Virus record (IMG/VR): IMGVR_UViG_3300013102_000804
Location: 1 to 44,328 of that record
Length of the DNA: 44,328 nucleotides
Source: a virus
Direction: 5' to 3' (one strand)
A program made the translations under genes and the position numbers. Shown here one piece after another: positions 1 to 44,328 of this stretch. Within the stretch, counting starts at the first letter, position 1. Each line of letters opens with the position of its first letter. The notes under the pieces were generated by a model that was not told the DNA's origin, made no database searches, and saw nothing but the letters and a program-made list of their open reading frames with translations.

Positions 1-1035
1 TCAGCGCGTCGGCGTGGACTTGTGGCCGCGGCGCTTGCGCGTGTAATGCTCGGTCATCGACACCGTGGTGTGGCCCAGCTGCTGCTGCGCCTTGCGGATG
101 TCGCCAGACGATTCGGCCTTGTCGGTGGCCGCCTTCGCGCGCAGGTCGCGGAACTGCACGCCCTCGATGCCGGCAGCCGCGCAGGCCTTCGCCCAGCGCC
201 TGGACATGCTGTCCACGCTCACGGCATCGCCGCGCTCGCTGACGATCAGCAGGGTGTTGCGCACGGCATGGCCGGCCTTGCGCGCTCGCAGGCGCTCCAG
301 CAGCACCGCCAGCTCACCCTCGACCGCGATGCGCAGCTTGGCCTTCGTCTTCCCCTGCCGGATGTTGATCACCCCGTCGCGCACGTCCATCTCAGTCAGC
401 GACAGCACGTCGGCCGGCCGCTGGCCGATCAGGTAGGCGAGATCCATGGCGTCCTGCACCACCACGTCGGCAGCGGCGCGGATAGCCTGGTACTGATCGT
501 CCTCGATGTAGACGTCCCGGCCAGTCTCCTTGAACCCCTTGATGCCGGCGCATGGGTTGGGCAGGGCGGTGTAGCCCTTGTCGCGGGCGAAGTTCCAGAT
601 GTGCGAGAGCAGCGCCTTCTCGCGGTTGGCACGCACCATGCCCTTGCCGCTGGCCGTGCGCCAGGTGAGGTACTGGCGAACCGTGATGGGCTTGATCGAG
701 TCGAGCGGCGCCGGCGGGTCGTCGAAGTACTCCAGCAGCTTTGCCAGTTCGTGCCCGTTGTCCAGCTGTGTGCGCGGCGCCTTGTGGATGATGACCTCCT
801 TTCGGTAGGCATCGCTTACCTGCCGGAAGGTAATGACGGCCACGGACTGCGCCTCGCGCGTGCCTTCCAGCTCGGCCCACTTCTTCACCGCCAGCGCATA
901 GTTGCTGCCCAGCGGGATCTCGACACGCGGCTTGCCGCCCTTGTCGTAGTAGTAGAACACCACGCCCGACTTCTGCTTGCGCGGGCGCAACCGGGGGATG
1001 GCCCCTGGCTTCTTCGGCTTCCTTCCCATCGTCAT
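1..1035 (-). CDS. int: Tyrosine site-specific integrase
   Basis: Phage integrase of 344 aa that would recombine attP with the host attB site. The C-terminal half shows the tyrosine recombinase signature: Arg206 in GQRPADVL, the box II motif FRDLR (Arg299), His322 in LGHTTVSM, and nucleophile Tyr331 in EHYTR. The usual HxxR histidine of box II is Arg296 here, a variation seen in some family members. The N-terminal part (about residues 70-150) fits a SAM-like core-binding domain. The start at 1035 is preferred over the in-frame ATG at 1056 because it forms an ATGA overlap with the stop of the upstream DUF4224 gene. It is the last gene of the leftward operon, and its stop codon is the first three bases of the window, so the attachment site is not visible. 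Confidence 0.95.
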   Translation of the reverse strand: MTMGRKPKKPGAIPRLRPRKQKSGVVFYYYDKGGKPRVEIPLGSNYALAVKKWAELEGTREAQSVAVITFRQVSDAYRKEVIIHKAPRTQLDNGHELAKLLEYFDDPPAPLDSIKPITVRQYLTWRTASGKGMVRANREKALLSHIWNFARDKGYTALPNPCAGIKGFKETGRDVYIEDDQYQAIRAAADVVVQDAMDLAYLIGQRPADVLSLTEMDVRDGVINIRQGKTKAKLRIAVEGELAVLLERLRARKAGHAVRNTLLIVSERGDAVSVDSMSRRWAKACAAAGIEGVQFRDLRAKAATDKAESSGDIRKAQQQLGHTTVSMTEHYTRKRRGHKSTPTR

Positions 1036-1280
1036 GCCACCTTGTTCGATCGCCACTCGGCGACGGCGACGGCCTTCTCAGTGGCCGCATCCGCGCCGCC
1101 TTCCAGGGTGGCCCACAGCACACGCGGCCAACCGTCCAGCCCCTTGTAGTGGGGAATCCCGTTCAGCACCAGAAACTCCTGCTGGCGGTCCTTGTACGGC
1201 GTGCCGCACAGTTCCCGCATCGACTCCCGCGACAGGCACAGTGCGCCTGCGCTCGGGTTGGCCTGCTTCTTCGTGGCCAT
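1032..1280 (-). CDS. DUF4224 protein, probable recombination-directionality or integrase partner
   Basis: Small 82-aa protein with the DUF4224 pattern: LSRESMRELCGTPYKDRQQ, then LVLNGIPHYKGLDGWPRV. DUF4224 proteins sit directly upstream of phage integrases in Xanthomonadaceae and Burkholderiales prophages. An excisionase-like DNA-binding role is often suspected, but I know of no firm proof. The start has a strong ribosome site (AAGGAGG, 6 nt before ATG). The stop overlaps the integrase start by 4 nt, so the two are translationally coupled. The family call is good; the function is inferred from position. Confidence 0.85.
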   Translation of the reverse strand: MATKKQANPSAGALCLSRESMRELCGTPYKDRQQEFLVLNGIPHYKGLDGWPRVLWATLEGGADAATEKAVAVAEWRSNKVA

Positions 1281-1291
1281 GGTGTCCTCCT

Positions 1292-1339
1292 TCAGTTCGT
1301 GGCCAGCGCAGCGCGGAGCTGCTCGGTGGCGGTGTTCAT
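1292..1339 (-). CDS. Possible 15-aa coupled mini-ORF
   Basis: A 15-codon ORF (MNTATEQLRAALATN) begins in an ATGA overlap with the stop of the methyltransferase gene and has GAGGG upstream. It ends 11 nt before the DUF4224 start. It may be a real microprotein, or simply a bridge that carries ribosomes from the methyltransferase to the DUF4224/int pair. Only the unbroken chain of coupled starts supports it. Confidence 0.3.
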   Translation of the reverse strand: MNTATEQLRAALATN

Positions 1340-2250
1340 GCGGCAGCCCTCAGTGCTTGGATGACTTCACAGGCCTTAGGCGGGCACACCGCATTGCCCA
1401 TCATCTGCATGCCGTCCTTCTTGTTCTTCGGCAGCAGGTAGTGCCTCGGGAAGCCCATTGCGATCTTGGATTCCTCGACCGACACCATGCGCATGCGGTC
1501 GCCGTCGATGATGCTCCAGCGGTCGCGGGTGGTGATCGTTCCGATGGGCCGGTCCAGCGATCGGCCGGTCAGCCCGGAGCCGGTGCCGAAGTAGGGCGCC
1601 ACGAATCGATCACCGAACGCCGCCCGGCCTGCACGCACCCTGGCGATGGTTGCCGCGGCACGGCCAGGGCGCTCAACGGGGGTCCAGGTGCCGGCGTTGA
1701 AGTCGATGAAGCTGCTCGCGGGAACGTGCGGCAACTTCGGCAGCTTCAACTCCAATGGGTGCTTACTCTTGGTCAGTACGATGAAGATGCGCACGCGGTG
1801 CTGCGGCACGCCAAAGTCGGCGGCATCCAACAGGTGCGGGCTGACTGCGTAGCCCAGCGCAGTGACCGCGGCGCACCACGCTGGGAACAGCTTCCACTTC
1901 AGGAAGGCCGGAACGTTCTCGACCAGGGCAGCCTCGGGCGACTTGCACTCCAGCGCCGACACAACGGCCCAGGCAGTCGAGCGCGTGGCGTCATGGTGCG
2001 GGCGTTCCTTGCCGCGGGCCGGGGTATGGCCCTGGCATGCCGGCGAAGCCAGCAGGAGGTCGAAGTCGGGAAGCAGGGTCCAATCGGCCTGCTGCAGGTC
2101 CTGGCAAACGTGCTGGGCGCGCGGATGGTTCGCCGCGTGCGTCTCGACGGCTGCGGGCCAGTGGTTCGCGGCCCACACCACTTCGCAGCCAGCCTGCTCG
2201 GCGCCTTCGGTAAATCCGCCGCCGCCGGCGAACAGATCGATGGCCTTCAT
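1336..2250 (-). CDS. C5-cytosine DNA methyltransferase
   Basis: Protein of 304 aa that transfers a methyl group from S-adenosylmethionine to cytosine C5 in DNA. Motif I is DLFAGGGGFTEG (residues 5-16). Motif IV is SPACQGH with catalytic Cys72; its usual Pro-Pro-Cys is Pro-Ala-Cys here. Motif VI is ENV (111-113), motif VIII QHRVRIF, motif IX RPIGTITTRDR and motif X GNAVCPP near the C-terminus. The target recognition region between VIII and IX is short, as in small phage enzymes. The ATG at 2250 has GGGAGG 6 nt upstream and overlaps the preceding stop by 4 nt; longer in-frame extensions upstream are not needed. No restriction enzyme is present, so it probably protects phage DNA or acts as an anti-restriction methylase. 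Confidence 0.93.
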   Translation of the reverse strand: MKAIDLFAGGGGFTEGAEQAGCEVVWAANHWPAAVETHAANHPRAQHVCQDLQQADWTLLPDFDLLLASPACQGHTPARGKERPHHDATRSTAWAVVSALECKSPEAALVENVPAFLKWKLFPAWCAAVTALGYAVSPHLLDAADFGVPQHRVRIFIVLTKSKHPLELKLPKLPHVPASSFIDFNAGTWTPVERPGRAAATIARVRAGRAAFGDRFVAPYFGTGSGLTGRSLDRPIGTITTRDRWSIIDGDRMRMVSVEESKIAMGFPRHYLLPKNKKDGMQMMGNAVCPPKACEVIQALRAAA

Positions 2251-2438
2251 ACGGTGCCTCCCTTCGCGTGATTCATTACGTTCTGCGCCTCGGCCATGTC
2301 GCCGCGCGCCAGCGCCTGCAGTGCCAGGCCGCGCGCTTCCCATGCGCGCACGGTTGCCGGTCGAGCCTCGGACAGATCCACCCCGGACATGCTGGCCAGC
2401 TGCCGGCCGACCTCGCGGTGGTCGATTGCCTCAGCCAT
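2247..2438 (-). CDS. Small hypothetical protein (63 aa)
   Basis: Not recognised. A soluble, Ala-rich, probably helical protein beginning MAEAIDHREVGRQLASMSG, with no membrane segment or cysteines. It overlaps the end of the 50-aa membrane gene by 8 nt and the methyltransferase start by 4 nt, which supports translation. Its place just before the methyltransferase is the only hint of function. Confidence 0.65.
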   Translation of the reverse strand: MAEAIDHREVGRQLASMSGVDLSEARPATVRAWEARGLALQALARGDMAEAQNVMNHAKGGTV

Positions 2439-2583
2439 GAGCGCACCTCCGCCAGCACCAGCGCAGCCCTGCGCGCGCGGCGCGGTAGGCCTGACGCGCC
2501 AGCCAGAAGGCGCCGGCCACCAGCAGGAACAGCGAACCGGCGACGCCCCACGTCAGCGCGGTGGTGAGCAGCTGGGCAATCAT
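2431..2583 (-). CDS. Small single-pass membrane protein (50 aa)
   Basis: Starts MIAQLLTTALTWGVAG and has one clear hydrophobic helix (about residues 5-28), followed by an Arg-rich, Trp/Cys-containing tail (ARQAYRAARAGLRWCWRR). This suggests an inner-membrane anchor with a positively charged cytoplasmic end. The ATG at 2583 forms a TGATG overlap with the upstream stop, so a longer in-frame reading from 2652 is not chosen. The family is unknown. Confidence 0.65.
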   Translation of the reverse strand: MIAQLLTTALTWGVAGSLFLLVAGAFWLARQAYRAARAGLRWCWRRCAHG

Positions 2584-2918
2584 CAGCGCACCGCCTGCTG
2601 CAGCTGCACCGCGCCGCCTGGGCGAGCAGCGGCCAGAGTCTTGGGCTGGCACTCGTACTCAGCGGCGATCAGGGCATAGCCGATGGCTTCGACCTTCTCG
2701 CGCAGCTGGCGGCGTGCGATCAGCAGCTGCAGCGCGATGTGCCGGCGGTGGTCGGAGAGGGAGAACTGCAGCGTGCTGATGTGCAGCGCGCCCCGCAGGT
2801 CGCGGCGGAACAGCCGATAGGTGAGGGCGTGGCCGCCCAGAACCTTGTCGATGGTCCGGCCCCAGGCGAAGCCCTCGGTGCGCTTCGGCAGCCGGCGGTC
2901 GTAGCGGTGGTAGGTCAT
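2583..2918 (-). CDS. Hypothetical early protein (111 aa)
   Basis: Not recognised. Begins MTYHRYDRRLPKRTEGFAWG and is rich in basic and aromatic residues; the middle (SDHRRHIALQLLIARRQLREKVEAIG) looks helical. Start chosen at 2918 because AAGGAGTG precedes the ATG at good spacing and ATGA overlaps the stop of the PP-loop gene. The charge suggests nucleic-acid contact, which is only a guess. Confidence 0.65.
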   Translation of the reverse strand: MTYHRYDRRLPKRTEGFAWGRTIDKVLGGHALTYRLFRRDLRGALHISTLQFSLSDHRRHIALQLLIARRQLREKVEAIGYALIAAEYECQPKTLAAARPGGAVQLQQAVR

Positions 2919-3859
2919 GCAACACTCCTTTCGCAAAGGCCAAGGTCTGAGGTGCAGCCGCCGCCCGACTGATCTTGGAAAAACAGGTCGAACTGCCGGC
3001 CACCACGGCTGGTGCGGCTCCACTCCACCAGGGTGTCGATCCGCGAATACGTGCCGGGACGGTCGACGTCGGTGGGGTCGGTCACCGCAGGGAAGAACGT
3101 TGCGCTGCCGCGTTTGTTGGCAGCGGCCACCACCGCCTCCCAGCTCCGAATCCGGTCGATGTGATTGGGGAACAGGTCAGCGATGTTTCGCAGTTCCGAC
3201 TTGCGGCAGTTGATGCAGGGCATGCAGCCAACGCGGCCCATCCCGAGGGCGTAGAGCGGGTTGGGCGCGATGTTGTGCCGGCGGTGTTGGTCCCAAACCT
3301 GCTGGACCGTCCAGTCAAAGATCGGACGCCACACGTGACAGCCGGACTCATGCCGGTTGAATCGCGGTTGCTTGGCCCGGTTGGCAGATTCCTCAGCCCG
3401 GATGCCGAGCCACTGCAGCACTGGTCCGGCCTTCAGCATCGGCCCGACCACCTGCGTGGTAATCGGGATGGTCTTCAGTTCCTCGGTGCAGAACTGCGCC
3501 ATGCGTGAAGGGAACCGCCCCTTGCTGATGCACAGGTCCAGGAAGGGATTGCCAGTGGGCTCGTGCAGCGCGGCGGCCTCGCGCACGACTTCATCAGGGA
3601 TTCCCTGGTCCGGCCACTTCTGCAGGATGTACTCGCGGTGCTGGGCAAGCTGTCGGCTGAAGTCTGCGCGGACGATTTCCACCTCGGGGCCGCCGGTCTT
3701 GTGCGCCAGTTCCGCCACGTAGTCGTAGACGCGCTGATCTTCGTTGCCGGTATCCGCGAAAACGGCACGGAACGGCCGGCCCAGCTCGATCGCGCGCAGG
3801 TACACCGCAGTGCTGTCCTTGCCACCGGAGACGTTCACCAGGTGCTGGGGTTTGGTCAT
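2915..3859 (-). CDS. PAPS-reductase/PP-loop ATP pyrophosphatase family protein
   Basis: Protein of 314 aa. The N-terminal PP-loop VSGGKDST (residues 10-17) binds ATP for adenylation chemistry. Cysteines Cys110 and Cys124 (FCTEELK), Cys174, and the cluster GCMPCINC (Cys212, 215, 218) could bind an iron-sulfur cluster, as in PAPS reductases and DndC. Phage members of this family rarely take part in sulfate assimilation. DndC uses the fold in DNA phosphorothioation, but no dndA, dndD or dndE is visible here. The neighbouring cytosine methyltransferase makes a nucleic-acid modification role plausible but unproven. The start at 3859 overlaps the previous stop by 4 nt. Confidence 0.85.
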   Translation of the reverse strand: MTKPQHLVNVSGGKDSTAVYLRAIELGRPFRAVFADTGNEDQRVYDYVAELAHKTGGPEVEIVRADFSRQLAQHREYILQKWPDQGIPDEVVREAAALHEPTGNPFLDLCISKGRFPSRMAQFCTEELKTIPITTQVVGPMLKAGPVLQWLGIRAEESANRAKQPRFNRHESGCHVWRPIFDWTVQQVWDQHRRHNIAPNPLYALGMGRVGCMPCINCRKSELRNIADLFPNHIDRIRSWEAVVAAANKRGSATFFPAVTDPTDVDRPGTYSRIDTLVEWSRTSRGGRQFDLFFQDQSGGGCTSDLGLCERSVA

Positions 3860-4077
3860 GCCTGGCTCCGAAGGGGCACGCGGCGCACCGGCCCGTGCCA
3901 CAGGTTGAAGGTGTTGTTGAGCCGCACCTGCACCTGGTCGCGGTGCAGGGGGCGGAGTGGATCGCGCAGGCGTCGGTCCGTGTTGCGGCACGGACCGCAG
4001 TCGGCCTGGCGCTTGCCGTTGACCAGCGGGAAGAACCGCAGCGGCAGTCGGGCGGCGCACTTCGTGCAGGTCTTCAT
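3856..4077 (-). CDS. Small CxxC zinc-binding protein (73 aa)
   Basis: Two CxxC knuckles, CTKC (residues 4-7) and CGPC about 28 residues later, form a likely zinc ribbon followed by basic helices (RNTDRRLRDPLRPLHRDQ). Such proteins in phage early operons are often DNA-binding or HNH-related, but the HNH catalytic histidines are absent. ATGA overlaps connect it to both neighbours. A longer in-frame upstream reading exists; the coupled ATG is preferred. Confidence 0.7.
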   Translation of the reverse strand: MKTCTKCAARLPLRFFPLVNGKRQADCGPCRNTDRRLRDPLRPLHRDQVQVRLNNTFNLWHGPVRRVPLRSQA

Positions 4078-4289
4078 GGTCGACGCACCTTGGTCAGGCT
4101 CGCCCACGTGAGCGGGTGGGCCCGGCGCTTGATCCGCTCGTATGCGGCGTCGTTGGAGATGCCCAGGATCTCGGCAACCTGCGCGGTGGTGTAGCGCTTG
4201 CCCTCGATCACGTGGGCGTACAGCTGGGCGCGCGCGAGGCCGGCACGGCGCAGGCATTTGGCGTGGCTGGGGTAGATCGTCACGTCCAT
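4074..4289 (-). CDS. Small helix-turn-helix protein (71 aa)
   Basis: Central helix-turn-helix: YTTAQVAEILGISNDAAYERIKRR (about residues 33-56), where AQVAEILGIS is the first helix and turn. The N-terminus MDVTIYPSHAKCLRRAG is basic. The ATG at 4289 has GGAGGCGGC upstream and forms a TGATG overlap with the exonuclease stop. A TTG one codon earlier is the only competing start. Probably a transcriptional or DNA-transaction regulator of the recombination operon; the target is unknown. Confidence 0.75.
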   Translation of the reverse strand: MDVTIYPSHAKCLRRAGLARAQLYAHVIEGKRYTTAQVAEILGISNDAAYERIKRRAHPLTWASLTKVRRP

Positions 4290-5071
4290 CAAGCCGCCTC
4301 CTGGTGGTGGTCACCAGCGCGCAGAGACTGCTCGAACCCGTCGACCATCTGCCGGAACTGGTCCAGGTCGGCGCGCATCTTGGCGATGAACGCCTCGTCG
4401 CGGTCGAAGCGGCGCCACCACAGCTGGCGGTTCGCCGAGGCCAGGGCCGGGCAGTACAGCCCGATGTGCCACCACTCGCGGTCGGTCAGCCACATGCAGC
4501 CCTGCGCCTGCTCGAACACCTCGCTGGCGTCGTCATCGATGTGGAAGGCGCGCAGCTTCTCCGGGTTGATGAAGCACTTGTACTCAGACCCGCCGGCATC
4601 GCCGATAAAGCCGTCGGCCGAGCAGCCGTAGTTGCCGCAGTCGCTCAGGACGAACCCGGCACGCTTCACCAGCAGGCCGGACTGCACCTCATGTTCGGCG
4701 CGGGCGAACGGCTCCAGTTCGTGGCCGCGGCGCATAGCGTAGGTCTCGAAACCTTCGTCCAGCGGCTGGCCACTGATGCGCTCGATGGCCAGACGGAAGG
4801 CGTAGTTCTTGGACGCCTCGCTGAAGTCGCCGATGGGCTCGCCGGCAAGGGCCTTCTCGATCACCGCCGACTTCGGCACGGCCTTGTAGCTGGCTGCCTC
4901 GGCCGCCGCCTTTGGCGCCATGCCGGCCAGCACCGAATCCACGTAGGCGCGCTGCTGGTCGGTCAGCTCGCCCACACGTGAGCGCGCGGTGGCGAACATG
5001 CTGGCGGTGATGACGCCGGCGCGGGCGTTGTGCCACGCGTCGCTGCCCTGGTCGCAGTGGATCAGCCTCAT
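4289..5071 (-). CDS. YqaJ/lambda-Exo type 5'-3' exonuclease
   Basis: 260-aa alkaline exonuclease of the YqaJ viral recombinase family (PD-(D/E)XK fold). Catalytic pattern: Glu120 in RGHELEPFAR, Asp153 in SADGFIG, then Glu163 and Lys165 in GSEYKC. It would resect double-strand ends to leave 3' single strands for the RecT partner encoded immediately upstream (4-nt overlap). The length is normal for the family. Confidence 0.93.
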   Translation of the reverse strand: MRLIHCDQGSDAWHNARAGVITASMFATARSRVGELTDQQRAYVDSVLAGMAPKAAAEAASYKAVPKSAVIEKALAGEPIGDFSEASKNYAFRLAIERISGQPLDEGFETYAMRRGHELEPFARAEHEVQSGLLVKRAGFVLSDCGNYGCSADGFIGDAGGSEYKCFINPEKLRAFHIDDDASEVFEQAQGCMWLTDREWWHIGLYCPALASANRQLWWRRFDRDEAFIAKMRADLDQFRQMVDGFEQSLRAGDHHQEAA

Positions 5072-5982
5072 TCGACCACCTCGGCGTCTGCCTTCTCGGC
5101 CTCAGCCTTCAGCGCCTCCAGGCCGGCCTGGCCGATCATCGTGCGCTGTGCCTTGGCCAGCTTCGACCATGCTTCGCCGAGCGCATCAACGCCGCCGCTG
5201 GCGATGTCCTGCAGGCTGGCATACAGCTCCAGACGCTCCGGGGTGTCCTCCGGCGGCGGCAAGGCAGCACGGTTGGCCGGAACCTGCTGGCCTTCGATCA
5301 CGGCCAGTCCTTCGCCAGCCTCGGTGTTGAGGTGGTGAATCGCCTTGTCCATGCGGTCGGTCTTCGGCCAATACTTGTAGCCGCGCTTCACCACCGTCTT
5401 GCGCGCCATTTCGTGCCAGTCGGTCTTCCAGGGCGACGACTTGCCAGCCCTCACCGACTGCGAGCGGCCCATGATCCGGTCAATGTCCTCCCGGTCCATG
5501 CACTCGGTCAGGTAATCGCCTTCGGGGGTCTTGACCACTACGTATGCGCCGATCACTTCGCCGCGGTCGCGGCTGAAAGGGGCGTGCTTGTGAATGGGCT
5601 GCTGGTCAATCCCTACCAGCTCGAACTGATCCTTTTCGTAGACCAGCTTTGCCTGTCCCCAGCGGATCGACCCAGAGTCGATGGCCAGGTCCATCAAGCC
5701 CATGTAGCTGATGTCGAGGCAGATCTTGCCGTCGCGTGGTACCAGGTAGGCCTGCTTCTTGGCCGGGTTAAGGCTGATGCCGATGGCCGCGATGTTCACG
5801 ACCGCATTGATGACTGACTGCCGGTTCTGCATCGCGATCTTCATTGCGTACTCGTTGCCGTACAGCGCCTGCAGGGCGAACTCGGCCTCGCGGTCGAAGT
5901 TGATGGACCGGTCAGTCAGCACCGAGGCGAAGGAATCCTTGGTGCCGTAGACCGAATCCTCGATGGTGACGATCTGGTTCAT
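5068..5982 (-). CDS. recT: RecT single-strand annealing protein
   Basis: 304-aa RecT-family recombinase. Landmarks include NRQSVINAVVNIAAIGISLNP, KKQAYLVPRDGKICLDISYMG, WGQAKLVYEKDQFE and SPWKTDWHEMARKTVVKRGYKYWP, the conserved core of the family. The C-terminal 60 residues are acidic and variable. It binds 3' single strands and promotes annealing with the exonuclease encoded downstream. Only a weak AGAG precedes the ATG. An 82-nt gap with GCCGGC inverted repeats separates it from the upstream gene, the largest break in the operon. Confidence 0.95.
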   Translation of the reverse strand: MNQIVTIEDSVYGTKDSFASVLTDRSINFDREAEFALQALYGNEYAMKIAMQNRQSVINAVVNIAAIGISLNPAKKQAYLVPRDGKICLDISYMGLMDLAIDSGSIRWGQAKLVYEKDQFELVGIDQQPIHKHAPFSRDRGEVIGAYVVVKTPEGDYLTECMDREDIDRIMGRSQSVRAGKSSPWKTDWHEMARKTVVKRGYKYWPKTDRMDKAIHHLNTEAGEGLAVIEGQQVPANRAALPPPEDTPERLELYASLQDIASGGVDALGEAWSKLAKAQRTMIGQAGLEALKAEAEKADAEVVE

Positions 5983-6064
5983 GGCTGCTCTGCTGGTAGG
6001 TGGAATAGGTGCCGGCGTCGTGGAATCCCGGCCGGCGCGGGGCCCGTAAGGGCGGGGGAATGCG

Positions 6065-6583
6065 TTACGCGGCCAGGTCTTCCTGCTGCGCGGGCGCGCT
6101 GGGCGGCGTGAGGGTCAGGCGCACATCACCGCGGCGCCATGCAGAGATCAGCTCGGCGTCTTCGTTCTCGTCCAGCAGCACCGAGACGGTGAAGCCCATG
6201 GCCACGCTGCCGCCTTCGAGCGGCTTCCAGGTGATCTTTTTCACCTTGGCGTCGGCGAAGAACACCGGCTCGATGTGGTCCATCAGGGAGCCGATGTTCA
6301 GCTCGTAACCTTCGAACTTGCCGGTGATGTCCTGCTCGCCCAGCAGCGGCAGGTTCAGCGCCACCAAGTCGGTGCTGCCTTCCATCGGGAGCGACTGCTG
6401 CTGGCCCTTCTCGGCCTTCTTCCAGAACGCGCGCACGATGTTCGGGTCGATCGTGTCGAGGATCGTGTTCTGGGCGGTCAGGGTGAACTTCAGGTCGGCA
6501 GCGGCTGCGTCTTCGTCGCCGTGCCTTTCCTTCCGCAGGTTCAGATGCGAGAACACCGCATCGTGTTGATCGAGTTGGAACAT
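6065..6583 (-). CDS. Conserved recT-companion protein (172 aa), function unknown
   Basis: Begins MFQLDQHDAVFSHLNLRKE and continues with alternating beta-rich segments (DLKFTLTAQNTILDTIDP, KFEGYELNIGS). I recall similar proteins next to recT/exonuclease pairs in proteobacterial phages, but know of no assigned function. A single-strand DNA-handling or recombination accessory role is inferred from position. The ATG at 6583 has GAGAGG 8-9 nt upstream; in-frame extension to 6856 is rejected because two other genes fill that space. Confidence 0.8.
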   Translation of the reverse strand: MFQLDQHDAVFSHLNLRKERHGDEDAAAADLKFTLTAQNTILDTIDPNIVRAFWKKAEKGQQQSLPMEGSTDLVALNLPLLGEQDITGKFEGYELNIGSLMDHIEPVFFADAKVKKITWKPLEGGSVAMGFTVSVLLDENEDAELISAWRRGDVRLTLTPPSAPAQQEDLAA

Positions 6584-6624
6584 CGGTGGTGCCTCTCGTA
6601 GGAGCCGGCCGCGCCGGCGGGAAG

Positions 6625-6744
6625 TCAGGACCAGGCCAGCGGCCAGCACATGGCGGCTGCGAGCGCGGCGGTGATGGCGTAGCAAGCGAGGCAGGCGGCG
6701 ACGTCGCGCCAGCTGCGGCAGCCGAGGAAGGTCAGGAGGCGCAT
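6625..6744 (-). CDS. Mini membrane protein (39 aa)
   Basis: ORF beginning MRLLTFLGCRSWRDVAACL with one hydrophobic segment (about residues 17-38, CLACYAITAALAAAMCWPLA) and five cysteine/tryptophan sites. Its ATG forms a TGATG overlap with the preceding stop, and CAGGAGG lies nearby inside the coding start. The function is unknown; small hydrophobic proteins of this kind recur three times in the leftward operon. Confidence 0.5.
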   Translation of the reverse strand: MRLLTFLGCRSWRDVAACLACYAITAALAAAMCWPLAWS

Positions 6745-7103
6745 CAGGCGTGGCCTTCGATCTTGTCGAGGACGGCCAGCTCTTCGCGGTACTCATCGGC
6801 GAAGAGGGCGTAGTCGGCGCTTTCCAGCCACTGGCGCTTGACCGCTTCAACGTCACCGCTCGGGCAAGTGCGTTCCAGCCAGTCTTCGAAGTGCGACTGT
6901 TCGCCGTTGCGCAGTTCCCGGGCGACGATGGTCAGCAGCTCCGGCGCGGCGGCGATCAGGCGGGCGTTGGCTTCCTTCGTGCGCCAGTCGATTGCGGCTG
7001 AGGCGTTGCAGTCGGCGACATAGGGACCATCGACTGCGCGGACATCCTTGCAGTTGTACTTCTCGGCCAGTTGCCACGGACCCGGCGTGTGCTTACTGCT
7101 CAT
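6744..7103 (-). CDS. HTPGPW-motif early phage protein (119 aa)
   Basis: Starts MSSKHTPGPWQLAEKYN. The N-terminal KHTPGPW motif is widely shared among small phage proteins of unknown function. The middle contains AAIDWRTKEANARLIAAAPELL, a common continuation in the group; the C-terminus is acidic and helical. It overlaps the upstream gene by 11 nt and the downstream mini membrane gene by one nt (TGATG). Confidence 0.8.
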   Translation of the reverse strand: MSSKHTPGPWQLAEKYNCKDVRAVDGPYVADCNASAAIDWRTKEANARLIAAAPELLTIVARELRNGEQSHFEDWLERTCPSGDVEAVKRQWLESADYALFADEYREELAVLDKIEGHA

Positions 7104-7242
7104 CGGTCGATTCCTCAGAAAACAGGCCGTTCTCGGCCTCGTGTTGGGCTTCGGCATCGGTCAGCGACACCGGCGGGGTGATGGGCGGCAGCGCGCCAAA
7201 CTGCGCGGCGAAGGCTGCATCCAGTCGGTCAAACGGGTTCAT
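7093..7242 (-). CDS. Small acidic protein (49 aa)
   Basis: Begins MNPFDRLDAAFAAQFGALPP and ends in an acidic tail (AEAQHEAENGLFSEESTDEQ). GGAG lies 8 nt before the ATG. It overlaps the upstream gene by 14 nt and the downstream gene by 11 nt. Unrecognised; acidic small phage proteins are sometimes anti-host factors, but nothing here shows that. Confidence 0.6.
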   Translation of the reverse strand: MNPFDRLDAAFAAQFGALPPITPPVSLTDAEAQHEAENGLFSEESTDEQ

Positions 7243-7480
7243 GCGGCGTCTCCGGTTCGCACGCGGCCAGCGCGGCGCGCAGGCGGTCGTCTGCGGCCAT
7301 CTGGTCGGCCAGGTCACGGGCGGTCAGAGAGGCGTGGGCTGCGGCCTGCAGTTCGGCGACCACCTTGCACACAGCTGCCATCTGCGCCGCCGCAGCGGTC
7401 AGGCCCTGTTCTTCAAGCAGGTAGAAGGCACAGTTCTCCAGTGCGGCATCGACCCCGATGGCCAGCAGATCGGCGGTCAC
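7229..7480 (-). CDS. Small helical protein (83 aa)
   Basis: GTG start in a GTGA overlap with the upstream mini membrane gene. The sequence (starting VTADLLAIGVDAALENCAF) is Ala/Leu-rich and almost wholly helical. No family recognised and no membrane segment. The overlapping chain of starts supports expression. Confidence 0.6.
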   Translation of the reverse strand: MTADLLAIGVDAALENCAFYLLEEQGLTAAAAQMAAVCKVVAELQAAAHASLTARDLADQMAADDRLRAALAACEPETPHEPV

Positions 7481-7581
7481 GACAGCACCGCCTGCGCCAG
7501 CAAGCAGGCCAGCACGCCGAAGCAGAACACCAGCGCATAGGCCACCGTGTGGCGCAGCGCGTACCGGTGGGCGGCGGTCAT
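7477..7581 (-). CDS. Mini membrane protein (34 aa)
   Basis: ORF starting MTAAHRYALRHTVAYALVF with one hydrophobic helix covering about residues 12-33. Its ATG overlaps the previous stop by 4 nt (ATGA) and its stop overlaps the next GTG by 4 nt, so it is precisely tiled between two genes. Function unknown. Confidence 0.55.
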   Translation of the reverse strand: MTAAHRYALRHTVAYALVFCFGVLACLLAQAVLS

Positions 7582-7922
7582 GCTGCGTACCTCTTCAGCA
7601 GCAGGTCGATCGCGCCGTTCGCGGAAATCGACTCGTCGCCGGCGGTGTCCTCAACCTTCTCGTTGACGATCCGGTCCCGCGTGCTGCGGAACAGTTCGGC
7701 CAGCTCGGCATCCCTGTGGCTGTCCAGAAGGCGAGCGGCCTTGGCCCAGAAGGTCTGGTCCTGGTAGCCCAGCACGTCCTCGAGGACAGCCGGCAGAGCG
7801 CGGAGCGACTCCAGCGCGGTGCTATCAACCTCGGCCTCGGCGGGCATCCGCCCGTCCCAGTTGCGCTGGGCGCTACGTGCCCGGTCGCTGTATGGCTGCA
7901 GTGCCATGGTGAACCCCGTCAT
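7578..7922 (-). CDS. First gene of the leftward early operon (114 aa), unknown
   Basis: Not recognised. Mixed charged, helical protein containing RALPAVLEDVLGYQDQTFWAKAARLL. It is the first ORF downstream of the putative PL promoter (about 20 nt from the predicted transcription start). The ATG at 7922 lacks a clear ribosome site; an in-frame ATG at 7907 (MALQPYSD) with GGGG upstream is the alternative start. As the first product of PL it could be an early regulator or antitermination factor, but no such domain is visible. Confidence 0.7.
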   Translation of the reverse strand: MTGFTMALQPYSDRARSAQRNWDGRMPAEAEVDSTALESLRALPAVLEDVLGYQDQTFWAKAARLLDSHRDAELAELFRSTRDRIVNEKVEDTAGDESISANGAIDLLLKRYAA

Positions 7923-7949
7923 ATGGCCCGGGTGGGCCGACGGGTGTCA

Positions 7950-7978
7950 TTTAAACATCGCGTTTATTCGTAAGTCAA
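7950..7978 (-). promoter_or_regulatory. Putative PL promoter
   Basis: On the minus strand: -35 TTGACT (7978-7973), 17-nt spacer, -10 TTTAAA (7955-7950). It closely matches the PR promoter near cro in sequence and layout, and lies downstream of the cI-lprI terminator and upstream of the leftward operon. Predicted transcription start is near 7943. Confidence 0.75.
7952..7966. promoter_or_regulatory. Operator OL1
   Basis: TAAACATCGCGTTTA, a dyad with arms TAAAC and GTTTA, overlapping the spacer and -10 of PL. It shares the operator consensus found in three copies near cro. Confidence 0.75.
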
Positions 7979-7989
7979 CATGATGTTTA
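7975..7989. promoter_or_regulatory. Operator OL2
   Basis: TCAACATGATGTTTA, covering part of the PL -35. Its centre is 23 bp from that of OL1, exactly the spacing between OR2 and OR1. Confidence 0.7.
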
Positions 7990-8021
7990 ATCAATCTGTG
8001 TAAAATTTTGGCGCTGGCAGC

Positions 8022-8046
8022 AAAAAGCCCCGCCAGGGCGGGGCTT
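8022..8046 (-). terminator. Intrinsic terminator of the cI-lprI operon
   Basis: On the minus strand, AGCCCCGCC (8045-8037) pairs with GGCGGGGCT (8034-8026), followed by a run of T residues (8026-8022). It lies about 20 nt past the LprI-like stop and before PL, so it insulates repressor transcription from the early operon. Confidence 0.85.
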
Positions 8047-8066
8047 CATTTGGGGCTTGGGGGAAC

Positions 8067-8459
8067 TCACAAGGACCAGTAGTTCCCCAACTGGATCTTC
8101 CGGAGCACGGCATGGTGGATCATGCATTCCAGGTACTGGGAGGTGGCGCCGGATCCTGTGACCGCTGCCTGTTTCGTTTCGCAGTCTTGGGCCCGAAATG
8201 CTGTCCACGTGGCCTGGGCTTTCTTAAGGCGATTCGCGATTTCCGGTCTTGCCGTGTCACCTGCCATCTTCAGCTCTGCCGCGACCAGCGCGTCCTGCCG
8301 CACAAGTTCTTGGGACATGCAGTGACCTGTTTCAACTTGGTTGGTGGTTCCCCGAATGCACGCTCGAAACTCCGGAGTCAGATCATCCACGGCCTGCGCG
8401 TGGACGCATGCGGCACTGCTGGCGAGAGCTACTGCAACAAGCAATCTAGTGATGTTCAT
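8067..8459 (-). CDS. Secreted LprI/DUF1311-like protein (possible lysozyme inhibitor)
   Basis: 130-aa exported protein. A signal peptide (MNITRLLVAVALASSAAC, likely cut after VHA at residue 21) is followed by the DUF1311/LprI core: LKKAQATWTAFRAQDCE, then YLECMIHHAVLRKIQLGNY. The four mature cysteines Cys34, Cys47, Cys93 and Cys112 can form two disulfides. LprI of Mycobacterium inhibits lysozyme; most family members are uncharacterised. Its ribosome site AAGGA overlaps the repressor stop, and the gene ends before a terminator, so it should be made with the repressor in lysogens. This fits a lysogenic-conversion cargo gene acting in the periplasm. Confidence 0.8.
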   Translation of the reverse strand: MNITRLLVAVALASSAACVHAQAVDDLTPEFRACIRGTTNQVETGHCMSQELVRQDALVAAELKMAGDTARPEIANRLKKAQATWTAFRAQDCETKQAAVTGSGATSQYLECMIHHAVLRKIQLGNYWSL

Positions 8460-8467
8460 GGTCGTCC

Positions 8468-9157
8468 TTAGTTGAACCGCTCGATCCTGTTCCGCAGGTA
8501 CACCTTCCCGCCAATCAACGTGCCAGCTGGCAACGGAAAGGGATCGCCATAGCTCTTGTTGTCACTCGCTACGTGGATCACGCCGCGGTCGAGCAATCGC
8601 TTGATCTGCTGCCCATTGCCCATGTTGATCAGATAGATCCCGTCGCCGTCGAAGGCTGTGATTCCGGTATCGACCACCACGGCATCGCCAGGCTGGATCA
8701 CTGGCTGCATGGAATCGCCATTGCCCGTAATCAGCCTGAGTCGCCCTGGTGCTGGCACAAATCCGACGATGCTTCGGATGTACCCGGGTTCGAAATCGAT
8801 GGCCCGGATCACTTCCGGGTAGTCGACATTCTCCACTGCGTCGCCCATGCCTGCCTCCGCGTTCAGTTGCTGAACGCGAACATAGTCACGTTCCGTCGCA
8901 GAACCGGAGACGGGACCGGAGCCCCCGATAAGCATCGGGGCCTGCGCTTCGAGTATCCAGGTGGCGTTGATGCCCAGCATTTGCTGCGCTTTGTTGGCGC
9001 CCGCGGCGGAGACGCCCGTGGGGCGGCTTTCCCAGTTCTTAAGCGTCTGCGGCGACTGGCCCAACGCCCGAGCTACGGCTGACTGGCCGCGGATGGGCGA
9101 GTCGAGGTGAGCGGCAGCGGCGTAGAGCCGTTTCATCGAAGGGTGCATTTCAGCCAT
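8468..9157 (-). CDS. LexA-type phage repressor (CI-like, HTH plus S24 peptidase)
   Basis: 229-aa repressor that maintains lysogeny. The N-terminal helix-turn-helix covers about residues 24-60 (GQSAVARALGQSPQTLKNWE). The C-terminal S24 domain has nucleophile Ser149 in GNGDSMQP and general-base Lys186 in QQIKRLL. A likely self-cleavage site is Ala102-Gly103 (EAGMG), so RecA-stimulated autocleavage is expected. The start at 9157 is chosen because AGGA lies 9 nt upstream and it begins just after the operators; a longer in-frame reading to 9565 would cross OR and cro. Predicted binding sites are the TAAAC-N5-GTTTA dyads at PL and PR. Confidence 0.93.
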   Translation of the reverse strand: MAEMHPSMKRLYAAAAHLDSPIRGQSAVARALGQSPQTLKNWESRPTGVSAAGANKAQQMLGINATWILEAQAPMLIGGSGPVSGSATERDYVRVQQLNAEAGMGDAVENVDYPEVIRAIDFEPGYIRSIVGFVPAPGRLRLITGNGDSMQPVIQPGDAVVVDTGITAFDGDGIYLINMGNGQQIKRLLDRGVIHVASDNKSYGDPFPLPAGTLIGGKVYLRNRIERFN

Positions 9158-9175
9158 GTGGCATTGTCCTGCGCC

Positions 9176-9190
9176 TAAACATGGCGTTGT
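9176..9190. promoter_or_regulatory. Operator OR3
   Basis: TAAACATGGCGTTGT, with a good left arm and degenerate right arm, located at the PRM -10 and start region. By position it would switch off repressor transcription when bound, as OR3 does in lambda. Confidence 0.65.
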
Positions 9191-9217
9191 TACACGCCAT
9201 GTTGACTGCGGAATAAA
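9189..9217 (-). promoter_or_regulatory. Putative PRM (repressor maintenance) promoter
   Basis: On the minus strand: -35 TTTATT (9217-9212), 17-nt spacer, -10 TGTAAC (9194-9189). Both boxes are poor matches, as expected for an activated maintenance promoter. Predicted start near 9182 leaves a leader of about 25 nt with the AGGA ribosome site of cI. Confidence 0.5.
9191..9205. promoter_or_regulatory. Operator OR2
   Basis: Reads TCAACATGGCGTGTA on the minus strand. It abuts OR3 and covers part of the PR -35, so bound repressor here would block PR and could activate PRM. Confidence 0.65.
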
Positions 9218-9230
9218 CATGGCGTTTAAT
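9202..9230 (+). promoter_or_regulatory. Putative PR promoter
   Basis: -35 TTGACT (9202-9207), 17-nt spacer, -10 TTTAAT (9225-9230), a strong consensus promoter for cro. The predicted start is at about 9237-9238, which coincides with the cro ATG. Confidence 0.8.
9214..9228. promoter_or_regulatory. Operator OR1
   Basis: TAAACATGGCGTTTA, the best match to the dyad consensus of the five sites. It covers the PR spacer and -10 and also the PRM -35. Confidence 0.75.
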
Positions 9231-9237
9231 CTGTGCC

Positions 9238-9471
9238 ATGAACCAGCCAACCACGACCATGCACAAGGATTCCGAGCTGATTGACCAGCTCGGTGGCCCC
9301 GCCGAAGTGGCCCGACGACTGGGCTTCGCCATGCCCAAGGGCACGCAGCGAGTACAGAACTGGAAGTACCGGGGCATCCCCCCATACACGCGAGTGACCC
9401 GAACCGACGTGTTCGGTCCGGCCCCGGTCGACATTGAGCAGCAGACCCCGGAAACCGGGGCTGCCGCCTGA
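9238..9471 (+). CDS. Cro-like antirepressor (YdaS/Cro HTH)
   Basis: 77-aa protein with a helix-turn-helix at about residues 14-45 (LIDQLGGPAEVARRLGF, then RVQNWKYRGIPP), typical of the short YdaS/Cro family that opposes the CI repressor. It faces away from the repressor gene across the OR operators. No Shine-Dalgarno is seen upstream, and the predicted PR start lies at the first base of the ATG, so the message may be leaderless. A downstream in-frame ATG (9259) exists but also lacks a convincing ribosome site. The 30-residue tail is Pro/Thr-rich. Confidence 0.88.
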   Translation: MNQPTTTMHKDSELIDQLGGPAEVARRLGFAMPKGTQRVQNWKYRGIPPYTRVTRTDVFGPAPVDIEQQTPETGAAA

Positions 9472-9488
9472 CATGTGCGCCGGCCGCG

Positions 9489-9704
9489 CTACTGAAGCGG
9501 TGCGAGCACTTGCTGGACTTCTGACAGCAAGCGCCGCGCGTCCGCTGGTGTGCTGGTCGCCGCAATGCGACGCAGCTTTTCCAGCAGTTCGGTGGACAGG
9601 GGCACGTCCGCGAACGCTGCCTCGATGCCCGCCAACTGCTGCAGAACTGCTCTCCGTTGGAGCTGTTTCCATTCGGCCACGCGCTTTGACTGGGTCTCGT
9701 ACAT
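9489..9704 (-). CDS. Small helical protein behind a long dyad (71 aa)
   Basis: Starts MYETQSKRVAEWKQLQRRAV and forms two or three amphipathic helices (LQQLAGIEAAFADVP, LLEKLRRIAATSTPADARRLLSEVQQVL). AGGAG lies 6-7 nt before the ATG, a strong ribosome site. It is transcribed leftward toward cro, convergent with it and 17 nt away, between cro and cII. A 13-bp inverted repeat directly upstream suggests tight regulation. No family recognised; a small DNA-binding or protein-binding regulator is possible. Confidence 0.6.
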   Translation of the reverse strand: MYETQSKRVAEWKQLQRRAVLQQLAGIEAAFADVPLSTELLEKLRRIAATSTPADARRLLSEVQQVLAPLQ

Positions 9705-9714
9705 CGATAGCTCC

Positions 9715-9753
9715 TGTGTGGGTTCGGTGGGTGTTGCAGGCCGAACCTACACA
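9715..9753. promoter_or_regulatory. Long interrupted inverted repeat upstream of the 71-aa gene
   Basis: Left arm TGTGTGGGTTCGG (9715-9727), 13-nt spacer, right arm CCGAACCTACACA (9741-9753); 12 of 13 positions pair. One end touches the ribosome site of the leftward 71-aa gene. It could be an operator for a dimeric regulator or an mRNA 5' hairpin. Confidence 0.6.
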
Positions 9754-9767
9754 GGCTGAGGGAGGCG

Positions 9768-9902
9768 TCAACGGACGGCCCTCCTGGCGGGGAAGGGGAT
9801 CACCACGCTGGGTGCACCGGGCGGCTTCGGCACCGGCTTCCGCGTCGGCCTGGCCTCAACCGTGTCACCGACCCGCTTCACCACAAACAGCTTTCCGCAC
9901 AT
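9768..9902 (-). CDS. Possible small basic protein (44 aa)
   Basis: Candidate ORF beginning MCGKLFVVKRVGDTVEARP and continuing Pro-rich and basic to the end (IPFPARRAVR). The reading frame stays open upstream to 10067, and a GTG at 9950 is another possible start; no start has a good ribosome site. It has the flavour of small phage proteins but is weakly supported. Otherwise the stretch 9754-10051 shows no gene. Confidence 0.3.
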   Translation of the reverse strand: MCGKLFVVKRVGDTVEARPTRKPVPKPPGAPSVVIPFPARRAVR

Positions 9903-10051
9903 GGGCGTGAGCGTCAGTACGTCGGCCAAGGCCGGCTGAGTCTTTTTCACAGGGCTGCATTCCGATTTGGGGATGCGGCCATTTTCAGAACCAGTCAGGG
10001 GAACGCAGGGGAACACGTTGACCCCGGCATTCCCACCCACGGGATAACTGC

Positions 10052-10417
10052 ATGAAAAGCCTAACAATTACCTACGACGATGGGGTGGCGCGCAACAGGT
10101 CGTTGCGTGAGCACATCGCAACTCAGGTGTATGCGGGCGCCGGCGTCACGGCCATTGCTGGCCGGCTCGACATGGCCCCGTCGAAGCTGAGCGAGAAGCT
10201 GGCCGGCTGCGACAGTGGCGGCAAGCCGCGCGGCCTGTCGATCGACGACCTGGAGCGCTACATCGCCGAGACGAAGGACGTCACGCCGATCCACTACCTG
10301 ATCGAGCGCTACCTGATCTCCCCCGAGGCACAGCATGCCGAGGCGTTGGCCCAGTTCGCGAAGCTGGCAGCGTTGATGGAGCCGCTGGCCAAGAGCCTGG
10401 GGGCGAAGTGGCCATGA
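10052..10417 (+). CDS. CII-like phage regulatory protein (CP76-type)
   Basis: 121-aa protein resembling the phage regulatory CII/CP76 family. An N-terminal helix-turn-helix (about residues 19-50, HIATQVYAGAGVTAIAGRLD then SKLSEKL) is followed by the characteristic RGLSIDDLERYIAETKD and PIHYLIERYL. The C-terminal helix may oligomerise. Family members govern lysogeny choice or early replication genes. It is the first rightward gene after the regulatory region and its stop overlaps the next ATG by 4 nt. The ribosome site (GGGA) is weak. Confidence 0.8.
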   Translation: MKSLTITYDDGVARNRSLREHIATQVYAGAGVTAIAGRLDMAPSKLSEKLAGCDSGGKPRGLSIDDLERYIAETKDVTPIHYLIERYLISPEAQHAEALAQFAKLAALMEPLAKSLGAKWP

Positions 10418-10506
10418 ACGCTACCGAGAAGGCCATGGTGGCCGTCCGCACGCTGTGGTTCATCGCTGGCTGCCTGCAGCTGCTGAAGGGGGCCGGCCAT
10501 GCGTGA
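10414..10506 (+). CDS. Mini hydrophobic protein (30 aa)
   Basis: ORF starting MNATEKAMVAVRTLWFIAG with a short hydrophobic stretch (about residues 9-24). It begins in an ATGA overlap with the cII stop and overlaps the initiator ATG by 8 nt. It could serve only to couple translation. Function unknown. Confidence 0.45.
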   Translation: MNATEKAMVAVRTLWFIAGCLQLLKGAGHA

Positions 10507-11332
10507 GTACGGACAGATCCAGTGCGCGTTCTGGCAAAGCCAGGATGCCCAGCAGTGGACGGATGCCGGCAAGCTGCTGGCCGCATACCTGATGACGGGC
10601 CCACACTCCAACGGGCTCGGCTGCTACCGCTGCCCCGACGGCTACGTGATGGCCGACCTTGGGTGGAGTCAGGAAAGGGTTTCGGAAGGGTTTGCCGAAC
10701 TGTCTCGCAGTGGTTTCGCATACCGTTTCGAAGGGGTTGTTTTCATCCCCGGATTCCTGCGCTGGAACAAGGTAGCGAACGGCAATGTGGCGGCTGCCCG
10801 CATGGCGGAGTTCGAAGCGCTGCCGAAAGGCGAGGCAAAGGCCCGCGTTGCTGGTGCAATCCTCAACTACGTCAAGCACTTGGGTAACGACTACCGAACG
10901 GTTGTCCAAACCGTTGCCGAAACGGTTTCTGGAACGGTTACCCAAACAGAACCCTACCCAACCCAACCCAGAGAGAACCCAAACCAAACCACTTGCACTG
11001 CGCCGGCCGAGCCGGCTCCGGCCGCTGACCTGCTGCCAGCGGAGCCTGCTTCGCCAGTCGCGGTCAGCTTTCTCCTGAACGACGGGAAAGACTTCGAGAT
11101 CACCGAGGCCCAGGTCCGCGAGTTCGCCGAGCTGTACCCGGCGATCGACGTGCTGCAGCAGCTGCGGGCGGTGAAGGCCTGGACGATCTCGAACCCGAAG
11201 AACCGGAAGACCCGCAGCGGTGCGATGCGGTTCGTGAACTCCTGGCTGAGCCGCGCGCAGAACCAGGCGCCGGCCCGACAGGGCACAGCGCCGGCGCCGC
11301 AGAAGGGTGCACTACCGAGGCTCAGCGCATGA
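10499..11332 (+). CDS. Phage replication initiator (O-like) with internal origin
   Basis: 277-aa protein. The N-terminal region (residues 1-110) looks like a winged-helix origin-binding domain (GCYRCPDGYVMADLGWSQERVSEGFAEL, FRFEGVVFIPGFLRWNKV-like). Residues 134-149 are the tetrapeptide series TVVQ-TVAE-TVSG-TVTQ, encoded by evenly spaced DNA iterons. A Pro/Ala linker follows (150-190). The C-terminal domain (FEITEAQVREFAELYPAIDVLQQLRAVKAW, then FVNSWLSRAQ) is a common end in phage initiators and probably recruits the helicase. It lies directly before a DnaB-like helicase (4-nt overlap), as O-type genes do. Confidence 0.85.
   Translation: MREYGQIQCAFWQSQDAQQWTDAGKLLAAYLMTGPHSNGLGCYRCPDGYVMADLGWSQERVSEGFAELSRSGFAYRFEGVVFIPGFLRWNKVANGNVAAARMAEFEALPKGEAKARVAGAILNYVKHLGNDYRTVVQTVAETVSGTVTQTEPYPTQPRENPNQTTCTAPAEPAPAADLLPAEPASPVAVSFLLNDGKDFEITEAQVREFAELYPAIDVLQQLRAVKAWTISNPKNRKTRSGAMRFVNSWLSRAQNQAPARQGTAPAPQKGALPRLSA
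10895..10990. repeat. Iteron array and A/C-rich tract: putative replication origin
   Basis: Four copies of AACGGTT start at 10897, 10909 (inverted, AACCGTT), 10921 and 10933, exactly 12 bp apart. They are followed (about 10940-10990) by a strand-asymmetric A/C-rich tract containing repeated ACCCAA/ACCAAA elements. Iterons inside an initiator gene followed by a low-complexity unwinding region mirror the lambda O/ori arrangement. Confidence 0.7.
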
Positions 11333-12642
11333 CGACCCTCGAAGCCAACCACCGCGCCGCGATCCACCAGGTCGAACGCCAAGTGCTGCACACGGCGATG
11401 TGCCGCCCGTCCAGCATCGCCGACATGCCGCTGCACCCGGGTCACTTCGGCAACGAGGCGCACGGCCAGTTGTGGGAGCTGATCCGCAGCATGGACGCCG
11501 GCGGCAAGCCCGTGGACGCCGTGACGATTGCCGACGTGGCCGACCGCATGGGCAGCCCGCGACTGAGCGAGCTGGCGATGCTGATCGGCGCCGACCGCGA
11601 TCTGTACCCCAGCAGCCAGCCGGCCTATCAGTCGTCGGTGCTGCTGGCCGCATGGCGGGACCGCGAGGCGCTGAGCATCGCCAGGGAGCTGGAGGAGGGC
11701 GCACACGCTCGGCAGGAGGACGCCGTGGACGCTGCGATCCAGCGGTTGATGACCTTGCACAGTGCTGATCGCAGCTACGAACACACCTCGCAGTCCGCGC
11801 TGGATGCGGCTGTGGCTCAGGCCATGGACGCGCAGCGCAACGGCGGGAAACTGATCGGCGTCTCCACCGGAATCTTCGATCTCGACGAAGCCTTGGGCGG
11901 CTTCCACGACAGCGACCTGATCGTCGTTGGCGGGCGCCCCGCTATGGGCAAAACGGGATTTCTGCTCGGCGTCACTGCCGCCGGCGCGAAGGGTGGGGCA
12001 GTGGGCCTGATCTCCGGGGAGCAGCCTGCCGACCAAGTAGGCCTGCGCTGGCTGGCCGCCGGTTCGGGGGTCAACGTCGGTCGCCTGCGCGCCGGCAAGT
12101 TCCGCAGCGATGACATGGGCTCGCTGCTGCACGCCGCTGAGCAGTACGGCGCGCTGCCGGTGCGAATCCACGACCGACCATCGCCGGATATCACCGAGGT
12201 CATCCGGGAGGCGCGCCGCTGGAAGCACCAGCTGGGCATCCGCGCGCTCTACGTGGACTACCTGCAGCGCATCGAGATCGCATCGATGTCGCGTGCCCCG
12301 AAGCACCAGCAGGTGGGCAGCATCACCCGCAGCCTGAAGAACCTCGCGCGCGACTTGCGCATCCCCGTGCTCGCGCTGGCCCAGGTGAACCGCGAGGCCG
12401 ACGGCGAGCGACCGCAAATGAAGCACCTGGCCGACAGCTCGGAGATCGAGAAGGAAGCCGACCAGATCATGATGCTGTGGCGCGACCTGTCCAATCCGCA
12501 GGCCGAGCGCACGGCTGCCGAGATCAACGTGGTGAAGAACCGCCACGGCAACATCGGCGTGGTGCCGGTGACCTGGCACGGCGGGTCGACGTCATACGTC
12601 AACCGCAGCGCCGCCGACGAGCTGGGGGAGGTCGCAGCATGA
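11329..12642 (+). CDS. DnaB-like replicative helicase
   Basis: 437-aa hexameric helicase. The N-terminal DnaB-like domain (residues 10-110) precedes a RecA-like motor with Walker A GRPAMGKT (202-209), Walker B ALYVDYLQ, and the signatures LALAQVNREAD and HLADSSEIEKEADQIMML, then KNRHGNIG. The lineage is the short phage type carrying its own helicase instead of a loader. The ATG overlaps the initiator stop by 4 nt. Confidence 0.95.
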   Translation: MTTLEANHRAAIHQVERQVLHTAMCRPSSIADMPLHPGHFGNEAHGQLWELIRSMDAGGKPVDAVTIADVADRMGSPRLSELAMLIGADRDLYPSSQPAYQSSVLLAAWRDREALSIARELEEGAHARQEDAVDAAIQRLMTLHSADRSYEHTSQSALDAAVAQAMDAQRNGGKLIGVSTGIFDLDEALGGFHDSDLIVVGGRPAMGKTGFLLGVTAAGAKGGAVGLISGEQPADQVGLRWLAAGSGVNVGRLRAGKFRSDDMGSLLHAAEQYGALPVRIHDRPSPDITEVIREARRWKHQLGIRALYVDYLQRIEIASMSRAPKHQQVGSITRSLKNLARDLRIPVLALAQVNREADGERPQMKHLADSSEIEKEADQIMMLWRDLSNPQAERTAAEINVVKNRHGNIGVVPVTWHGGSTSYVNRSAADELGEVAA

Positions 12643-13259
12643 CCCTGACCGCCGCAGCGAAGAAGATCCGCGCCAAGCGCGCCCGCCGCCCGATCTACCT
12701 GGTGGTGGTGAAGCTGATCGACCCGAACACCGGTGCGCTGGTCGGTGCGCTGGTGCCGGCCGACGACGTGGATGGCAGGCTGATGCGCGATCGCAAGTTC
12801 CGCATCGGCCGAAAGATCAGGGCCGAGCTGAAGCAACCGCGCGAGGAATGGCAGCACCGTCTGATCCACAAGATCGGACACCTGATGGTCGACCACGTGG
12901 AGGGCTGGGAGCAGTTGGAAGCGCACGACGCGGTGAAGCGCCTGCAGCTGGAGGCCAACGTGTGCTGCGAGATGGTAGAGCTGGACGCCACGCCGGTCAT
13001 ATCGGCGGTCCTGGATGCGTGCGAGGCGATGCTGGGTGCGGGCGCCCGCAAGGTGCTGGCCGGCGTGCTGCCGGAGATCCGCACCGTCCCGGTCAAGCGC
13101 GCCGAAAGCCTGTCATTCGACGAGATGGAACAGGCCCGGTTCCAGGAACTGTTTGACGGCCTGACCGAGTACATCGGCCGCCACTACGCCCACGTGATGC
13201 TCGACGACGTGCGCGCCGAGTTCTGGGACATGGCCGGGCAGAACAGGAGGGCTGCGTGA
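12639..13259 (+). CDS. DUF1367-like phage protein (206 aa)
   Basis: Begins MTLTAAAKKIRAKRARRPIY. The layout RKFRIGRKIRAELKQPREEWQHRLIHKIGHLM resembles the DUF1367 family of phage nin-region proteins (a basic stretch, then an RN/RE...H pattern), but the match is by eye. The C-terminal region contains SLSFDEMEQARFQELFDGLTEYI, reminiscent of NinX/DUF1367 ends. GGGGGAGG precedes the ATG, which overlaps the helicase stop by 4 nt. Function unknown. Confidence 0.65.
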   Translation: MTLTAAAKKIRAKRARRPIYLVVVKLIDPNTGALVGALVPADDVDGRLMRDRKFRIGRKIRAELKQPREEWQHRLIHKIGHLMVDHVEGWEQLEAHDAVKRLQLEANVCCEMVELDATPVISAVLDACEAMLGAGARKVLAGVLPEIRTVPVKRAESLSFDEMEQARFQELFDGLTEYIGRHYAHVMLDDVRAEFWDMAGQNRRAA

Positions 13260-13270
13260 TGCAAGCACTT

Positions 13271-13918
13271 TTAGCCTTGAGACGCTTCTTGCTTCCTAGC
13301 CTGAACCTGTGCGGGGAGGGTAAATGTGTAGATCAGGAAAAGCCGAGTGAACTCCTTGAGTTGCTCGATCTCTTCGCGAGAAAGCTCTTCGTCATCATGC
13401 GCGCCCTGATTGCCGTCAAGGCGAATGAGGTGCGCCCACTCTTTAAGGTCCGACGTCAACCTGCCGTTGTCTGCGAGAAGATCAATGCGCTTGGCCAGTG
13501 GCTTCCCTGTAGTGGAGGGATCAAGTTCCCGAGTGGCCACGTCGATGGCTTTGCGGAACATAGAAGCGGCAGCATCGGAATTACCTCGTTCGGCGTTATC
13601 AAGGCCTTGGACGAATGGGCGCCGTATCGCTTCCGAAACGTGGTCAGGGGCATCGAGCGACTCTTTGGCAGGGTATGTGTCAGTGACTACGACGTTGGAG
13701 TTCTTCGCAGTCTGATCGAAGTCTCCTGTGGCGTTCGACATAACCCATTGCATGCCATTGGTGGGAGTAATTGCGCGCACACAGAGGATTTCATTGCATC
13801 TGTTGCAGGAAAACACTGCGGTGCTCTTGTTATGACCAGTGGCAACGACTCCGATAGGTCGCATGGCGACCGACGGCGCCTTGCAATGGGGGCAATGTCG
13901 AACAAGTGTGATGGCCAT
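13271..13918 (-). CDS. DUF4145 protein with N-terminal zinc ribbon (reversed cargo gene)
   Basis: 215-aa protein. A zinc ribbon (CPHC at 9-12, CNRC at 38-41) is followed by the DUF4145 domain: RGNSDAAASMFRKAIDVATREL, LAKRIDLLADNGRL, and WAHLIRLDGNQGAHDDEELS. DUF4145 occurs alone and fused to restriction or nuclease proteins, which hints at a defence link, but its activity is unknown. It runs opposite to the replication operon, 11 nt from the previous stop and 45 nt from the next start, and its DNA is visibly less GC-rich. This pattern marks an acquired moron gene. ATG 13918 is chosen over TTG 13939; neither has a strong ribosome site. Confidence 0.85.
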   Translation of the reverse strand: MAITLVRHCPHCKAPSVAMRPIGVVATGHNKSTAVFSCNRCNEILCVRAITPTNGMQWVMSNATGDFDQTAKNSNVVVTDTYPAKESLDAPDHVSEAIRRPFVQGLDNAERGNSDAAASMFRKAIDVATRELDPSTTGKPLAKRIDLLADNGRLTSDLKEWAHLIRLDGNQGAHDDEELSREEIEQLKEFTRLFLIYTFTLPAQVQARKQEASQG

Positions 13919-13962
13919 ATCCAGTCCATGGTTGCCCAAGAGCGGGCGCTTCGGTGGGAATC

Positions 13963-14358
13963 ATGAAGCGCGGCCGCTCTACCGGCAAGCCGACCTTGGC
14001 CCAGCAGCAGCGGATGGACGCCATAGCGGAGATCGGCTGCATCGTGGCCCATAGCTTGGGCATCGATCTGGGTGACAGACCGATCCCCGCCGAGGTGCAT
14101 CACCTGACAGTTGGCGGCAAGCACGGCGCCAAGCGCCGCGGCCACGACTTCACCATCGGCCTGAACCCTTGGTCCCACCGCGGCGAGCCTTTCGGTGGGA
14201 TGTCGGCCGCCCGCTGCGAGGAGCTGTTCGGACCGTCCTACGCCCGGCAGCCGCGCAAGTTCCGCCAAGACGTCGGGACTGATGACTACCTGCTGGATCT
14301 ACAAAACACCCTGATCGAAAAGCACATGAAGGAGGGCAGCCCATGGCGAGCCGACTGA
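13963..14358 (+). CDS. Ref-like (RecA-dependent nuclease family) HNH protein
   Basis: 131-aa protein resembling P1 Ref-type nucleases: GCIVAHSLGI, AEVHHLTVGGKHG, HDFTIGLNPWSHRGEP and GPSYARQPRKFRQDVGTDD are the family landmarks. His residues of EVHHL and WSHRG form the metal site of a beta-beta-alpha fold. Ref cuts single-stranded DNA in RecA filaments; nin-region homologues are common in phages. ATG 13963 has GGTGGGA upstream; an in-frame GTG lies at 13954. It overlaps the next gene by 16 nt. Confidence 0.8.
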   Translation: MKRGRSTGKPTLAQQQRMDAIAEIGCIVAHSLGIDLGDRPIPAEVHHLTVGGKHGAKRRGHDFTIGLNPWSHRGEPFGGMSAARCEELFGPSYARQPRKFRQDVGTDDYLLDLQNTLIEKHMKEGSPWRAD

Positions 14359-14852
14359 CTTTCGGTATCGACCCCGGCCTGACAGGCGCCATCGTGACCC
14401 TGCTGGACGGCGAGCCCGGCCCGATGCTCGACATGCCCGTGATGGACGGGGAGGTGGACGCGCGGGCCGTCGCCGCGTTCCTCCGGCGGCAGCGAGACGC
14501 CAACCCTGGCGCAGTGATTGCCGTGGCGCTGGAGCGGATCCACGCCCGGCCGATGCGGAACGACGAGGGAAAGGCCATCGAGGGTTCGGTGGCTAGGCAC
14601 AACCTTGCGGAGGGCTTTGGCCAGTTGAAGGCGACGGTGCGGCTGCTGGGCATCCACCTGGTGCTGGTGCAGCCGTCGGTGTGGAAGCGGCGCTTCGACC
14701 TGTCGGGAAAGGGCAAGGACGCCGGCCGCGTGCTGGCGATCCAGCGCTTCCCGGCGGCGGCGGTGCAGTTGCAGCGGAAGAAGGACAACGGCCGAGCCGA
14801 TGCGCTGCTGATCGGCCTGTACGGCGACAGCCTGCTAAGGGGCGGCGCATGA
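14343..14852 (+). CDS. RuvC-like Holliday junction resolvase
   Basis: 169-aa RNase H-fold nuclease: Asp10 in FGIDPGLTGA, Glu64 in ALERIHARP, and the C-terminal KKDNGRADALLIGLYG with Asp148/Asp153. This is the acidic set of RuvC. It would resolve branched recombination or replication intermediates before packaging, together with the RecT/exonuclease pair. AGGAGGG lies 7 nt before the ATG. Length is normal for phage RuvC-like enzymes. Confidence 0.9.
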   Translation: MASRLTFGIDPGLTGAIVTLLDGEPGPMLDMPVMDGEVDARAVAAFLRRQRDANPGAVIAVALERIHARPMRNDEGKAIEGSVARHNLAEGFGQLKATVRLLGIHLVLVQPSVWKRRFDLSGKGKDAGRVLAIQRFPAAAVQLQRKKDNGRADALLIGLYGDSLLRGGA

Positions 14853-15061
14853 CCTCAGCTGAGGCCCGCACGCGGAAGCGATACAACGCCTACCTGCGCC
14901 GGCACGGCGTGTGCGCCGTCTGCACCATGCGCGAGCGCGGCAGCAGCCCGGCGCACTGCCAGCGCCGGCCGGACCGGCAGGGGAGCTGCGACACCGACGG
15001 GCTGCTGCCGGTGTTCCGATTCGACGAGAACGTGCTGAAGGGGATGCGCGATGCAGACTGA
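14849..15061 (+). CDS. Small cysteine-rich protein (70 aa)
   Basis: Begins MTSAEARTRKRYNAYLRRHG; CAVC and two later cysteines (AHCQRR, GSCDTD) probably bind one zinc ion. The N-terminal half is strongly basic. It overlaps the resolvase stop by 4 nt and the Q-like gene by 11 nt. Nin-region zinc proteins of this size often assist recombination or RNA polymerase, but nothing specific is recognised. Confidence 0.7.
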   Translation: MTSAEARTRKRYNAYLRRHGVCAVCTMRERGSSPAHCQRRPDRQGSCDTDGLLPVFRFDENVLKGMRDAD

Positions 15062-15476
15062 CTATTTCGGGGCCTACGTGCGCGCGGAGCTGGAGCACTG
15101 GGGGCGCGAGTTTGCCCTGCACCGGGACTGTGAATACCTCGGGCACCAATCGAAAAACCTGCTGGCTGTGCTCATGGAACACCACGAAATGCCTGGGCGC
15201 GTGCAGGGCTATAAGCCGATGGAGACAGATCCGCGCGCCCAGGCAATCGAGGACATCGTGAGCGACATCGCCCGCACCGATATCAGTCTGGCCTGCGTGC
15301 TTCGGGGTTACTACTGCGGCTCGGGGCGGCGGAAGGAAGAGCGCTGGGAGCAGGCGAGGGAGCTGCTGCAGCTGATGGGGCAGCGGCCGGTTTCGGTGCG
15401 GCAGTACCTGGTGATGGCAGAGCTTGGGTTCCAGCGGGTGAGGGGAAGATTGGAGGCTGGGGTCCGGGCGGCGTAG
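15051..15476 (+). CDS. Putative Q-like late antitermination protein
   Basis: 141-aa protein starting MQTDYFGAYVRAELEHWGRE. The second half (ISLACVLRGYYCGSGRRKEERWEQA, then SVRQYLVMAELGFQRVRGRLE) reads like a sigma-4/ArpU/Q-type helical DNA-binding region. It is the last gene of the early rightward operon and is followed by a possible promoter and a strong terminator before the lysis genes, the classic site of Q. The sequence similarity alone is modest, so the function rests on both. Its last 194 nt are overlapped on the other strand by a membrane-protein gene. Confidence 0.6.
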   Translation: MQTDYFGAYVRAELEHWGREFALHRDCEYLGHQSKNLLAVLMEHHEMPGRVQGYKPMETDPRAQAIEDIVSDIARTDISLACVLRGYYCGSGRRKEERWEQARELLQLMGQRPVSVRQYLVMAELGFQRVRGRLEAGVRAA

Positions 15477-15837
15477 CTGCGATCTGTTTCTCGATGGCTA
15501 AAAGCACCGGTACCATCACTTTGACCTCAATGAAGACGGTTGAGGCGAAGCCCAGAGCAACAGACAGCAAGAGCACGGGCACATAGCGCTTGGTCCCTGG
15601 CTTTGCAAAGCCGAGGAATAGGTTGTTTACGTGGATGGTGATGAATGTGGCGAGGCTCACAACCAATGCCAGAGAAACCCAGAACGCTGGCTTCGAGTCG
15701 TACGTGTTCGAAATGAACGTAAAAAGCCCAGCCAGTGTGGCGAGTTCAGCTCCGTTCTTGATCGCCTGCACGCCACGCAAGGAGGCTCTTTCTACGGCCA
15801 GTTGGTTGCCAAAGCGGCGTTTGAATTTTTCGTCCAT
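15283..15837 (-). CDS. Three-helix membrane protein with Pro/Ala tail (reversed cargo gene)
   Basis: 184-aa protein. A basic N-terminus (MDEKFKRRFGNQL) is followed by hydrophobic segments at about residues 26-43, 50-70 and 85-108, then a low-complexity Pro/Ala/Ser tail from about residue 121 to the end. The tail is read from the antisense strand of the Q-like gene, while the membrane part lies in lower-GC DNA outside it. It points against the surrounding genes, as morons do. Function unknown; superinfection exclusion is an idea from position and topology only. The ATG is the first possible start (an in-frame stop lies just upstream), and the ribosome site is poor. Confidence 0.7.
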   Translation of the reverse strand: MDEKFKRRFGNQLAVERASLRGVQAIKNGAELATLAGLFTFISNTYDSKPAFWVSLALVVSLATFITIHVNNLFLGFAKPGTKRYVPVLLLSVALGFASTVFIEVKVMVPVLLAIEKQIAATPPGPQPPIFPSPAGTQALPSPGTAAPKPAAAPSAAAAPSPAPSALPSAAPSRSSNPEARRPD

Positions 15838-15847
15838 GACTCAGTTG

Positions 15848-15876
15848 TTGACAGGTGTGCACCTCCAGCGTACCGT
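15848..15876 (+). promoter_or_regulatory. Possible late promoter (PR'-like)
   Basis: -35 TTGACA (15848-15853) with a 17-nt spacer and a weak -10 TACCGT (15871-15876). It sits between the Q-like gene and a terminator, as lambda pR' does. The -10 is poor, so this is tentative. Confidence 0.35.
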
Positions 15877-15896
15877 TTCAGGCACGATCAGATAAG

Positions 15897-15927
15897 AGCC
15901 CCCGGCGAACCCGGGGGCTTTTCTTTT
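15897..15927 (+). terminator. Strong intrinsic terminator (tR'-like)
   Basis: AGCCCCCGG (15897-15905), 5-nt loop, CCGGGGGCT (15911-15919), then a T-rich tract. It lies about 20-40 nt past the possible late promoter and before the tRNA and lysis genes, so read-through would need antitermination. Confidence 0.85.
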
Positions 15928-15974
15928 CGACCCAATTCAGCGGCTCGCCTTCACCGGCGGGCCGTTTGCGTTTC

Positions 15975-16054
15975 TGCGGGCGTAGGCCAGAGGTCCAGGC
16001 TGCCGGGCTCATAACCCGGAGATTTCGCCGGTTCGAATCCGGCCCCCGCAACCA
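15975..16054 (+). tRNA. tRNA-Met (anticodon CAT)
   Basis: 80-nt tRNA. Anticodon arm CCGGG-CTCATAA-CCCGG, T arm GCCGG-TTCGAAT-CCGGC, encoded CCA at 16052-16054. The 3' half closely resembles initiator tRNA-fMet. The acceptor stem pairs at six positions (TGCGGG with CCCGCA) and has a C-C mismatch at the seventh, and the molecule is about 3 nt longer than a standard tRNA-Met. It lies just after the tR'-like terminator and before the endolysin gene. It could read AUG, or AUA if its C34 were lysidine-modified. Confidence 0.75.
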
Positions 16055-16138
16055 TCCATGCCCGTCCACCCTCACCGGACCAATTCGCCGAGCCTTGCCG
16101 GGCTGCGGTGACGGGCACCTATCGCCGGAGATCCACCC

Positions 16139-16630
16139 GTGGCACAGATCACCCCCGAGGAGGCTGGCGGCAAGAACGTCGTGGCGTTCCTGGACATGCT
16201 GGCCTGGTCCGAAGGCACCGACAACGGCCGGCAGCCCACGAAGCGGAACGGGTACGACGTGCTGGTGGGCGGCGGCCTGTTCACCGACCTCAGCAAGCAT
16301 CCGGCGAAGCTGGTGCGGCTGAATTCCACGCTCAGCTCCACTGCGGCAGGCCGGTACCAGTTCCTGAAACGGACCTGGGCCACCTTGCAGGCACGGCTGA
16401 AGTTTCCGGACTTCGGCCCGCTGAGCCAGGACAAGGCGTGCATCGAGCTGATCCGCGGCCGCCGCGCGCTCGACGCGGTAAAGGCTGGCCAGTTCGACCG
16501 TGCAGTGGCGCTGTGCTCCAAGGAATGGGCCAGCCTGCCAGGCGCCGGCTACGGCCAGCATGAGCAGAGCCTGGAGAAGCTGCGACAGATCTACCGGAAG
16601 GCCGGCGGCGCCGTGGGTGAGGCCGCATGA
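16139..16630 (+). CDS. Lambda R-type endolysin (muraminidase/lytic transglycosylase)
   Basis: 163-aa cell wall-degrading enzyme matching lambda endolysin throughout: FLDMLAWSEGTDN with catalytic Glu25, YDVLVGGGLFTDLSKHP, STAAGRYQFLKRTW, and the end EWASLPGAGYGQHEQ. It cuts the glycan strand by transglycosylation. No signal peptide is present, so it needs a holin for release. The start is a GTG with GGAG 8 nt upstream; no ATG fits. Confidence 0.95.
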   Translation: MAQITPEEAGGKNVVAFLDMLAWSEGTDNGRQPTKRNGYDVLVGGGLFTDLSKHPAKLVRLNSTLSSTAAGRYQFLKRTWATLQARLKFPDFGPLSQDKACIELIRGRRALDAVKAGQFDRAVALCSKEWASLPGAGYGQHEQSLEKLRQIYRKAGGAVGEAA

Positions 16631-16944
16631 CGATGGAAGCCCAGCCGAGCCAGGACGGCCGCATTCGCATCTCCCTGGGGCCGGTTGAAAAGTGGATTGT
16701 TGGCGCCTTCGCCAGCTTCACGATCGCCGGCGGCATCTGGCTGGTCGGCTCGATGCAGGCCGTGCTCACCCAGCAGCAGGTCACGAACCAGCAGATGACC
16801 ACGGTCCAGCAGCAGCTGCAGACCATCAACACCCAGCTGGCGGACGTGCCGGCGCTGAAGCTCGAACTGGCCAAGCAGGCCGTGCAGGTTGAGCAGAACA
16901 AGCAGGACATCCGCGAGCTGAAGCAGCTCAGGGGGCTGAAGTGA
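16627..16944 (+). CDS. Membrane-anchored coiled-coil lysis protein (105 aa)
   Basis: One membrane helix at about residues 21-43 (EKWIVGAFASFTIAGGIWLVG), followed by a Gln-rich coiled coil (TQQQVTNQQMTTVQQQLQT, then VEQNKQDIRELKQL). It lies between the endolysin and the holin, each overlapping by 4 nt. It may be an antiholin, a second holin or a lysis regulator; the family is not identified. Confidence 0.7.
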   Translation: MTMEAQPSQDGRIRISLGPVEKWIVGAFASFTIAGGIWLVGSMQAVLTQQQVTNQQMTTVQQQLQTINTQLADVPALKLELAKQAVQVEQNKQDIRELKQLRGLK

Positions 16945-17156
16945 AGCTGCAGCTGATCGACAACTGGCGCAAGGCTTGGAAACTCGCCTCGGTGTGGGTG
17001 TTCGGCCTGGTCACCATGTTCCCGGACATCTACGACGCCATTGCGGCCATGGGCTGGATGGACGAGCTGCCTGGCCCGGCGAAGTGGAGCATCCGCGCCC
17101 TGGGCGTGATGGGTGTCATCGTCCGCGTGCTGTCGCGTAGGAAGCCGCCGTGCTGA
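16941..17156 (+). CDS. Holin-like protein (DUF7940 type)
   Basis: 71-aa protein, MKLQLIDNWRKAWKLASVWV at the N-terminus, with two hydrophobic stretches (about residues 15-40 and 48-63) and a basic tail. The opening ID..RKAWK..S is typical of DUF7940 phage holin-like proteins. It would form the inner-membrane lesion that releases the endolysin. It overlaps both neighbours by 4-7 nt. Confidence 0.75.
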   Translation: MKLQLIDNWRKAWKLASVWVFGLVTMFPDIYDAIAAMGWMDELPGPAKWSIRALGVMGVIVRVLSRRKPPC

Positions 17157-17584
17157 TCCCTGATCCGATCCGCCCCTATGTGGGCCTGATCCGTGCCGGC
17201 CTGTGGGCCGCCGCTGTGGGTGCCGTGCTGCTCATGGGCGCACGCCTCGGGTCGGACTACCGGGCCAAGAAGGACCGGGGCGTGATCGCTGCCGCTGAGA
17301 AGGCCCGCGACCAGGCCCAGGCCGATGCCGACGAGAACCTGCGCGCAGCCAACGCCTGCGGCCAGCTGCTGCAGGAGGTCAACCGCCAGACCCAGCGAGC
17401 GATCGACGAGGCCACCCGCCAGCAGCAGGCAGCCAAGGAGGCCGCACGCCTGGCCGAGGCTGCCGCAGCCCAGAGCCAGCGCCGCGCCACCCAGGCCGAG
17501 CAGACCCTGCAGGCGGCCAAGAACCAGCCGGGTTGCCGGCAGCAGTTGGAGCAGACCCTATGCGACGCCATTCCGTTGCTGTGA
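17150..17584 (+). CDS. Rz-like inner-membrane spanin
   Basis: 144-aa i-spanin. An N-terminal membrane anchor (about residues 13-32) precedes a long Ala/Gln-rich coiled coil (about 40-125, AEKARDQAQADADENLRAA and similar), which spans the periplasm to meet the outer-membrane partner. GTG start with AGGA upstream. It overlaps the Rz1 gene by 25 nt in another frame, the usual spanin arrangement. Confidence 0.85.
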   Translation: MLIPDPIRPYVGLIRAGLWAAAVGAVLLMGARLGSDYRAKKDRGVIAAAEKARDQAQADADENLRAANACGQLLQEVNRQTQRAIDEATRQQQAAKEAARLAEAAAAQSQRRATQAEQTLQAAKNQPGCRQQLEQTLCDAIPLL

Positions 17585-17859
17585 TCCTGGCCGCGGCCTT
17601 GCCGCTGTGCGGGTTCGGCAGCTGCAGCAAGGTCCAGAAGCCGGACATCCCCCAGACCGTGTACGTCACCGTTGAGCGCACCGTGGCTGTGCCGCCGGCG
17701 CTGACCGCCCGCTGCCCGGTGAAGCGCGCAACCCAGCGCACCATCGAGAGCGTGGTTTCGGCCTACAACGCCAACGTGGCCAGCCTGGAGCAGTGCAACG
17801 GGCAGCTGGGTGCCATCGAAAAGCTGGGCGCTGATGCCCAGAAGGGTGAGGGTAGGTAA
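17560..17859 (+). CDS. Rz1-like outer-membrane spanin lipoprotein
   Basis: 99-aa o-spanin. The N-terminus MRRHSVAVILAAALPLCGFG is a signal peptide with a likely lipobox at GFGSC (Cys at about residue 22). A Pro/Val-rich mature part follows (IPQTVYVTVERTVAVPPAL). It starts inside the Rz gene and ends after it, so it is an overlapping rather than embedded type. With Rz it fuses the two membranes in the last step of lysis. Confidence 0.8.
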   Translation: MRRHSVAVILAAALPLCGFGSCSKVQKPDIPQTVYVTVERTVAVPPALTARCPVKRATQRTIESVVSAYNANVASLEQCNGQLGAIEKLGADAQKGEGR

Positions 17860-18318
17860 GTGGCACGCCCGAGCAAGTACAGCCAGCAGCTGGCCGACGC
17901 GATCTGCGAACTGCTGGTGGACGGCAAGAGCCTGCGCACGATCTGTTCCACGGCGAAGATGCCGAGCCGTTCCACAGTTATTCGTTGGCTGGCTGAGAAC
18001 GAGGCATTTCGCAACCACTACGCGCGTGCGCGTGAGCTGCAGGCAGACACGCTGGCCGAGGAGATCCTGGACATTGCCGACAAGGCGGTGCTGGGCGAGC
18101 GGCTGAAGAAGGACGGCAAGGGAAAGGTGCTGGAGCGGCAGACCGGCGACATGGTCGAGCGCTCCAAGCTGATGATCGACGCGCGGAAGTGGTACGCCGG
18201 CAAGCTGCAGCCGAAGAAGTACGGCGAGCGCGTCGCTCTGGACCACGGCGTGCAGGACAACCTGGCCGACAAGCTGAGGGCCGCCCGTGAGCGCGCAGCC
18301 GACCGCAGCAACGGCTGA
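17860..18318 (+). CDS. terS: Terminase small subunit
   Basis: 152-aa DNA-recognition subunit of the packaging motor: MARPSKYSQQLADAICELL, helix-turn-helix SLRTICSTAKMPSRSTVIRWL (about residues 24-44), and the typical DTLAEEILDIADKA and RSKLMIDARKWYAGKLQPKKYGE. GTG start with AGGT upstream. It overlaps the large subunit by 32 nt. Confidence 0.92.
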   Translation: MARPSKYSQQLADAICELLVDGKSLRTICSTAKMPSRSTVIRWLAENEAFRNHYARARELQADTLAEEILDIADKAVLGERLKKDGKGKVLERQTGDMVERSKLMIDARKWYAGKLQPKKYGERVALDHGVQDNLADKLRAARERAADRSNG

Positions 18319-19789
18319 GCAGGAGCTGGTCGAGGCGATCGGCTCGTTCCAGCACGACCCGCTGGGCTATGTGCTGTTCAACTTCCCTTGGGGAGTGAAG
18401 GGCGGTCCGCTGGAAGGGAAGAGGCTGCGCGCTTGGCAGCGCCGGCGGCTGGAGAAGATCGGTAACAGGCTGCAGGCCGGTGCCGCTGACGCTGGCGAGG
18501 TAATCCGCCAGGCCGTTGGCTCGGGCCACGGCATCGGTAAGTCCGCCCTGGTGGCGATGCTGATCAAGTGGGCCTTCGACACGTTCGAGGACACCCGCGG
18601 CGTGGTCACGGCCAATACCGACATCCAGCTGCGCACCAAGACCTGGGCGGAACTGTCGAAGTGGCACGAAATCAGCCTCACCAAGGACTGGGCCACGCTG
18701 ACCGCCACGGCGCTGATCAGCAACGCCCCTGGCCACGACAAGACCTGGCGCATCGATGCGGTGCCGTGGTCGCAGAACAACACCGAGGCCTTCGCGGGTC
18801 TGCACAACGAAGGCCGGCGCATCCTGCTGGTGTTCGACGAGGCTTCCGCCATCGCCGACAAGGTGTGGGAAGTGGCCGAGGGCGCTCTGACCGACCAGGG
18901 CACCGAGATCATCTGGGCCGCCTTCGGCAACACCACGCGTAACACCGGCCGCTTCCGCGAGTGCTTCCGCAGGTTCAAGGCGAGTTGGGACACCGAGCAG
19001 ATCGACAGCCGCACCGTTGAGGGTGTGAACCTGGTCGAGGCCGAGCGCATGGTGCGCGATTACGGCGAGGACAGCGACGTGGTGAAGGTCCGCATCCGCG
19101 GCCTGTTCCCTTCGATGTCGGCCAAGCAGTTCATCGGCGAAACGGACGTGATCGCTGCATATGGGCGGCATCTGCGCCCTGAGCAGTACAACTGGGCTCC
19201 GATCGTCATCACCTTGGACCCGGCATGGGAGGGTGACGACGAGCTGGTGATCAGCCTGCGGCAGGGCCTGATGTTCAAGGTGCTGCGAACGCTGCCCAAG
19301 AACGACAACGACATCCACGTGGCCACCGTGCTGGCGCAGCTGGAGGACGAACACAAGGCTGACGCCGTGTTCGTGGATGCCGGCTATGGCACGGGCATCG
19401 TGTCCGTCGGACGCACCTGGAACCGCGACTGGCGCCTGGTGTGGTTCTCGGCGGAATCCGGCGACCCGGGCTGCCTCAACAAGCGCGCGGAGATGTGGAA
19501 GAAGGCCCGCGACTGGCTGAAGGAAGGCGGTGCCATTCCCGAAGACCCGCAGCTCCGCGACGAGCTGCAGGCACCGGAAACGGTGGCGCGCCTGGACGGC
19601 AAGATCCAGATCGAATCGAAGAAGGACATGAAGCGCCGCGGCATGCCGAGCCCCAACCGGGCCGACTCGCTGGTGATCTCGTTCGCATACCCGGTCATGG
19701 CCAAGCCACGGCACCCCGACGGGTCGCCTGTCCAGCCCTATGACCATGCCGACCAGCAGGCCGGCGAGCCCTATAACCCGTTGGCCTGA
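18287..19789 (+). CDS. terL: Terminase large subunit
   Basis: 500-aa packaging ATPase and nuclease. Walker A GSGHGIGKS (78-86); Walker B LLVFDEAS (180-187); coupling motif FGNTTRN. The nuclease domain has Asp311 in ITLDPAWEGDDE, FVDAGYGTG, and the terminal NRADSLVISFAYP. The start is GTG with GAGG upstream. No headful or cohesive-end type can be assigned from sequence alone. Confidence 0.96.
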   Translation: MSAQPTAATAEQELVEAIGSFQHDPLGYVLFNFPWGVKGGPLEGKRLRAWQRRRLEKIGNRLQAGAADAGEVIRQAVGSGHGIGKSALVAMLIKWAFDTFEDTRGVVTANTDIQLRTKTWAELSKWHEISLTKDWATLTATALISNAPGHDKTWRIDAVPWSQNNTEAFAGLHNEGRRILLVFDEASAIADKVWEVAEGALTDQGTEIIWAAFGNTTRNTGRFRECFRRFKASWDTEQIDSRTVEGVNLVEAERMVRDYGEDSDVVKVRIRGLFPSMSAKQFIGETDVIAAYGRHLRPEQYNWAPIVITLDPAWEGDDELVISLRQGLMFKVLRTLPKNDNDIHVATVLAQLEDEHKADAVFVDAGYGTGIVSVGRTWNRDWRLVWFSAESGDPGCLNKRAEMWKKARDWLKEGGAIPEDPQLRDELQAPETVARLDGKIQIESKKDMKRRGMPSPNRADSLVISFAYPVMAKPRHPDGSPVQPYDHADQQAGEPYNPLA

Positions 19790-19799
19790 AGGAACCCAC

Positions 19800-20003
19800 A
19801 TGTGCAACTCCGCCCCCAAGGTGAAGCCGGTCGCAGCCCCACCCGAGGTGGGTGTCGAGTCGATCGATGATGCTGCGATCAACGAGCGCGACCGCGAACG
19901 CCAGCGGCAGCGGCTGCGCTACGGCCGCACATCCACGATCTTGGCCGGCGACACCAGCTCGGCCATGCCGACCGCCTCGGTCAAGACGGCGCTGGGAGGA
20001 TGA
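19800..20003 (+). CDS. Small virion-associated protein (67 aa)
   Basis: Starts MCNSAPKVKPVAAPP. Its end RYGRTSTILAGDTSS...TALGG matches the short R-x-G-R-T/S-S-T-I-L and terminal LGG pattern seen in podovirus proteins near the portal gene. Soluble, with a basic helix in the middle (INERDRERQRQRLRYG). AAGGAA precedes the ATG. Probably a minor head or core component; function not known. Confidence 0.7.
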   Translation: MCNSAPKVKPVAAPPEVGVESIDDAAINERDRERQRQRLRYGRTSTILAGDTSSAMPTASVKTALGG

Positions 20004-20005
20004 TC

Positions 20006-20239
20006 ATGAAGCCCTCAATCTCTGGCCGTCGCCCTGGTGGCCGCAACCGGCAATTCTTCGACAGCCTTTCCGGGTTCGCCCGTGGAATCGATGCAGCAAT
20101 CGCCCGCAACCAAATTCAGGCGCACCCCACGAAGCACACGGACGCGGGCCTGGCTCGCGACGCCAACAGTGCCGCGCAGTCGAAGCGGGAGCGGAAGGCC
20201 GCTGCGCGCGCACGCTCGACCTACGGGAAGGGGGCATAA
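20006..20239 (+). CDS. Small basic protein (77 aa)
   Basis: MKPSISGRRPGGRNRQFFDS start; rich in Arg/Lys/Ala throughout, ending KRERKAAARARSTYGKGA. ATG 20006 is preferred over ATG 20000 because GGGAGG is 6 nt from the former but touches the latter. It may bind packaged DNA or the head interior; not recognised. Confidence 0.65.
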   Translation: MKPSISGRRPGGRNRQFFDSLSGFARGIDAAIARNQIQAHPTKHTDAGLARDANSAAQSKRERKAAARARSTYGKGA

Positions 20240-20243
20240 CCAC

Positions 20244-20504
20244 ATGTGCACCACGCGCCAGGTGATCGACCCGGGTGGCCTGCTGTTCGGCGACAAGACG
20301 GCCAAGTACGCCGACCCGCTTGGCATCACCAAGACCGCCGTGGGTGACCCGACCGGCACCGTGCGCCGTGAGCGCAAGAAGGTCGAGGACGAGCGCAAGA
20401 CCTTCCAGCGCAGCGGGGTCACCTCAGTGGCCTACCGCTCCGCTGCACCTACCACCGCGCTGGGCGGCACCGCTCCGCGCACCACCCTGCTGGGGGGAGG
20501 CTGA
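20244..20504 (+). CDS. Small virion-associated protein (86 aa)
   Basis: Begins MCTTRQVIDPGGLLFGDKTA and ends APRTTLLGGG. The N-terminal Met-Cys and the Leu/Gly end recall the 67-aa gene two places upstream, so the two may be related or share a location signal. AAGGGGG precedes the ATG. The stop overlaps the portal start by one nt (TGATG). Confidence 0.7.
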   Translation: MCTTRQVIDPGGLLFGDKTAKYADPLGITKTAVGDPTGTVRRERKKVEDERKTFQRSGVTSVAYRSAAPTTALGGTAPRTTLLGGG

Positions 20505-22216
20505 TGGACATTGTGGAGCTGTATGCGCACTGCAGGCGGCGCAAGGCAGCGCTGAAGGAGGCCCAGAACGACTGGACCTCACTGTGGCGCCAGACGTCGG
20601 AATACATCGACCCGACCCGTGGCCGGTTCTACGGCGACCAGGATGACAAGCCGCGCAAGCGGAATTGGTCGAAGGTGATCAACAGCACCGCAACCGATGC
20701 CTTGGGCGTGATGGCCGCCGGCATGATGTCGCACATGACGCCCAAGGCCCAGCCGTGGTTCAAGGTGACCACGCCTGACCCTGCGACCTCCGAGCTGTTC
20801 GGCGTCCGGGTGTGGCTGGACGAGGTGGCCCAGGAGATCCGCGACACGCTGGCCAGCAGCAACTTCTACAAGGCCATGCCGGTGGTGTACGCCGAGGATG
20901 GCCTTTTCGGCACCGCTCCCATGCTGGTGGTGGAAGACTCCCGCGAGGTCGTGCGGTTCTACGCACTGACCGCCGGCAACTACGCTGTGGGTCTGGACGA
21001 TCAGGGCCGCGTCGACTCGTTGTGGCGCCGCTACTCTAAGACGGCACGCCAGCTGGAGCAGCGGTACGGCAGGGACGCGCTGCCGAACGTGGTGCGCGAG
21101 GCACTGGGCAAAAACGGCGACCAGAAGTTCTGGGTGGAATCGTTGATCGAGCCGAACCCCGACGAGCGCCCCGGTATCGGCCCGCTGGGCCTGCAGGCGC
21201 CGCGCTTCCGTCCCTACCGCGAGGTGGTGTGGATCGATGGTGCTGCCAACGGCCAGAACGGTGTCATCGATGTGGGTGGCCACTACGAGGCGCCGTTCGT
21301 GGTGGCGCGCTGGAACCCCGTTGCGGAGGACATCTACTCAGCCTGCCCGGCGATCAACTGCCTGGGCGACGTGAAGCAGCTGCAGTACCTGGAAGGCGAA
21401 AAGCTGCGCCTGATGGAGCAGATGTCCGATCCGACGCTGGCGGTGCCGGAGAGCCTGAAGCGCACCGGTGGCGCAAGGCTGCGGAAGGGCGGCCAGATCT
21501 ACCTGCCGGAAGGAACTGCCAATGCCAGCATCGCCCCGGCGTACATGCCGGATGCCCGAGGCCTGGCGCAGATCCGCGAGGAAATCGCCACGGTCGAACA
21601 GCGGATCCAGCGGGCGTTCTTCTACCAGCTGTTCCTGATGCTGGAAGCACTGGGCGACAAGACCGACCGGGCGGCCACCGAGATCGTGACCCGCAAGGAG
21701 GAGAAGGCTGCGGTGCTGGCGCCGACGCTGGAATCCATCACGGACGAAGTGCTCGATCCGGTTGTGGTGCGCGTGTTCCGGCTGCTGGAGCGTGCCGGGC
21801 GTATCCCCGAGCCGCCGCAGGTTCTGGCCAACGTGCCGCTGAAGATCGAGTACACCAGCATCCTGGCGCAGGCAGCGAAGGCCGCAGCAGTGGGCTCGAT
21901 CGAGCGCACCATGACGTTCGTGGCCAACGTGGCACAGGCCACCGGCGACCCGTCCGTGATGGACAAGCTGGACAGCGACCAGGTGGTCGACGAGTACACC
22001 GCAGCCGTGGGCGGCCCGGCCTCGATCATTCGCAGCGACGACGCAGTGGCGCAGATTCGCGCTGACCGCGCTCAGCAGCAGCGGCAGCAGCAACTGGCCG
22101 CATCTGCGCAGCCGCTGAAGGATGCGAGCCAAGCCCTGAAGACCGCGGGCGAGACGGTGCCCGAGGAAGGCTCGGCCGCTCAGGCACTGATTGATGCCAT
22201 GCAGGGGGCCGCATGA
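20504..22216 (+). CDS. Portal protein (T7 gp8-like head-tail connector)
   Basis: 570-aa portal of the podovirus head-tail connector family: NWSKVINSTATDALGVMAAGMMSHMTPKAQPWF, EDGLFGTAPMLVVED, and GEKLRLMEQMSDPTLAVPESL are typical stretches. It forms the dodecameric ring through which DNA is packaged. The C-terminal 60 residues are a Gln/Ala-rich helix, likely the internal barrel. Confidence 0.93.
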   Translation: MDIVELYAHCRRRKAALKEAQNDWTSLWRQTSEYIDPTRGRFYGDQDDKPRKRNWSKVINSTATDALGVMAAGMMSHMTPKAQPWFKVTTPDPATSELFGVRVWLDEVAQEIRDTLASSNFYKAMPVVYAEDGLFGTAPMLVVEDSREVVRFYALTAGNYAVGLDDQGRVDSLWRRYSKTARQLEQRYGRDALPNVVREALGKNGDQKFWVESLIEPNPDERPGIGPLGLQAPRFRPYREVVWIDGAANGQNGVIDVGGHYEAPFVVARWNPVAEDIYSACPAINCLGDVKQLQYLEGEKLRLMEQMSDPTLAVPESLKRTGGARLRKGGQIYLPEGTANASIAPAYMPDARGLAQIREEIATVEQRIQRAFFYQLFLMLEALGDKTDRAATEIVTRKEEKAAVLAPTLESITDEVLDPVVVRVFRLLERAGRIPEPPQVLANVPLKIEYTSILAQAAKAAAVGSIERTMTFVANVAQATGDPSVMDKLDSDQVVDEYTAAVGGPASIIRSDDAVAQIRADRAQQQRQQQLAASAQPLKDASQALKTAGETVPEEGSAAQALIDAMQGAA

Positions 22217-22569
22217 AGCGCCCCGGCATGGATCCGCGCGAGGAGGAGCAGCGCCGGCAGGCCGCGCGCCTGGCCAGCCTGCAGGACACCCAGCTGCGCG
22301 AGGACGTGCGCAACGTGCTGGCTGACGCTGCCAGCCGCCGCCTGGTGTGGACGTTCATCGAGGCCATGGACGTGGACGGCACGGCCTTCAACACGAACGC
22401 CATGGCCCAGTCCCGAAAGATCGGACGGCAGGAGGCCGGCCAGTGGTGGCTGCGTGCCATCCGCGACAGCTGCCCGGAACGCGAGGCACAGATGCGCGCC
22501 GAGGCGAACAGTTCAATGAAGCGGCTGCAGTCGCAGCTGCAGCAAACCGAGGAAAGCGACGATGAGTGA
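22213..22569 (+). CDS. Bbp19-like protein (118 aa)
   Basis: Resembles Bbp19 of Bordetella phage BPP-1: LREDVRNVLADAASRRLVWTFIEAMDVDGTAF, FNTNAMAQSRKIGRQEAGQWWL, then a charged tail. The family sits between portal and scaffold genes and is thought to be a small structural or assembly protein. It overlaps the portal by 4 nt and the scaffold by 8 nt. Confidence 0.8.
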   Translation: MKRPGMDPREEEQRRQAARLASLQDTQLREDVRNVLADAASRRLVWTFIEAMDVDGTAFNTNAMAQSRKIGRQEAGQWWLRAIRDSCPEREAQMRAEANSSMKRLQSQLQQTEESDDE

Positions 22570-23248
22570 CACCACCACCACGGCCAGCAACCCCAATCCT
22601 GGCGAAGGCGGAGCTACGACCACCGCAACCGACACGCACCAGGTTCCCAACGGCAGCACGCCGTCGGCAACCGACGGCGGTGGTGACGGTGGTGCGCCGG
22701 GCAGCAACGGTCAGCCGGCCAAGGTCGAAGACGGCGGTGATGCCGGCAAGGCCAAGACCGACGACACCACGACTGCACCGGAGCAGTACGGCGAGTTCAA
22801 CCTGCCGGACGGGTTCAGCCTGGAAGGCAATCGGCTGGGCGCGGCCACCGAGTTCTTCAAGGCCAAGGGCTGGACGCAGGATCAGGCCCAGGAGGCCATC
22901 GACCTTTACACCCGCATGGCCGGCGAAGATGCGGCTGCGATGCAGCAGGCTGTCGAAGCACAGCGCCTGCAGCAGGTTGAGCAGTGGGGCGTGGACGCCA
23001 AGCAGCAGTTGGGCGCCAAGTACGACGAAACCGTCGGCCTGGCCACCACCGCAGTGAAGGCAATCAATGACCCCGAACTGACCAAGGCGTTCAACGAGCT
23101 TGGCTGGGGCAACCACCCGACCATGATCAAGGCGTTCGCCTTCTTCGGCGGGTTCTTGCGCGACAGCAAGATCGACGGCCTGGGCGGCACCACCGCATCG
23201 GGCCCGGGCGCTGCCAGCGATCCGAAGTCGGTGCTTTACGGCGGCTGA
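22562..23248 (+). CDS. Head scaffolding protein
   Basis: 228 aa. A disordered Thr/Gly/Asn-rich N-terminal third (residues 1-75) is followed by YGEFNLPDGFSLEG and helical segments (AATEFFKAKGWTQDQAQEAIDLYTRM, QQLGAKYDETVGLATTAVKAI), typical of podovirus capsid-assembly scaffolds. It lies immediately upstream of the major capsid gene. Confidence 0.85.
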   Translation: MSDTTTTASNPNPGEGGATTTATDTHQVPNGSTPSATDGGGDGGAPGSNGQPAKVEDGGDAGKAKTDDTTTAPEQYGEFNLPDGFSLEGNRLGAATEFFKAKGWTQDQAQEAIDLYTRMAGEDAAAMQQAVEAQRLQQVEQWGVDAKQQLGAKYDETVGLATTAVKAINDPELTKAFNELGWGNHPTMIKAFAFFGGFLRDSKIDGLGGTTASGPGAASDPKSVLYGG

Positions 23249-23277
23249 TCCCCGCCAGAACCAACCCCATCAACCAG

Positions 23278-23297
23278 CCGCCGCAAGGCGGTTTTTT
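23278..23297 (+). terminator. Intrinsic terminator between scaffold and capsid genes
   Basis: CCGCC-GCAA-GGCGG hairpin with a GNRA tetraloop followed by six T residues. Placed before the capsid gene it may reduce upstream-derived message or act as a processing point while a separate signal drives capsid expression. Confidence 0.8.
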
Positions 23298-23317
23298 CGT
23301 ATCTGGAGAGACCAACA

Positions 23318-24319
23318 ATGTCGACCATCGGCAATACCTACCTGACCCTGGCGGACGTGTTCAAGCGCACCGATGCCGACAAGCAGATCGCTGCGGTGAT
23401 CGAGCTGCTGGCGCAGGACAACCCGATCCTGGCGGACATGATCGTCAAGGAAGCCAACGACGGCACCACGCACCTGACCACCGTGCGCACCGGCATCCCC
23501 GAGGGCACCTGGCGCATGCTGTACCAGGGCGTCCAGCCCACCAAGTCGACCACTGCCCAGGTGCGCGATGCCACCGGCATGATCGAAGCCTGGAGCGAGA
23601 TCGACGAGAAGCTGGTGCGCATGACCCAGGACTCGGCAGGCCTGCGCCTGTCCGAGGCCCAGGCGTTCCTCGAAGGCCTGAACCAGGGCGTGGCCACCTC
23701 GATGTTCTACGGTGACCAGGCCACCTCGCCGGCGAAGTTCACCGGACTGGCCCCGCGCTTCAACAAGCTGGCCAACAGCGGTTCGGGCGCGCAGATCGTA
23801 GACGCCGGCGGCACCGGCTCGGACAACACCTCGATCTGGTTCGTGGTCTGGGGCGAGAACACCGTCCACGGCCTGTACCCGAAGGGCAGCAAGGCCGGCA
23901 TCACCCGCGAAGACAAGGGCGTGCAGACCAAGACCAACCCCGACGGCTCGGTGCTGGATGTGGTGCGTGAGAAGTTCCAGTGGGACATCGGCCTGTCGGT
24001 GCGTGATTACCGCTACGTCTCGCGCATTGCCAACATCGACGTTTCGGGCGTCCAGGCCGGCACGCTGAACCTCTACAACTTCATGCGTAAGGCGTACTAC
24101 AAGCTGAAGCAGCGCCGCGTCATGGGGGGCCGTGCGGCCATCTACCTCAACACCGACATGCTGGAAGCGCTGGACGCTCTGGCCACCAACAACGGCACCA
24201 CCGACAACTTCGTGCGCCTGACCCGCAAGGAGATCGAGGGCGAGGAAGTGCTGACCTATCGCGGCATCCCGCTGCGCGAGTCGGATGCGCTGCTGAACAC
24301 CGAAGCCCGGGTCGTCTGA
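23318..24319 (+). CDS. Major capsid protein (BPP-1 Bbp17-like)
   Basis: 333-aa HK97-fold major capsid of the BPP-1 type: MSTIGNTYLTLADVFKRTD start, LAQDNPILADMIVKEANDGTTHLTTVRTGIP, ATSMFYGDQ, SIWFVVWGENTVHGLYPKGS, and MGGRAAIYLNTDMLEALD. No N-terminal delta domain; a separate scaffold is encoded upstream. GGAGAG precedes the ATG. Confidence 0.93.
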   Translation: MSTIGNTYLTLADVFKRTDADKQIAAVIELLAQDNPILADMIVKEANDGTTHLTTVRTGIPEGTWRMLYQGVQPTKSTTAQVRDATGMIEAWSEIDEKLVRMTQDSAGLRLSEAQAFLEGLNQGVATSMFYGDQATSPAKFTGLAPRFNKLANSGSGAQIVDAGGTGSDNTSIWFVVWGENTVHGLYPKGSKAGITREDKGVQTKTNPDGSVLDVVREKFQWDIGLSVRDYRYVSRIANIDVSGVQAGTLNLYNFMRKAYYKLKQRRVMGGRAAIYLNTDMLEALDALATNNGTTDNFVRLTRKEIEGEEVLTYRGIPLRESDALLNTEARVV

Positions 24320-24389
24320 TCCGCCGCCACTGAATTGGGCGCGCGGGCTCCGGCCCCGCTCCCTTCCGCAATCCAAGGAGCAAACCACC

Positions 24390-24824
24390 ATGATCTTCGA
24401 TCAGCAGAACCTGTTCTCGAACGCACAGTCGGTGCTGGCGAGCGCAGCGTCCACCAACGTCATCGACCTGGGTGCCACTGGCACGGTGGAGGGCGAGGGC
24501 GCCCCCATCAAGCGCGACATCGGCCCGGGCACCCCGATCCCCCTGCGTGTGCAGGTGGTGGAGGGCTTCAACAACGCCACCAGCCTGCAGCTCGACCTGC
24601 AGGTGTCGGCCACCGAGAATTTCGCATCGCCGGTGACCGTCGGCTCGCAGACCAAGCTGCTGGCTGACCTGGCCGCTGGCTCGGTGTTCGGCGGTCTGTA
24701 CTACGTGCCGCGTGGCACCAACCTGCGCTATGTCCGCCTGAACTACACCCTGGTGGGCACCGCGCCGACCACGGGCAAGATCACCGCGGGCATCGTCGCC
24801 GGCCACCAGGAGAACAACCTGTGA
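24390..24824 (+). CDS. Capsid cement protein (Bbp16-like)
   Basis: 144 aa, MIFDQQNLFSNAQSVLASAA, then TNVIDLGATG, RDIGPGTPIPLRVQVVEGF, and a beta-rich jelly-roll-like body. This is the Bbp16 family cement protein that decorates the BPP-1 capsid. AAGGAG is well placed. Confidence 0.88.
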   Translation: MIFDQQNLFSNAQSVLASAASTNVIDLGATGTVEGEGAPIKRDIGPGTPIPLRVQVVEGFNNATSLQLDLQVSATENFASPVTVGSQTKLLADLAAGSVFGGLYYVPRGTNLRYVRLNYTLVGTAPTTGKITAGIVAGHQENNL

Positions 24825-25144
24825 CCGGCCTGCGCGTGCGCGCGACCCGGCGCGGATTCTTCGGGCAGACCCGCGAAGTGGGCGACGAGTTCGAGATCGC
24901 CAGCAAGGAACAGCTGGGCTCCTGGATGGAGCAGATCGGCGGCAAGGCCGTGGCCGAGAAGTCGGCGACGCCGACGGACCCGTTCCTGGCCCGTAACGCT
25001 GACCTGATCAAGGCGGATCTGGCCGCCCTGAGCGTCGAGCAGCTGGTCGCCTACCGCGAGCAGGAAGCTGCTGCCGAGAAGCCCCGCAAGGGCGTCATCG
25101 AGGCGATCGACGCGGCCGTGGCCGAGAAGTCGGCGAACGCCTGA
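24821..25144 (+). CDS. Small head-associated protein (107 aa)
   Basis: Starts (GTG) VTGLRVRATRRGFFGQTREVGDEFEI, a small beta domain common among phage head-region proteins, then an Ala/Glu-rich helical C-terminus with the twice-repeated string VAEKSA. AGGAG precedes the GTG, which overlaps the cement stop by 4 nt. Possibly a head-completion or capsid accessory protein. Confidence 0.7.
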   Translation: MTGLRVRATRRGFFGQTREVGDEFEIASKEQLGSWMEQIGGKAVAEKSATPTDPFLARNADLIKADLAALSVEQLVAYREQEAAAEKPRKGVIEAIDAAVAEKSANA

Positions 25145-25155
25145 CGGCAACCACC

Positions 25156-25177
25156 GGGGGCGCCTTCGGGCGCCCCC
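25156..25177 (+). other. Very stable cUUCGg hairpin
   Basis: Nine-bp perfect stem GGGGGCGCC / GGCGCCCCC closed on a UUCG tetraloop (25165-25168), between two head genes. No T-run follows, so it is likelier an mRNA stability or processing element than a terminator. Confidence 0.6.
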
Positions 25178-25193
25178 ACTACCGGAGCAGTCC

Positions 25194-25526
25194 ATGAAGC
25201 TCGTATCGATGAAGAAGGACGGCAGCCACGACCACGGCTGCGACTGCTGCGCCACGGCCCCGTCCGGATGCAGTGAACCCGATTATCCGTGGGGGCTGCG
25301 CATCAACTTGGATGAAGACCAGATCGCAGCGCAGGGCATCAAGCAGCTGCCCGCATCGGGTGCTCAGGTCGCCATTGAGGCGATTGCCACGGTGGTGTCC
25401 CTCGGCGAGGAAACTCGCGACGGCAAGGTGCATCGCCGCCTGGAGCTGCAGATCACCGACATGGGACTGGCAGCCGCGAAGGGCCCGAAGCCCAGCGAAG
25501 TCCTGTACCCGAACGGTGAGGCGTAA
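25194..25526 (+). CDS. Capsid staple-like protein (110 aa)
   Basis: Starts MKLVSMKKDG, then a Cys/His-rich stretch (HDHGCDCCATAPSGC), then YPWGLRINLDEDQIAAQGIKQLP and KVHRRLELQITDMGLA. This layout matches small capsid staple proteins of the BPP-1-type head. The CDCC segment is unusual and could bind metal or form disulfides. GGAG precedes the ATG. Confidence 0.75.
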   Translation: MKLVSMKKDGSHDHGCDCCATAPSGCSEPDYPWGLRINLDEDQIAAQGIKQLPASGAQVAIEAIATVVSLGEETRDGKVHRRLELQITDMGLAAAKGPKPSEVLYPNGEA

Positions 25527-25529
25527 CCC

Positions 25530-26171
25530 ATGACCTCCCAGGTCCAAATCTGCAACCTGGCCCTGGGCAAGCTGGCCCAGGACATCACGATCACCTCGCT
25601 TACCGAGCGCTCGAAAGAGGCACGGGCGTTCTCGCGGCTTTGGGAGCCCATGCGCGACTTGGTGCTGGCCGACCGGCTGTGGCCGTGGGCGATGAAGACG
25701 CAGCGCCTGGCGGTCGACGCTGAGGCGCCAATGCCCGGCTGGGAGATCCGCTACGCACGCCCCAGCGACTGCATCACTGCCGTGGCGGTCACCGGCGAGC
25801 AGGGGCTGCGCGCTGGTCGGCGGCTGTCCAGCTGGTGCGATGACAGGTTCGTTCGAGCCCACGGAATCCAGTTCGAGCAGGCGATGGGCGAGCAGGGCAC
25901 CACGCTGCTGTGCGACCAAGCCGAGGCGTGGCTGGTGTACGTGGCGCGCGTCGAAGACCCCGAGCGCTTCCCGGCCCACTTCGTGGATGCCCTGGCCTGC
26001 AAGCTGGCAGAGGAAGCCGCCCCGACGATCATCGGCGGCAATGGCTTCTCCAACAAATCCGGTCTGAAGCAGCTGTACCAGGTGGCCCTGAGCCAAGCCG
26101 CAGCACACGACTTCAACGAGGCCGACGAGGACGGGCACCAGCCCTCGATGGCCCAGATGGCGAGGGGCTGA
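25530..26171 (+). CDS. Tail tubular protein A (head-tail adaptor, T7 gp11-like)
   Basis: 213 aa. MTSQVQICNLALGKLAQDI, then SKEARAFSRLWEPMRDLVLADRLWPWAMKTQRLA, is the recognisable start of the podovirus tail tubular A/adaptor family, which binds below the portal. C-terminal helices HFVDALACKLAEEAAPTI follow. GAGG precedes the ATG. Confidence 0.9.
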   Translation: MTSQVQICNLALGKLAQDITITSLTERSKEARAFSRLWEPMRDLVLADRLWPWAMKTQRLAVDAEAPMPGWEIRYARPSDCITAVAVTGEQGLRAGRRLSSWCDDRFVRAHGIQFEQAMGEQGTTLLCDQAEAWLVYVARVEDPERFPAHFVDALACKLAEEAAPTIIGGNGFSNKSGLKQLYQVALSQAAAHDFNEADEDGHQPSMAQMARG

Positions 26172-26172
26172 C

Positions 26173-27348
26173 ATGCCGCGCATCCTTCAACCCAGCATGT
26201 CCGGCGGCGAGCTGTCACCGGGGCTGCATGGCCGTGTGGACATGGTGCGCCACGCGATCAGCCTGAAGACGGCCCGCAACGTCATCACCAAGCCCACAGG
26301 GGGCGCGGTGAAGCGTCCGGGCTTGATCTTCCGCGGTGCGGTGAAGCACGCGGACCGGGACACACGCCTGGTGCCATTCATCTATTCGACGGTCGTCAAC
26401 TACCTGATCGAGATGGGCGACGGCTACCTGCGGTTCTGGGTCGACGGGGCACTGCTTCGTGACAGCGGCGGCGCCATTGTGGAGGTGGCCACGCCGTACA
26501 CCGGAACGCTGATCTACGACGTGCGTTTCACCCAATCGGCCGACATCTTGTATCTGGTGCACCCGTGGATCCCGCCGAAGGAACTGCGACGCACCGCGGC
26601 CGACAGCTTCGTGCTGCGTGACTTCGTGTTCCGCCGCGGCCCGTTCCGGCCGTTCAACACTGACGAGGCAGCGCTGCTGGCGGTGTCGGGCGTACAGGGC
26701 GTGGTCACGGTCACCACCAACGTGGCCACGTTCACCCCGGAGATGGTCGGATCGCTGATCTACGCCGAGGAGAAGGAACTGCGCTCGGTGAAGCCCTGGG
26801 TGGCTGCGGAGAAGAACGTGCCGCTCAACGCACTGCGCCGTAGCGACCAGAAGGTCTACCGCGCTGTGAGCGTTCCTGTCTTGGCCGGTCTGGAAGGCGA
26901 GAAACCCTACTACGTCTGCGGCAGCGTGCGGCCCGTGCACGACGTGGGCCGTGCCTTCGACGGTCCGCAGGACGTCAAGGACGACAGTGTGCAGGAGTAC
27001 GTGGTCGGCGTGGAGTGGGAATACGTGCACGGTGGCTTCGGCATCGCCGAGATCACCGCGTTCACCAGCCCTTATGAGGTCACCGCCACGGTGATCGAAC
27101 GGATGCCCGACAGCATCATCGGCACCGCGCCGCCGCCGGTGGCCGGCCCGTGGACCTTCGACGGGGACAGCACCGCCACCGAGTTCAGCATCACCGGCGC
27201 CACCAGCGATTCCTACCTGGACTACCGAGTGACCATCAACGGTGTCCCGGTCCAGTCGAACCCGTATTACCCAGGCGGCAGCGGCACCGGTGGCACCAGC
27301 ACCGGGGGCATCGGCCGCGGCAACTCGAACGTGCAGGAGGCCATGTAA
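26173..27348 (+). CDS. Tail nozzle (tail tubular protein B-like), N-terminal part
   Basis: 391 aa. MPRILQPSMSGGELSPGLHGRVDMVRH and KTARNVITKPTGGAVKRPGLIF are the standard opening of podovirus nozzle proteins (T7 gp12-like). The family is usually one chain of 600-900 residues. Here the frame ends (TAA at 27346) in a Gly/Ser/Thr-rich linker (GGSGTGGTSTGGIGRGNS) placed inside a beta domain whose second half appears at the start of the next gene. It is therefore one half of a split or bipartite nozzle. Confidence 0.85.
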   Translation: MPRILQPSMSGGELSPGLHGRVDMVRHAISLKTARNVITKPTGGAVKRPGLIFRGAVKHADRDTRLVPFIYSTVVNYLIEMGDGYLRFWVDGALLRDSGGAIVEVATPYTGTLIYDVRFTQSADILYLVHPWIPPKELRRTAADSFVLRDFVFRRGPFRPFNTDEAALLAVSGVQGVVTVTTNVATFTPEMVGSLIYAEEKELRSVKPWVAAEKNVPLNALRRSDQKVYRAVSVPVLAGLEGEKPYYVCGSVRPVHDVGRAFDGPQDVKDDSVQEYVVGVEWEYVHGGFGIAEITAFTSPYEVTATVIERMPDSIIGTAPPPVAGPWTFDGDSTATEFSITGATSDSYLDYRVTINGVPVQSNPYYPGGSGTGGTSTGGIGRGNSNVQEAM

Positions 27349-29024
27349 TGGCACAGGGCTGGACCATCAACAGGGCTGCCGGGAAGATCAACTTCTTCGA
27401 GCCGCCGCCGACCGGCACCGGCAACATCGTCGTCACCCAGTACGCGGCAGGCGCCGTGGGTGGTACCGACGTGTGGGCCGTGGGCGCCTTCTCCTACCGC
27501 TACGGCTACCCGGGCGAGATCGAGTTCTACGCCGACCGCCTGTGGCTGGCCGGCACGCCTGGCGACCCGCAGACGGTGTGGGCATCGAACATCGGGGACT
27601 ACAACAACTTCGGTCGCAGCTCGCCCATCGTCGACAGCGATGCCGTGTCCTTCACCATCAACGCGCGGCAGGTCAACGCCATCCGGGATCTGGTGCCGCT
27701 GGACAACCTCCTGGTGCTGACCACCGGTGGCGAATGGAAGGTGACCGGCGGCCAGGATGATGTGGTGACGCCCAGCACCATCGGCATCAAGCCGCAGTCC
27801 AGCTATGGCACCGGTGACCTGCAGGCACGCGTGCTCGGCGAGTCGGCCATCTTCCTGCAGGGGCAGGGGCAGCGCGTCCGCGACCTCGCCTACCAGTTCG
27901 AGAAGGACGGCTTCCGCGGCAATGACATCAGCATCTGGGCGGATCACCTCACTGAGGGTTACAGCTTCCGAGGCATCGAGTTCAGCACTGCGCCGTGGCC
28001 CATCGTCTGGCTGCCGCGCAGTGATGGCGTGCTGGTGGGCTGCACCTATCTGCCCGAGCAAGAAGTAACCGGCTGGCATCGGCACGACACCGGACGCGAC
28101 CTCAACGACCCGACCAAGGGCGACGGCGTTGTGCTGGATGTGTGCTGTCTGCCAGGCGAATTTGAGACGCAGACCTATGCGCTGGTGCGCCGGCAGGTCG
28201 ATGGCCAGACGGTCCAGTACATCGAGCAGATGGCCCCGACCAGGTACGACGACCCGCTCGATTGGAAGTACGCCGACAGCCTGCTGACCTTCGACGGTCG
28301 CAACAAGGCAGGCACGTCCATCGCGCTGTCCAGCACCAGCGGCTGGACCGAGGGCGTCGATATCACGGCAACGGCAAGTGATCCGATCTTTGACGGCATC
28401 GGCGATGTGGGCGACATCCTCCTGCTGGTGGCCGGAAGCGACAGGGTGCGCGTGCGCATCGCCGCAGTGGCTTCCAGCACCGTGGTCACGGTGGAGTCGA
28501 TCGGTACCGTGCCGGTCCCGCTGCGGGGCATGCCCATCCAGAACTGGACGTTCCAGCGCAGCACGATCTCCGGCGTGGATCACCTCGAAGGCAAGGCGGT
28601 CGTGGCGCTGGTTGATGGCAGCGTGCAACGCGATCTGCAGGTGGTCGGCGGCGTGGTTGAGCTGCAGCGGCCGGGCGGCGTGGTTCACGTTGGCCTGCCG
28701 TATGCCGCACACATCGAAACCCTGGAGGTCAACTCCAACGGTGGCGATCCGCTGCGCCCCATGAAGAAACTGATGTTCGAGGTGGCGCTGTTGGTGCGCG
28801 AAACGCGAGGTGTCTACGTTGGCACGACTCTGGACACGCTCGATCCGATCGCCCAGCGCGAGTTCGAAGACTACGACGAGCCGACGAACGCCTACACGGG
28901 CGTGCTGCGCAAGAACATGAGCTGCCAGTGGGGCATCGATTCCGGGCACTTCCACATCTTCAGCGACGATCCCCTGCCCATGGAGATCCTGTCCCTGATG
29001 CCGCAGGTGGTGGCGTCCCCATGA
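27348..29024 (+). CDS. Tail nozzle (tail tubular protein B-like), C-terminal part
   Basis: 558 aa, starting MAQGWTINRAAGKINFFEPP, which looks like the second half of the beta domain that ends the upstream gene. The body (EIEFYADRLWLAGTPGDPQTVWASNIGDYNNF, GGEWKVTGG, SAIFLQGQGQRVRDLAYQFEKDGF) is the conserved nozzle core. The start codon overlaps the upstream stop (TAATG), and AGGAGG lies 7 nt before it, so efficient re-initiation is expected. The frame is -1 relative to the first part. Confidence 0.85.
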   Translation: MAQGWTINRAAGKINFFEPPPTGTGNIVVTQYAAGAVGGTDVWAVGAFSYRYGYPGEIEFYADRLWLAGTPGDPQTVWASNIGDYNNFGRSSPIVDSDAVSFTINARQVNAIRDLVPLDNLLVLTTGGEWKVTGGQDDVVTPSTIGIKPQSSYGTGDLQARVLGESAIFLQGQGQRVRDLAYQFEKDGFRGNDISIWADHLTEGYSFRGIEFSTAPWPIVWLPRSDGVLVGCTYLPEQEVTGWHRHDTGRDLNDPTKGDGVVLDVCCLPGEFETQTYALVRRQVDGQTVQYIEQMAPTRYDDPLDWKYADSLLTFDGRNKAGTSIALSSTSGWTEGVDITATASDPIFDGIGDVGDILLLVAGSDRVRVRIAAVASSTVVTVESIGTVPVPLRGMPIQNWTFQRSTISGVDHLEGKAVVALVDGSVQRDLQVVGGVVELQRPGGVVHVGLPYAAHIETLEVNSNGGDPLRPMKKLMFEVALLVRETRGVYVGTTLDTLDPIAQREFEDYDEPTNAYTGVLRKNMSCQWGIDSGHFHIFSDDPLPMEILSLMPQVVASP

Positions 29025-29503
29025 AGATCATCGCCGAGCTGGTGCCGGCAGAGGCCGGACACATCGACGCGATTGCAGCAGCCGCGCGGCCGGCGGACGT
29101 GGCCGAGTTGTGGGCTTGCGCCCGCACCAGCCCAGCCGAGGCCCTACACCGGGGCCTGGCCGGCAGCGCCGAGGCATGGACGGCCATGGTGGGAGGCGTG
29201 CCGGTGTGCATGTTTGGCGCCACGCCTTACTCGATCTTGGGCGGCATCGGCACGCCCTGGATGGTGGGCTCGACCGGTCTCAACCCGCTGGCCGTCCAGA
29301 AAGAGTTGCTGCGCCTCTCTCGACCGGCGCTGGCCCGTATGCAGCAGGCGTTCCCATCGATGTTGTTCAACGTTGCCGACCAGCGCAACGACGCCGCGCT
29401 GCGCTGGCTGAGCTGGCTCGGTTTCCGATTCCTGGCGCCGGTTCCTGTTGGGCCGGACAGCACCCCCTTCATACCGTTCTACTGGAGCGCTGATCATGTG
29501 TAA
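29021..29503 (+). CDS. Gp13-like internal virion protein (GNAT-like fold)
   Basis: 160 aa, similar to the T7 gp13/DUF2833 family: ELWACARTSPAEALHRGLAGS, AWTAMVGGVPVCMFGATPYSILGGIGTPWMVGS, and ADQRNDAALRWLSWLGFRF. The fold resembles GNAT acetyltransferases, but phage members are structural or assembly factors. ATGA overlap with the nozzle gene. Confidence 0.85.
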   Translation: MKIIAELVPAEAGHIDAIAAAARPADVAELWACARTSPAEALHRGLAGSAEAWTAMVGGVPVCMFGATPYSILGGIGTPWMVGSTGLNPLAVQKELLRLSRPALARMQQAFPSMLFNVADQRNDAALRWLSWLGFRFLAPVPVGPDSTPFIPFYWSADHV

Positions 29504-30053
29504 TCCCGCCATTGCCCTACTGGCCACGACGCTGGTCACAGGCGCGTATCAGGCCGATCAGCAGCGAAAGCAGGGCGAAGCCAATGCGCAGATCGCCGAG
29601 AACAACGCAACGCTCGCCCAGCAGGATGCCGACTCCAGCAATGCGCTGGCCACCCGCGAGATGGAACAGCAGGCGTGGCGCACGCGTGTTGCCATCGGCC
29701 AGCAGCGCGCCGCGATCGCCGCCAACAACATCGACCCGACGCTGGGCACGCCGGCGGAGATCCTGGGTGAAACCGCGATGTTCGGCGAGGTGGACCAGCA
29801 AACCATCCGCATGAACGCCGCACGCCAGGCCTGGGGTTTCAATGCGCAGGCGCAGAACCAGCGCACCCAGGCGGACCTTTCGCGCTGGAGCGGGAAGTCG
29901 CAGGCGACCGGCACCATTCTGGGCTCGCTGGCCAGTGCTGCCAGCGTGGGCATGGGTGGGATGGGAGGCATGCGCGGCGCCGGCAGGTCGGCTGTTGGCT
30001 CGCGGACAACCGGCACCATCAGTAGCGGCGGCTGGACTGGAGGCTACGCCTGA
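29496..30053 (+). CDS. Virion core protein (T7 gp14-like internal virion protein)
   Basis: 185 aa, MCNPAIALLATTLVTGAYQ with an N-terminal hydrophobic segment, then a long helical part (QRKQGEANAQIAENNATLAQ, RVAIGQQRAAIAANNIDPTLG) and a Gly-rich end (VGMGGMGGMRGAGRS). This is the typical pattern of gp14-type ejected proteins that form the outer-membrane channel. Confidence 0.85.
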   Translation: MCNPAIALLATTLVTGAYQADQQRKQGEANAQIAENNATLAQQDADSSNALATREMEQQAWRTRVAIGQQRAAIAANNIDPTLGTPAEILGETAMFGEVDQQTIRMNAARQAWGFNAQAQNQRTQADLSRWSGKSQATGTILGSLASAASVGMGGMGGMRGAGRSAVGSRTTGTISSGGWTGGYA

Positions 30054-32293
30054 TGGCTACCTTGATTCCGCGTACCAGCGGCCCGCAGGTACAGGCGCAG
30101 CTTGGCCCGCAGGTTCGCAACACTGCCCAGGTCGACCTGTCGCCCTCGATTCGGGCGGCCGGCCTGGTTGGCCAGTCTGCGTCCGATCTGTTCCAGCGGC
30201 AAAAGGACAGCGCGGACCTCACCGCAGTTATGGAAGCCCGGCGAGAACTGTCGGACTGGGAGGGCACCGCGTTCAATCCAGCCAATGCGGATGGCATTGC
30301 CAAGTACAAGGGCAAAGAATCGCTCAACGCACCCCCGGCACTGCTTGGTGACCTGGATCAGCGCGTTTCGGCCATCCGTGGTCGGCTGTCACCGAGCCAG
30401 CAGCAACGGTTCGACCAGGTCGCTTTCAGCTTCCGGGATTCTGTCCAGAACCGCCTCAACGGCTACGCCGACCGGGAGTACAGCATCTATGAGAGGGAGG
30501 AGCGCAAGGCGACCCTCGACAACATTGGCCAGGACGCTATCAATGCTGGCATGGCGGGCGACTTCGGGCTGTCCGACACACGACTGCAGGAGGCAATTGG
30601 CATCGCTACGGCCTCCGACCGCGCCCAAGGGCTGGGCCCCGAGGCCATCAAGGCCAGCGAGCGGGGCATTGTTTCATCGGCCCGCAAGCAGATTGCCGCG
30701 GGGCTTGCGACACGTGACCCTTTCGCGGCAGAGGACTACTACCACCGCTATGCGGACCAGATGACGCCGGAGGATCGGGCGCAGGTCGAGCGCACGCTGT
30801 ACCCGGTCGTGAAGGACCGCGCAGCCTACGAGCTGGCCAACTCCCTGGCCGACGGCCGTGGCGCCATCGAGCCGCTGCCGGCACCCACTGCACGTGGCAA
30901 GCCGTCCCCGGCCATCGCAAAGGCTATCGATGACGCAGCAAAGGCCGAGGGCCTGGACGCAGCCGGCCGCGCCGACCTGTACGCGCTGGCCGAGCAGGAA
31001 TCAGGGTTCCGTGCCGACGCAGTGAACCCGGAGGTTCTGGACGATGGTGACCAGGCTACCGGCCTGTTCCAGTACCGCTCCACCAGCGCCGGCGGCATCG
31101 ATCGCAAGGACGCTGCTGCATCGGCACGCCGTGCTGCGCGCGAGTACAAGGAACGGCTGGCAAAGGGTGGCCGTCAGTTCGCCATTGCCGCGCACTTCGC
31201 GGGTGAGGGCGGGGCCGACGCCGTGGTGAACAGAGGCCGGTCCGCCCAGAACCCGAAGACCGCGTTGTATGTGCGCCAGGTGCTGGGCCGTTCCGCACGT
31301 TGGGCGTCGGATGGCGGACAGGTTGTCGCTGCACCTGCACCGATTGCGGCTGCGGCGTCGGCGGTGCCGGCCACTCTGGCGGATGCGGTAGCGGCCATCC
31401 CGCGCACCATGGCGCCGGATCAGCGCGCTGCCACTGAGGGCTACCTGCGCGACATCTTCGCCCAGCGTAAAGACCGCATCGAGCAGGCCAAGAAGCAGGC
31501 CGCCATGGCGATCTACGACAAGGTGACTGCTGCCGGCGCGAGCGCACCGCTGTCGGCTGTGCTGGCGCCGGCCGAACTGGCGCTGGTGGGTCAGGATTCC
31601 AGCCTGAGCGAATCCATCAACCGCTACCGGAAGCTGATCGCCGAGGGCGGCGTGATCCAGGATGACCCGGCCACGCTGGACAGTCTGCAGCGGATGCAGG
31701 CCCTGACCCCGGCGCAGTTCGCTAAGGTTCCGCTCGGCCACTACGCCGACAAGCTGAGCGGCAAGACGTTGAAGTCGCTGGCCGATGACCAGACCAAGGC
31801 AAACGACCCCGCCAAGCGCGCGGACTGGATGACCGACAACGACCGGCTGGAGCGCGGGTTTCAAATGCTCGGCTTCGGCAAAGACACCGACATCACCGGC
31901 AGCGGATCCCAAGCCAAGAACGCTCCACGCGACAACCTGCGTGGTGAGTTCCGCATCGCCTACCAAAACGCGCAGACAGCGTTCGTGCAGAGCACGGGCA
32001 AGAAGCCGACCCCGGAGCAGGCCGACGTGCTGCTTTCGGCCACGGCCAAGCAGTTCGCCCAGAACCTGCAGGCCGGCCGCCTTGGTGCGGTGCAGGAGGA
32101 GGGCGGCAAGTTCAAGAACAACCCGAGGGTGAAGACCGGTCTCTACAGCAGCGCGGCGCAGTTCGACCTGCAGGTGAGCCAGGCCGACCGTGACGCCATT
32201 CGAGGCGCGTATGCCGATAAGTACGGCCGGCCGCCTACCGATGCTTGGGTTACGCAGTACCTCGCGCGCAAGAGCCAAGGAGCCAAGAAGTGA
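30053..32293 (+). CDS. Internal virion protein with lytic transglycosylase domain (gp15-like)
   Basis: 746 aa. The N-terminal 250 residues are helical (gp15-like; QVQAQLGPQVRNTAQVDLSPSIRAAG). Around residues 295-420 lies an SLT-type domain with catalytic Glu316 in LAEQESGF, then GLFQYRST and FAIAAHFAGEGGADAV. It would locally digest peptidoglycan during DNA ejection. In T7 this activity sits on gp16, so the domain is placed on a different core protein here. It starts in a TGATG overlap. Confidence 0.85.
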   Translation: MATLIPRTSGPQVQAQLGPQVRNTAQVDLSPSIRAAGLVGQSASDLFQRQKDSADLTAVMEARRELSDWEGTAFNPANADGIAKYKGKESLNAPPALLGDLDQRVSAIRGRLSPSQQQRFDQVAFSFRDSVQNRLNGYADREYSIYEREERKATLDNIGQDAINAGMAGDFGLSDTRLQEAIGIATASDRAQGLGPEAIKASERGIVSSARKQIAAGLATRDPFAAEDYYHRYADQMTPEDRAQVERTLYPVVKDRAAYELANSLADGRGAIEPLPAPTARGKPSPAIAKAIDDAAKAEGLDAAGRADLYALAEQESGFRADAVNPEVLDDGDQATGLFQYRSTSAGGIDRKDAAASARRAAREYKERLAKGGRQFAIAAHFAGEGGADAVVNRGRSAQNPKTALYVRQVLGRSARWASDGGQVVAAPAPIAAAASAVPATLADAVAAIPRTMAPDQRAATEGYLRDIFAQRKDRIEQAKKQAAMAIYDKVTAAGASAPLSAVLAPAELALVGQDSSLSESINRYRKLIAEGGVIQDDPATLDSLQRMQALTPAQFAKVPLGHYADKLSGKTLKSLADDQTKANDPAKRADWMTDNDRLERGFQMLGFGKDTDITGSGSQAKNAPRDNLRGEFRIAYQNAQTAFVQSTGKKPTPEQADVLLSATAKQFAQNLQAGRLGAVQEEGGKFKNNPRVKTGLYSSAAQFDLQVSQADRDAIRGAYADKYGRPPTDAWVTQYLARKSQGAKK

Positions 32294-35200
32294 TCGACAA
32301 CGTGCTGGAAGGCTTCGACGAGCTGTCGGACGAAATCGAGACTACCCGCCAGGTCACGCTGCGCAGCGCTTACACCGGCACCAGCCAGAAGCCGGAGGAA
32401 GCCGCGCGCGCGAACCGGCTGTCGGACCAGCTTGGCCAGCCGTTCGGTGTCGTCGCTGCGAACCTCGGTGACTACGAGCAGGATGCCCGCCGTCTGGAGA
32501 TCGACGAAGCGGGCCGGCAGTCCCCGCATGTCGGCGACTTCCTGGCCGACCCGCGGCGCATGGCCTTGGCCAGCGATGAGGCGCCGAAGCTGGCCACCTA
32601 TGCCAACGCGCTGGTGACCGGTGAGGCGCGCGCCACTGCCGAGCCGAACATCCTGGAACAGGTGATCGGCGGTGTGATCAGCGGTTGGCAACGCGGCAAG
32701 GCGAATGCGCTTTCGCTGCTGCCGGATGGACCGGCGGTGATGGACCCGGCCACGGGCCGACTGACCACGGACCGCTCGGCCGAGGAAGCTGCATTGCGCG
32801 CCGATCAGGAGCGCAAGGCCCAGGCTGCGGACGTGACCAGCGCCAGCACCGACCGTGGATTCCAGGCCTTCGACCGCGCGAACAAGGCCGGCAGCTTCGC
32901 TGGTGCTGCGCGCGAGCTGGCCAGCGGCGGCACAGACACGCTCGGCGCCATTGCCGTCACCCTGGGTCAGTCGATTGGCATGGGCGCCCCCGGTCTCGCG
33001 CTTACTGCATCTACTGGCGGCGGCAGCCGCGTCGTCACCGCAGCCTCGGCCGGTACCGGATCGGGCCTGACAGAGTTCGGCGCCAGCATCGCCGATGCCA
33101 TGCAGGACGCGAAGGTCGATCCCACCGACGCCTATGCAGTGGGTCAGTTCCTGCGCGACCCGCAGAAGATGGCCGCTGCGCGCGAGAAGGCAGCAAAGCG
33201 CGGCGTGGCCATCGGCGTGTTCGACGCGCTGACGGCCGGCGTGGCCGGTCATTTCATCAACAACGCCCGACGCAGTGCATCCTCGGCCGTCCTGCGCACC
33301 GGCGCCGAGGCTGGCGTGCAGCTGGCGGGCGGCGCTGCCGGCGAGGCAACGGCGCAGCTGCTGACCGAGGAACGCCTGAAGTGGGGCGACATCATCATGG
33401 AAGGCCTGGCCGAGGTGCCGACCGGCGCGGTCGAGGTCCACGCCAACTATCGTGCGGCGAAAGCGTCTGGCCAGGTGCGTTGGATCAACGAGCGCCTGGG
33501 CCAGGTGATGGACTCCGGGGACGCGAACGAGCGCCTGCGCGCCGCCACCGAATTGGCCGCCGACCTGAAGCTCGGCGAGCGATCGCCGGAGGACATGAAA
33601 GCGCTGACCGCGCAGGTGGCCGGCGAAGACGCGCGGGTGTATCTGGACGCGGAGCAGGCGCAGACGCTGTTCCAGTCCGCGCCGCAGGTGTTGCAGAACA
33701 TGGTGGGCGGCGAGTCGGCGCTGGCGGAGCAACTGGCCACCGGCCAGGTCGTGATCCCGATGGCCGAGTGGATGGCTGCCGTGCCGCGCTTGCCGAATCG
33801 GGACGAGATCCTGCGCAACGCCCGAACCACGGCAGAGGGCTTGTCGCCAGCAGAACTGGAGACGCTGGACATCGATGCCATGGCGCGCGAGTTGGGCGTG
33901 CCGCTCGATGCGCCCGCGCCGGATGCTGCTGCGGCAAGCGCCCGCGCGCAGGTGCAGCAGTCGGTAATGGCCCAGCTGGTCGGTACCGATCGCTACACGC
34001 CCGCGCAGGCGGAGAGCCAGGCGCAGCTGTGGGGCGCGATGTTCGGCCGGCTGGGCGAGGTGACTGGCCAGGATCCGGTGGCGCTGTACGAGCGCTACGC
34101 GGCGGGCATTGAGGCGGCAGAAGCACCTGCCGAGGGCGCGGAAGCGCAGCCGCGCACGCTGATGCAGAGGGGCATGGACGCGCTGCGCAGCCTGTTCGGC
34201 CGACCGCAGGTGGCCATAGATGGCCGCGGCCAGCAGACCATCGAGCGCGAGGGCAGCGCCTATGTGCAGCGGGCCGGGCAGTGGCTGCTGGCAGACGAGC
34301 AGGGCCAGGCCCGCGACTTCCTGACGCTCGACCAGGCGCGAATCGAAGCCGAGCGCATTGGGGGCGAGATCGTGCAGGACGATCCGATCGAAGGCCAGCG
34401 GCAGACCTGGAGCGTCGCACTGCCCGATACCGCCGCGCGCGAGGTGCTGGCCGGCGACATCTTGTTCCAAGGCGGAGCAGCCCCGCGCGGTCAGATCCAG
34501 ATCGGGCCGGACCGGGCCATGCAGATCAGCCTGTTCAAGGGCGCGGACCTGTCGACGTTCCTGCACGAATCCGGGCATTTCTTCCTAGAGGTGTACCGGG
34601 ACGTGGCCACGGCCGAAGATGCCGCGCCGCAGTTGCGGTCCGACCTCGACGCCCTGCTGAAGTGGTTCGGCGTCGAGTCGGCGGACCAGATCGGCGTCGA
34701 CCAGCACGAACAGTTCGCCCGCGGCTTCGAGGCCTATCTGGGCGAGGGCAAGGCGCCGACGCCTGAGCTGCAGTCGGTGTTCAGCCAGTTCAAGCAGTGG
34801 ATCCTCGGCATCTACCGCAGCCTGCAGAATCTGGACGTCGAGCTGACCGACGAAGTGCGCGGTGTCTTCGACCGCATGCTGGCCAGCCAGGAGGAGATCG
34901 AGGCGGCGCAGGCGCGTGTCGGGTTCGAGCCCATTGCGCGGGACTTGGCTGAAGCGCAGGCGCTGGGCATGACCGAGCGCCAGTTCGCCGACTACCAGGC
35001 GCAGGTCGCCGCAGCACGCGAGCAGGCTGAGGCTGACCTGATGGCACAGCTGCAGGAAGCCGATGCACGCGCCCGGGAACGCTGGTGGAAGGACGAGCTG
35101 GGCACCATTCGCAGCGAGGTCGAGGCTGAAGTCGAGGCCACGCCGATCGTGCGCGCCTACCGTGTTCTGACCGGACGGAAGGAGGCCGGCGGCGAGCCCG

Positions 35201-38200
35201 TGCCGGAGCAGCTGCAGGGTATGAAGCTGGACCGTGCAGTGCTGGCAGCCACCTACGGTGATGGGCTCCTGGACAAGATGGGCCGGGTGTACGCGAGGAA
35301 GGGCGGCACGCACCCCGACGAGGCAGCGGCGCTGCTGGGCTTCAGTTCTGGCGACGAGCTGGTGCAGGGCCTGTGGACCGTGCGCCAGACCCTGGCAGGT
35401 GTGGGCGCCGAGGCTGATGCCCGCATGCAGGCCCGGCATGGTGAGCCGATGACCGACGGAACCTTGCCGCAGCGGGCGCTGGATGCGGTCCACGGCAGCC
35501 GCAAGATCCAGCTGCTGGAACGAGAGCTGGGTGTGCTGGCGGACCTGGCGCGTGAGCCGCGGCCGAACCGGCGCGAGTTGAAGGCAGTGGCCGAGGCGGT
35601 TCTATCCAGGAAGACGGCGCGCCAGATCCGTCCGAACGAGTATCTGGTCGCCGAACGCAAGGCGGCGCGCGCGGCGGCACAGGCAGCGACGAAAGGCCGG
35701 TACGGCGAGGCGCTGCAGGCGAAGCGGCAGCAGGCTTTGAACGCGGTGCTCTTCGCTGAGGCCCGGGCGGTGCAGCAGGAGGTCGAGTCCACGGTCGGTT
35801 TCATTCGCCGGCAGATGACGCCGAAGGCGCGCGAGCGGCTGGGCAAGGCAGGCGCCGACTACCTGGAGGCCATGGACACCATCGCCGACACCTACGAGTT
35901 CCGCGACGTTTCCGGCCGCACGGTGGCCCGCCGGCAGAGCCTGCGGCAATGGGTGGAAGCACGGCAGGCCGAGGATGACCTGACCGCGATCAGTGACGCA
36001 CTGCTGGCCAGGGTGGAAGCGGAGAACGTGACCAACTACGCCGATCTGCCGATCACCGAGTTCCGCGAGCTGCACGACGCGGTGACCAACATCGCGCGCT
36101 TGGCCAAGCTGAAGAACCAGCTGCTGGGCAACAAGGATCAACGCGATTGGGAGAGCGCGCAGGCGGAGCTGGCCGGCGCAATCCGTGGCGCGATCGCGGA
36201 AGGTAAGCCGTTGCCCCTGTCCGATGCAGACCTGACCGCGATGCAGAAAGTGGGTGCGACCTACACCGGCCTGATGGACTGGGTGCTTCGCCCGGAGACC
36301 GTTGTGGAATGGCTGGATGGCGGCGAGACGGGGCCGTGGCATGACTTCCTCTGGAACCAGGCAGAGGCCGCCCAGCAGCAGCGGATCGAGCTGCGCAATC
36401 GCGTCGGCGGAATGCTGGAGCAGACCATGAAGGCGCTGACGCCGGCGCAGCGGGCGGACCTGAATCGCCTGGTGTACGTGCCCAGCCTCGGCCGGTCGCT
36501 GTCCAAGAACACCATCGTGGCGATGGCGCTCAACCTCGGCAACGCCGGTAACCGCGACAAACTGATGCGTGGCGGGTTCATTGGCAAGAACGCCGAGGTG
36601 GTCCAGTTCACCCCGCAGAACATCGCGGAAATGTTGGGCCACCTCACCACGGCCGACGCGCAGATGGTGCAGGGCATCTGGGATGCGATGAACAGCCTGT
36701 GGCCGGACATCGTGGAGCAGCAGCGCCGGCTTTCCGGTGTTGCGCCGGAGCAGGTCGAGCCGATGCCGCTGGTCTTCACCGCTGCCGATGGCTCGATGGT
36801 CAGCCTGCGCGGCGGTTACTACCCCGCGGTGTACGACCCCCGTGCCGGTGCTGGCGGCGTCAAGCAGGCGCGCGCGGCGGAGGAACAGATCATGGGCGGC
36901 ACCTTCAGCCGTGCCATGACCAGCAAGGGGCACACGAAAGAACGCACCGAGTACGCGGCGCCGATGCTGCTGGACTACCACCGCGTGCTGTCGAGACACC
37001 TCAATGACGTGATCACTGACGTGTCGCACCGCGGCTACGTGAAGCAGGCGCTGCGTGTGCTGGAGGACCAGGAACTGAAGAACCTGATCCAGCAGCGGCT
37101 GTCGGAGGGGGCATATCACGCGCTTTACGGCAGCGTGAAGAATGCTGTGCGCGGCGCGTCCGTTTCCGAGCCCGGTTCCAGCATGGCCGAGAAGATCGGC
37201 GATGCTGTGCTGACCAACACCGCTGTGGCCGCGCTGGGCTTCCGCCTGCCACTGGTGTTCGCCAACACCGTGGTGGCGCCCATCCAGGCGGCTGCCCGTG
37301 TCGATCCCGGGCACATGCTGAAAGGCTACCTGGCCTATTACAAGAATCCGGCGCGAATGACCGAAATGATTCACGCGTTGTCCCCCTTCATGGAGGAACG
37401 CGCCAACTCGCTGGATTCGTCCTACCAGGTGGTGCTGGGCAAGCTGTCGGGGAAGCGCGGCATCCGCGCGGCGGCGATGAAGATGGCCATGGAGGTCCAT
37501 CGTTGGACGGTGCCGCTGGCCGAACGCGCCATCTGGTTGGGTCGATACCAGCAGGCGCAGGCTCAGGGCGCCGGCATCGACGAGGCCGTTCGCCTGGCCG
37601 ACAAGTCGATTCGAACCACGCAGCAGGCCGGTGCACCTAAGGATCTCAGTGCCGCCGAGCGTGACCCCCGGTACAAGTGGGTCCGCATGTTCATCGGCCC
37701 GATGATCATCATGAACAACCGTTTGCAGGAATCCGGCTTGCGCGGCCTGTACTTGGGGCGTGTGCAGTCGCCGGCGCGCGCCCTTGGCACCTGGTTGTCG
37801 GCCGGTGTCCTGTCCAACGCGGTTTTCGAGCTGCTGATGATGCGCGGACCAGACGGTGGCGACGACGACGAAAAGGGTCTGGACGACTGGAGCACCTGGC
37901 TCGCGCGGAAGACCCTGCTCTTCCCGTTCCAGACTATCCCGCTGCTGCGTGACGTTGCCGGCGGCATCGACGCGGCGATCGAGGGCAAGCCGAGCATGGG
38001 CCGACCCAACCCGATCGTGGACGCCGGTGTCGCGCTGGCAAAGTTCGGCCAGGCCGCGTGGAAGGAGGGCAGGGACTGGGTTGCCGACGACGACGAGCCG
38101 GATGCGGAGAAGCTGATCAAGACCGGCGTGCGCGCTGCTGGTCCGCTGACCGGCATCCCCAGCAACCAGATGCTGACCACCGGCGAGTACCTGTACGACG

Positions 38201-38283
38201 TGGGCACTGGCCAGTACACCCCCGACAACCCAGCGGAGGCGGCGGCGTACCTGATGTACCGCCGACCCAAGGACGAGCAGTAA
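32290..38283 (+). CDS. Giant internal virion/ejection protein (gp16-like, about 1,997 aa) with HExxH motif
   Basis: Very long, largely helical protein. GTG 32290 (VIDNVLEGFDELSDE) is chosen because AAGGAG precedes it and it overlaps the previous stop by 4 nt. A Gly/Ser/Ala-rich hydrophobic region occupies about residues 200-370. At residues 759-763 is HESGH in FLHESGHFFLEVY, an HExxH zinc-peptidase signature. Long coiled stretches follow (residues 880-1350). The C-terminal 500 residues resemble the large polyvalent protein domain 38 type found at the end of giant phage ejection proteins. It would be ejected to span the periplasm; the protease activity is inferred from the motif. Confidence 0.85.
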   Translation: MIDNVLEGFDELSDEIETTRQVTLRSAYTGTSQKPEEAARANRLSDQLGQPFGVVAANLGDYEQDARRLEIDEAGRQSPHVGDFLADPRRMALASDEAPKLATYANALVTGEARATAEPNILEQVIGGVISGWQRGKANALSLLPDGPAVMDPATGRLTTDRSAEEAALRADQERKAQAADVTSASTDRGFQAFDRANKAGSFAGAARELASGGTDTLGAIAVTLGQSIGMGAPGLALTASTGGGSRVVTAASAGTGSGLTEFGASIADAMQDAKVDPTDAYAVGQFLRDPQKMAAAREKAAKRGVAIGVFDALTAGVAGHFINNARRSASSAVLRTGAEAGVQLAGGAAGEATAQLLTEERLKWGDIIMEGLAEVPTGAVEVHANYRAAKASGQVRWINERLGQVMDSGDANERLRAATELAADLKLGERSPEDMKALTAQVAGEDARVYLDAEQAQTLFQSAPQVLQNMVGGESALAEQLATGQVVIPMAEWMAAVPRLPNRDEILRNARTTAEGLSPAELETLDIDAMARELGVPLDAPAPDAAAASARAQVQQSVMAQLVGTDRYTPAQAESQAQLWGAMFGRLGEVTGQDPVALYERYAAGIEAAEAPAEGAEAQPRTLMQRGMDALRSLFGRPQVAIDGRGQQTIEREGSAYVQRAGQWLLADEQGQARDFLTLDQARIEAERIGGEIVQDDPIEGQRQTWSVALPDTAAREVLAGDILFQGGAAPRGQIQIGPDRAMQISLFKGADLSTFLHESGHFFLEVYRDVATAEDAAPQLRSDLDALLKWFGVESADQIGVDQHEQFARGFEAYLGEGKAPTPELQSVFSQFKQWILGIYRSLQNLDVELTDEVRGVFDRMLASQEEIEAAQARVGFEPIARDLAEAQALGMTERQFADYQAQVAAAREQAEADLMAQLQEADARARERWWKDELGTIRSEVEAEVEATPIVRAYRVLTGRKEAGGEPVPEQLQGMKLDRAVLAATYGDGLLDKMGRVYARKGGTHPDEAAALLGFSSGDELVQGLWTVRQTLAGVGAEADARMQARHGEPMTDGTLPQRALDAVHGSRKIQLLERELGVLADLAREPRPNRRELKAVAEAVLSRKTARQIRPNEYLVAERKAARAAAQAATKGRYGEALQAKRQQALNAVLFAEARAVQQEVESTVGFIRRQMTPKARERLGKAGADYLEAMDTIADTYEFRDVSGRTVARRQSLRQWVEARQAEDDLTAISDALLARVEAENVTNYADLPITEFRELHDAVTNIARLAKLKNQLLGNKDQRDWESAQAELAGAIRGAIAEGKPLPLSDADLTAMQKVGATYTGLMDWVLRPETVVEWLDGGETGPWHDFLWNQAEAAQQQRIELRNRVGGMLEQTMKALTPAQRADLNRLVYVPSLGRSLSKNTIVAMALNLGNAGNRDKLMRGGFIGKNAEVVQFTPQNIAEMLGHLTTADAQMVQGIWDAMNSLWPDIVEQQRRLSGVAPEQVEPMPLVFTAADGSMVSLRGGYYPAVYDPRAGAGGVKQARAAEEQIMGGTFSRAMTSKGHTKERTEYAAPMLLDYHRVLSRHLNDVITDVSHRGYVKQALRVLEDQELKNLIQQRLSEGAYHALYGSVKNAVRGASVSEPGSSMAEKIGDAVLTNTAVAALGFRLPLVFANTVVAPIQAAARVDPGHMLKGYLAYYKNPARMTEMIHALSPFMEERANSLDSSYQVVLGKLSGKRGIRAAAMKMAMEVHRWTVPLAERAIWLGRYQQAQAQGAGIDEAVRLADKSIRTTQQAGAPKDLSAAERDPRYKWVRMFIGPMIIMNNRLQESGLRGLYLGRVQSPARALGTWLSAGVLSNAVFELLMMRGPDGGDDDEKGLDDWSTWLARKTLLFPFQTIPLLRDVAGGIDAAIEGKPSMGRPNPIVDAGVALAKFGQAAWKEGRDWVADDDEPDAEKLIKTGVRAAGPLTGIPSNQMLTTGEYLYDVGTGQYTPDNPAEAAAYLMYRRPKDEQ

Positions 38284-38295
38284 CTGACCACGCCG

Positions 38296-38320
38296 AGCCC
38301 CGCACCTGCGGGGCTTCTTC
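38296..38320 (+). terminator. Hairpin terminator after the giant ejection gene
   Basis: AGCCCCGC / GCGGGGCT stem (38296-38303, 38308-38315) with 4-nt loop, followed by TCTTCATT. The T-run is weak, so termination may be partial. Confidence 0.6.
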
Positions 38321-38340
38321 ATTCTGGAGCCGATGCACCC

Positions 38341-39885
38341 ATGACCATTTCCGCCAACGATCGCCGCAAGACCTACGTGGGGAACGGCGTCGCTACCGCC
38401 TTCAACGGTCCGCGGGCGTTCCTTTCAAGCCATATCCAGGTGTTCACCGGCACCCACCCTGTATACAACCTGGTGCCGCCGTCGCAATACACGGTGACCA
38501 AGCTTCGCGCCAACGTCAGCACGATCACCTTTAACACCGCGCCGGCGCTGAACCTCGACATCCTGATCCTGCGCACGGTCCCGCTGGACCAGCCGGCCGA
38601 TATCGCCAACCAGGGCGCGTTCCTGCCCGAGATCCACGAAGACGCGTTCGACTACCGGGTTATGCAGCTGCAGCAGCTGCTCGACAACGGCATGCAGCTG
38701 GTGCTCGATCCGGTGACCGGTGAGTTCGTCTGGGACGCCAGGGGCAATCGGATCGTCAACGTTGGCGATGCCACGGCCGACGCGGACGCCGTGAATCGCC
38801 GCACGGTCCTGCTGCTGATCGAACAGATCCAGAACGGAGGCGGCACCATCGGGGTCTCGCCGAGGTTCTGGACGTTCGAAGGCGACGGCGAGGTCACCGA
38901 CTTCCCACTGCCTGGCGCCGATGTCACTGACCCGTTGTTCTACGACACGGCCGCCGAATTGAACGCCGGCGCGGGCAACTACAAGGTTTCTCGACCTGTC
39001 GACGCCAACGGGGTGGGCGAGTTCCTGATCGTGCCGGGCGTGAGCGGCGCGCCGCCGGCGATCCGTTTTCAGACGCCGCTCGCCGATGGCGTCAAGGCCT
39101 TTACCACCTTGCGCGGCTATGCCCGGCCGTGGATCGGGCAGCCGCCGATTTACACCGTAGCGCCGCGCATCATCAGTGTGACCAGCAACGTCACCCTCAA
39201 CGGTGACATGCACAACACCCTGATCCTGGCCAACTCGTCCGGTCCGATCACGATCACGATCCGCGCCAACACGGGAAGCCCCGTGGACTGGAAGGAAGGT
39301 GAGTTCTTCTCGGTGCAGCAGGTAGGGGCAGGGCAGGTCACGCTCGCCATCGAAGGGGGTGTTCAGCCGACGCTGCCGACTGGCTTCGAAGCCAAGAGCC
39401 GCGGCGTGGGCTGTATCTGCAGCGCCACCTGCACCGCTCCGGACGCGGATGCCTGGACGCTGGCCGGCGATCTGATGCGCGGCGCGACGAATCCTGACCT
39501 GCAGTGCTTCGCTTTGGCCGATCGGTCGGCGCTGATCGGTACCAACATCACCACCGGCACCGGCAAGGGTTCGATGGTGCTGCCCTATGGGATCGTGCTG
39601 TCCTCGGTGGCGCAGCGCGGGATCTATGCCAGCCTGTCCGAAGCGCAGGCCACCGGAACGCCGCTGACGGTGGACGTCAAGCGCAACGGCACCAGCATCC
39701 TCAACGTGAAACTGTCGTTCGACAACGGCGAGCGATCCACGCTCACCGCTGCGCTGCCGCCCACTCTGGTGCCCGGCGGTGACATTCTTGCCGCCGGCGA
39801 TGAAATCACCTTCGATGTGCAGCAGGTCGGCACGGCCGGCGCGAAGGGGCTGCAGGTCTACCTGGTCGGCCAGAGGTCCGCCTGA
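38341..39885 (+). CDS. Tail fibre protein with T7-type N-terminal anchor
   Basis: 514 aa. Residues 1-150 form the T7 tail-fibre attachment domain (YVGNGVATAFNGPRAFLSSH, LPEIHEDAFDYRVMQLQQLLD), followed by the connector DATADADAVNRRTVLLL. The middle contains a GDGEVTDFPLPGADVTDPLFYD domain and a beta-rich pectin-lyase-like or trimerising part (NVTLNGDMHNTLILANSSGPITITI). The C-terminal section is a host-recognition candidate. The gene stands alone between a terminator and the next tail gene. Confidence 0.88.
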   Translation: MTISANDRRKTYVGNGVATAFNGPRAFLSSHIQVFTGTHPVYNLVPPSQYTVTKLRANVSTITFNTAPALNLDILILRTVPLDQPADIANQGAFLPEIHEDAFDYRVMQLQQLLDNGMQLVLDPVTGEFVWDARGNRIVNVGDATADADAVNRRTVLLLIEQIQNGGGTIGVSPRFWTFEGDGEVTDFPLPGADVTDPLFYDTAAELNAGAGNYKVSRPVDANGVGEFLIVPGVSGAPPAIRFQTPLADGVKAFTTLRGYARPWIGQPPIYTVAPRIISVTSNVTLNGDMHNTLILANSSGPITITIRANTGSPVDWKEGEFFSVQQVGAGQVTLAIEGGVQPTLPTGFEAKSRGVGCICSATCTAPDADAWTLAGDLMRGATNPDLQCFALADRSALIGTNITTGTGKGSMVLPYGIVLSSVAQRGIYASLSEAQATGTPLTVDVKRNGTSILNVKLSFDNGERSTLTAALPPTLVPGGDILAAGDEITFDVQQVGTAGAKGLQVYLVGQRSA

Positions 39886-39886
39886 C

Positions 39887-41080
39887 ATGTCGGCGCGCAT
39901 CTACGACCGACCGGACCTTGACCAGCGGCAGCGGCAGCCACCGCTGTTCGTCACCGGCAACCTGCCCAAGGCGCCGCCGATGGTTGCCTACGAGGGCCGG
40001 TTGGAGATCCACAACGGGATCGGTGGCTGCACCGTGCGGCAGATCGACGGCGACAGGTTGCCGCCCGGCCACCGGCTGTACGTCGACCAAGCCGCAAAGC
40101 AGGTGGTGCTGGCCTGGCCGGCGTATCAGGCGGGCGCCGCGCCGATCATCAATCCCGGTTTCGAGAGCGGGCCCACTGGGTGGGATACCGGTGCTGGGTG
40201 GGTGATCGCCACCGAGAACCCGCCGACGGGCTCTTGGGCGGCCGGCTACAACAACCAGCAGGGCGAGTCGGTCATTTCCAACACCGCCCGCTATGAGTGC
40301 TTTCCCGGCCAGCGCACCACGGCCAAGTGCAAGGTGCGCCAGGGGGCGTCGGCAGAGGGCAACGCCGGCGCTTCGGTACTGCTGGAGTACCGCAACGCCG
40401 AGGGCGTGGTGGTGCTGGCTGTGGAAGGCAACCGCGTCATGTCGGCCAGCAAGAACCGGGTCTATGACTCCAACGTGGTCGGCACGGCGCCGGCGGGCGC
40501 GGCCACCGTCAACATCGCCGGCAACGGGATCCGGTTTCGGGAAAACAAGATTCTGTTCGTCGACGACTTCGAATGGGATCACACCGTCGCCGCCGTCGGC
40601 CTGGACCATGAGGCCGTTTTCCGCATCACCCTGCAGGTCAGCGACTCAGCCGGCCGCTCGGCCATCTGGTCTGGCGTCATCGGCGATCGCTCCACGTACT
40701 TCACCAGCCGCCCATATGGCGTTACCGCGCCCATCGAGGGCCTGCTGTCCGCCGCCCCTGGCATCACCGCTGCCCGGCTGTTCATGGGTTCCTACGTCGA
40801 TGGGGAACGGTTGCAGGCCCAGGTTCCGGCGTTCCTCGGGGGTGAACTGCGGACCCCGCTGCAGCAGATCACGCAAGACGAGCGCCTGGCTGCACCGGCC
40901 CCGGTGTTCGCTGCCGGCACGCTGCGTAGCGAAGTCCTCTCGGTTGAATCCGACGAACGCATTCTGGCTGCGGCACCCGTGTTCGCCACGGGCGAGCTGA
41001 GGCAGCTGCTGCTGAACACCGCAACCACCGAAAGCATTTCCGCCACCGCGCCGCGCTTCCTCAGCGGCACCCTGACCTGA
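39887..41080 (+). CDS. Tail protein with C-terminal 25-aa repeats (397 aa)
   Basis: MSARIYDRPDLDQRQRQPPL start; a central domain (INPGFESGPTGWDTGAGWV...) resembles carbohydrate-binding or galactose-binding-like modules found in tail appendages. The end is a tandem array of 25-residue units with APxFxxGxLR cores. GAGG precedes the ATG. Function is probably structural; the exact family is not recognised. Confidence 0.75.
   Translation: MSARIYDRPDLDQRQRQPPLFVTGNLPKAPPMVAYEGRLEIHNGIGGCTVRQIDGDRLPPGHRLYVDQAAKQVVLAWPAYQAGAAPIINPGFESGPTGWDTGAGWVIATENPPTGSWAAGYNNQQGESVISNTARYECFPGQRTTAKCKVRQGASAEGNAGASVLLEYRNAEGVVVLAVEGNRVMSASKNRVYDSNVVGTAPAGAATVNIAGNGIRFRENKILFVDDFEWDHTVAAVGLDHEAVFRITLQVSDSAGRSAIWSGVIGDRSTYFTSRPYGVTAPIEGLLSAAPGITAARLFMGSYVDGERLQAQVPAFLGGELRTPLQQITQDERLAAPAPVFAAGTLRSEVLSVESDERILAAAPVFATGELRQLLLNTATTESISATAPRFLSGTLT
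40823..41077 (+). repeat. Tandem 75-nt coding repeats (25 aa x 3.4)
   Basis: Three full units (40823-40897, 40898-40972, 40973-41047) and a partial one (41048-41077). Each codes A/V-P-x-F-x-x-G-x-L near its start and a D/T-E-R/S stretch toward its end. Exact 75-nt spacing with diverged bases points to old duplication under protein selection. Confidence 0.8.
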
Positions 41081-41089
41081 GAAATCACG

Positions 41090-42061
41090 ATGACCATCAA
41101 GACCAAAATCTCCCTGGCCGGCCACTACACCATCCGCAAGTACAGCGCGGGCGGGATCCTGGTGCAGGAACTCGAATTCGAGAACCTGATAACCAATGCA
41201 GGCCTCAACATGCTGGGGAACGATGCCACCTGGTGCGGCGGCACCACCACGCTGTTCTCGGCGTGCTATGTGGGCACGGGCTCAACCGCACCCGCAAACG
41301 GTGACACCGCCCTGGCCGCGTATCTGGCCACCAGTTCGTCGCGGTCGAGCGTGACGCCCATCAACGTGACTGCGGATGGCGCCTCCTATTACATGGGGCA
41401 GCGCTTCGTCTACCGGTTCAACCAGGGCGTTGCAACCGGCAATCTGTCCGAGCTTGGCACCGGCACCACCAACACGAATCTGTTCTCGCGCGCCCTGATC
41501 CGCGACCCGGTCACCGGAAACCCGATCACCATTACCGTGCTGCCCGACGAATTCCTGGATGTGACGTTCGAACTGCGGTCCTACGTGTCGGCGGCGGATG
41601 CGACGGGCACAGTGACGATTTCCGGTGTCACCTACGACACCGTGACCCGCATTTCCGACATCAACAACACCAACATGTGGGCGGGTGACTTCAGGCGGGA
41701 CACCCGCGGCATTGTGGCTGCAGGCCCTGCGTACTTCGTCGGCCCTCAGGCAAACCAGTGTTCCGTGTACGCTGGGACGCTGGGTGCGATCACGGCTCGA
41801 CCCGGTGGTGCCGAAACCGTCATCCCCGACTCGTCGACCACCGTTCTGACTGTTCCCGCGGCCTACGTGTCCGGGTCGTTCGAGCGCAAGGCGACCGTCA
41901 CCCTGGGGCTGTCCGATGGCAACGTTTCGGGGGGCATCCGCTCCATGACCTACCGCAATGGCCTGGGCTACTGGCAGACCCAGTTCACCCCGGCCATCCC
42001 GAAGACGTCGGCCTTCGTTCTGACCCTGGATACCGTGCAGGGCTGGGGGCGTGTGCCGTGA
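41090..42061 (+). CDS. Tail-associated structural protein (323 aa)
   Basis: MTIKTKISLAGHYTIRKYSA, LEFENLITNAGLNMLGND, then beta-rich, Thr/Ser/Gly-heavy sequence (VTADGASYYMGQRFVYRF). The opening pattern (F-x-N-L-I-T-N-x-G-L) is common in phage tail-fibre accessory proteins. No catalytic motif. It belongs to the tail appendage set between the repeat protein and the 181-aa gene. Confidence 0.75.
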   Translation: MTIKTKISLAGHYTIRKYSAGGILVQELEFENLITNAGLNMLGNDATWCGGTTTLFSACYVGTGSTAPANGDTALAAYLATSSSRSSVTPINVTADGASYYMGQRFVYRFNQGVATGNLSELGTGTTNTNLFSRALIRDPVTGNPITITVLPDEFLDVTFELRSYVSAADATGTVTISGVTYDTVTRISDINNTNMWAGDFRRDTRGIVAAGPAYFVGPQANQCSVYAGTLGAITARPGGAETVIPDSSTTVLTVPAAYVSGSFERKATVTLGLSDGNVSGGIRSMTYRNGLGYWQTQFTPAIPKTSAFVLTLDTVQGWGRVP

Positions 42062-42603
42062 TCCCCGATTCCGTCTTTTCATCCAGCGTGATCGATGCCG
42101 GCTGGCGCTACCGGGTGCCGGACCGGTTCAAGCCCCTGGAGAGCTTCACGCGCGACACGATGGGGCAGGACTTCCGCTTCTGGGTGGAGGGCGGATACCT
42201 GTGGTCCCAAGCTGAGGGCGGGCAGCCGGTACAGGAGCTGCCGCTTCCCGGCGCCACCCGGATATCGGCCTGCTATGACCAGAACGGTAGGCTCCACGTG
42301 GTCTACAACACCGCGGCATCGTGCTTCTTCCGGTGGTACGACTCGCAGGCCGGGGGCATGGTCACCACCGAATACGCCGGCGTCCTTGATGCCCAGTGCA
42401 TCCTCGATGACCCCCGGCAGTACTGGAGCGCCGTTTCGGATGTGCTGCTGATCTACACCCTGGCCGGGGTGCTGAACGTGCGCGAGCAGCGCGACCGTTT
42501 TGGTTTGGTGCGGGTCAGCCAAGCCGCGCCAGGCCTGAAGGTCATTGCCGCGGGCATGAACGACGCCAACCGCCTGCAGGTGGAGTGCATCCCCGTGGCG
42601 TGA
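42058..42603 (+). CDS. Terminal tail-region protein (181 aa)
   Basis: GTG start in a GTGA overlap with the previous gene; GGGGGC is upstream. IPDSVFSSSVIDAGWRYRVP, FRFWVEGGYLWSQAEGG, then CFFRWYDSQAGGM and VLLIYTLAGVLNVREQRDRFG suggest a beta-propeller-like or nozzle-related domain (FRWYD, WEYD-like blades). It ends the late rightward block. Function unknown. Confidence 0.7.
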   Translation: MIPDSVFSSSVIDAGWRYRVPDRFKPLESFTRDTMGQDFRFWVEGGYLWSQAEGGQPVQELPLPGATRISACYDQNGRLHVVYNTAASCFFRWYDSQAGGMVTTEYAGVLDAQCILDDPRQYWSAVSDVLLIYTLAGVLNVREQRDRFGLVRVSQAAPGLKVIAAGMNDANRLQVECIPVA

Positions 42604-42604
42604 C

Positions 42605-42630
42605 GGGAGGGGGCGGCTACGGCCGCCCTC
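42605..42630. terminator. Bidirectional hairpin between tail block and SRAP gene
   Basis: GGGCGGC-TACG-GCCGCCC stem-loop (42611-42628) extended by flanking pairs, between convergent genes. No long T-run on either side. Confidence 0.5.
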
Positions 42631-42633
42631 GCT

Positions 42634-43299
42634 TCAGGCCACCTGCTGCAGCAGGTCCTCGCGGTTGTTCCGGGGCGTGTTCACCGCGCGGCTGACGCGG
42701 TAGGCCTCCATCGCAGGCGTCTCGCTGGCCAGCAGCATGGCCATGGCATCGTCCGGGCTGGCGGCCATCCACTCATCGATCTGGCCGGCCTGGAGCCACA
42801 CCGGCATGCGGTCGTGGATGTCGGCCGATACGCCGCTGCTGTCGCCGGTGATGATGGTGAAGGTGCCCAGATTACCGTCGGGCAGGAGCGGGCTGGTGTC
42901 CTCCCACAGTCCAGCGGCCAGCAGTGGCCCGGTGGCGTGGATGAACCACGGATCTTTCTTCCCGTCCTCTGGGCTCACCGACCACTCGTAGTAGCCGGCC
43001 ATGGGGATCACGCACCGGCGCTTCTTGAACGCCGATCGGAAGGCCGGTTTGGTGGCCACCGTCTCGATCCGGGCGTTGATGGTCGAGCCCTGCAGGCCCT
43101 TGGCCTTCGCCCAGAACGGCAGCAGGCCCCAGGCCAGCCGGGTGACCTGCCGCCCTTCGCCGCGGTCCAGGATCACCGACGCCCGCTGCGTGGGCGCGAG
43201 GTTGAAGCTGGGCTGGATCTCGGCCAGGCCGGGGGCAAGGTCAGCCAGGCCCGGTTGGCCAAAGTCGACGACGGGGAGCTGGACGAATCGGCCGCACAT
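42634..43299 (-). CDS. SRAP (SOS response-associated peptidase/HMCES/YedK-like) protein
   Basis: 221 aa. MCGRF with catalytic Cys2, FNLAPTQ (Asn33), NARIET (Asn75, Arg77, Glu79), GYYEW (Glu105), and IHDRMPV (His162) form the full active site. YedK/HMCES crosslinks to abasic sites in single-stranded DNA and shields them. All catalytic residues are present, so it is probably active. It sits in a minus-strand pair at the right end, downstream of a zinc-ribbon gene. No ribosome site is seen before the ATG; in-frame upstream extension lacks the MCGRF start and is rejected because Cys2 must follow Met. Confidence 0.92.
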   Translation of the reverse strand: MCGRFVQLPVVDFGQPGLADLAPGLAEIQPSFNLAPTQRASVILDRGEGRQVTRLAWGLLPFWAKAKGLQGSTINARIETVATKPAFRSAFKKRRCVIPMAGYYEWSVSPEDGKKDPWFIHATGPLLAAGLWEDTSPLLPDGNLGTFTIITGDSSGVSADIHDRMPVWLQAGQIDEWMAASPDDAMAMLLASETPAMEAYRVSRAVNTPRNNREDLLQQVA

Positions 43300-43361
43300 G
43301 GCCGGAGGGTAGTCCAACAGCGCGTGCGCGGCTTGTGTACGGCCGTCGCCATACAGCGAGG

Positions 43362-43610
43362 TCAGTCGCGCGACTGCTTTTCCAAGAAGTCTGCGAATCT
43401 CGCGATGCTTATCGCCTGGCGCTGTGAGCACTTGGGGCAAATCAGAACGGCGCCACGCTCTAAATCGATGAGACCTTCACCGGGCCGGGCGGTGAAGTGG
43501 CACGTACAGCTGAGGCAGCGGCAGACCACCTTGGTGACCTGGAGAAGGTGACCTTCGCCGTCTTCTTGGCCGGACACATCGCTGAGGAGGAACAACCCCG
43601 TATCGGCCAC
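43362..43610 (-). CDS. Zinc-ribbon protein (82 aa) upstream of SRAP
   Basis: GTG start with GGGAG about 9 nt upstream. VVCRCLSCTCHFTA and LICPKCSQRQ form a two-knuckle zinc ribbon. The N-terminal 25 residues are acidic and flexible. It precedes the SRAP gene by 62 nt and may share its promoter. Function unknown; a DNA-damage partner role is only suggested by position. Confidence 0.7.
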   Translation of the reverse strand: MADTGLFLLSDVSGQEDGEGHLLQVTKVVCRCLSCTCHFTARPGEGLIDLERGAVLICPKCSQRQAISIARFADFLEKQSRD

Positions 43611-43645
43611 GCTGCAGACTCCCTGGCGCGCGCGATTGCCGCCTT

Positions 43646-43660
43646 TGTAGCGATACTACA
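43646..43660. promoter_or_regulatory. 15-bp dyad upstream of the zinc-ribbon/SRAP pair
   Basis: TGTAGCGATACTACA, perfect 5-bp arms TGTAG/CTACA with a 5-nt centre, 36 nt before the GTG of the zinc-ribbon gene and next to a possible -10 TAGTAT on the minus strand. Candidate operator. Confidence 0.45.
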
Positions 43661-43781
43661 CCTTGCTGAATGCAGCAGCTTTGCACGCCGTGGTGACTGA
43701 TTAGCTCAGAACGGACAGGCGCATGAGCAGCGCCGCACCGGCGCCGTAGGTCGACCCGTTCAGTCAGTCCGCCCGGCCGTT

Positions 43782-43794
43782 CGCAGATTCTGCG
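43782..43794. promoter_or_regulatory. 13-bp palindrome before the last gene
   Basis: CGCAGATTCTGCG, a 6-bp-arm dyad about 25 nt before the ATG at 43819; a second small hairpin GGCCG/CGGCC (43801-43818) directly abuts that ATG. Possible operator/leader structures; the rest of 43611-43818 shows no gene. Confidence 0.35.
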
Positions 43795-43818
43795 ACGCGC
43801 GGCCGTATCCTTCCGGCC

Positions 43819-44328
43819 ATGCTTCCCATGCACGGCTATCAAGGTTTCCGCACCGCGCCGCCACCCTCCGGCTGGGTCCAGCTGAGGGATACATGGGTGC
43901 TGTGGTGGAGTGGCCGGCAGATCGCCCAGGTTTCGCCGGCGAAGGAGCGCGGGGTGCGTGTGCACCTCGATGCCCGGAAGATGTGGCAGACCAAGGATGT
44001 ATGGGCGGCGAGCGTTGACCAGGGCAAGCGCTACGCCGAGCGGTGGTGCGCGGCCAGGCTCTACCCAGAGATGCGGCTGCGAGCCGCTGTGGCTCGGATG
44101 GTGGACGGCTCCCCGGGGGAACCTCTGCCGCCGCTGCCCGGCCTGCCGCCGACACCCGAACAGCTGCAGCAGGCCCGCCGTCTGGCCGAGGCCGGGGCGA
44201 AGGAGCTGGAGCGGGTCAAGGAAGCGCTCGAGCCAATCCGTCCGCCGGCGGCAAAGAAGCCCAGGGCGAAGGACCCGCAGAAGACGCGGGTAAGGGCAGC
44301 GCTGCGGGATCTACGGCGCGGGGTGTAG
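43819..44328 (+). CDS. Hypothetical protein at the right edge (169 aa)
   Basis: Starts MLPMHGYQGFRTAPPPSGWV, contains a Trp-rich region (DTWVLWWSGRQIAQVSP) and ends in a basic, Pro/Lys helical tail (RPPAAKKPRAKDPQKTRVR). Second in-frame ATG at 43828. No ribosome site is visible. It could be a phage right-end gene or a host gene beyond attR; the attachment site cannot be seen. Not recognised. Confidence 0.6.
   Translation: MLPMHGYQGFRTAPPPSGWVQLRDTWVLWWSGRQIAQVSPAKERGVRVHLDARKMWQTKDVWAASVDQGKRYAERWCAARLYPEMRLRAAVARMVDGSPGEPLPPLPGLPPTPEQLQQARRLAEAGAKELERVKEALEPIRPPAAKKPRAKDPQKTRVRAALRDLRRGV

What the first reader, a model, noticed from the sequence alone, without database searches (positions are those of the whole stretch)
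8067..8470. Secreted LprI-like protein wired into the repressor operon
The gene is 8 nt after cI, its ribosome site overlaps the cI stop, and a terminator follows, so it should be made in the lysogen. LprI/DUF1311 proteins include lysozyme inhibitors. This phage's own virion carries a peptidoglycan-cutting SLT domain (30053-32293). A lysogen-expressed periplasmic inhibitor could block the virion muralytic step of related incoming phages or protect the host from lysozyme. This is a testable superinfection-exclusion idea, not shown by sequence.
Basis: inference. Interest (0 to 1): 0.65.

Follow-up and report, generated by a model that had tools for sequence, protein, structure and literature searches.

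The report
Prophage periplasmic cell-wall-enzyme inhibitor candidate
A phage that lives in Stenotrophomonas bacteria makes, together with the repressor that keeps it dormant, a small exported protein of a family that in these bacteria sits beside injected cell-wall-cutting toxins as their likely antidote, so it probably shields the carrier cell from an incoming phage or a rival bacterium.

Summary
Gene 8067-8459(-) lies 8 nt after the CI gene, its Shine-Dalgarno overlaps the CI stop, a strong terminator follows, and its product has a signal peptide and passes the LprI/DUF1311 (PF07007) cut-off. Three points go beyond it.

(1) The gene sits between cI and a second pair of CI operators, the position of lambda rexAB. 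In relatives with the same operators this slot holds unrelated genes or is empty. Most slot families look exported or membrane-bound (16 of 21, against 21 of 190 control families).

(2) The predicted fold matches DUF1311 structures and, less certainly, TsiV3, the T6SS immunity protein that inhibits a spike-borne peptidoglycan hydrolase.

(3) In Stenotrophomonas chromosomes LprI genes often abut XVIPCD killing-T4SS effectors, some bearing that same VgrG3-like hydrolase domain. One PF07007 protein in Salmonella was shown to act as such an immunity protein.

Most likely biochemistry: inhibition of an injected cell-wall hydrolase. The same SLT virion also pairs with other slot genes, so LprI is not an obligate partner of the phage's own SLT. 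'Lysozyme inhibitor' is weakly supported.

The parts
8067..8459 (-). lprI-like gene, 130 aa, PF07007; predicted signal peptide residues 1-23 (8391-8459), mature four-Cys helical domain (8070-8390)
8468..9157 (-). CI-like repressor, HTH plus S24 domain, 229 aa
8465..8469 (-). Shine-Dalgarno AAGGA overlapping the cI stop codon; 8-nt cI-lprI gap
8024..8047 (-). intrinsic terminator after lprI (10-bp stem, T-run)
7950..7989 (-). left operator pair (7952-7966, 7975-7989) overlapping a pL-like promoter TTGACT-N17-TTTAAA (7950-7978)
   Evidence: operator scan: five sites of at least 12/15 in the whole window, about 0.4 expected by chance; promoter by inspection
9176..9230 (+). right operators (9176-9190, 9191-9205, 9214-9228) and pR-like promoter TTGACT-N17-TTTAAT (9202-9230)
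   Evidence: promoter by inspection
9238..9471 (+). cro-position gene, phage DNA-binding protein family phrog_8008
30053..32293 (+). internal-virion-type protein with an SLT transglycosylase motif (domain about 30977-31240); possible target type, not a demonstrated partner
29448..30053 (+). internal virion protein (phrog_418) preceding the SLT protein; supports placing the SLT in the virion

Best explanation
The gene is the cargo of the phage's rex-position slot: transcribed with cI in the lysogen, exported to the periplasm, folded as a helical LprI/DUF1311 domain with cysteines suited to disulfides, and working as a binding inhibitor of a peptidoglycan-cutting enzyme injected from outside. 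I lean to superinfection exclusion: it neutralises the cell-wall enzyme that an incoming phage of another immunity type uses to cross the peptidoglycan. Shown here: gene, operon layout, operators, slot variability, purifying selection, family and predicted fold. Inferred: expression, export, binding, target.
For: It lies between oR and oL after cI, with SD overlap and terminator. In all 12 alleles with the same operators and either a co-oriented cargo gene or an empty slot, the oL pair follows directly; L045 is the empty slot, with terminator and oL intact. Slot families are enriched for exported/membrane proteins, 16/21 against 21/190, Fisher p=4e-10. Known exclusion genes occupy lysogeny modules (Ltp, PMC3952083). 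T4 Spackle is a periplasmic helical inhibitor of a virion lysozyme (PMC7677548). Fold: 3gi7 DUF1311 Z 11.8; TsiV3 (4nsr) Z 10.5 at rmsd 2.0 over 86 residues. LprI genes abut injected peptidoglycan-targeting effectors in 8 of 18 Stenotrophomonas regions. PF07007 protein SED_RS06230 protects against a co-encoded transglycosylase/LysM effector (PMC8867033). dN/dS 0.04-0.16.
Against: The same SLT virion protein pairs with three different slot genes. No experiment on this protein or on any phage LprI. The characterised PF07007 proteins act on bacterial effectors or regulate the cell's own enzymes, not on phage virions. Helical-bundle fold matches below Z 13 can be chance, and Foldseek alone gave E of 0.07 or worse. 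LprI is rare among phages: no hit in 50,697 phage records.
Confidence: 0.36

Rival explanations
1. Orphan immunity protein (lysogenic conversion): the prophage gives its host a periplasmic antidote against peptidoglycan hydrolases injected by competitors through killing T4SS (XVIPCD effectors) or T6SS.
For: In the host genus LprI-domain genes sit 16-71 nt upstream of XVIPCD effectors on the same strand in several ortholog groups. The effectors carry PG_binding and, in one group, VgrG3-like_C domains; VgrG3 is what TsiV3 inhibits (PMC4832377). S. maltophilia and Xanthomonas duel by T4SS (PMC6759196). The lysogen Sm46PAILV has no other PF07007 gene in the family search. The nearest homolog (41%) lies between attC-like sites, so these genes move as lone cassettes.
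Against: The phage gene has no adjacent effector. Other slot families show no homolog beside XVIPCD effectors. Phage LprI is only 29-34% identical to the LprI proteins in those regions.
Confidence: 0.27
2. Modulator of the host's own cell-wall enzymes (ScwA-like), changing the lysogen's peptidoglycan turnover or delaying lysis.
For: Salmonella ScwA, a periplasmic LprI-domain protein, controls levels of the transglycosylase MltD and does not affect lysozyme sensitivity (PMC7933661).
Against: ScwA is larger and has another architecture; nothing in the window points to an endogenous target.
Confidence: 0.14
3. Inhibitor of animal, plant or amoebal lysozyme that protects the lysogen in a host.
For: Family name; M. 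tuberculosis LprI inhibits lysozyme (cited).
Against: In M. tuberculosis LprI a separate MliC domain is said to suffice; none was found here. ScwA gave no lysozyme resistance.
Confidence: 0.07
4. Envelope protein excluding phages by another route, such as masking a receptor or blocking DNA entry, with no peptidoglycan enzyme involved.
For: Most other slot occupants are lipoproteins or membrane proteins, typical of such exclusion genes.
Against: LprI homologs here are linked to peptidoglycan-targeting effectors, not receptors.
Confidence: 0.11

Closest known systems
Lambda rexAB slot (immunity region between cI and oL)
   Same: Cargo co-oriented with cI, between cI and the left operators, so on with the repressor
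   Different: Unrelated protein, predicted periplasmic; slot content is highly varied among close relatives (comparison with lambda from general knowledge)
Ltp of S. thermophilus phage TP-J34
   Same: Lysogeny-module gene for a small exported exclusion protein, made in the lysogen
   Different: Ltp is a lipoprotein of another family, targets the tape measure protein, Gram-positive host
T4 Spackle (Sp)
   Same: Small periplasmic helical disulfide protein; inhibits a virion cell-wall enzyme, as in the working model
   Different: Not found as a relative by any search run here; expressed in lytic infection; target gp5 lysozyme demonstrated there
TsiV3 (V. cholerae immunity protein to VgrG3)
   Same: Predicted fold aligns over 86-88 residues at rmsd 2.0; antidote to an injected peptidoglycan hydrolase
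   Different: 8% identity, paired with its effector gene; phage gene is alone
PF07007/DUF1311 proteins ScwA, SED_RS06230 and 3gi7
   Same: Same Pfam family and, for 3gi7, same fold
   Different: Chromosomal, different architectures and partners; none in a phage lysogeny operon

Membership tests
LprI/DUF1311 (PF07007) | HMM score over curated cut-off | tested here: met
   41.4 bits against 22
LprI/DUF1311 (PF07007) | Export signal and conserved cysteines | tested here: met
   signal peptide by inspection; C34 and C47 invariant, C93 and C112 in most of the alignment
LprI/DUF1311 (PF07007) | DUF1311 fold | tested here: met
   pLDDT 88 model; 3gi7 Z 11.8 rmsd 1.9, Foldseek prob 1.00
Lysozyme inhibitor | Inhibits lysozyme | not testable with these tools
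   no MliC domain found; family member ScwA negative
TsiV3-type immunity protein to injected peptidoglycan hydrolase | TsiV3-like fold | tested here: inconclusive
   Z 10.5 against next unrelated 8.1, but helical bundles under Z 13 can match by chance
TsiV3-type immunity protein to injected peptidoglycan hydrolase | Gene paired with its effector | tested here: not met
   neighbours are cI and the leftward early operon; several chromosomal LprI genes do pair
Rex-position cargo gene | Between cI and oL, same strand as cI, own SD, terminator | tested here: met
Rex-position cargo gene | Transcribed in the lysogen | not testable with these tools
   needs RNA-seq
Lysogeny-module superinfection-exclusion protein (Ltp, Sie type) | Blocks entry of other phages | not testable with these tools
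Lysogeny-module superinfection-exclusion lipoprotein (Ltp type) | Lipoprotein anchor | tested here: inconclusive
   weak SAAC lipobox-like site, better AQA/V type I site; Cys18 absent from the nearest homolog
T4 Spackle | Spackle fold | tested here: inconclusive
   not among the listed structure matches, which excludes nothing
Known anti-phage defence system | PADLOC model match | tested here: not met
   no hit for LprI or seven other slot proteins

The most novel reading that the evidence does not exclude
Temperate phages of Stenotrophomonas and relatives keep a fast-changing rex-position slot of exported proteins made with the repressor. In this lineage the slot has captured an antidote family from the bacterial T4SS/T6SS arms race, so that one protein neutralises injected cell-wall hydrolases whether they come from a phage virion or a rival bacterium.
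Probability: 0.18. Interest if true: 0.8.

Novelty: new variant of a known kind. Interest (0 to 1): 0.58.

Why it matters
It ties two arms races together: superinfection exclusion by phages and contact-dependent killing by bacteria both involve injected cell-wall hydrolases, and the same antidote fold could serve both. It also gives a defined, easily cloned place (the gene after cI) in which to look for exclusion genes in Stenotrophomonas phages, which matters for phage work against a drug-resistant opportunist. For the LprI family it points to a concrete function, antidote to injected hydrolases, that fits better than its 'lysozyme inhibitor' label.

Tried and rejected
Specific LprI-SLT pairing: rejected as a rule because the same SLT virion protein occurs with other slot genes. 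All slot genes as T4SS immunity proteins: no homolog of any other slot family in 49 XVIPCD or LprI loci, LprI alone matched. LprI as common phage cargo: none in GenBank phages; the three marine IMG/VR hits match only the first 42 residues and gave no LprI HMM hit; wider viral scans found only the known relative. L049 slot protein as a distant LprI: no HMM support. LprI next to XVIPCD in L195: taken as coincidental, since the same aroQ-accBC operon gene lacks an effector in L196-L198. SLT fold by single-sequence AlphaFold: pLDDT 44, unusable; no PDB sequence hit. Viral structure library: no match. The LprI lysozyme paper (PMC4742756) and the Pantoea T6SS paper (PMC9796082) are not held.

Full report
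What is there. The gene is 8067-8459 on the minus strand, 130 codons, 8 nt after the stop of a CI-type repressor (8468-9157). The sequence TAAGGACGACCATG puts the Shine-Dalgarno over the cI stop. A 10-bp GC-rich hairpin with a T-run ends the unit at 8024-8047. The protein has a signal peptide (by inspection) and a mature domain with four cysteines, and passes the PF07007 LprI cut-off (41.4 bits against 22). It is a real gene under selection: three related phages keep it in the same place, with 11-13 synonymous and 2-3 non-synonymous differences from the window copy (dN/dS 0.04-0.08; 0.16 between the other two). The host is Stenotrophomonas: the closest relatives are a prophage of S. maltophilia Sm46PAILV (L006) and an IMG/VR prophage (L002). 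The window record itself is an unnamed virus record.

Where it sits. A 15-mer operator TAAACATGGCGTTTA occurs five times (at least 12/15) in the whole 44-kb window: three copies between cI and the divergent cro-position gene (9176-9228) and two just beyond the lprI terminator (7952-7989); about 0.4 are expected by chance. Both sets overlap TTGACT-N17-TTTAA(T/A) promoters (inspection). The gene therefore lies between cI and oL/pL, the position of rexAB in lambda, and should be on when CI is made. That expression is inferred, not shown.

The slot. I collected relatives of this CI from viral contigs and Stenotrophomonas genomes and read the gene after cI in each. The LprI gene occurs in three. 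Others hold a 5-TM protein, a zinc-ribbon plus TM protein, a YecR-like lipoprotein, a TM-PDZ protein, a DUF3251 lipoprotein and several other lipoproteins or signal-peptide proteins (families). In phages with near-identical operators the oL pair follows the cargo. L045 has no cargo at all: oL lies 78 nt after the cI stop, with its own terminator, an empty slot. L044 and L047 have no co-oriented cargo gene. With one simple predictor applied to slot and non-slot ORF families, 16 of 21 slot families and 21 of 190 control families look exported or membrane-bound (Fisher p=4e-10). Caveats: a hydropathy rule, a crude gene caller, and a few slot ORFs that are probably not genes. In other Lysobacteraceae genomes the slot is again often a lipoprotein or secreted protein, once a protein that looks HARE-HTH-like.

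What the protein is. An AlphaFold model from 27 family members has mean pLDDT 88. It matches the DUF1311 crystal structure 3gi7 (Foldseek prob 1.00; Z 11.8, rmsd 1.9) and 6ar7 (Z 12.6), then 4nsr/4nso (Z 10.5/10.4, rmsd 2.0, 86-88 residues, 8% identity). The next unrelated structure has Z 8.1. 4NSR is listed as a structure of the VgrG3-TsiV3 pair of V. cholerae, in which TsiV3 is the antidote to a spike-borne peptidoglycan hydrolase (PMC4832377); 4NSO carries a matching title. Helical bundles can reach such Z by chance, so alone this would be suggestive only.

The genomic test. I fetched 19 chromosomal regions around LprI-domain genes of Stenotrophomonas; one had been chosen for its nearness to an XVIPCD hit and is set aside. 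In 8 of the other 18 the LprI gene directly abuts an XVIPCD effector of the bacteria-killing T4SS; in the five where I measured it, the LprI gene lies 16-71 nt upstream on the same strand. They form about three ortholog groups among roughly eleven; a rough chance model gives P about 7e-4 for groups and 3e-10 for loci. The effectors scanned carry peptidoglycan-binding domains. In one group the toxic domain is PF21277, T6SS_VgrG3-like_C (E about 1e-70), named after the spike domain that TsiV3 inhibits. Fold and gene neighbourhood thus agree independently. Published work also fits: SED_RS06230, a PF07007 protein of Salmonella Dublin, protects against a co-encoded effector with transglycosylase and LysM domains (PMC8867033), and DUF1311/LprI is listed among T6SS immunity domains (PMC12135965). 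By contrast the 'lysozyme inhibitor' label rests on M. tuberculosis LprI, whose separate MliC domain is said to suffice, and ScwA has no effect on lysozyme sensitivity (PMC7933661).

The virion enzyme. The 30053-32293 protein lies after an internal virion protein (phrog_418) in a podovirus-type structural block. Pfam SLT is just under cut-off, but the motif AEQESGF...GLFQ...HFAG is invariant in five homologs. Phage CP2 carries a homolog directly after two internal virion protein genes. It is plausibly injected. The same virion protein (78-87%) is found in phages whose slot holds LprI, a 5-TM protein or a TM protein, so LprI is not its fixed partner. Phages sharing CI and operators are already blocked by CI; any exclusion must concern phages of other immunity.

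How it most likely works. A lysogen-made periplasmic protein that binds and blocks an injected peptidoglycan hydrolase: I put this biochemistry at about 0.6, divided between superinfection exclusion (0.36) and antidote to rivals' T4SS/T6SS effectors (0.27). The first is favoured by the slot's position and company. The second is favoured by the family's gene neighbours in the host genus and by the prophage gene being the only PF07007 match in Sm46PAILV. No sequence analysis run here separates the two; the deletion and in-vitro tests named under next steps would.

Known or new. Lysogeny-operon exclusion genes (lambda rexAB from general knowledge; Ltp, PMC3952083) and periplasmic inhibitors of virion enzymes (T4 Spackle, PMC7677548) are known kinds. 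An LprI/TsiV3-like protein in a rex position, and this slot in Stenotrophomonas phages, I did not find described in the papers searched.

Noticed in passing
L041, L042, L050, L083, L053, L059, L062, L065, L087, L089-L099 directly after cI: The gene after cI is highly variable and mostly exported or membrane-bound (5-TM, Zn-ribbon plus TM or TM2, YecR-like, TM-PDZ, DUF3251 and other lipoproteins): a reservoir of candidate exclusion or lysogenic-conversion genes.
   Followed up: partly
L045, 0-110 nt after the cI stop: Empty-slot allele: cI stop, terminator and oL with no cargo gene.
   Followed up: yes
L199, L200, L205-L208, L211-L213: Chromosomal LprI-domain genes abut XVIPCD T4SS effectors, several with a VgrG3-like_C hydrolase domain; this suggests LprI proteins as immunity proteins and hydrolase activity for effectors of that type, several of which the 2019 S. 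maltophilia study left without a function.
   Followed up: partly
L120:1423-1925: The nearest LprI homolog (41%) lies between attC-like sites (GTTAGGC / GCCTAAC), apparently an integron gene cassette.
   Followed up: partly
genome G001 (S. maltophilia Sm46PAILV): The prophage gene is the only PF07007 match, and the genome has only 3 XVIPCD matches where many relatives have 10-16.
   Followed up: no
window 32245-38283: About 2000-aa protein (phrog_9880) with an LPD22 large-polyvalent-protein domain downstream of the SLT protein.
   Followed up: no
G002:C1:31371-33854: The SLT protein of the L002 phage aligns in two pieces with about 280 nt between query residues 424 and 437 in one open frame, an apparent insertion.
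   Followed up: no
L153 (after cI): Slot gene encodes a protein without export signal that looks HARE-HTH-like, one of the few non-envelope occupants (by inspection only).
   Followed up: no
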